Below are positions 1 to 27,979 of a stretch of 27,979 nt of DNA, piece by piece. Numbering within the stretch: the first letter of the stretch is position 1; each line of letters opens with the position of its first letter. A program made the position numbers and the translations under genes. This DNA comes from a virus. The stretch covers positions 1-27,979 of the IMG/VR virus record IMGVR_UViG_3300028800_000274, one strand, 5' to 3'. Below the pieces are notes generated by a model, which was not told the origin of the DNA, ran no database searches, and saw only the letters and a list, made by a program, of their open reading frames with translations.

Positions 1-221
1 TTGAAGTTAAGAAATTAATTGGTGAAAAAGTTCTTCAAGATGATCGTGTACAAGAACTTGAACTTGATAAAATGTCTAATAGAATACTTCAACTACTTTA
101 TACGCTGTTAAGTAGAATTAGAGATGAAAAATTAATTGTAGTTTCTCCCAAGATAAGATTCGAAGTAGATGAAGAAATAGAAAAGATGCGTAAGCAACTT
201 ATGGAAATGGAAGAGGAATAA
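1..221 (+). CDS. hypothetical protein, 3' end only
   Basis: The window opens inside this gene. The frame starting at base 3 runs open to a TAA at 219-221 and gives 72 residues of a charged, helical protein (…LIGEKVLQDDRV…, ending EMEEE). It contains no recognisable motif. Its place immediately before a small ORF and the large terminase makes a small terminase subunit or another packaging-region protein possible, but nothing in the visible part proves that. The next gene starts 16 nt downstream in the same direction, so the two are probably co-transcribed. Confidence 0.6.
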   Translation, partial: EVKKLIGEKVLQDDRVQELELDKMSNRILQLLYTLLSRIRDEKLIVVSPKIRFEVDEEIEKMRKQLMEMEEE

Positions 222-237
222 AAAATGGAGAAAGAAT

Positions 238-528
238 ATGTTTAAAAAATTAACTATCTTTTTAATGAATAGAATGTATTTTGAATTTATCGCAAAATAT
301 TATGAAAAGCGTGGTAAAGAAGTTGACGTTAAATGGTATAAATATCAAGAAGATCTTAAAAAACAAGCTGATATTGATATAAAAGAATTTATTGAATCTA
401 ATAAAGATCTGAAGGCAGAACTAGCGTATAGTCCATATACAGGTTTATGTATTAATAATAATGGCGAAGTTAAAACTATACAGTTAACCTTACAGCAACT
501 AAGGGACCGATCAAAGATAAAAGATTAA
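238..528 (+). CDS. hypothetical protein, 96 aa, upstream of terminase
   Basis: A 96-residue basic protein begins at ATG 238, seven bases after the ribosome-binding site TGGAGAAAG. The N-terminus is moderately hydrophobic (MFKKLTIFLMNRMYFEFIAK), but the stretch is broken by charged residues and does not look like a true signal peptide. The rest is rich in Lys, Asp and Glu. It lies 14 nt before the GTG start of the large terminase, so it belongs to the packaging operon. I do not recognise the family. A small terminase subunit is conceivable from position only. Confidence 0.65.
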   Translation: MFKKLTIFLMNRMYFEFIAKYYEKRGKEVDVKWYKYQEDLKKQADIDIKEFIESNKDLKAELAYSPYTGLCINNNGEVKTIQLTLQQLRDRSKIKD

Positions 529-542
529 TAAAAAGGTTAACT

Positions 543-1913
543 GTGGGAATAGAAACAGAAATACATCTGAATAAATTCAAGCCACGTCCTTACCAAATAA
601 AATCATGTCTTGCATTTGAGTCGGGTAAGTTTAGAAAGTTTATTGATATTGAGCCTAGACGGAGCGGCAAAGATTTTAAATGGTGGAATCTGATCATTCG
701 CCAAGCTATACGGCGTATTGGTTTATACCTTTATGCACTACCTACATTTTCTCAAGCACGTTCAGTTATATGGGAAGGCAAGAACAATGAAGGTAAAGGA
801 TTCTTAGATCAGATTCCTAAAGAGATTATCACGAAGATACGCCATGATACGATGACCATTAATTTAATTAATGGCTCTATTATTCGCCTTGTTGGTTCTG
901 ATTCTTATAACACGAGCATAATTGGTTCTAATCCTATTGGCATTGTCTTTTCTGAGTATGCTTTATGCGATGAGAATGCTTACAAGTTAGCTGCTATGCC
1001 AATCATGAAAGCCAATGATGGATTCGTAGCGCTTATCTCTACTCCTCGTGGTAAAAACCACCTGTACGAACTGTATCAGATTGCTAAGAACTCTGAGGAT
1101 TGGTTTACCGAATTCTTAACCATAGAAGAAACTTTACATATATCTGCTGATGAAGTTCGCAAAGAAATAGAATCTGGTGAGATATCAGAAGATTTAGCTT
1201 TACAAGAATATTATTGTTCGTTTGAGATGGGCCAAGAAGGTTCTTATTATGCTAAATATATAGACAAAATGAAACTGCGCGGTCAAATTGGTGCCGTTCA
1301 TTGGGAGCCATATCATAAAGTTTTTTCTGCCTGGGACCTCGGAATAAAAGATCCGACAGTAATCATCTTCTTTCAGGTCATTGGTAATACGGTGCGAATC
1401 TTTGATTATTATGAAGCAGCCGATAAGCCAATGTCACACTTTGCTCAAATTATTGCTCAAAAAGAATCAGATGGTTATATATTTGCAAAACACTTTCCAC
1501 CTCATGACATAATGCAGCGAGAATCAGCACGAGGATTAACCAAGAGAGAACTTTATGCTGAGCTTGGCGTTAAGTTTACCGAGCCGGTTGTCATTGATAT
1601 TGAAGATGGTATCGAGCTTGTTCGCAAATCATTCTCCAAGATATGGATTGATGAAGTTCGCTGTAAGAAATTAATTAAAGCTCTTGAAAATTATAGAGAA
1701 GAGTTTGACCTCAAGCGTAAGGTTTATAAAGGTAGGCCGTTACATGACTGGGCTAGTCACGCAGCAGATGCTATGCGTTATCTTTGTGCGTCGTTACCTA
1801 AAACACGTGATGGGTTAAGCCCTGAACGCTTGGATAAACTTTACAACGAAACGATGTATGGTCATAATGCCAACATGCCGAGTATATTTCGCGATGATCT
1901 TCCAAATTACTGA
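543..1913 (+). CDS. terL: phage terminase large subunit
   Basis: This is the ATP-driven DNA-packaging motor and headful or site nuclease that docks on the portal and fills the capsid. The 456-residue length is typical. The N-terminal ATPase has a Walker A-like PRRSGKD at residues 38-44 and a Walker B-like GIVFSEY at about 132-138. The STPRG motif follows near 165-170 and acts as the coupling motif. The C-terminal RNase H-like nuclease shows the acidic start AWDLGIKDP (about residues 262-270) and the late acidic motif HAADAMRYL (about 404-412). Translation appears to begin at GTG 543, because no upstream ATG is in frame, with an AAGG-containing site before it. The portal gene follows after three small genes. 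The family assignment is secure; the subfamily (Terminase_6-like) is an inference. Confidence 0.95.
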   Translation: MGIETEIHLNKFKPRPYQIKSCLAFESGKFRKFIDIEPRRSGKDFKWWNLIIRQAIRRIGLYLYALPTFSQARSVIWEGKNNEGKGFLDQIPKEIITKIRHDTMTINLINGSIIRLVGSDSYNTSIIGSNPIGIVFSEYALCDENAYKLAAMPIMKANDGFVALISTPRGKNHLYELYQIAKNSEDWFTEFLTIEETLHISADEVRKEIESGEISEDLALQEYYCSFEMGQEGSYYAKYIDKMKLRGQIGAVHWEPYHKVFSAWDLGIKDPTVIIFFQVIGNTVRIFDYYEAADKPMSHFAQIIAQKESDGYIFAKHFPPHDIMQRESARGLTKRELYAELGVKFTEPVVIDIEDGIELVRKSFSKIWIDEVRCKKLIKALENYREEFDLKRKVYKGRPLHDWASHAADAMRYLCASLPKTRDGLSPERLDKLYNETMYGHNANMPSIFRDDLPNY

Positions 1914-1933
1914 GATAAACAAATTGAGAAGAA

Positions 1934-2455
1934 ATGAATCATAAAGAACAAATTGAACGAGAAATTGATTATATAAACACTGAGCGATTAGAGCATCATA
2001 TTCTTAAAAAATCTTACGAAACTTTAAGAGATTTGAATAATTTTATATATAGTTGTGAATTGCCTTTTGGTGATGATAACGATGAAGATGAGGTTCTTAT
2101 TATATCTGTAAATAATTTAATAAATAATCTTCATGAAAATATAAGAGATATTGTCAATCGCATTAATGAACTTGAATATCACTGTGAATGCGATGAATGC
2201 TTGATTAAAGCAGCACCAGTATCTATACCTACCGATATTAAAGCAGCTTCTTACGAAGTTAAAGAAGAAGATATAGATCGCACCATTGATCCAATAGAAT
2301 ACATGTGTATGTGTGGGAAATGCACTGAATTCATTAGTATGAATCCTTGTATAATTGAAGAAAGAATTCGCCGAGAGCAAGAAAGAATAGTGCGATTTGC
2401 TAAAGAAGATTCTGATTCTGTAGGAGGAAATAATGCGCGATCCAATAGTCTTTGA
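1934..2455 (+). CDS. hypothetical protein with paired cysteine clusters, 173 aa
   Basis: A 173-residue acidic protein starts at ATG 1934 after a GAGAAGAA ribosome-binding site. The first 80 residues are predicted helical. Two Cys-rich patches, HCECDECLIK (about residues 75-84) and MCMCGKCTEF (about 124-133), could together bind a zinc ion. It overlaps the next gene by 23 nt, which suggests translational coupling. It lies between terminase and portal, a common place for lineage-specific small genes. I do not recognise the family. Confidence 0.7.
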   Translation: MNHKEQIEREIDYINTERLEHHILKKSYETLRDLNNFIYSCELPFGDDNDEDEVLIISVNNLINNLHENIRDIVNRINELEYHCECDECLIKAAPVSIPTDIKAASYEVKEEDIDRTIDPIEYMCMCGKCTEFISMNPCIIEERIRREQERIVRFAKEDSDSVGGNNARSNSL

Positions 2456-2798
2456 TGCCCGCGTTGCCGATCACTATGAAATGCGGCAGCGTATTAAAAA
2501 AGAATTTGATAGACAATATGATCTCTTAATGAAACCGGAAATACATGAAGCCGATTGCTTGGTGCTGGATTGCCCAACAGGCTGCTTTAAGCGTGTTCCC
2601 GATAAAGTGGTAAGTGAGCCATATTCTGTTCGCGTGCAAGAAACATTTGAAATTTCTGGTGATGAAATCATTGCTGAGCAACCAAAAAAGAAACCACGTT
2701 ATACCGCAGAACAAATAGAAGTGCTGACTGAAATGATGCGGTCAGATAGACCAATTAATGAAATTGACCAGAAGAGAAAACAGTTTGAAAACCTATAA
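2433..2798 (+). CDS. hypothetical protein, 121 aa
   Basis: The start at ATG 2433 is well supported by an almost perfect ribosome-binding site (AGGAGG, about 2422-2427) inside the end of the preceding gene. The product is 121 residues and mixed in charge, with a central Cys motif CLVLDCPTGCF (about residues 42-52) and a basic stretch EQPKKKPRY near residue 85. The three cysteines could coordinate a metal or form part of a small structural domain. No family is recognised. The 3' end overlaps the next reading frame by up to 41 nt. Confidence 0.7.
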   Translation: MRDPIVFDARVADHYEMRQRIKKEFDRQYDLLMKPEIHEADCLVLDCPTGCFKRVPDKVVSEPYSVRVQETFEISGDEIIAEQPKKKPRYTAEQIEVLTEMMRSDRPINEIDQKRKQFENL

Positions 2799-3066
2799 TT
2801 CTATTATTCAACATTACAAACAAATTGGTCTTACTTATAAAGATTTGCCACCAAAAGAGCTCTATAAATTAGAAACTGATCGTAGAAAATTAGCCAATTC
2901 AAATAATAGTTGTAAGTGCCTGTGTAAAAATAGATGTTGGTGGTATTGGGAATATTTTGGTAAGCATTGGTGCTGCGATGATAAAGCTGTGGACATTCTT
3001 CCCTTTGAGATTTATTTGAAACTTGAAGAAGATATGAAAGAACTGTTTTTTTCCACAGTTGATTAA
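2758..3066 (+). CDS. hypothetical Cys/Trp-rich small protein
   Basis: A 102-residue frame opens at ATG 2758, but this start lies deep in the previous gene and has no good ribosome-binding site. A TTG near 2785, preceded by AGAAGAG, is an alternative that shortens the product by nine residues. The middle is striking: CKCLCKNRCWWYWEYFGKHW followed by CC, a compact Cys/Trp cluster near residues 53-74 that could be a small metal-binding or disulfide module. It is the last gene before a strong terminator, so it ends the packaging-region transcript. Function unknown. Confidence 0.65.
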   Translation: MKLTRRENSLKTYNSIIQHYKQIGLTYKDLPPKELYKLETDRRKLANSNNSCKCLCKNRCWWYWEYFGKHWCCDDKAVDILPFEIYLKLEEDMKELFFSTVD

Positions 3067-3131
3067 AAACATCTACATTGTTATTATCAACATGCTTCAT
3101 TGCCTCCGCTTGAAGCTCGATACGATTCTCG

Positions 3132-3164
3132 CCCAAGGTTTCCCCCTGATTCCTTGGGTTTTTT
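3132..3164 (+). terminator. rho-independent terminator after the terminase block
   Basis: A 7-bp perfect stem, CCCAAGG (3132-3138) with CCTTGGG (3152-3158), is followed directly by TTTTTT. It lies 66 nt after the end of the Cys/Trp-rich gene and before the portal leader, so it separates the terminase and portal transcripts. Confidence 0.85.
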
Positions 3165-3174
3165 ATTTAAACAC

Positions 3175-3203
3175 TTGCTATACTTTGTGCACTATTTTAG
3201 ACT
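3175..3203 (+). promoter_or_regulatory. possible sigma70-like promoter for the portal operon
   Basis: TTGCTA (3175-3180) and TAGACT (3198-3203) are separated by 17 nt, between a terminator and the portal start. The match to consensus is moderate and the host sigma factor is unknown, so the support comes largely from position. Confidence 0.35.
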
Positions 3204-3249
3204 ACCTTACGTAGTAAAACCCTATTTTATTCTTAGTAGGTGAAGCATA

Positions 3250-5322
3250 ATGTTATTCCCCGAGCTCGGACCCCAGTATTATGATGAAAGACATAAAGAT
3301 ATTCTTTCTAGAATGGAAGCATTCTATGCAGAATCTATAACTATAAACCAGAGCTTCTGGAGCGAGGGTGATTTATGTCATCGCTACGAATCGGGCGACC
3401 AGTCGGCATGGAATGACCATTTCGGAAACTTACCCGCAAATCGAAGACGGCATTTTTCTTTTAATAGAATTCGTCGCGTTGTTAATATGATTGAAGGACA
3501 TCAGCGTCGTAATAGAAAATCAACTATCGTAACCCCTATAGAAAATGGTGACTCTGAAACGGCAGATCAATTCACTAAAATAATGTTATGGTGCAATCAG
3601 CAGGAAGGGGTTCTTGAAACAATATCAGATTCATTTCGTGGTTCACTAATTTCTGGTATGAACCTATTGCAAGTGTGGATGGATTATAGAGAAGATCCAG
3701 TTTCAGGTAATATAAAAGTTGATAACTGTTCTTATAATTCTTTCCTTATTGATCCTTATTTTCGTAAGGCTGATCTTAGTGACTGCAATGTTATATGGAA
3801 ACGTTCATATGTAACCAAAAGAACAGCTATATCATTAATGCCTGATGCTGCTGAAGAAATACTTGGTCTATGGGGCAATGATTCAGGAAGTTCTCGCGAT
3901 GCAAAATTCCAATTTCTCCCAGAAACTTACAATGCAGGCCTCAAAAATTTACTTAGCTATGATGAATTTTACTATCGGGATTATAGAACCCAAAAGATGT
4001 TAGTGGACACCCAAACGGGTGAAACTATGGAATGGAGATCGCCTCATGAAGATGATCTTGGTGAATTTCTTAGACTATATCCACAAGTTACGGTTATCGA
4101 ACAGGAAATACCTACTGTTAAATTGGCCATTGTTGTACAAGGTAAAGTATTGTATACCGGTCCGAATCCGATGGGGATTGATCAGTATCCTTTTGTGCCA
4201 GTTTTTGCCTATTATCGTCCAGAAATGCCATACTGGCCTGATCGTATACAAGGTGTTGTTAAAGGACTTGTTGACAGCCAGTTCCTGTATAATAGGCGTC
4301 GTATTATTGAGCTTGATATTTTGGAAAGTCAAATCAATTCTGGTTGGAAATACAAAGAAAATAGTCTGGTCAATCCGCGGGATATTTTTTTATCTGGTCA
4401 AGGTCGTGGCTTGGCGCTTAAAGAAGAAGCCCAAATGACCGATGTTGAGAAAATAGAACCAGCTCATATAGACCCATCAATGATGGCAATATCAGAACTA
4501 TTAGCTAAAGAAATACAAGAAATTGCTGGTGTTTCTGATGAACTCTTGGGGATGGCTGATGATAGCAAAGCGGGCATTCTAGCCATGATGCGGCAGGGTG
4601 CTGGTTTAACAACACTACAAACCCTTTTTGATAATTTAGATTACGCACAGAAGTTACTCGGTAAAATATTTATAGACCTTATACAAACAAACTTTACCCC
4701 AGGCAAGATAAAAAAGATTTTAGAAGGCAAAGAGCCAACTGCACAATTTTATAACAAAGCATTTGGTCGGTATAACGCTGCTATAGAAGAAGGCTTGAAT
4801 ACCACAACGCAGAAACAAATGGAATTCGCTCAATTGCTTCACCTTAAAGAAGTTGGCGTACCAATTCCTGATACAGCATTATTAGAAGCATGCACCTTAC
4901 AAAATAAGAAACAACTTATTGATACGATTGAACAAGCTCAACAAGCCCAACAACAACAGCAACAACAAGCAGCGCAAGCACAAGTTGAAGAGATCAAAGC
5001 AAGAACTGAATTGGCCCATGCGAGAGCTGCCGCTGACCAAGGTCTTGGCTTAGAACGTATAAGCAGAGTTGAGGAGAACGAAGCGTTGGCGGTAGAGCGT
5101 AGAGCTGCTGCACGCAAAGATGATGAGATTGGCTTACTCAATCTTGTTAAAGCGCTTAAAGAGATTGATGGGCTGGATATACAACACCTTGAACAACTTA
5201 TTACTATGTCCCATGCAATTAAGAACCAAGAAATGCAATTACAACAGCCTGTTGAAGCGGCTGCTAAAAAGATCCCAACTCAGAATAGGTCTGGCGCGGG
5301 TAGTAGGGCTAAAATAGCCTGA
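3250..5322 (+). CDS. portal protein (P22-type)
   Basis: This dodecameric head-vertex protein is the channel for DNA and the dock for terminase. The 690-residue length fits P22-like portals. The N-terminal region has the family-typical sequence FNRIRRVVNMIEGHQRRNRK (about residues 76-95) followed by STIVTP. Other expected pieces are SFRGSLISGMNLLQVWMDY (about 127-145), a D-P-Y-F surface segment, and GVSDELLGM near 425. The C-terminal third is a long Gln/Ala/Glu-rich helical barrel with a polyglutamine run around residue 565. The start at ATG 3250 has an AGGTGAAG ribosome-binding site. It is probably first in an operon led by the candidate promoter at 3175. Confidence 0.92.
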   Translation: MLFPELGPQYYDERHKDILSRMEAFYAESITINQSFWSEGDLCHRYESGDQSAWNDHFGNLPANRRRHFSFNRIRRVVNMIEGHQRRNRKSTIVTPIENGDSETADQFTKIMLWCNQQEGVLETISDSFRGSLISGMNLLQVWMDYREDPVSGNIKVDNCSYNSFLIDPYFRKADLSDCNVIWKRSYVTKRTAISLMPDAAEEILGLWGNDSGSSRDAKFQFLPETYNAGLKNLLSYDEFYYRDYRTQKMLVDTQTGETMEWRSPHEDDLGEFLRLYPQVTVIEQEIPTVKLAIVVQGKVLYTGPNPMGIDQYPFVPVFAYYRPEMPYWPDRIQGVVKGLVDSQFLYNRRRIIELDILESQINSGWKYKENSLVNPRDIFLSGQGRGLALKEEAQMTDVEKIEPAHIDPSMMAISELLAKEIQEIAGVSDELLGMADDSKAGILAMMRQGAGLTTLQTLFDNLDYAQKLLGKIFIDLIQTNFTPGKIKKILEGKEPTAQFYNKAFGRYNAAIEEGLNTTTQKQMEFAQLLHLKEVGVPIPDTALLEACTLQNKKQLIDTIEQAQQAQQQQQQQAAQAQVEEIKARTELAHARAAADQGLGLERISRVEENEALAVERRAAARKDDEIGLLNLVKALKEIDGLDIQHLEQLITMSHAIKNQEMQLQQPVEAAAKKIPTQNRSGAGSRAKIA

Positions 5323-5351
5323 GTTTAAGCTCATTTCTACCAGGAGAGAGA

Positions 5352-5849
5352 ATGGCAAAAAGATATTATGGCTCGGCAAGAGCACAACGTGGCAATGGCC
5401 GCAGGTATGATAACGACAATTATGGCTACTCAGATAATTCTGGTTACCGCAATGGTAATTATGGTTATCAAGATAATTCTGGGTATCGTGGAAGATCTGA
5501 AGGTCCAATAAACCACCGAGATGATCGTTTTAATGATGAATGGCGTCATGACAAAGATAGCGCCTATGGTTCAATGGGCTTTAATGAAACATTAGCTCGT
5601 CGTGCCAATATGAACGAATTCTATGCTGGTATGGATGCTCGTAGACGTCAAGAAATTGAAGACATGGGCATGATCCACGAAGATCATCGCGCTATAGCAA
5701 ATCTTCCACAAGAAGTTATGATCCGTCCTTATCCACTTACAGGTCCTTATAATCCAGAAGGCTTAGACGACACAATTCGTGGCGTTGATATGCAAATGGA
5801 TTATGATGACGAACAACGCGCCGGGCATTTTTACCCCAAGAAAGCCTAA
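5352..5849 (+). CDS. hypothetical Gly/Tyr/Asn-rich protein, paralogue of the next gene
   Basis: A 165-residue hydrophilic protein with a strong AGGAGAGAG ribosome-binding site. The N-terminus has two imperfect tandem copies of a YGY-x-DNSGYR unit (about residues 24-49), a low-complexity, probably disordered segment. The second half contains NEFYAGMDARRRQEIEDMGM followed by IHEDH…ANLPQ, closely matching the downstream gene (EFYAGLDPRRRQEVADSGMI…EDH…ANLP). The two therefore arose by tandem duplication and diverged at the N-terminus. The position between portal and scaffold suggests a virion-associated or assembly role, but I do not recognise a named family. Confidence 0.75.
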   Translation: MAKRYYGSARAQRGNGRRYDNDNYGYSDNSGYRNGNYGYQDNSGYRGRSEGPINHRDDRFNDEWRHDKDSAYGSMGFNETLARRANMNEFYAGMDARRRQEIEDMGMIHEDHRAIANLPQEVMIRPYPLTGPYNPEGLDDTIRGVDMQMDYDDEQRAGHFYPKKA

Positions 5850-5874
5850 TTGAAATTAATAATTAGGAGCTACC

Positions 5875-6342
5875 ATGGCTAAAAAGAATGGTTATAATAA
5901 ACCGATTCGTAATCGCGGCGAAGATGTTGGCGAAGCTGCCGGTGGTCCGTATGATTACCGCATGGAAAATCAATTCCAGGATCGCAGCCAAGAACGTTTT
6001 ATAGATCGTCGTGAAATTCGTGGCACTACAGACGAAATGTTTCGTGATGCTCAACGTCGTGATGAAAGATCATTCGAACGTATTCGTGCTATAAGCGGTG
6101 AGTTCTATGCTGGATTGGACCCGAGACGTCGCCAAGAGGTTGCTGATTCTGGCATGATCCAAGAAGATCACACGCAAATGGCTAACTTGCCACGTATGGC
6201 TCGTCACTTTGAATATCCACGATCAGAATATTATTCAACGCCTTATCTTGATGATACAAGGCGCGGCACGACTGATATACCGGATGACGATGGTTATTCA
6301 ATGGCACGATATAAGAATCCTTACAAACCATATGACAGATGA
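5875..6342 (+). CDS. hypothetical protein, paralogue of the preceding gene
   Basis: This 155-residue, Arg/Asp-rich protein starts at ATG 5875 after TTAGGAGC. It shares the core FYAG-[ML]-D-x-RRRQE…GMI-x-EDH…ANLP with the gene at 5352, here at about residues 77-104. The Tyr/Gly repeats of its neighbour are absent and the N-terminus is basic instead. The conserved core is probably the functional part and the N-termini may specify different partners or sites. No known family is recognised. Confidence 0.75.
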   Translation: MAKKNGYNKPIRNRGEDVGEAAGGPYDYRMENQFQDRSQERFIDRREIRGTTDEMFRDAQRRDERSFERIRAISGEFYAGLDPRRRQEVADSGMIQEDHTQMANLPRMARHFEYPRSEYYSTPYLDDTRRGTTDIPDDDGYSMARYKNPYKPYDR

Positions 6343-6349
6343 GGGTATT

Positions 6350-6502
6350 ATGCCAGCTATGCCACGCATTGAGAAATCTGATGGCACGAAAGTTGCCTAT
6401 AAGATATTGGGTGTTCCTCAGAACCTTGCGCATAAACCTAATGCAGAACAACGGTTTATTAATAAGCGCTTGAACTATGAAGAAACATTCAGGGTTAGAT
6501 AA
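6350..6502 (+). CDS. hypothetical 50-aa protein
   Basis: The frame extends upstream to 6209, but the first ATG with a plausible ribosome-binding site (GAGGGT, 5-10 nt upstream) and little overlap with the previous gene is 6350. The 50-residue product is basic and begins MPAMPRIEKSDGTKVAYKIL. It starts 7 nt after the stop of the preceding gene. The conserved-looking sequence and tight spacing support a real small gene. Function unknown. Confidence 0.6.
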   Translation: MPAMPRIEKSDGTKVAYKILGVPQNLAHKPNAEQRFINKRLNYEETFRVR

Positions 6503-6520
6503 TAAGTGTCCTTTCGGTAT

Positions 6521-6552
6521 GCTCCCCCATGTTGTACGTCAGGTGGGGGAGC
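6521..6552 (+). other. intergenic GC-rich hairpin without U tract
   Basis: A 9-bp perfect stem, GCTCCCCCA (6521-6529) with TGGGGGAGC (6544-6552), has a 14-nt loop. It is followed by AATAATGG rather than a run of T, so it is not a standard terminator in either direction. It lies only 4-16 nt before the next small gene and may modulate readthrough, RNA processing or access to the ribosome-binding site. Confidence 0.6.
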
Positions 6553-6568
6553 AATAATGGAGAATTCT

Positions 6569-6637
6569 ATGAAAAATGATATGAAACATTGTAATAAATG
6601 TGGATCGATGCACAGAAAAGGTCAGTGTAAAAAATAG
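6569..6637 (+). CDS. 22-aa zinc-knuckle-like microprotein
   Basis: This tiny gene encodes MKNDMKHCNKCGSMHRKGQC followed by KK. It carries C-x2-C-x3-H-x4-C, one residue shorter than the classical CCHC zinc knuckle, in a very basic peptide. The start at 6569 has TGGAGAA upstream; an in-frame ATG at 6557 would add four residues and uses GGGGGAG inside the hairpin stem. A role in binding nucleic acid is inferred only from the Cys/His pattern and charge. The next gene starts 7 nt after its stop. Confidence 0.55.
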   Translation: MKNDMKHCNKCGSMHRKGQCKK

Positions 6638-6644
6638 GACTAAT

Positions 6645-6905
6645 ATGCCAAAATTAAAGAAAACAGTCCCTAAAAAGGCTAAGAAAAAAATAATGAAAGA
6701 AGATGCTGATTCTAAAAAATCAGATTCTAAAACTTCTTCGGCGACCAAGACTGCTACATCGACCAAAACATCTACCGATGCTTATACGCAAGGAAATATC
6801 ACGGTAACTGGTGGTGCTGGAAAAGGATCTACTAAGGTTAATATAGCAATACCGGGTCTTGCTGATAAATCAAAAAAACCAAGTAAAGCAAAGATGAAGA
6901 AATAA
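6645..6905 (+). CDS. lysine-rich small protein, 86 aa
   Basis: The frame is open from 6600, but ATG 6645 gives the same MPKLKK…KKAKK N-terminus as the next gene and is preceded by TAGGAC, so I take it as the start. The first 25 residues are extremely lysine-rich. A Ser/Thr/Lys linker follows, then a short hydrophobic segment (NITVTGGAGKGSTKVNIAIP, about residues 50-69), and a basic tail ends the protein. It probably binds nucleic acid or a charged virion surface. It is paralogous with the following gene at the N-terminus only. Confidence 0.65.
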   Translation: MPKLKKTVPKKAKKKIMKEDADSKKSDSKTSSATKTATSTKTSTDAYTQGNITVTGGAGKGSTKVNIAIPGLADKSKKPSKAKMKK

Positions 6906-6906
6906 A

Positions 6907-7104
6907 ATGCCAAAGTTAAAGAAAAGTGCTTCTAAGAAAGCTAAAAAAACACGCGTTAAAGAAGAAATGGACAAGTTCAAAGAAGGAAAGTTACACTCAG
7001 GCTCAAAAAAAGGGCCTAAAGTAACAAATCCCAAGCAAGCAATTGCTATAGCTTTGAGCGAATCAGGTCAATCAAAAAAGAAAAAAAAGAAAAAGAAGAA
7101 ATAA
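6907..7104 (+). CDS. lysine-rich DUF6496-like small protein, 65 aa
   Basis: The 65-residue product combines an MPKLKK basic leader, the core FKEGKLHSGSKKGPKVTNP (about residues 24-42) and KQAIAIALSESGQSKK, and ends with nine lysines. The core LHSGSK-x-GP…KQAIAIALSE matches what I remember of the small phage/bacterial family DUF6496, whose function is unknown. It starts 1 nt after the previous stop codon, so the pair is translationally linked. A strong terminator follows. The polylysine tail suggests an interaction with DNA or RNA. Confidence 0.75.
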   Translation: MPKLKKSASKKAKKTRVKEEMDKFKEGKLHSGSKKGPKVTNPKQAIAIALSESGQSKKKKKKKKK

Positions 7105-7132
7105 ATTTTTCTCAAACACTAGCAACAAGTTT

Positions 7133-7160
7133 CCCCCGACTTAACATCGGGGGTTTTATT
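7133..7160 (+). terminator. rho-independent terminator closing the portal-distal operon
   Basis: CCCCCGA (7133-7139) pairs with TCGGGGG (7147-7153) around a 7-nt loop and is followed by TTTTATTTTAT. It lies at the junction between the + strand lysine-rich genes and the first reverse-strand island. On the opposite strand there is no comparable T run. Confidence 0.88.
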
Positions 7161-7415
7161 TTATCTATACCAACCATCCATTTGGAATTGGGTATCATTA
7201 TCTTCATATTCCATGATTTCTAACAATGGATCGCCCCAATGGACTTCTTTATCACCATTGTCCTGATGTCTATTGTCATACTCTGGAGTTGGCGTTCCTG
7301 GACGCTCAATTTCATGGCCATTGTTTTTGACATCCTCTGTTGGATAACAAACAAAGCCATCATCATTCATGGCAACAAGACTAAAGCTTGCGACTAATAG
7401 TAAGTAACGAATCAT
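7161..7415 (-). CDS. secreted acidic small protein, 84 aa
   Basis: Reverse-strand gene with an N-terminal signal peptide (MIRYLLLVASFSLVAMNDDG). The mature part is acidic, rich in Asp, Asn, Glu and Pro, and has a single Cys. The start lies 1 nt after the stop of the upstream reverse gene (7417-7581), and its ribosome-binding site would be inside that gene's end. This makes it the last gene of a three-gene reverse operon of exported proteins. No family is recognised. Export rather than a virion role is inferred from the signal sequence. Confidence 0.65.
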   Translation of the reverse strand: MIRYLLLVASFSLVAMNDDGFVCYPTEDVKNNGHEIERPGTPTPEYDNRHQDNGDKEVHWGDPLLEIMEYEDNDTQFQMDGWYR

Positions 7416-7416
7416 A

Positions 7417-7581
7417 TTATGCTTTCTTTAATTTATTAACTTTATTTCTAATTTTTCTGTATTTACGAACCGTTTTCTTTTCCTGTTTAGTTTCAACATA
7501 GCAATAAACACCTGGTTCAAGTTCTTCAACTACAACCTCTGCACATGCCGTGGTAAACAATAACAACAATAGGTATTTCAA
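7417..7581 (-). CDS. secreted or lipidated basic small protein, 54 aa (TTG start)
   Basis: A TTG start at 7581 overlaps the stop of the upstream reverse gene as TTGA, and a GTGGGG ribosome-binding site precedes it. The protein begins MKYLLLLLFTTACAEVVVEE: a short positively charged n-region and a leucine-rich core, then either a weak lipobox (TTAC) or a signal peptidase I site after ACA. The C-terminal half is strongly basic (KKTVRKYRKIRNKVNKLKKA). Tight overlaps on both sides (TTGA upstream, a 1-nt gap downstream) support translation despite the non-ATG start. Function unknown. Confidence 0.55.
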   Translation of the reverse strand: MKYLLLLLFTTACAEVVVEELEPGVYCYVETKQEKKTVRKYRKIRNKVNKLKKA

Positions 7582-7901
7582 ATTACCCCACTTATTGGTT
7601 TATTATCATCTGCCGGTTTACTGTCATAATCTGCTCTGTCAATTGGTGAGGATTGCGGTGGCGAACAGCGATCATAGGTAGGTTCAAAATACCATTCCTT
7701 ATTGTCGGGATTCTGTACCTTATCATTATCACGTTCAATGGTATAATCTTTTTTATCATCACCACTAGGATACCTGGTAGTATCATATGTTCCATTATCA
7801 TTATGGTAATTAGCGCCTTCATTCATGTGTTCAGTGCCACTACCAAACCATGCTTGTGCTGATGCGCCCGTCAGTAATAAAGCTAGTAACGATTTGTTCA
7901 T
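7578..7901 (-). CDS. secreted hydrophilic protein, 107 aa
   Basis: First gene of the reverse operon. A GGAAGGACT ribosome-binding site precedes the ATG at 7901. The N-terminus MNKSLLALLLTGASAQAWFG is a textbook signal peptide with cleavage expected after AQA. The mature protein is highly polar, rich in Asp, Asn, Tyr and Pro, with a single Cys, and looks like an extended or surface-exposed chain. It resembles the 7161 product in composition (NDNGTYD, DNKEWYFEP versus DNRHQDNGD). A candidate promoter lies upstream at 7943-7970. Confidence 0.65.
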   Translation of the reverse strand: MNKSLLALLLTGASAQAWFGSGTEHMNEGANYHNDNGTYDTTRYPSGDDKKDYTIERDNDKVQNPDNKEWYFEPTYDRCSPPQSSPIDRADYDSKPADDNKPISGVI

Positions 7902-7942
7902 CGTTAGTCCTTCCGCTTTTTGTTAATAAAATATCTATTACT

Positions 7943-7970
7943 ATATTAACAGTAATTAAATTTAAATCAA
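7943..7970 (-). promoter_or_regulatory. possible promoter for the reverse secreted-protein operon
   Basis: On the reverse strand, TTGATT (7970-7965) and TAATAT (7948-7943) are 16 nt apart, about 40 nt upstream of the 7901 start in a very AT-rich gap. The match is modest and AT-rich sequence gives false hits. Confidence 0.3.
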
Positions 7971-7998
7971 TCGCCATTTATAAATTAACCAAAAATTT

Positions 7999-8256
7999 TC
8001 AATGTGAATTGCACTTATTAAGATGAATTGCCAACGTAACACCGGCAGTCATGGCGCTGGTAGTAATGCCAACAACAGCGGCGATAATAATCTTTTCTCT
8101 TCGTGCTTTTTTATCTTCTTCTTTTTGGATAATTACTTTGTTGTCATGACCACTTACAATCTGCTCTTGGATATCGATAGTTATATGTTGTGGGCATTCT
8201 TTATTCATTGCTATAAGAGGCGAATATAGGAGAACTATTAAATAAATTCTATTCAT
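7999..8256 (-). CDS. small membrane protein with N- and C-terminal hydrophobic segments, 85 aa
   Basis: The frame could begin at 8280, but ATG 8256 follows TGGAGGT at ideal spacing and starts directly into MNRIYLIVLLYSPLIAMNK, a signal-peptide-like segment. The middle is charged (about 30 residues, including KEEDKKARREK). A second hydrophobic helix, IIIAAVVGITTSAMTAGVTL (about residues 57-76), and a short Cys-containing tail follow. Two hydrophobic ends around a charged coil recall phage spanin-like layouts, but there is no clear lipobox, so that is only a possibility. It is transcribed divergently from the gene at 8326. Confidence 0.65.
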   Translation of the reverse strand: MNRIYLIVLLYSPLIAMNKECPQHITIDIQEQIVSGHDNKVIIQKEEDKKARREKIIIAAVVGITTSAMTAGVTLAIHLNKCNSH

Positions 8257-8325
8257 AAAAACCTCCATTTGTTCTTGCAATCTTCTATTAGAAATAGCAT
8301 ATTACAATCATAAAAAGGGAGATAT

Positions 8326-8808
8326 ATGTCAGAGACGGTTGGTAAGATATCATCAGATCTCATAATTAAATCAGCAGATAATACGCATTCTGCCCATGAG
8401 CAAATGAGTGAGCAGCTTTCTGAATATGATGCAAATATACATATCTGCATTGAGCAAGCAAAGAAAGACTTTCCACATCTTTTTGAGTTTTACGTAGTTG
8501 TATTAACAAAAAAAGAGCGATTAATGCAAAATGTTTTAAGGCATTACTTTTTTGCACGAGCTTCATGTCCAACTCCTGATTATGATCAAACGGTCTATCA
8601 TTATATCTTACAAAAAGATGAACTAAAATTTATGTGGGTAATTCCTTCAAAAGATACGTGTGAATATATGCGTGATAATATGCTAACTATTCCCAAAGAA
8701 GAAAAACAGTTGTTACAATTTGTTTTAGACTTTTATGATGATACCCTTATGAAACTTTGTAAAAAATTAAATGATGAAGAATTATTAACTTCTTTTATAA
8801 AAGAATAG
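8326..8808 (+). CDS. conserved phage head-region protein of unknown function, 160 aa
   Basis: ATG 8326 is preceded by GGGAG. The 160-residue helical, acidic protein contains FYVVVLTKKERLMQNVLRHY (about residues 56-75), then FFARASCPTPDYDQTVYHY and a tail with KEEKQLLQFVLDF. From memory, a similar sequence recurs in podoviruses with N4-gp56-type capsids, next to scaffold and portal genes. No biochemical role is known to me. It sits 7 nt before the scaffold-like gene and is probably co-translated with it. Confidence 0.7.
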   Translation: MSETVGKISSDLIIKSADNTHSAHEQMSEQLSEYDANIHICIEQAKKDFPHLFEFYVVVLTKKERLMQNVLRHYFFARASCPTPDYDQTVYHYILQKDELKFMWVIPSKDTCEYMRDNMLTIPKEEKQLLQFVLDFYDDTLMKLCKKLNDEELLTSFIKE

Positions 8809-8815
8809 GATTAGT

Positions 8816-9748
8816 ATGAGCTTTGAAATGAAATATGATAAGAATAGAATGCCTATATTGCCATCAAACGATGCGCAATTAAGGGATGTTAAAGCAGCAG
8901 CTCCAATTCAACAAGTTAAAGAACAGCCAATATTAGCGCCACAATTACAAGAGAATGTTTACCATGATAATGATGCAGATGCTACCCTTGCTGAAACATT
9001 GCAAACAACTTCTATTGAAAATAATATTCCTGCACAAGATACCGCAGGAGAAACAGAAGAAGCAGTACAAGCCGCGCCGCAAAATAATCAAAATGAGCCG
9101 ACTCAAGAAAGAGGTCCAAAAGAAAGCTTCCGTGAGTTAAGAGCGAAAGCTGAACGAGCTGAGCGCGAACGAGATGAAGCGGTAAAATACATCAAACAAT
9201 TGCAAGAATCTCAGCAACCACAAAAACAACAACAACCATCAGTTGATGACGACATCGATTTTAACCTAGATCCCAATGACTATGTCGAGCCTAAACACCT
9301 TAATAAATTTAAAAATAAAATTAAGAACCTTGAACAACAATTACAGAATCAACAACAACAAGCTGCCTTAATGACAACAGAAACACGATTAAAGTCACAA
9401 TATCCTGACTTTGATAAAGTTGTTTCTAAAGATAACATTGAGGCTCTTAGATATGCTTATCCTGAGATTGCTGAAACATTAAATTCATCGACAGATCTTT
9501 ATAGTAAAGCAGTATCTGCCTATACATTAATAAAGAAATTTGGTATCGCTCAAGAGATTAATAGTAACTATGATCAAGATCGTGAGCTGGTAAAAAAGAA
9601 TGCTACTAAGCCACGTCCCTTAGTAAGCGCATCACCACAACAAGGTACTTCTCCTATGGCAATGGCCAATGCATTCCAGAATGGTTTAACTGATGATGTA
9701 AAGCGACAGCTTTATAAAGAAATGATAGAAGCTAAAAAGTTATATTAA
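8816..9748 (+). CDS. probable capsid scaffolding protein
   Basis: A 310-residue, Gln/Glu/Lys-rich protein just upstream of the capsid gene, which is the usual scaffold location. The N-terminal 100 residues are low-complexity. A coiled coil follows (FRELRAKAERAERERDEAVK, about residues 103-122), with a second Gln-rich coil at about 160-182. A conserved helical segment reads RLKSQYPDFDKVVSKDNIEA. The C-terminal region is KRQLYKEMIEAKKLY, a basic amphipathic end like those that bind coat protein in P22-type scaffolds. The assignment rests on composition, architecture and position, not on a diagnostic motif. A terminator follows at 9770. Confidence 0.7.
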   Translation: MSFEMKYDKNRMPILPSNDAQLRDVKAAAPIQQVKEQPILAPQLQENVYHDNDADATLAETLQTTSIENNIPAQDTAGETEEAVQAAPQNNQNEPTQERGPKESFRELRAKAERAERERDEAVKYIKQLQESQQPQKQQQPSVDDDIDFNLDPNDYVEPKHLNKFKNKIKNLEQQLQNQQQQAALMTTETRLKSQYPDFDKVVSKDNIEALRYAYPEIAETLNSSTDLYSKAVSAYTLIKKFGIAQEINSNYDQDRELVKKNATKPRPLVSASPQQGTSPMAMANAFQNGLTDDVKRQLYKEMIEAKKLY

Positions 9749-9769
9749 TCTTCATTATCACTCTATTTA

Positions 9770-9812
9770 CCACTGAGATTTCTGACTCCTTGGAGTCTCA
9801 GTGGTTTTTATT
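9770..9812 (+). terminator. rho-independent terminator after the scaffold gene
   Basis: CCACTGAGA (9770-9778) pairs perfectly with TCTCAGTGG (9796-9804) and is followed by TTTTTATTTA. The distal arm also contains the stop codon of the reverse gene at 9798-9977, so the terminator and that gene's end share sequence. Confidence 0.88.
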
Positions 9813-9977
9813 TATAGTATCGTTCAATCTTTCAAGAATAATTAATATGGCAGAATTTCCCGTTCCTGGAGAAATATGAGAACCATTTTCTTTTAAAAAA
9901 GTTATTAATTGTATATTTGTATAAGTTATTAATTCATCAGTTGATATTTCTTTTGGAAAATTTTTTGATCCAAACAT
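9798..9977 (-). CDS. hypothetical 59-aa protein
   Basis: Reverse ORF with ATG at 9977 after AGAGAGA at good spacing. The protein begins MFGSKNFPKEISTDELITYT, continues with a helical segment ending TFLKENGSHISPGTGNSAIL, and finishes with IILERLNDTINKNH. It has no signal peptide or membrane helix, unlike its reverse-strand neighbours. Its stop codon lies in the terminator stem. It resembles a small cytosolic helical protein. Function unknown. Confidence 0.5.
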   Translation of the reverse strand: MFGSKNFPKEISTDELITYTNIQLITFLKENGSHISPGTGNSAILIILERLNDTINKNH

Positions 9978-9997
9978 GGCGTCTCTCTAGTTTTTAT

Positions 9998-10276
9998 TTA
10001 CTGATTATATAGATCATTTTTTCTTGGTATTGGTACAACAAGATGGGAAAATTGTAATGGTACATAGGGTATACTTATTGATCTAAAGCCAATGGCAGCG
10101 CTTTGTGCTTCTAGGCGAGCTATATTTCTTTGGACAAATGCAGCACGAGCAGTTCCATTCTGAATTGATTGCCGAGCATAGTTATTAACAATAAGAATAT
10201 TCTGCGCAGGCAATGTTTGTTGTGGTATTTGTTCCATAGAAAATAGATTGGTGGTCAAGCATAATAATATTAACAT
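9998..10276 (-). CDS. secreted hypothetical protein, 92 aa
   Basis: The start at 10276 has AAGGGA upstream. The N-terminus MLILLCLTTNLFSMEQIPQQ is a short signal peptide, probably cleaved after FS or FSM. The mature protein is Gln/Ala/Arg-rich in its first half and Pro/Val-rich at its end (IPYVPLQFSHLVVPIPRKND). The [A/S]-M-[N/E] sequence after the hydrophobic core recurs in the 7161 and 7999 products. With the 59-aa gene it forms a reverse pair just ahead of the capsid gene. Function unknown. Confidence 0.6.
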   Translation of the reverse strand: MLILLCLTTNLFSMEQIPQQTLPAQNILIVNNYARQSIQNGTARAAFVQRNIARLEAQSAAIGFRSISIPYVPLQFSHLVVPIPRKNDLYNQ

Positions 10277-10285
10277 GTATGTCCC

Positions 10286-10315
10286 TTGATAAATGTTGTA
10301 CTTTCGGTCTATTAT
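10286..10315 (+). promoter_or_regulatory. candidate promoter for the major capsid gene
   Basis: TTGATA (10286-10291) and TATTAT (10310-10315) are separated by 18 nt, about 135 nt upstream of the capsid ATG, in a gap that follows a terminator and two reverse genes. A promoter is expected here because upstream + transcripts should stop at 9812. The exact boxes are inferred. Confidence 0.4.
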
Positions 10316-10323
10316 TATACCAG

Positions 10324-10382
10324 CGCAATTGAAGAGTCGCTACCTTCACCTTTTCTGACGCAATTGAAGTCTCGTCACCTTC
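10324..10382 (+). repeat. two direct repeats in the capsid leader
   Basis: CGCAATTGAAG occurs at 10324-10334 and 10359-10369. Each copy is followed, after 7 nt, by ACCTTC (10342-10347 and 10377-10382), so two roughly 24-nt units repeat with a 35-nt period. Within each unit GAAG can pair with CTTC as a small hairpin. A decayed third copy (CGCAAAAATGAAG) starts at 10388. They lie downstream of the candidate promoter and so would be in the 5' leader. Confidence 0.6.
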
Positions 10383-10450
10383 TTGGACGCAAAAATGAAG
10401 CAAGTGTTCGTCCGACTTGAAGTATAGTTCTTATATTTCAGGAGAATTAG

Positions 10451-12094
10451 ATGGCAATAACAACTACATCGTCTCTTCCTGCACCAGTTCAGCAAAGTTT
10501 TAGCTATAAGCTGCTTTCTGTTCCCGTGCCAAATATGATCCACAAAATTCCGGCTATGAAGAAAAACATGCCGAGAAATGGTGGTACGACTTTACGTATG
10601 CGTCGTTACAATCCGTTAAATACAGCGATGGTACCACTAGGAAATTCTGGTGTTACTCCTCCGCCACAAAATTTAACAGCGGTTGATATTGATGCGAAGA
10701 TAAGTTTTTACGGTAAAAAATTTCAATTTGAAATAATGGGTGCCGTATAAATTGATTTGTCGAAAAGACCTATGTGCAAATCAATGAGCAGGTTAATAAA
10801 TGGTTCTTTGAAATTCCTTGGTTTTGTAAAGCAGATAGCCTGCTTTAAATCCGCTCTGATTGACTTGGAAGCGCTAACGTAAAGACGAGCGCGACAAGGG
10901 CGAAGACATTAAATAAGAGTTTATGTCGCGCTGAGAGACTAAGGCGAGTGGACACATATGTGAAGCGATAGTCCGAACCCATAAGAAACTATGGGAGGGA
11001 GGAATAACAAGACTCCCCGCTCGAAAGAGTCATAAAGTAACAGATTGTACATTACAAAACCAAGATCCAGTTCTTAATGAATGTGCTGCACGTCTTGGTG
11101 TTTCATTACGCCAAACAGAAGACCAACTTACTCGTGATATGTTGGCTTCAACAGCATCATTTATTAACTGTACTGGTGGCGTAAATGGTGATAACCCAAC
11201 GGAAATCACCTTATCTGATACCAAAACGGTAGTTCGTACTCTTTTAAGCAATAATGCTTACACGATTATGGACAATATCGAAGGTGAAGATAAATTCGGT
11301 AAACAAAGTGCCGAATTAAAATTTTCTCTGATAGACTTGGAAACCGTAGTGGCACTAAGCTAACCGGCAACAAGGGGCAAGAATGAAAATAATAAAATGC
11401 GCTAAGTGTTTAAATATAAAACCAAATGATAATGATATTCGCTGGAATATGATATTGGCAAAAGATTGTATTGATATAGAGAATTTTGATGGGTATGTGA
11501 ATATCTGCGATGAATGTAACAAAGAAATACAATCAATATTAAACAAAGCAGTTTTTAATTTTATTCAGCCTGAACGACTAAGTGAGAAGACCTCGAAAGA
11601 GGATGCGATAGTCTGAACACTATAGAAATATAGTGAGGGAGATTCGAAGAGGTTTCCCCGCCTGAAAAGGTCAAAAAAGTAACAGCCTGACTGCTCCAGT
11701 TCGTAATGCCTATTTTGCTTTATGCAATGCAAATCTAACGGGTGATTTGGAAAACGTTAATACGTTTATACAAATAAACCAATATCCTGCTCCTATGAAT
11801 GCTTTGCGTTCAGAATGGGGTGCTATTGGCAACCTTAGATTCTTAATTTCATCTATTGGTTCGGTAAGTCCAAATGCTTCATCGCTTGGTGCAGATGTAT
11901 ACAATATATTCTGTGTCGGTATGGAAGCTTATGCTTGTATAGAACAAGATGGTTATAGCGCAAGCTTTATCTATCGTCCGCCAATATATGATGGGCCATT
12001 GGCTCTTAACGTATCCGTCGGCTATAAATTTGCAGAGGTGCCTCGCATCACTAATGATTTATGGGTAATCAATTTACGCGCAACATTGGCTTAA
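10451..12094 (+). CDS. major capsid protein, N4-gp56 family, in four exons
   Basis: The coat protein gene is split. My model is exons 10451-10714, 10768-10793, 11048-11300 and 11690-12094, giving 948 nt and 315 residues. Exon 1 starts at ATG 10451 after AGGAG and carries the family N-terminus (LLSVPVPNMIHKIPAMKKNM, …GVTPPPQNLTAVDIDAKISF). Joining the exons restores YG-TYVQINEQV-TLQNQDPVLNE and GEDKFG-TAPVRNAYFAL, which match the pattern I remember for N4-gp56 capsid proteins. The remaining key parts are RQTEDQLTRDML and EWGAIGNLRFLISSIGSVSP. Every junction keeps frame, and each is preceded by a G and has a U.G-ended P1 helix. Without removal of the first 53-nt segment, translation stops at 10750 after 99 residues. 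Family and exon assignment are strong; whether the 53-nt segment is really removed is unproven. Confidence 0.85.
10715..10767 (+). other. 53-nt intron-like insertion with P1 and P10 but no catalytic core
   Basis: This segment interrupts the capsid frame and contains an in-frame TAA (10748-10750). Exon bases TACGGT (10709-10714) pair with GCCGTA (10742-10747), including the U.G pair expected at a group I 5' splice site. ATGGGT (10736-10741) pairs with ACCTAT (10768-10773) as a 6-bp P10 with one G.U. The last base is G, and joining gives YG-TYV. It is far too short for P3-P8. A perfect 9-bp stem, ATTGATTTG (10751-10759) with CAAATCAAT (10777-10785), places the 3' junction in a 17-nt loop. It may be a remnant intron, an assembly collapse, a translational bypass element or a substrate of a core acting in trans. 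Confidence 0.7.
10768..10793 (+). other. 26-nt capsid micro-exon
   Basis: The segment reads acc tat gtg caa atc aat gag cag gt and encodes TYVQINEQ plus two bases of a Val codon completed by exon 3. It supplies the residues that the family has between YG and TLQNQDPVLNE. It is bounded by a G on the left and by the GCAGGT 5' splice site of the next intron on the right. Part of it (10777-10785) pairs with the upstream insertion. Confidence 0.75.
10794..11047 (+). ncRNA. group I intron, 254 nt, no ORF
   Basis: The 5' exon GCAGGT (10788-10793) pairs with the internal guide GCCTGC (10838-10843), with U.G at the splice site. The core has CTCTGATTGACTTGGAA, the P7 strands GACTA (about 10937) and TAGTC (about 10971), and a P9 hairpin CCCATA…TATGGG. 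A CTC-GAAA-GAG tetraloop hairpin and the end AAAGTAACAGATTG follow. P10 is short (TA with TA). The core and 3' end align with the intron at 11301. Inside the P1 loop, TAAAGCAG (10827-10834) can pair with CTGCTTTA (10840-10847) and compete for the guide. It carries no reading frame, so any mobility would depend on another endonuclease. Confidence 0.88.
11301..11689 (+). ncRNA. group I intron, 389 nt, with internal ORF
   Basis: Exon TTCGGT (11295-11300) pairs perfectly with GCCGAA (11310-11315), ending in U.G. AGT (11307-11309) pairs with 3' exon ACT (11690-11692) as P10. The core contains CTCTGATAGACTTGGAA and the P7 strands GACTA (about 11577) and TAGTC (about 11610). It also has a CCTC-GAAA-GAGG P8-type hairpin and a P9 hairpin CACTATA-GAAA-TATAGTG. 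The end is a CCT-GAAA-AGG hairpin and AAAGTAACAGCCTG. It is related to the 10794 intron over the core and 3' end. Splicing joins GEDKFG to TAPVRN in frame. The ORF at 11383-11616 sits in a peripheral loop and runs into the P7-P8 region. Confidence 0.92.
11383..11616 (+). CDS. intron-encoded zinc-ribbon-like protein, 77 aa
   Basis: The ORF lies inside the second full group I intron and starts at ATG 11383 after AAGGGGC. It carries two C-x2-C pairs, CAKC near residue 6 and CDEC near residue 42, spaced as in a small zinc ribbon. A helix follows (NKEIQSILNKAVFNFIQPER). The last 15 or so residues are encoded by the intron's P7-P8 strands, and the stop codon uses the TGA just after the TAGTC strand. 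Intron ORFs are usually homing endonucleases, but no HNH, GIY-YIG or LAGLIDADG motif is visible. It may be a decayed endonuclease, its zinc-finger part, or a splicing cofactor. Confidence 0.65.
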   Translation: MKIIKCAKCLNIKPNDNDIRWNMILAKDCIDIENFDGYVNICDECNKEIQSILNKAVFNFIQPERLSEKTSKEDAIV

Positions 12095-12103
12095 GGAGAT
12101 ACC

Positions 12104-13327
12104 ATGGACGGAACTATATTAGGACAAGGAACTTTTGTTGCATCATCGGCAAATTTGGCCAACCCAAATACTGGTGTTGCTTCAATTGGTCAGTCTAATG
12201 CTACAATTATACAAATACCTTCAGGAGCTGACTGGTTACGTGTATTTAACTACACTCAGTTTGGTACTGTTGGTGCTGCTGGTGGCGCTTATTTTAATGG
12301 TACTGCTAATGCGGATGTTGGTGTTGAATTCTGGTGGCAACGTGGTATGGCTGCTGGTACTGGTATTGTTAAGTATAAAGCTTCTGCTTCTGCGGTGCTT
12401 TCTGGCGATACCTTAGTATCTGGCGGTTTTACGCTCTATGATCCATCAGGACAATCAGTTGGATCGCAACCATTGCTTGGTGCACCGGTAGCAACTACTG
12501 CCTCTACCAATTCAACACGTCCTGCAGTTACTCACACAGCAGATTCTTCAGTTATTGTTGGTTCGGTAGTTCGTATGAGCAATACTGCACAAACTGATGT
12601 TAATGGTGTTGATATGGTTGTTGGTACCGTAACTGATAGCACACACTTTACCTTATTGACAGCTACAAATGCCTTGGCAACTGCGCCAGGTGCAATTGGT
12701 GGTGCTGGTTTCTATAGAGTTGTGAATACAAATCCACTCTTTTATCCACGCCGTCGTTTTGTAACTAACATTACTCAAGCAGTTAATGCTCAAGTAAGTA
12801 CTTCGGTTGCTCATAGTTTGACACCAGGACAAGAAGTTCGCTTCAATATTCCTGCAGTTTCAGGCATGATACAACTCAACCCACAACCATTAAATAACTA
12901 CTTCCCTCGTGGAGTTTCCACACCGGCTATAGTTGTTTCTGTGGTTGATGCTTATAACTTTACTATCAATATTGATACTACTGCTTATACAGCATTTACT
13001 TTCCCAACAATTGCACAACAACCAAGTTCATTCCCAATTGTTGTTCCTTTTGGTGAAGATACTGCTACTTCATTAGCATCACCAACTATACAACTTCCTG
13101 TTGATGCAAATAATGTTCCTATTTATAACGCTAATAGTGGCATTCTTGCTGATTCAACAGTTAACACTGGTTACCTTGGTATGATACTAGGGGCTGGTGG
13201 TAATGGTACAGAACTTACCACGCCAATCTTAGGACCTTCCGGTTCTATTGCTTGGAGCTCTGGTAACGTCGCAACGGGCGATGTTCTTTACTGGGTTGCA
13301 GGAAAATCTACCTATGGTGGATTATAA
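12104..13327 (+). CDS. virion structural protein with two FCCH-like beta domains
   Basis: A 407-residue Gly/Ala/Thr-rich protein starts at ATG 12104 after AAGGAG, 9 nt behind the capsid stop. Two beta-sandwich-like repeats of the type annotated in phages as 'ubiquitin-activating E1 FCCH' are visible. One is at about residues 140-190 (SSVIVGSVVRMSN…VGTVTDSTHFTLL). The other is at about 216-305 (VTNITQAVNAQVSTSVAHSL, …VVSVVDAYNFTINIDTTAYT). The second matches the protein at 13850. The position suggests a head decoration, minor capsid or completion protein. The name FCCH reflects fold similarity only and implies no ubiquitin chemistry. Confidence 0.7.
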   Translation: MDGTILGQGTFVASSANLANPNTGVASIGQSNATIIQIPSGADWLRVFNYTQFGTVGAAGGAYFNGTANADVGVEFWWQRGMAAGTGIVKYKASASAVLSGDTLVSGGFTLYDPSGQSVGSQPLLGAPVATTASTNSTRPAVTHTADSSVIVGSVVRMSNTAQTDVNGVDMVVGTVTDSTHFTLLTATNALATAPGAIGGAGFYRVVNTNPLFYPRRRFVTNITQAVNAQVSTSVAHSLTPGQEVRFNIPAVSGMIQLNPQPLNNYFPRGVSTPAIVVSVVDAYNFTINIDTTAYTAFTFPTIAQQPSSFPIVVPFGEDTATSLASPTIQLPVDANNVPIYNANSGILADSTVNTGYLGMILGAGGNGTELTTPILGPSGSIAWSSGNVATGDVLYWVAGKSTYGGL

Positions 13328-13340
13328 ACTGTTAAGATAT

Positions 13341-13362
13341 GGGGGAGATTAAATTCTCCCCC
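13341..13362 (+). other. intergenic hairpin without U tract
   Basis: GGGGGAGA (13341-13348) pairs with TCTCCCCC (13355-13362) around a 6-nt loop, with AATAAAATTT after it. It lies 15 nt past one stop codon and 25 nt before the next start. The weak T content makes an attenuator or RNA-processing site more likely than full termination. Confidence 0.55.
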
Positions 13363-13387
13363 AATAAAATTTAAATTAGGAAATAGA

Positions 13388-13834
13388 ATGGCAGATTTAA
13401 GAAAACAAACACCTATAGAACCAACTGCTCCTGATAAACCAGCGGCAGCAGCACCAGCAAGAAAAAGTTTAAAATGGCATAGAGACCATGATGCACAAGT
13501 AGTTCGTGGTATTTTTAGATTCCATGAAGTACCAGGTGGTCTTATGAGTTTTAGTTTTAAAGCTTATAAAGAAGATAAAGTACAACGTTATGATTTAGTT
13601 GATGGACAAATAGCAAGTGTACCACTTGGTGTTGCTCGTCATTTAAATAAAAATCTATGGTATCCTCGCTATAGTTTTGAGAAAATTGAAGGCATGCAAG
13701 ATATCCAGAAAGTGGGTCAAAAGATACGGCGTTGCAGTTTTCAAAGCTTAGAATTTATGGATGATGCTGATCTAACACCAGACGGAATGGCAGTATCAGC
13801 AATGACGATAGAAATGACAGCGCCTATCGAGTAA
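13388..13834 (+). CDS. conserved phage structural-region protein, 148 aa
   Basis: ATG 13388 follows TTAGGA. The N-terminal 25 residues are Pro/Ala-rich and likely disordered. The rest is a compact domain, with VVRGIFRFHEVPGGLMSFSF (about residues 38-57), KVQRYDLVDGQIASVPLGVA (about 62-81), then RHLNKNLWYPRYSF and a C-terminal beta segment. It looks like a small head or head-tail protein that follows the capsid in related podoviruses. I do not know a name for it. Confidence 0.7.
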   Translation: MADLRKQTPIEPTAPDKPAAAAPARKSLKWHRDHDAQVVRGIFRFHEVPGGLMSFSFKAYKEDKVQRYDLVDGQIASVPLGVARHLNKNLWYPRYSFEKIEGMQDIQKVGQKIRRCSFQSLEFMDDADLTPDGMAVSAMTIEMTAPIE

Positions 13835-13849
13835 TTAAGGAGAGTAGTA

Positions 13850-14224
13850 ATGGTGTATAGACCTTCGCAAGCACATCCCGTCTTTCAGCAAGCAATGCGG
13901 GTGGTGAGTAATATAACACAGTCGCCGATCGCAAATGTGACGACAACTATTCCCCATCAGTATTTACCAGGCTTGATTGTACGGATTGATATGCCCTTAG
14001 GTACAGGAATGCCACAAATAAACCAAAAAGTGGGAACAATCCTAACAGTGCCAACACCTACTACCTTCACTCTTGATATAGATACAACTTTTTATGATCC
14101 ATTTATCGGGTCTCCCACATTCCCTCCAGCTTATGCGGGAGACCCGCAAGTGGTGCCGATTGCTGAAATTAATGATATTCTTACCCAGGCGACACGTAAT
14201 GTGCTGCCATACCCTGCGAGTTAA
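13850..14224 (+). CDS. single FCCH-like domain structural protein, 124 aa
   Basis: The product is almost entirely one FCCH-like domain (about residues 11-100: VVSNITQSPIANVTTTIPHQ, …GTGMPQINQKVGTILTV, …TTFTLDIDTTFYDPF), homologous to the second domain of the 12104 product. It starts at 13850 after AAGGAGAG and ends 2 nt before the next gene. This spacing suggests co-translation with the adaptor-like protein. A virion surface or joint role is likely; carbohydrate or protein binding cannot be told from sequence. Confidence 0.7.
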   Translation: MVYRPSQAHPVFQQAMRVVSNITQSPIANVTTTIPHQYLPGLIVRIDMPLGTGMPQINQKVGTILTVPTPTTFTLDIDTTFYDPFIGSPTFPPAYAGDPQVVPIAEINDILTQATRNVLPYPAS

Positions 14225-14226
14225 CC

Positions 14227-15423
14227 ATGCCAACGCCTCCAACAAATCCACCCGGCAACACGCTAGCGGCAATACAGCAAAAAGTGCGCCGACTTACCTA
14301 TTCACCTTCAGAAAACCAATTAACTACTGATGATCTGAATAACTATATAAATACATTTATTCTTTATGATTTCCCTGAACATTTAAGAACATTTAACTTT
14401 AAAACAACGTTTAATTTTTATACTAATCCCTATCAAGATGTTTACCCGACCGATATTTTATCATTTGGTACAGCATCACAGGCCAAGCAGAATCCTTTAT
14501 ATAACTTTCAAAATAGATATTTGACCATCCATCCACCAGCCTTTATAGCAGGATTCGATAGTCTTTATACGCAATCTAGGGAGCAATTCTATGGAATCTA
14601 TCCAATTGTTAATAATATTCAATCTATCGGAGTTACTGGCGATGGCGTTACTACTACTTTTAGTGGTGTTATTCCGATAATGTCCCAAGGGATAAATATT
14701 GCTACCCAAAATGGTGGTGCTTGTTTAGTCAAAAATAATGTGACATTCGCTTCAGTAGATATAAACAATAATGGTCTTACCCTTATTGATGTTCCGGTAT
14801 TAGATTCGGTCACTGGTAATCCAACGGTATGGGGCAACTTATACGTTCCAGGAACACAGCCTGGTTACAATCCACCACCAATTGTACCGCCAGCTCCGTT
14901 ACCTATCGCAACAGCGCCATATCCATTAGTTGCCGGTGGTTCGCCAAATGCGAATAATTATATAAATTACGTTACCGGTGCATTCACTATTACCTTCCCC
15001 TTTCCACCAAAAGAAGGACAAATAATAAATAGTGAAACGGTGCCCCAGATTGTTTCATTGCCACAAGCGATATGTTATTACAATAATCAATTTATCATTC
15101 GTCCAGTTCCTGATCAGCCTTACCAGATCAATATGGAAGCTTATATCCGGCCAACTCAATTATTCCAAGCAGATTCAGTACCACAGTTAGAAGAATATTG
15201 GCAATATATATCATACGGCGCAGCCAAGAAAATCTTTGAAGACAAAATGGATTTAGATTCTGTGCAATTAATAATGCCAGAATTCAAATTACAAGAACGT
15301 TTATGCTTAAGACGAAGCTTGGTTCAAAACACCAACGAACGTACTGCCACTATATATACCGAGCAAACTTCTCTCAGTGGCCATCATGGCGGATGGGGCT
15401 GGGGTGGTGGAGGAAACTTCTAA
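14227..15423 (+). CDS. probable head-tail adaptor protein with inserted beta domain, 398 aa
   Basis: Helical segments at both ends flank an inserted beta domain. The N-terminal helical part (LAAIQQKVRRLTYSPSENQL, then TTDDLNNYINTFILYDFPEH) and the C-terminal part (QLEEYWQYISYGAAKKIFED) look like the ring-forming adaptor of podoviruses (P22 gp4-like). Between them, at about residues 135-280, lies an immunoglobulin-like phage domain (SIGVTGDGVTTTFSGVIPIM … NNYINYVTGAFTITFPFPP). The C-terminus is Gly/Trp/His-rich (HHGGWGWGGGGNF). The adaptor role is inferred from order and helical pattern. Its stop codon overlaps the next start as TAATG. Confidence 0.6.
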   Translation: MPTPPTNPPGNTLAAIQQKVRRLTYSPSENQLTTDDLNNYINTFILYDFPEHLRTFNFKTTFNFYTNPYQDVYPTDILSFGTASQAKQNPLYNFQNRYLTIHPPAFIAGFDSLYTQSREQFYGIYPIVNNIQSIGVTGDGVTTTFSGVIPIMSQGINIATQNGGACLVKNNVTFASVDINNNGLTLIDVPVLDSVTGNPTVWGNLYVPGTQPGYNPPPIVPPAPLPIATAPYPLVAGGSPNANNYINYVTGAFTITFPFPPKEGQIINSETVPQIVSLPQAICYYNNQFIIRPVPDQPYQINMEAYIRPTQLFQADSVPQLEEYWQYISYGAAKKIFEDKMDLDSVQLIMPEFKLQERLCLRRSLVQNTNERTATIYTEQTSLSGHHGGWGWGGGGNF

Positions 15424-15512
15424 TGGAAATGATTTGTCCTTGTGGTAATCCGAATCATTTACCAATTAAATGTGGATGTGATAATTATATATGTAGTGGT
15501 GAAAGTAAATAA
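15423..15512 (+). CDS. 29-aa Cys-rich microprotein
   Basis: The ATG at 15423 overlaps the stop of the adaptor gene (TAATG), a common reinitiation arrangement. The product is MEMICPCGNPNHLPIKCGCD followed by NYICSGESK, with five cysteines and one histidine in a CPCG…H…CGC…C pattern. This suggests one zinc site or a small disulfide knot. A start at the ATG two codons later is also possible. Function unknown. Confidence 0.5.
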   Translation: MEMICPCGNPNHLPIKCGCDNYICSGESK

Positions 15513-15530
15513 AATCTAGGAGAATAGTAC

Positions 15531-16163
15531 ATGGCATATATTTATAACATACCGCAGCCAACAGATCAGTTATCTGTTTCGCAGGGACAAATTCTTGGTA
15601 ACTTTACCGCCCTTGGTGCAATAGCGGGCAATGGTAGTGCTTCAAGTTCTGCTTTAAATTCAACATCTGGATTCAATTGGTTATATTTACCACCACAAGG
15701 CTCTACGCCGCCAGCCGGTGCTTTATTTACTGCGGGAAATGTTGGTTTATACTCGGCAAATGATAGTGTAACTGGTAAAAATGAACTTTATATTAATAAA
15801 ACAAATAATAGTGGCGTAGTTCAAATAGCTGCAACAGAATCAATACTTGGAACTACCAATCCAATACCCGGATCCTTTGGGGGTACTGGATGGACTATGT
15901 TGCCTTCAGGATTGAAATTAGTATGGGGAACAGATGTTGGTTCGAATAGTGGTGTTAAGACGGTAACTCTTACTGGTGCTCAAATTTTTGCTCACACGAT
16001 ATTATCAGTGCAAACTACTATTTTTGGCAATTCTTCAAGCATGGTACAAGCATTGATTCGCGTGCAGTCTATTGGTGCAAATACATTTAATGTAGTTGTA
16101 ACAAATATAACTTCAACTGCATATGATAATTCTAATTTTATGTATTTTTGCATAGGATATTAA
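15531..16163 (+). CDS. tail-associated beta-rich protein, 210 aa
   Basis: ATG 15531 follows TAGGAG. The protein is rich in Gly, Ser, Thr and Asn, with an N-terminal segment (IYNIPQPTDQLSVSQGQILG) and a C-terminal domain beginning GSFGGTGWTMLPSGLKLVWG. That C-terminal domain resembles the small receptor-binding or trimeric fibre-tip domains found at the ends of phage fibres (GW…LP-x-GL-x-L-x-WG). It begins one base-triplet group before the large tail protein (stop 16163, next start 16165). A minor tail or fibre role is likely. Confidence 0.65.
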   Translation: MAYIYNIPQPTDQLSVSQGQILGNFTALGAIAGNGSASSSALNSTSGFNWLYLPPQGSTPPAGALFTAGNVGLYSANDSVTGKNELYINKTNNSGVVQIAATESILGTTNPIPGSFGGTGWTMLPSGLKLVWGTDVGSNSGVKTVTLTGAQIFAHTILSVQTTIFGNSSSMVQALIRVQSIGANTFNVVVTNITSTAYDNSNFMYFCIGY

Positions 16164-16164
16164 T

Positions 16165-18558
16165 ATGCCATTTGATCGTTTTCTTATTGCACCTTACAAA
16201 ACAGGTCTCGAAACTGATGAGAAAAGTTGGCTTTTGACCGAAGATGCCTTCGTAGAACTTCAGAATGCGTATGTATTTAGAGGGCGTGTAAGAAAACGAT
16301 TTGGTACAAAAATGATGGGAACAACTCAATTAGCAACACGCCTTAGAGTACAAGTAGATACCTCTGATGGTGGTGGCTCCTCTTCAGGAACTGTTCCAGG
16401 CGCTGTAGGCGCTTTAGGACAAATGTTTTCTATCGGGAATGAGATATTTACGGTGTGGCAAGCTTCTGGTGCAATGCTTGATACTGGCAGTGCTTCTACC
16501 GCAACTTTTAATATTTCTACCGGTGTGTTTGTATTTACTGGCGTAGCAGATTTAACACCCGTATATTGGTATCCATCCTTACCGGTTATGGGATTGACAC
16601 AATATGAATCCGGTGCTGTGAATAACCATCCAAGTTATGCCTTTGATACAAGATTTGCTTATGAATATGTTGCGGGTACAGGATGGGTTCGTGAGGGTAC
16701 GGGAACAACGCCCATGTGGCATGGCAATGATTTAAATTTCTTTTGGACTACTAATTGGCAGGGAACTTCAACTTCTTCTAATAGTGGCATTCCGGTTCTT
16801 TTTGCGAGTAATTTTAATGCAGCATTGGGAGCAGGCAAGCCAACTGCTGCAGATGATCCTATTTGGTATACTTTTACCCCGACAACCTCAAATTGGACAG
16901 CATTAAGTGGAACATTGGCAAGTACTAATGGATTTTTCTTTTTACCAATATATGGATCACCACCAGTTCCGCAGGCACCTTACACAGGATCATTTGTACA
17001 AACTTCCAAAATTATTGTTCCTTTTAAGAATAGATTAATATTACTTAATACCATTGAAAATAACAATACAAGTCATACTGGAACAGGTACTGCAACAGCA
17101 TATACGAATAGATGTAGATATTCTTGGAAAGGCAGTCCTTTTGCCGTAAATGCTTGGTATGAATATGGCCAGTCAGATTCTTCTGGAAATGCAGCAGCTG
17201 GAGGTGGTTTTATAGATGCTTCAACGGAAGAACAAATTATCTCAGCTGAATTTATTAAAGATCGTCTCATTGTTTATTTTGAACGATCAACATGGGAATT
17301 AGCTTATACCGGTAATGAAATTACACCTTTTGTATGGCAAAAAATTAATACCGAACTTGGTTCTCAATCTACTTTTTCTACGGTTCCTTTTGATCAGGCG
17401 GTTTTAACTGTGGGTCAATCGGGAATTCATAGTTGTAATGGTGCTAACGTAGCTCGTATAGACGACAAGATACCTGACGAAATATTTGAATTCGAAACAG
17501 AAAATAATGCTACTCAAAGAACAGTAGGAATTAGAGATTATTTTACTGAACTTGTCTATTGGACATATAGCACTATTTTTGAATCGGGAACTACCCAAAC
17601 ATATCCTAATCAGATATTGGTTTATAACTACAGAAATGGAACCTGGGCTCGTAATGATGATTCATTTACTATGTTCGGTTACTTTGAACAACAACAAGAT
17701 ACAACCTGGGAATCTTCGGCACCTGTTATATGGGAACAATCTGGTGATACATGGATATCGGGTGTTCAACAAGCTAATCAGCGCGTTATTCTCGCAGGTA
17801 ATCAAGAGGGATTTGTATTAATAATTGATTCCGCAGGTACTTCGGGAGAGGGAGAATCACGCAATGCACCTTCTTTACAGATAACTAATATGTCGATTGC
17901 TTCAACGGGAATTGTTACTTTAACAGTATATAAGCACAATTTACGTGCTTCTCCTACTGCGCAGTCATATGATCAAGACTTTATATTAATTGAGAATATT
18001 AATAGTACTGCTGATCCGATAACTGCAGCTGCTCTCAATAATAAGATATTCGTAGTAAATACTGTTATTGATGCAAATACTATTACTATTAATACGAAGG
18101 GAACTTTAACTGCCGGAACTTATTCAGGTGGTGGCACTATTGCTCGTGTTTCCAATCCGCAATTAACTACCGTTAGATTTAACCCATACATAAAAGAAAA
18201 TAAAAACGTTTATATAGAGAAGATAGACTTTGCTGTTCTTAAAACAACCAGTGGTGAGATTACCGTAGACTATTTCCCTTCATCATCGCCAGTTTCAATG
18301 ATTGCTGGTGGCTATGCGAGTGGTTCAATAACGGGAACTAGTGTATTAGAAACATTTCCCTATGCCATTACCTTATATCCCTTGGAACAGGATCAAGATT
18401 TATTATGGCATGCGCTCTATTTCCAAACGTCAGGGCAGTTTATTAAATTTGCGCTCTATTTAACTCAAGATCAAATGATCAACTATAATATTGCGACCTC
18501 TCCCTTTGAGCTTGAAGGAATGGCAATTTACAGTTGCAAAGTCGGAAGAGTACAATAA
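16165..18558 (+). CDS. large tail protein, probable beta-propeller nozzle or stabilisation protein
   Basis: A 797-residue all-beta protein beginning MPFDRFLIAPYKTGLETDEK, with the basic turn FRGRVRKRFGTKMMG near residue 38. Repeated blade-like segments contain FKNRLILLNT, RCRYSWKGSPFAVNAW, FIKDRLIVYFERSTWELAYT and LTVGQSGIHSCNG. This blade pattern and the position before ejection proteins fit the P22 gp10/T7 gp12-type tail nozzle class, though I cannot assign it firmly. An FCCH-like domain is inserted near residues 572-667 (ITNMSIASTGIVTLTVYKHN). Translation is coupled to the next gene by TAATG. Confidence 0.65.
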   Translation: MPFDRFLIAPYKTGLETDEKSWLLTEDAFVELQNAYVFRGRVRKRFGTKMMGTTQLATRLRVQVDTSDGGGSSSGTVPGAVGALGQMFSIGNEIFTVWQASGAMLDTGSASTATFNISTGVFVFTGVADLTPVYWYPSLPVMGLTQYESGAVNNHPSYAFDTRFAYEYVAGTGWVREGTGTTPMWHGNDLNFFWTTNWQGTSTSSNSGIPVLFASNFNAALGAGKPTAADDPIWYTFTPTTSNWTALSGTLASTNGFFFLPIYGSPPVPQAPYTGSFVQTSKIIVPFKNRLILLNTIENNNTSHTGTGTATAYTNRCRYSWKGSPFAVNAWYEYGQSDSSGNAAAGGGFIDASTEEQIISAEFIKDRLIVYFERSTWELAYTGNEITPFVWQKINTELGSQSTFSTVPFDQAVLTVGQSGIHSCNGANVARIDDKIPDEIFEFETENNATQRTVGIRDYFTELVYWTYSTIFESGTTQTYPNQILVYNYRNGTWARNDDSFTMFGYFEQQQDTTWESSAPVIWEQSGDTWISGVQQANQRVILAGNQEGFVLIIDSAGTSGEGESRNAPSLQITNMSIASTGIVTLTVYKHNLRASPTAQSYDQDFILIENINSTADPITAAALNNKIFVVNTVIDANTITINTKGTLTAGTYSGGGTIARVSNPQLTTVRFNPYIKENKNVYIEKIDFAVLKTTSGEITVDYFPSSSPVSMIAGGYASGSITGTSVLETFPYAITLYPLEQDQDLLWHALYFQTSGQFIKFALYLTQDQMINYNIATSPFELEGMAIYSCKVGRVQ

Positions 18559-19106
18559 TGGCAAATAATAATCTTGCTATTCTTTATGGTGCTTTTGTCC
18601 CCACCAATAATATATGGGACGTACAGCAGATATATAGCACAGAAGTAACGAGTCCTGAGTTTAAAGAACTACTCGTTCGTCTTTATCAGAATATAAATAA
18701 TATTGCCTTAGTGCTTAATGTTAAGGATTCAGCTATATATCCTTTACAGGAATTTGTGAATGGTCAATTATGGTTTCAGAATCCTAGTTATAATTCTTCT
18801 ACTGCTGGTGATGCGTCTTTACGTCAAGTGTTTAGAATTGTTATAAACTTTGGGGTTTTACCCGTCACAACTTCTAAATCAGTTGCACATACTATTCCAA
18901 TTACTCCCATGACAACATTTACCAGAATCTATGCTACTGCTTCTGATACGACTGGGAATAACTACCTACCGATACCATATGCCTCTGCAAGTGGTACCGA
19001 TAATATTCAAATAGATGTTAATGCTACTAATGTTACTATCACAACCGCTTCAGATAGATCAAATTTTAATATATGTTATTGCATCTTAGAATATATACAA
19101 AGCTAA
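18558..19106 (+). CDS. conserved small tail-region structural protein, 182 aa
   Basis: The frame is open from 18534, but ATG 18558, which overlaps the previous stop (TAATG) and follows CGGAAGAG, is the better start. The sequence has WDVQQIYSTEVTSPEFKELL, then VRLYQNINNIALVLNVKDSA and YPLQEFVNGQLWF. The C-terminal half is beta-rich and resembles the end of the 15531 product in style (VNATNVTITTASDRSNFNIC). A trimeric tail or fibre-connector protein is plausible. A hairpin follows 6 nt after the stop. Confidence 0.65.
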   Translation: MANNNLAILYGAFVPTNNIWDVQQIYSTEVTSPEFKELLVRLYQNINNIALVLNVKDSAIYPLQEFVNGQLWFQNPSYNSSTAGDASLRQVFRIVINFGVLPVTTSKSVAHTIPITPMTTFTRIYATASDTTGNNYLPIPYASASGTDNIQIDVNATNVTITTASDRSNFNICYCILEYIQS

Positions 19107-19111
19107 TAAAA

Positions 19112-19137
19112 CCATACCGGTTTTGGGGCCGGTATGG
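19112..19137 (-). terminator. GC-rich hairpin, T-rich only on the reverse strand
   Basis: CCATACCGG (19112-19120) pairs perfectly with CCGGTATGG (19129-19137). On the + strand it is followed by a run of A, but on the reverse strand it is followed by TTTTATT. It could therefore terminate antisense transcription arriving from downstream, while on the + strand it would act only as a stable mRNA 3' end or processing structure. Confidence 0.5.
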
Positions 19138-19255
19138 AAAAAAAGGAAGTATATGATAGAAGCATCTTCATTATAAGTTCTTGATTTATTGAATGTAAAT
19201 AGAAATATGACTACGCTAATAATAAGCAACTTTGCTGTAACTTATAGGAGATAAA

Positions 19256-19939
19256 ATGGCTTATGGGCAATTGATTGGAAGCACACTTGGAGGATTTGGT
19301 GGATCATTTATACCAATACCTGGAGCCAGTTTATTGGGCTCTACCCTTGGTGGCTTAGCTGGCGGTTATTTTGATCAGCCATCTACGCAAAGTAATCAGA
19401 ATACCCAAGGAAATGGATTTAATTTCTTCAATCAACCAAAGCAACAATATTCTCCTCAACAACAACAATTACAGAATCAATCAATCCAACAAATTATGTC
19501 TTTATTGCAAGGCGGACCACAGCAATTTGCTAAAGGCTTTGAGCCCTATGCACAGCAAGCACGCCAACAATTTCAAACGCAGACAGCGCCTTCTATAGCA
19601 GAACGATTTACTGCACTCGGTGGTTCTAATCGTGGCTCTAGTGGCGAGCAGGGATTTCTTGCAGGTGCTGGCGCAAACCTTGAACAGCAACTAGCTCTTC
19701 TTGGTGGTCAATATGGAGAAAATAGATATAACAATCAGTTAAACCAATTATTAGGTCTGGCAACGTCGCCGCAGTTCTCTAATTATACAACGAGACAATC
19801 AGGGCCTGGTGAGAATGCATTATCGAGTTTAACGCCAATATTGGCAGCACTTGCTACTCTTTATGGTGGCTATCGTCTTAATCAATGGATGAATCCTGCA
19901 ACCGGAACTGCAACCGGCGGCGCAACGGGAGCTAAATAA
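19256..19939 (+). CDS. glycine-zipper virion protein, probable DNA ejection protein
   Basis: The 227-residue protein starts at ATG 19256 after TAGGAGA. Residues 6-40 form a glycine zipper (LIGSTLGGFGGSF, LLGSTLGGLAGGY), a motif of proteins that insert into or cross membranes. A Gln-rich helical middle follows, with the segment APSIAERFTALGGSNRGSSG (about residues 110-129), which I recall from podovirus internal virion proteins. A second hydrophobic Gly/Ala region ends the protein (LTPILAALATLYGGYRLNQW). It overlaps the next gene by 1 nt. The role is inferred from composition and place. Confidence 0.7.
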   Translation: MAYGQLIGSTLGGFGGSFIPIPGASLLGSTLGGLAGGYFDQPSTQSNQNTQGNGFNFFNQPKQQYSPQQQQLQNQSIQQIMSLLQGGPQQFAKGFEPYAQQARQQFQTQTAPSIAERFTALGGSNRGSSGEQGFLAGAGANLEQQLALLGGQYGENRYNNQLNQLLGLATSPQFSNYTTRQSGPGENALSSLTPILAALATLYGGYRLNQWMNPATGTATGGATGAK

Positions 19940-21288
19940 TGGCAAATAAATTTCATGAATTTGACGAAACTTCTCTACCAGGCGCTAGAATAGGGACAGG
20001 TATCGGTCAAGGGTTAAGCACTGGTTTGCAAATGCTGGCGCAGCAAAAGCTTCAACAGATCAATCAAAGAAATCAACAAAAAGAAGCTGCAACTGGATTA
20101 GAGGCTTTAGGTTATACCCCAGATCAGGCACAAAAGATTTCTCAATTTCAACCGGATACAATAAGGGCAATTGCACAAGAAAAAGTTAAAGCTGGATCGC
20201 GACAACTTAGTGCAGCTCCAGGATTGAAGACCATAATTCCAGAATTGTCAGATAAAGAATCTCAAGATATAGGCGCTTTAACACCTGCGATACAAGCCCT
20301 ATATTATAAAAATTACCTTGAAGCTCTTGGCGCTAACCCAAATCAAATAAAAGAAATTGAAAGGATGCAATCAGGCATTCCTCAGGCTCAAGAAGTGCAA
20401 GAAATACAACCAGCCCAATCACAAATATTGCCTCCAACAGAAAAAGCACTGGTTGCTACAATGACCACCAAACGATTAACGCCGACAGAAAGAATTGAAC
20501 AAGGTCGTCAACAGGCAGCACAAAAAAAAGAACAGCAAATTAGGCAAAAAGAAGTAAATAAAGAAACGCAAAAATATTATGACAATCTTGTTAACTTAAA
20601 TGATGCCGCAGATTTTGAAGAGCCGCATTTAAAAAAAATGGAACATCTAGTTAAGAGCAAGGGCGGACTACCAATTTCTTCAGTTTATAATCTATTTAGT
20701 TCTTTGGAAGACATAAGACCAGAAGCTGGAGCACAGGCGGGTGGTGTTACTGGAGGTCTCATAGGAGGTCTTTTGGGTAGCGCAGGAGGACCATCAGGAA
20801 CTGTGCTGGGTGCTGCCAAGGGCGCTTCTGTAGGAGCTGGATTAGGGGCCCTAGCTAAGCCATTGGCTGTATTACTAAAATCAGCTCAAAGATTAACTTC
20901 TCCCAATACTGAAGAATTTGAAAAATTATCTGCTGATTTCGTGAGAGGAGCTAAATTATGGTTCGGGTCAAAACTTACAGATGCCGATCTAAAAGCATAT
21001 TTAGCTACAATCCCAACATTGGCAAATACGGATAAGGGTAAATTGGATATCATTCATACTAAGCGAGATTTAAATAAAATAACTAAAGCTCGTTACCGTG
21101 CGGCAAAACAACTTATTAGAGAAAATCATGGAGATCGTCCTCAAAATTTTCAATTATTAATCGAAGAGCGAGCTAAAAAAGAATTAGATCGTTTGTCATT
21201 AAGCATTGATGAAAGAATTCAAAGAGGGCTTAAGGATTTCGAAGATTTAACAAGAAATTATTTAGAATCACGTGCTGGTATCATTTAG
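19939..21288 (+). CDS. internal virion / ejection-type protein, 449 aa
   Basis: The start overlaps the previous stop by 1 nt (TAATG). The N-terminal part is helical and Gln-rich. The centre, at about residues 270-315, is a long glycine zipper (GGVTGGLIGGLLGSAGG, VLGAAKGASVGAGLGALAKP) suited to forming a channel across the cell envelope. The C-terminal third is charged and helical, ending ERIQRGLKDFEDLTRNYLES. With its neighbour it fits the P22 gp7/gp20/gp16-like ejection class in layout, although no direct sequence family is recognised. It ends convergently, overlapping by 4 nt the first gene of the reverse island. Confidence 0.7.
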   Translation: MANKFHEFDETSLPGARIGTGIGQGLSTGLQMLAQQKLQQINQRNQQKEAATGLEALGYTPDQAQKISQFQPDTIRAIAQEKVKAGSRQLSAAPGLKTIIPELSDKESQDIGALTPAIQALYYKNYLEALGANPNQIKEIERMQSGIPQAQEVQEIQPAQSQILPPTEKALVATMTTKRLTPTERIEQGRQQAAQKKEQQIRQKEVNKETQKYYDNLVNLNDAADFEEPHLKKMEHLVKSKGGLPISSVYNLFSSLEDIRPEAGAQAGGVTGGLIGGLLGSAGGPSGTVLGAAKGASVGAGLGALAKPLAVLLKSAQRLTSPNTEEFEKLSADFVRGAKLWFGSKLTDADLKAYLATIPTLANTDKGKLDIIHTKRDLNKITKARYRAAKQLIRENHGDRPQNFQLLIEERAKKELDRLSLSIDERIQRGLKDFEDLTRNYLESRAGII

Positions 21289-21431
21289 TCTTTAAAGTAA
21301 TTGTTTAATGATTTATAAAAAAATCTCATTATAAAAAATGGAATCCATATATAAAATGTTAAAAATAAAAAAACAAAGAGACTAAATGTTTCTAAGAATT
21401 CTATTAACGTAAATTCATTTGGTTGTTTCAT
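21285..21431 (-). CDS. single-pass membrane microprotein, 48 aa
   Basis: ATG 21431 follows AAGGA at good spacing. The product is MKQPNEFTLIEFLETFSLFV, then FLFLTFYIWIPFFIMRFFYK and SLNNYFKD: a strongly hydrophobic aromatic helix with a basic C-terminal end. It is the last gene of the reverse island, and its stop codon overlaps the stop region of the + strand ejection protein. A holin-like or membrane-interfering role is possible, but nothing specific supports it. Confidence 0.5.
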   Translation of the reverse strand: MKQPNEFTLIEFLETFSLFVFLFLTFYIWIPFFIMRFFYKSLNNYFKD

Positions 21432-21461
21432 GATTTATCCTTGGCAATAATATTTAAAAAA

Positions 21462-21800
21462 TTATTCTATTAACATCCATTTATCTATAAAAGATAGATT
21501 TGTTTTAAATTGATTTGAAGGTATCAACTTTAACAAATCACTCCATTTTAATGATCCATGTATTTCACATTTATCCGAAGAGCATTCCAATTTTATAAAA
21601 TTAGCGTGTTTTATATCAAAAGTAGTAGTTTTATAATTATCCCAATCAAATGAATCAATTAAATAAAAATCTGCCTCTATAACACATTCAGATTTATCTT
21701 TTAAATTATCAAAAAATGCGTAGCCTTTAAAAAGACAAAGTGCACTTTCTTTAGGAGGCATAGCTTCAGTTGATTTTATCCACTTCATTTCTTTATTCAT
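21462..21800 (-). CDS. hypothetical soluble protein, 112 aa, DUF551-like start
   Basis: The gene starts at ATG 21800 inside the end of the ribbon-helix-helix gene. The N-terminus KEMKWIKSTEAMPPKESALC resembles the W-I-x-x-x-E-x-x-P opening of small phage DUF551-type proteins, but the rest is not clearly that family. It contains four cysteines, three of them in ALCLF and LECSSDKCEIHG, and many aromatic residues. Overlap with the upstream gene indicates coupled translation. Confidence 0.6.
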   Translation of the reverse strand: MNKEMKWIKSTEAMPPKESALCLFKGYAFFDNLKDKSECVIEADFYLIDSFDWDNYKTTTFDIKHANFIKLECSSDKCEIHGSLKWSDLLKLIPSNQFKTNLSFIDKWMLIE

Positions 21801-21945
21801 ATTCCTGTTCTTTCTGTATTCTTTCTAATATAGCCCGCATAATCCATATCGTTATTGTACAATTCAATTCTCTTGCCTTTTCTGCCACTTTATCGTGTAA
21901 TTCCATGGGTAAGTTCATAGAAAGTCTTTTTTTATTGACGTTCAC
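21793..21945 (-). CDS. ribbon-helix-helix (Arc/CopG-type) regulator, 50 aa
   Basis: A GTG start at 21945 is preceded by a strong GGGAGGAA site. The protein reads MNVNKKRLSMNLPMELHDKV, then AEKARELNCTITIWIMRAIL and ERIQKEQEYE. It shows the beta-strand KRLSMNLP, helix 1 (MELHDKVAEKARELN) and helix 2 (TITIWIMRAILERIQKE) of Arc/MetJ-type DNA-binding dimers. Such proteins are repressors that often control their own operon. It overlaps the membrane microprotein upstream by 14 nt and the 112-aa gene downstream by 8 nt. The promoter at 22609-22637 contains palindromic and repeated elements suited to such a repressor, which is an inference. Confidence 0.75.
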   Translation of the reverse strand: MNVNKKRLSMNLPMELHDKVAEKARELNCTITIWIMRAILERIQKEQEYE

Positions 21946-22045
21946 GATTTCCTCCCAAAAAGACTATTGCGATCCATATAAGTCCAATCATTAAGAAGAA
22001 AAATCCCGTTATCATCTTCAATAATTCAAGTGTATTATTATCCAT
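21932..22045 (-). CDS. single-pass membrane microprotein, 37 aa
   Basis: ATG 22045 follows AAAAGGAAAAA. The product is MDNNTLELLKMITGFFFLMI, then GLIWIAIVFLGGNRERQ: a short polar N-terminus, one long hydrophobic helix and a basic C-terminus that predicts N-out or C-in topology. Its 3' end overlaps the start of the ribbon-helix-helix gene by 14 nt. Function unknown; phage inner-membrane microproteins of this shape include holin accessories and superinfection-exclusion peptides. Confidence 0.55.
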   Translation of the reverse strand: MDNNTLELLKMITGFFFLMIGLIWIAIVFLGGNRERQ

Positions 22046-22071
22046 TTTTTCCTTTTAAATATTTTTTCTTC

Positions 22072-22224
22072 TCATTTCCATGCGAGAAATATACAAAGCC
22101 AAATCATTGAATATTGAAGAATGGCCATTATTAAAAATAGTTGTTTTCCAGTTTTAATGAGACCATAAAAATGAATAAAAAATGTTATAAGCATCATTAT
22201 AAATTTATAATCTTGAAGATTCAT
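22072..22224 (-). CDS. two-helix membrane microprotein, 50 aa
   Basis: ATG 22224 follows AAAGGCAAAGG. The protein MNLQDYKFIMMLITFFIHFY, GLIKTGKQLFLIMAILQYSM, IWLCIFLAWK has two hydrophobic helices separated by a short basic turn (IKTGKQ), the shape of a small class II-like holin. No lysin gene is nearby in this window, so a lysis role is only a suggestion. It ends 27 nt before the next reverse start. Confidence 0.5.
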   Translation of the reverse strand: MNLQDYKFIMMLITFFIHFYGLIKTGKQLFLIMAILQYSMIWLCIFLAWK

Positions 22225-22320
22225 CCTTTGCCTTTATAAGGGAATTAAAATAGTAAATAATAATTTTATTTGACGCTTATTTTTTATGAAATTCCGAGAA
22301 TTAAAGTAATTTATTAACAT

Positions 22321-22563
22321 TTATTTTTCCTTTATATCTTTATCTTCAAGTAATTCATCAACTTCATAAATTATGCTCATAACTTCCCTAATCTCAGCAG
22401 CTAATAATTCCATGCATCTGTGTAAAGCATATTGCCCTTCTTGCATTGGATTAGGAAGATTTTTCGCCTTTTCAGCAAGAGAATCTTGCCATATTTGAAG
22501 TTCATCGAGCTTATCGATTGCTTTCATTGTTAAGTAATTAACAATTATTTTCTTCTCATTCAT
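22321..22563 (-). CDS. hypothetical helical protein, 80 aa
   Basis: First gene of the reverse island, ATG 22563 after TTAGGAAC. It is an all-helical acidic protein (KAIDKLDELQIWQDSLAEKA … LLAAEIREVMSIIYEVDELL) without cysteine clusters or membrane segments and with one Cys. It lies directly downstream of a near-consensus promoter at 22609-22637. A 97-nt gap separates it from the next reverse gene. Function unknown; a small regulatory or anti-host protein is possible by context only. Confidence 0.65.
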   Translation of the reverse strand: MNEKKIIVNYLTMKAIDKLDELQIWQDSLAEKAKNLPNPMQEGQYALHRCMELLAAEIREVMSIIYEVDELLEDKDIKEK

Positions 22564-22608
22564 ATTTGTTCCTAAGGATTATGTGTATTTTTAACTTATA
22601 TATTAGTA

Positions 22609-22637
22609 AATGTACACGAATTATACACACGTGTCAA
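22609..22637 (-). promoter_or_regulatory. strong reverse promoter with operator-like repeats
   Basis: On the reverse strand TTGACA (22637-22632) and TACATT (22614-22609) are 17 nt apart. The spacer contains the palindrome ACACGTGT and a second CGTGT copy as CGTGTACA, giving direct and inverted repeats between the -35 and -10 boxes. This is where a repressor would block polymerase. It drives the reverse island that encodes the ribbon-helix-helix protein, so autoregulation is the simplest idea. Confidence 0.6.
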
Positions 22638-22709
22638 GCATCTATTGCAATAAGTTATGGTATTTATTAGCCTTTGGGTAAGTAATGATTTCAACTATTA
22701 GGAGAGAGT

Positions 22710-23693
22710 ATGGCAAATCGTCCATTTATTGTTGATGCTTATGGACTTCAGAATCCATTGCAATCAGTTTTTCCGGCACCTATTATAGCGCGTAGAGCTC
22801 CGACAACAGCTGACACTGGTTATCAGATTGGTACAATCTGGGTAGAGCCAAAAGATTCATCTGGAACGGCGGTGAATGCTGCTTGGTTATTGACTTCTAT
22901 TATCAATAATTCAGCCAATTGGTTGTCTATACAGGCAGGTGGTGGAAGTGGTGCGGGTGTATTTACTTCTCTTACGGTAACTCCAGGGCCGATCGATCTC
23001 ACTGGTGCATTTACTCTTATAGCTGGTACTAACGCAGCAAGTATAGCTGCTGATGCTGCTGATCATGCTGTTACTCTTGGTTCAACAACTGGTGCTTCAG
23101 CAACTACCATACAAGGTGGTACATCGGGTATTTCTGCTACTACCTCAGCAACGGGAACAATTACTCTTGGAACTGCAGCAATGACTGGTACTATTACCGT
23201 TGGTCAAAGTACTGCAGGTCAGGCTATAGCCATAGGTAATGCTGTTAATACTGGTGCTCAAACCATATCAATTGGTTCTGGTGCTTCTGGTGCAAATTCT
23301 ACGGTTACTATTCTTGGTGGTAATGCTACTGCTGGTTCATCAGCACTTAATCTGGCTACGGGAACTGGTGGTAAGACAGTTAACTTAGCTACTGGTGCTG
23401 GCGCTAATACAGTTACTATCGGATCAACGACTGCTGGTTCTACGGTTTCTCTTGCTACACCAACTGGTACAAGTGTTACTGCAGCAAATGGTATTCTTAT
23501 AAGTACTGCTGGTCGTGGTGTTACACTTCCTGGTGGTTTATTGGTTCTTTCTGGTGCAGGCGATCCAAATGGCGCTGTTACTGCTCCAACTGGTTCATTA
23601 TTTTTACGAAGTGATCCAGCCGGTGCAACTAGTCGTGCCTACATTAACACAAATGCTGGTACAACATGGACAAATATAACGTGCGCAGCTTAA
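22710..23693 (+). CDS. tail fibre-like protein 1, 327 aa
   Basis: ATG 22710 follows TAGGAGAGA. The N-terminal domain (AYGLQNPLQSVFPAPIIARR … PTTADTGYQIGTIWV) recurs in the proteins at 24358 and 26404 and is probably the attachment domain. Residues 90-270 are a long Gly/Ala/Thr/Ser/Ile repeat array (TITVGQSTAGQAIAIGNAVN, TVNLATGAGANTVTIGSTTA) typical of trimeric beta-helical fibre shafts. The end (GSLFLRSDPAGATSRAYINT) is a small knob-like segment common in phage fibres. There is no S74 domain. Confidence 0.75.
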   Translation: MANRPFIVDAYGLQNPLQSVFPAPIIARRAPTTADTGYQIGTIWVEPKDSSGTAVNAAWLLTSIINNSANWLSIQAGGGSGAGVFTSLTVTPGPIDLTGAFTLIAGTNAASIAADAADHAVTLGSTTGASATTIQGGTSGISATTSATGTITLGTAAMTGTITVGQSTAGQAIAIGNAVNTGAQTISIGSGASGANSTVTILGGNATAGSSALNLATGTGGKTVNLATGAGANTVTIGSTTAGSTVSLATPTGTSVTAANGILISTAGRGVTLPGGLLVLSGAGDPNGAVTAPTGSLFLRSDPAGATSRAYINTNAGTTWTNITCAA

Positions 23694-23706
23694 TTTGAAT
23701 TGATAT

Positions 23707-23737
23707 ATAATGGGGTCAATAAAAAAGGCCCCATTAT
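23707..23737 (+). terminator. weak terminator or processing hairpin
   Basis: ATAATGGGG (23707-23715) pairs perfectly with CCCCATTAT (23729-23737), followed by TTTAGG, so the U tract is short. It lies between fibre 1 and the 78-aa gene, whose start follows 15 nt later. Confidence 0.5.
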
Positions 23738-23751
23738 TTTAGGAGATATTT

Positions 23752-23988
23752 ATGATTAAGTTAGAAGGTCGTTTATCAATGGAAGTGGTACACAATGATA
23801 AGGTCTATTACTTTAATATGCCAATGCAAGCACCATACCAAGATTGTTATGATGCTTTATTCAAAATGTCAGAAGAAATTAAAAGAATAGCTAACGAATC
23901 GGTGGAATCAGCAAAAAGACGTGCAGCGGAATCGGCTGCCGTTGAAAAACAAAAAGAAGTTATAGACCCAGAGGTCGTACAAAGTTAA
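23752..23988 (+). CDS. hypothetical fibre-module protein, 78 aa
   Basis: ATG 23752 follows TAGGAGA. The first 40 residues form a beta-rich part (LEGRLSMEVVHNDKVYYFNM, PMQAPYQDCYDALF). A long charged helix follows (EEIKRIANESVESAKRRAAE), probably a coiled coil. Small proteins of this layout between fibre genes can be fibre chaperones or connectors, but this is a guess from location. No family is recognised. Confidence 0.65.
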   Translation: MIKLEGRLSMEVVHNDKVYYFNMPMQAPYQDCYDALFKMSEEIKRIANESVESAKRRAAESAAVEKQKEVIDPEVVQS

Positions 23989-24006
23989 AACTTGGAGAGT
24001 AGTAAT

Positions 24007-24348
24007 ATGGCATATAGAAATTCAGTGAGTGCAATAGCAATGACGAATATTGCTTCGTCAACCGTTAGTAGCACTTACGCAGCAATTAATGCAACGGGAT
24101 TACCCCACAATTGTTCCATAGTATATATAGTTAATAATAGTTCTACTGATGTTACCGTTAGTTATGACGGCACGACTGACAATGACTATATTCCCACTAT
24201 GACAACACGAACTCTGGAATTCCAGACCAATTCCAATCCATTGAGTTACCAATCTAATTTGGCTATTGGAACTAAAGTATATGTTAAGGGAACCGCTGGC
24301 ACTGGCAATATATATCTTGTTGGTTATTATAACGCACTTGCTGCTTAA
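24007..24348 (+). CDS. small beta-rich structural protein, 113 aa
   Basis: The frame opens with TTG at 23992, but ATG 24007 has TTGGAGAG at correct spacing and is the better start. The protein is beta-rich: YRNSVSAIAMTNIASSTVSS, then HNCSIVYIVNNSSTDVTVSY and FQTNSNPLSYQSNLAIGTKV. It resembles small phage decoration or fibre-accessory proteins that form a single jelly-roll-like fold. The function is not known; its place between fibre genes suggests a role in the adhesion apparatus. Confidence 0.65.
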   Translation: MAYRNSVSAIAMTNIASSTVSSTYAAINATGLPHNCSIVYIVNNSSTDVTVSYDGTTDNDYIPTMTTRTLEFQTNSNPLSYQSNLAIGTKVYVKGTAGTGNIYLVGYYNALAA

Positions 24349-24357
24349 GGAGTCCTT

Positions 24358-26397
24358 ATGGCAGTATTTAATCCAACTAATACGGCATATGGTCTAAGTC
24401 AGCCGCTGATTAATGTCTTTCCCCCACCTATAATATCAACAAGAAACCCAACAACGGCAGATAAAGCTACTATTGGTACGGTATGGATAAATACCTTTAC
24501 CAATCTTATCTACATGATTACGAATATAACTGATAATGTTGCTGATTGGGTGTTAATTACTTCTTCTGGTGGTACGGTTCAATTCCTTTCGGGAAATGTG
24601 GGTGGCCCTGTTGGTCCTGATGGTTCTGGAAATATTGATGTCATCGGCGATGGTACAACAACTATTGTAACGGGCAATCCAGCTACCCATACGTTAGAAA
24701 TAACTGTTGGTGGTGATGTTGCTACTACTTATGATGCTGATGTTGGCTCTGCGGTTCCTTCAGGTGGCATAATAACATTTGCTGGTGGTACCGGCATTAC
24801 TACTACTGGTTCTGGCAATACTATAACTATCACTGCTGCAGGAACGGTTGCAGAATCATTTCCTACAAACTCTGGAACTGCTATACCATCTGTCGGTGTT
24901 TTACATATCAATGGTGGGGGTAGTGGTTTTGTCACGAGTGGTGCCGCAAACGTTGTCACCGTATCCAATGATGGGACATTGGCCATTGCTTATACCGGCA
25001 ATACTGGCATAGCTACGCCGGCCGCGAAAACATTAGGTATAACTGGAACTGGTGGTATTTCAACATCTGCAAGTGGCAATACCGTTTCCATTACTGCTGG
25101 TGGCGCAGTGGCACAAATATTCCCTACCGATTCTGGAAGTGCTACACCTTCTGGGGGCTCATTAACTATACATGGTGGAACTGGTATAACAACCAGTGGT
25201 GCAGGGTCTACCGTAACAGTGACTCTTTCCACACCGGTTTCAATTGCAAATGGTGGTACGAATGCCACATCCATGACAACTACTGATGGAACGATTTATT
25301 TTGATGGAACTAGACTAGTAACAACAACAACGGGTACTAGTGGTCAGGTATTAACCTCTAATGGTACTGGTGTTGCCCCTACGTATCAAAATACAGCGGC
25401 AAGCTCTATCTCAATAACCGGTGACACTGGCGGGGCATTAACGGGGAATTCTTTCACCTTTACTGGTGGAACTACCGGCATTACTTTTAATGGCACTGGA
25501 ACTACCGAAACATTATCGGGAACTTTAGTGGTATCTAATGGTGGTACTGGCCGAGCAACGTTAACTAATCATGGCGTATTAGTAGGTGCCGGGACCACTG
25601 CAATAACCCAATTAGCTGTTGGAACTACAGGACAGGTTCTCACCGGTGTTACAGGGGCTGATCCAGTATTTGCTGCTCCAGCAGCATCTTCTATTACCAT
25701 AACGGGTGATAGTGGTGGGGGTCTTACGGGCAATAGTTTTACTTTCACTGGGGGTACTACGGGATTAACTTTTGCGGGTGCCGGCACAACTGAGACGTTG
25801 GGCGGTACATTAGCAATTGCAAATGGTGGAACTAATGCTACGAGCTTTACTCAAACCAATGGTATTACTACCTACAATGGAACTAGATTAGTCAATTATG
25901 CCGGGCCACAATTAAGCAGTGGTGGGATTTATACCAATACTAGTCAACCAGCTTTTTATGCTTATAACTCCGGGGGTGCCACCAATGTAACAGGTGATGG
26001 AACCAACTATACGGTTGTATTTGATACTGCGGTATCAAACCAAGGCTCCAATTACAATACTGGTACTTCAACATTTACCGCGCCGGTTACTGGCATGTAT
26101 TTCTTTACGGTAGCGGTTGAATATCTACCGATATTGGTAGCGCATACAACGGGACAACTTCAACTGGCAGTTGCAGGAACTTCTGCATCCGCCACTATAT
26201 TGAATTATATAAATCCTGGTGTTGTAAAAGGGGGCGGGAATGCTTATGTTGCTAATGCCAATGCTATGGTAAAAATGACTGCTACTGATACGGCAACGGT
26301 TATTCTTACGGTAGTTGGTTCCACAAAAACCGTGGGAATTAATGGTGGTATTGCGACAAATCCGTCCTGTACTTTTGCTGGCTATTTAGTTTGTTAG
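24358..26397 (+). CDS. tail fibre-like protein 2, 679 aa
   Basis: ATG 24358 follows AAGGAGTCC. The N-terminal domain (AYGLSQPLINVFPPPIISTR … PTTADKATIGTVWIN) is homologous to those at 22710 and 26404. The shaft has about five repeats of a 40-residue unit built on P-[ST]-[DN]-SG-[ST]-A-[TI]-P followed by G-[GT]-GI-x-T-x-[GA]-x-[GA]-[ND]-x-[VI]-x-[IV], and two copies of a 55-residue unit starting SITGDTGGALTGNSFTFTGG. The C-terminal 150 residues look like a C1q/TNF-type trimeric head (SQPAFYAYNSGGATNVTGDG … FFTVAVEYLPILV). It is probably the main receptor-binding fibre. Confidence 0.75.
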   Translation: MAVFNPTNTAYGLSQPLINVFPPPIISTRNPTTADKATIGTVWINTFTNLIYMITNITDNVADWVLITSSGGTVQFLSGNVGGPVGPDGSGNIDVIGDGTTTIVTGNPATHTLEITVGGDVATTYDADVGSAVPSGGIITFAGGTGITTTGSGNTITITAAGTVAESFPTNSGTAIPSVGVLHINGGGSGFVTSGAANVVTVSNDGTLAIAYTGNTGIATPAAKTLGITGTGGISTSASGNTVSITAGGAVAQIFPTDSGSATPSGGSLTIHGGTGITTSGAGSTVTVTLSTPVSIANGGTNATSMTTTDGTIYFDGTRLVTTTTGTSGQVLTSNGTGVAPTYQNTAASSISITGDTGGALTGNSFTFTGGTTGITFNGTGTTETLSGTLVVSNGGTGRATLTNHGVLVGAGTTAITQLAVGTTGQVLTGVTGADPVFAAPAASSITITGDSGGGLTGNSFTFTGGTTGLTFAGAGTTETLGGTLAIANGGTNATSFTQTNGITTYNGTRLVNYAGPQLSSGGIYTNTSQPAFYAYNSGGATNVTGDGTNYTVVFDTAVSNQGSNYNTGTSTFTAPVTGMYFFTVAVEYLPILVAHTTGQLQLAVAGTSASATILNYINPGVVKGGGNAYVANANAMVKMTATDTATVILTVVGSTKTVGINGGIATNPSCTFAGYLVC

Positions 26398-26403
26398 GAT
26401 AAT

Positions 26404-27951
26404 ATGAATAATAACTTCACTTTAATTAATGGCCTTGCGGCGTTACCTACTGGATTTACACCACCTAATATGGTTATGGTTCGTCGTGATCCAACGCCAA
26501 CGGATTGGCAGAATTTTATTATCGGTTCTTTCTGGCTTAATCAAACAAATGAAACTTTATGGGTCTTGGTGAGTCTTGCAGGTAATATTGCTACATGGGT
26601 TATGTTAACTGGGGGTTCTGGCGTGGTAACCAATCTTACTGGTAATACAGGTGGCTTGGTAACACCACTAGCAGGCAATATAAATGTCGTCGGGGATGGA
26701 ACTACTGTCTTAGTTGCGGGCAATCCTGGAACACATACCCTTACTATCTCTGTTATTGGTGGCGAAGCAGCGAATAGTTTTCCAACAGATGCAGGAACGG
26801 CAACTCCTGTAGCGGGTGTTCTTAATGTATTTGGAGGAACTTCTGGAAGAGATATTAATACTTCTGGTTCTGGTAATACTATTCATATTGATTTAAAAAA
26901 CGCGATCACCTTAGGTGATTTATCTGTTATTACTACTGGTAATGATGCTATTACTGTCACAAGTGGCAATATAACTTTATCGGCGACGGGAACTAATGCT
27001 GCAGGTAATATCAATATGCCGGCATCTACTTCAAGTGGAGAAGGCGTTATTACCTATGCAACTCGTAGATTTATTCATACAGATGCAGTAAGTAATCAAT
27101 TTATAGGGCTTGATGCGGGTAATTTTACTCTCACTGGTGTTAATAATTTAACCTTTGGAGCTGGCTCATTATCTTCTTTAACTACTGGAAGTGCTAATAT
27201 TGCTATTGGTAACAATATTATGGTGAATGCTACTACTTCTAGTAATAATTGCATTATTGGTTCTGCTGCCTATAACTTAGGAACAGGAACAGGTAATACT
27301 CTTATAGGTGATTTGTCTTTAGGATTGGCTACAACTGCTACCAATAATACCTGCATAGGTACGAATGCTGGCTATGCTGCAGGTGGACCGTCTGGTTTAT
27401 TGACTGGTACATTTAATACCATAATTGGTATGAACGCCGGTAGTTCTTTTACTAGTTCTGAAAGTAATAATATTCTGATTGGTGAAAGCATTGGTACCGT
27501 GGGTGATAATACCACCTTACGAATTGGAAATACGGGAGTTGGTACACCATTAACAAAAGCATTTTGCCAAGGTATTCGCGGTGTTACTACAGGAAATGCT
27601 GATGCCATAGCAGTTCTTATCGATTCAGCAGGACAGTTAGGAACCGTGTCTTCGTCACTTCGTTTTAAAGAGAATATCATTGATATGGTGCATCACAGTG
27701 CAGATATATTAAAATTGCGACCCGTATTATTTAATTACAAACAAAATACACCAGAACAAAAAAGTGTTGGCTTGATCGCAGAAGAAGTTAAACAAGTTAT
27801 TCCATCTCTTGTGGTCAACGACGAAACGGGGCAACCATTAAGTATAAAATATCACGACTTGCCAGTTATGTTATTAAATGAACTTCAGAAAGCAGTGAAA
27901 CAGATAGCAGAATTACAGCAGAAAGTTGACGCATTATTAAATAAACCTTAA
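26404..27951 (+). CDS. tail fibre or spike protein 3 with C-terminal Peptidase_S74 chaperone
   Basis: The N-terminus (NGLAALPTGFTPPNMVMVRR … PTPTDWQNFIIGSFWLN) is a diverged copy of the fibre attachment domain. The middle (about residues 225-400) has IG-[TM]-NAG and N-x-x-IG repeats that build a left-handed or triple beta-helix. The final 95 residues are a Peptidase_S74 intramolecular chaperone: the S-x-x-R-x-K catalytic motif appears in SSLRFKENI, followed by RPVLFNYK, SVGLIAEEV and the closing coiled coil LNELQKAVKQIAELQQKVDA. This domain trimerises the fibre and then cleaves itself off. The usual Asp after the catalytic Ser (SD-x-R) is replaced here, but the Ser-Lys pair is retained. Confidence 0.85.
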   Translation: MNNNFTLINGLAALPTGFTPPNMVMVRRDPTPTDWQNFIIGSFWLNQTNETLWVLVSLAGNIATWVMLTGGSGVVTNLTGNTGGLVTPLAGNINVVGDGTTVLVAGNPGTHTLTISVIGGEAANSFPTDAGTATPVAGVLNVFGGTSGRDINTSGSGNTIHIDLKNAITLGDLSVITTGNDAITVTSGNITLSATGTNAAGNINMPASTSSGEGVITYATRRFIHTDAVSNQFIGLDAGNFTLTGVNNLTFGAGSLSSLTTGSANIAIGNNIMVNATTSSNNCIIGSAAYNLGTGTGNTLIGDLSLGLATTATNNTCIGTNAGYAAGGPSGLLTGTFNTIIGMNAGSSFTSSESNNILIGESIGTVGDNTTLRIGNTGVGTPLTKAFCQGIRGVTTGNADAIAVLIDSAGQLGTVSSSLRFKENIIDMVHHSADILKLRPVLFNYKQNTPEQKSVGLIAEEVKQVIPSLVVNDETGQPLSIKYHDLPVMLLNELQKAVKQIAELQQKVDALLNKP

Positions 27952-27979
27952 ATTATCAACAACTCTCAGTATGTCCCTA

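What the first reader, a model, noticed from the sequence alone, without database searches (positions are those of the whole stretch)
10451..12094. Major capsid gene split into four exons by three interruptions
Direct reading gives disconnected capsid fragments, but removing 10715-10767, 10794-11047 and 11301-11689 yields one 315-residue N4-gp56-type protein with all junctions in frame. The reconstructed conserved stretches (YG-TYV, NEQV-TLQNQDPVLNE, DKFG-TAPVRN) are the kind that automated gene calling would miss and report as separate hypothetical or truncated genes.
Basis: partly seen in the sequence, partly recalled or inferred. Interest (0 to 1): 0.85.

Follow-up and report, generated by a model that had tools for sequence, protein, structure and literature searches.

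The report
Core-less mini-intron in phage capsid gene
A phage's major capsid gene is cut by two ordinary self-splicing introns plus a 53-base interruption too small to splice itself; dozens of related viruses share it, always beside a full intron to which it is base-paired, which suggests that the neighbour's ribozyme removes it.

Summary
Removing 10715-10767, 10794-11047 and 11301-11689 gives a 315-aa N4-gp56 capsid protein (TIGR04387, E 5e-41) that aligns without gaps across all three junctions to uninterrupted relatives (84-93% identity). Interruptions 2 and 3 are group I introns: P1 with U.G, P3-P9 core, terminal G. Both score below Rfam's gathering cut-off.

The surprise is interruption 1. 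At 53 nt it has no room for a core, yet it carries a complete group I guide: P1 with the 5' exon, P10 with the 3' exon, terminal G. About 98 viral contigs carry such a 28-59-nt insert at this site. P1 and P10 covary. No insert ending in a base other than G was found (0 against 93). A second helix pairs the insert with the exon; in most loci (54 of 65 by prediction) it ends exactly 8 nt before the next full intron, whichever of several sites that intron occupies. Every mini-insert with sequence beyond it has such an intron; only about 18% of genes without the insert do.

Best explanation: a core-less, non-autonomous group I intron excised by the downstream intron's ribozyme. The closest precedent is the 63-75-nt Phialophora introns. 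No RNA evidence exists here. Six relatives carry a possible 4-nt version at another site.

The parts
10451..10714 (+). capsid exon 1 (residues 1-88), ends ...TTTTACGGT
10715..10767 (+). mini-intron, 53 nt, core-less; ends in G
10708..10714 (+). P1 of the mini-intron, 5' strand in exon 1 (pairs with 10742-10748, 6 of 7 pairs, U.G at the splice site)
10742..10748 (+). internal guide of the mini-intron, P1 3' strand (GCCGUAU)
10738..10741 (+). P10 strand of the mini-intron (GGGU), pairs with 3' exon 10768-10771 (ACCU)
10751..10759 (+). docking helix D, 5' strand in the mini-intron (AUUGAUUUG)
10777..10785 (+). docking helix D, 3' strand in exon 2 (CAAAUCAAU), 9/9 pairs, ends 8 nt before the 5' splice site of intron 2
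10768..10793 (+). capsid exon 2, 26-nt micro-exon (TYVQINEQ-V)
10794..11047 (+). group I intron 2, 254 nt, no ORF; proposed source of the core that also excises the mini-intron
10786..10793 (+). P1 5' strand of intron 2 (GAGCAGGU), pairs with guide 10838-10845, 8/8
10838..10845 (+). internal guide of intron 2 (GCCUGCUU)
10851..10973 (+). core of intron 2: P3 10851-10856/10946-10951, P4 10864-10867/10895-10898, P5 10871-10875/10888-10892, P7 10937-10941/10969-10973
11048..11300 (+). capsid exon 3
11301..11689 (+). group I intron 3, 389 nt; P1 AAUUCGGU 11293-11300 / GCCGAAUU 11310-11317
11383..11616 (+). 77-aa ORF inside intron 3 with CxxC...CxxC, no family match
11690..12094 (+). capsid exon 4

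Best explanation
Interruption 1 is a non-autonomous group I intron reduced to a guide. It keeps the internal guide that aligns both of its splice sites (P1 and P10) and its terminal G, but has no catalytic core. A helix (D) between its 3' half and the exon places its P1 next to the neighbouring full group I intron. That intron's core would do both transesterifications on the mini-intron first; the D partner then leaves with the mini-intron, the downstream intron's own P1 takes the active site, and it splices itself. SHOWN by comparison: P1, P10, terminal G, helix D and its register, one-way dependence on a full downstream intron, gain or loss as a unit. INFERRED: that the RNA is spliced, that the downstream core is the catalyst, that it acts in cis, and the order of steps.
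For: 66 distinct inserts of 28-59 nt at this site in viral contigs. P1 pairs in 57/57 distinct sets, with a C-G to U-A change in 3; the wobble pair of P10 is kept 57/57 through four pair types, against 34 expected after shuffling. L196, where the 3' exon codon is CAA rather than ACN, has UUG in the P10 position. Terminal G: 93 contigs with G, 0 with any other base when the pattern demands non-G. Helix D: permutation 0/20000 in classes A and B; the predicted exon strand ends exactly 8 nt before the next 5' splice site in 38/44 (A), 11/16 (B) and 5/5 (C), and starts 3 nt after P1 in 37/44, 11/16 and 5/5. Co-occurrence: all 64-75 dereplicated minis with downstream sequence have a full intron there; genes with no insert 23/130 to 28/144; genes with a full intron at site 1, 1/5 (Fisher p below 1e-31). 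L156 (both elements) and L238 (neither) are 99.5% identical over 182 nt up to the insert. Full introns occur at the same site with the same guide (L096), a plausible ancestor. The shortest inserts (28 nt) are filled by guide, spacer and D strand, leaving no room for P3-P8. 63 of 66 put a stop in frame, so an essential gene needs the insert removed.
Against: No transcript or in-vitro data. No 3D model shows that the core can reach P1 of the mini-intron through D. P1 is short (5 bp + U.G) and nearly invariant, so its covariation is thin; class C has only 5 loci. Related sequences are not independent, so the p-values overstate the evidence. The full introns score 21.8-24.8 bits against Rfam RF00028's gathering score of 50, and no relative reached it. 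A proposed switch hairpin in intron 2 that would hide its guide was not better than shuffles (6.1 against 5.65 pairs).
Confidence: 0.72

Rival explanations
1. The mini-intron is a minimal autonomous group I intron that splices itself with a tiny structure helped by flanking exon, as claimed for the 63-75-nt Phialophora introns.
For: Those introns also have P1, P10 and a pairing between intron and 3' exon (PM), and needed about 300 nt of flank to splice in vitro (PMC3160393).
Against: They are said to have a P7; here the shortest insert is 28 nt and is filled by P1/P10, a 3-nt spacer and the D strand. Self-sufficiency does not explain why every mini has a full intron just downstream, or why D sits 8 nt from that intron's 5' splice site at different sites.
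Confidence: 0.1
2. [quoted passage not shown]
For: Similar length, glycine codon at the take-off point, in-frame stop (PMC5009743).
Against: A landing codon matching the take-off codon is expected; take-off is GGT here and the last codon of the insert is never GGN in 66 cases. Bypassing predicts neither P10 wobble covariation, nor the terminal G, nor dependence on a downstream intron.
Confidence: 0.05
3. Spliced as a group I intron, but by free intron RNA or a core acting in trans, or with a protein maturase, rather than by the neighbouring core in cis.
For: Guide and splice sites would be the same; lichen fungi are thought to use dedicated machinery for degenerate group I introns (PMC8527467).
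Against: The fixed 8-nt register of D to the neighbour's 5' splice site and the one-way co-occurrence favour cis.
Confidence: 0.1
4. A decaying intron remnant or an assembly artefact in a dead capsid gene.
For: The insert breaks the frame.
Against: The same element, with covarying pairs, occurs in 66 distinct sequences from many metagenomes, and the other exons are intact and conserved.
Confidence: 0.02

Closest known systems
Small putative group I introns of Phialophora SSU rRNA (PaSSU, 63-75 nt; PMC3160393)
   Same: [quoted passage not shown] splicing in vitro needed long flanks.
   Different: Here 28-59 nt, terminal G instead of U, protein gene of a phage, no P7, obligatory full intron downstream, D fixed 8 nt from that intron's 5' splice site.
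Ordinary phage group I introns, several in one gene (e.g. Twort, Bastillevirinae; PMC11878797)
   Same: Introns 2 and 3 here; several introns per gene; splicing across neighbouring introns is known as exon skipping (Twort orf142).
   Different: In exon skipping both partners have cores and a whole exon is lost; here a core-less intron would be cut out cleanly.
T4 gene 60 translational bypass (50-nt gap; PMC5009743)
   Same: Short frame-breaking insert in a phage gene, perhaps derived from a group I intron.
   Different: No matched landing codon; P1/P10/terminal G instead; needs a neighbouring intron.
Euglena group III introns (own knowledge)
   Same: Introns reduced to splice-site parts that rely on catalytic RNA supplied from elsewhere.
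   Different: Those derive from group II; none is known to the author for group I.

Membership tests
N4-gp56 major capsid protein (TIGR04387) | curated score cut-off, full-length match | tested here: met
   141 bits against 60; 4-310 of the protein on 1-320/324
Group I intron: interruptions 2 and 3 | U at the end of the 5' exon in a U.G pair with the guide; G at the intron end | tested here: met
   8/8 P1 pairs in both; T and G at all boundaries
Group I intron: interruptions 2 and 3 | conserved core P3-P9 with the P7 guanosine site | tested here: met
   helices located. In intron 2 and 8 homologues P7 keeps 4 of 5 pairs in 9/9 and P9 covaries; P4 and P6 align poorly. Intron 3 was checked in this one sequence only
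Group I intron: interruptions 2 and 3 | Rfam RF00028 gathering score | tested here: not met
   24.8 and 21.8 bits against 50, E 0.00097 and 0.0079 in an 1801-base search; none of 16 loci of relatives reached it. A score cut-off, not a structural feature
Group I intron: interruption 1 (53 nt) | P1, P10 and terminal G | tested here: met
Group I intron: interruption 1 (53 nt) | own catalytic core (P3-P8) | tested here: not met
   28-59 nt, filled by guide, spacer and D; hence not filed as an autonomous group I intron
Group I intron: interruption 1 (53 nt) | guanosine-initiated splicing in vitro | not testable with these tools
   needs an experiment
[quoted passage not shown]
   take-off GGT, last insert codon AAG/TTG/ATG/TAG/CTG/CCG/ACG
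Phialophora-type small group I introns | P7 within the intron and terminal U | tested here: not met
   no room for P7; terminal G (PMC3160393)

The most novel reading that the evidence does not exclude
Group I introns have a non-autonomous class: guide-only introns, as short as 4 nt, that depend on a neighbouring intron's ribozyme through a helix ending at a fixed distance from its 5' splice site, so one ribozyme serves two introns in a fixed order. The 4-nt case is outside this window: six contigs carry TATG/TTCG/TACG at capsid codon 118, all with a full intron at codon 143 whose upstream exon (GCGGAG, 8 nt before the splice site) complements the 5' exon (CTCCGT).
Probability: 0.4. Interest if true: 0.95.

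Novelty: new variant of a known kind. Interest (0 to 1): 0.88.

Why it matters
If true, group I ribozymes can be shared: an intron can lose its whole core and survive by docking to a neighbour, as non-autonomous transposons use a relative's enzyme. That gives a testable route from self-splicing introns to introns that depend on RNA supplied from elsewhere, one idea for the origin of spliceosomal splicing. It may also explain why the tiny Phialophora introns needed long flanks. In practice, capsid genes of a common environmental phage group are broken up in annotation, and introns of 28-59 nt without a core are likely to escape intron searches that look for the core.

Tried and rejected
Rfam at gathering threshold finds no intron in the window or in relatives. 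A hairpin in L1 of intron 2 that would hide its guide appears in the MFE fold, but guide complementarity in L1 was not clearly above shuffles; kept only as an idea. Scanning about 5.8 Mb (both strands of all loci held) for P1+P10+D+downstream guide gave 58 hits at capsid site 1 and 74 scattered ones, none convincing except one more site-1 mini in L177, so no mini-intron was found in other genes. Splice-aware alignment of all capsid loci found convincing short inserts at site 1 only until 1-14-nt jumps were allowed. A search for uninterrupted near-identical genes that might be cDNA gave allelic intron-free genes, not cDNA (one search had a register error and was repeated; one search's dereplication had the same error and is replaced; its raw counts stand). 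One search's class assignment failed and was replaced. Bypass and decay were considered and rejected (see rivals).

Full report
CHECK. The joined exons give a 315-aa protein that matches N4-gp56 capsid (TIGR04387, 5e-41). Seventy-nine of the 80 nearest IMG/VR relatives encode it without interruption and without a gap at any of the three junctions; the 80th, L064, has a 197-nt intron of the same type elsewhere in the gene. The window is one 27,979-base virus record. Portal (P22-like), terminase and scaffold genes surround the capsid gene, and by core motifs no other gene in the window carries such an intron.

INTRONS 2 AND 3. Both exons end in T, both introns end in G, and P1 pairs 8/8 with a U.G at the splice site. 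Core helices P3, P4, P5, P7, P8 and P9 can be placed in both (intron 3's P5 has 3 of 4 pairs, and the script's automatic position for its P3 3' strand is a wrong occurrence). For intron 2 and eight homologues at the same site, P9 covaries strongly and P7 keeps 4 of 5 pairs throughout; P4 and P6 align poorly. Rfam's general model scores both well below its gathering cut-off, and no relative reaches it. I file them as group I introns on structure, not on Rfam. Intron 2 folds more stably than shuffles (z -4.5).

INTERRUPTION 1. Fifty-three nt cannot hold a group I core. Yet GCCGUA in it pairs with UACGGU at the exon end (P1), GGGU just before it pairs with ACCU at the start of the next exon (P10), and it ends in G. 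To see whether this is a remnant, I scanned viral contigs for the 3' junction with an insert in front. Of 93 contigs found, together with the window, 86 loci had short inserts, 65 of them distinct; lengths are 28-59 nt with no fixed frame, and 63 of 66 bring a stop in frame. Demanding a base other than G at the insert end gave no hit. The third codon base of the 3' exon and its P10 partner agree in all 57 distinct sets, through four pair types (34 expected after shuffling). One locus, L196, changes all three bases together (CAA with UUG).

DOCKING HELIX. The part of the insert after P1 is complementary to the exon downstream: AUUGAUUUG with CAAAUCAAU in the window (9/9; also in the MFE fold, whose z-score is only -1.4). 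Across loci the exon partner moves with the next full intron. In class A (intron after EQ|V, 44 loci), B (DPV|L, 16) and C (VSL|R, 5) the predicted helix most often starts 3 nt after P1 and its exon strand ends exactly 8 nt before that intron's 5' splice site, 54 of 65 in all. In L085, counted as 10 nt because I assumed the class B splice site, the intron starts 2 nt earlier, which again gives 8 (my reading's output). Eight nt is the exon strand of the downstream intron's own P1. Pairing with the own exon beats exchanged exons in A and B (0 of 20000 permutations each) and weakly in C (624 of 20000).

DEPENDENCE. After dereplication, all 64-75 minis with downstream sequence have a full intron within aa 95-118 (nine truncated contigs were counted from the visible intron start; L106 ends at the splice site and L101 was spurious, both left out); genes without the insert have one in 23 of 130 to 28 of 144; genes with a full intron at site 1 in 1 of 5. 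The no-insert sample includes loci chosen for having a site-A intron, which makes the contrast conservative, and loci ranked for being uninterrupted, which works the other way; in a set drawn mostly by an uninterrupted site 1 alone 31 of about 134 had one. Full introns at site A also occur without a mini, so the dependence is one-way. L156 and L238 are 99.5% identical up to the insert and differ by mini plus downstream intron together. Site-A introns with a mini often carry an extended P1 loop with the motif UCUUUGA(A/C)AU (39 of 52, against 2 of 14 without. One of those 14, L196, was later seen to have a mini). Its role is unknown.

MECHANISM. The anatomy fits a group I intron that kept its guide and lost its core, with helix D acting like a P2 that tethers P1 to the neighbour's core. 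The order mini first, then intron 2, follows because D needs the mini. Splicing, the identity of the catalyst and the order are inference. Full introns at site 1 with the same guide (L096) suggest the ancestor.

A SECOND, SMALLER CASE. Six contigs have a 4-nt insert at codon 118. All have a full intron at codon 143 (17 of 327 loci do; P 8e-9). CTCCGT before the insert is complementary to GCGGAG, which ends 8 nt before that intron; the full GGCGGAGTTAACGG occurs in no other locus although the exon between has diverged to 76-92% identity. A scan for a non-G end found nothing. P10 is only 2-3 bp, and +1 frameshifting is not excluded. This is a lead, not a result.

PRIOR ART. The Phialophora introns (PMC3160393) are the nearest relatives in form. 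They are reported to hold a P7 and end in U. Searches of the open-access library found no group I intron excised by a neighbour's core; subscription journals are mostly not covered.

Noticed in passing
L093, L264, L265, L333, L334, L335 (capsid codon 118): 4-nt insert TATG/TTCG/TACG breaks the capsid frame in six contigs, always with a full intron at codon 143 whose upstream exon complements the exon before the insert.
   Followed up: partly
capsid genes of relatives, e.g. L087, L147, L216: The capsid gene of this phage group is an intron hot spot: full introns at many sites (aa 79, 96, 103, 104, 116, 143, 180, 260, 298 and others), several in one gene.
   Followed up: partly
window 10794-10837 and class A introns of relatives: Extended P1 loop with conserved UCUUUGA(A/C)AU, mostly in introns that have an upstream mini-intron (39/52 against 2/14); role unknown.
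   Followed up: partly
window 11383-11616: 77-aa ORF in intron 3 with two CxxC pairs; no Pfam or PHROG match.
   Followed up: no
window 7161-7415, 7578-7901, 9998-10276 (- strand): Three small minus-strand ORFs begin with signal-peptide-like stretches among plus-strand structural genes.
   Followed up: no
L330, L331, L332: Capsid relatives on contigs binned as Thermotoga, Saccharibacteria and Parachlamydiaceae (64-82% identity); host unknown, bins may be wrong.
   Followed up: no
L188 and L179, site-A introns: Extended P1 loop without an upstream mini; the loop holds UAGGU, like the P10 element of the minis.
   Followed up: no
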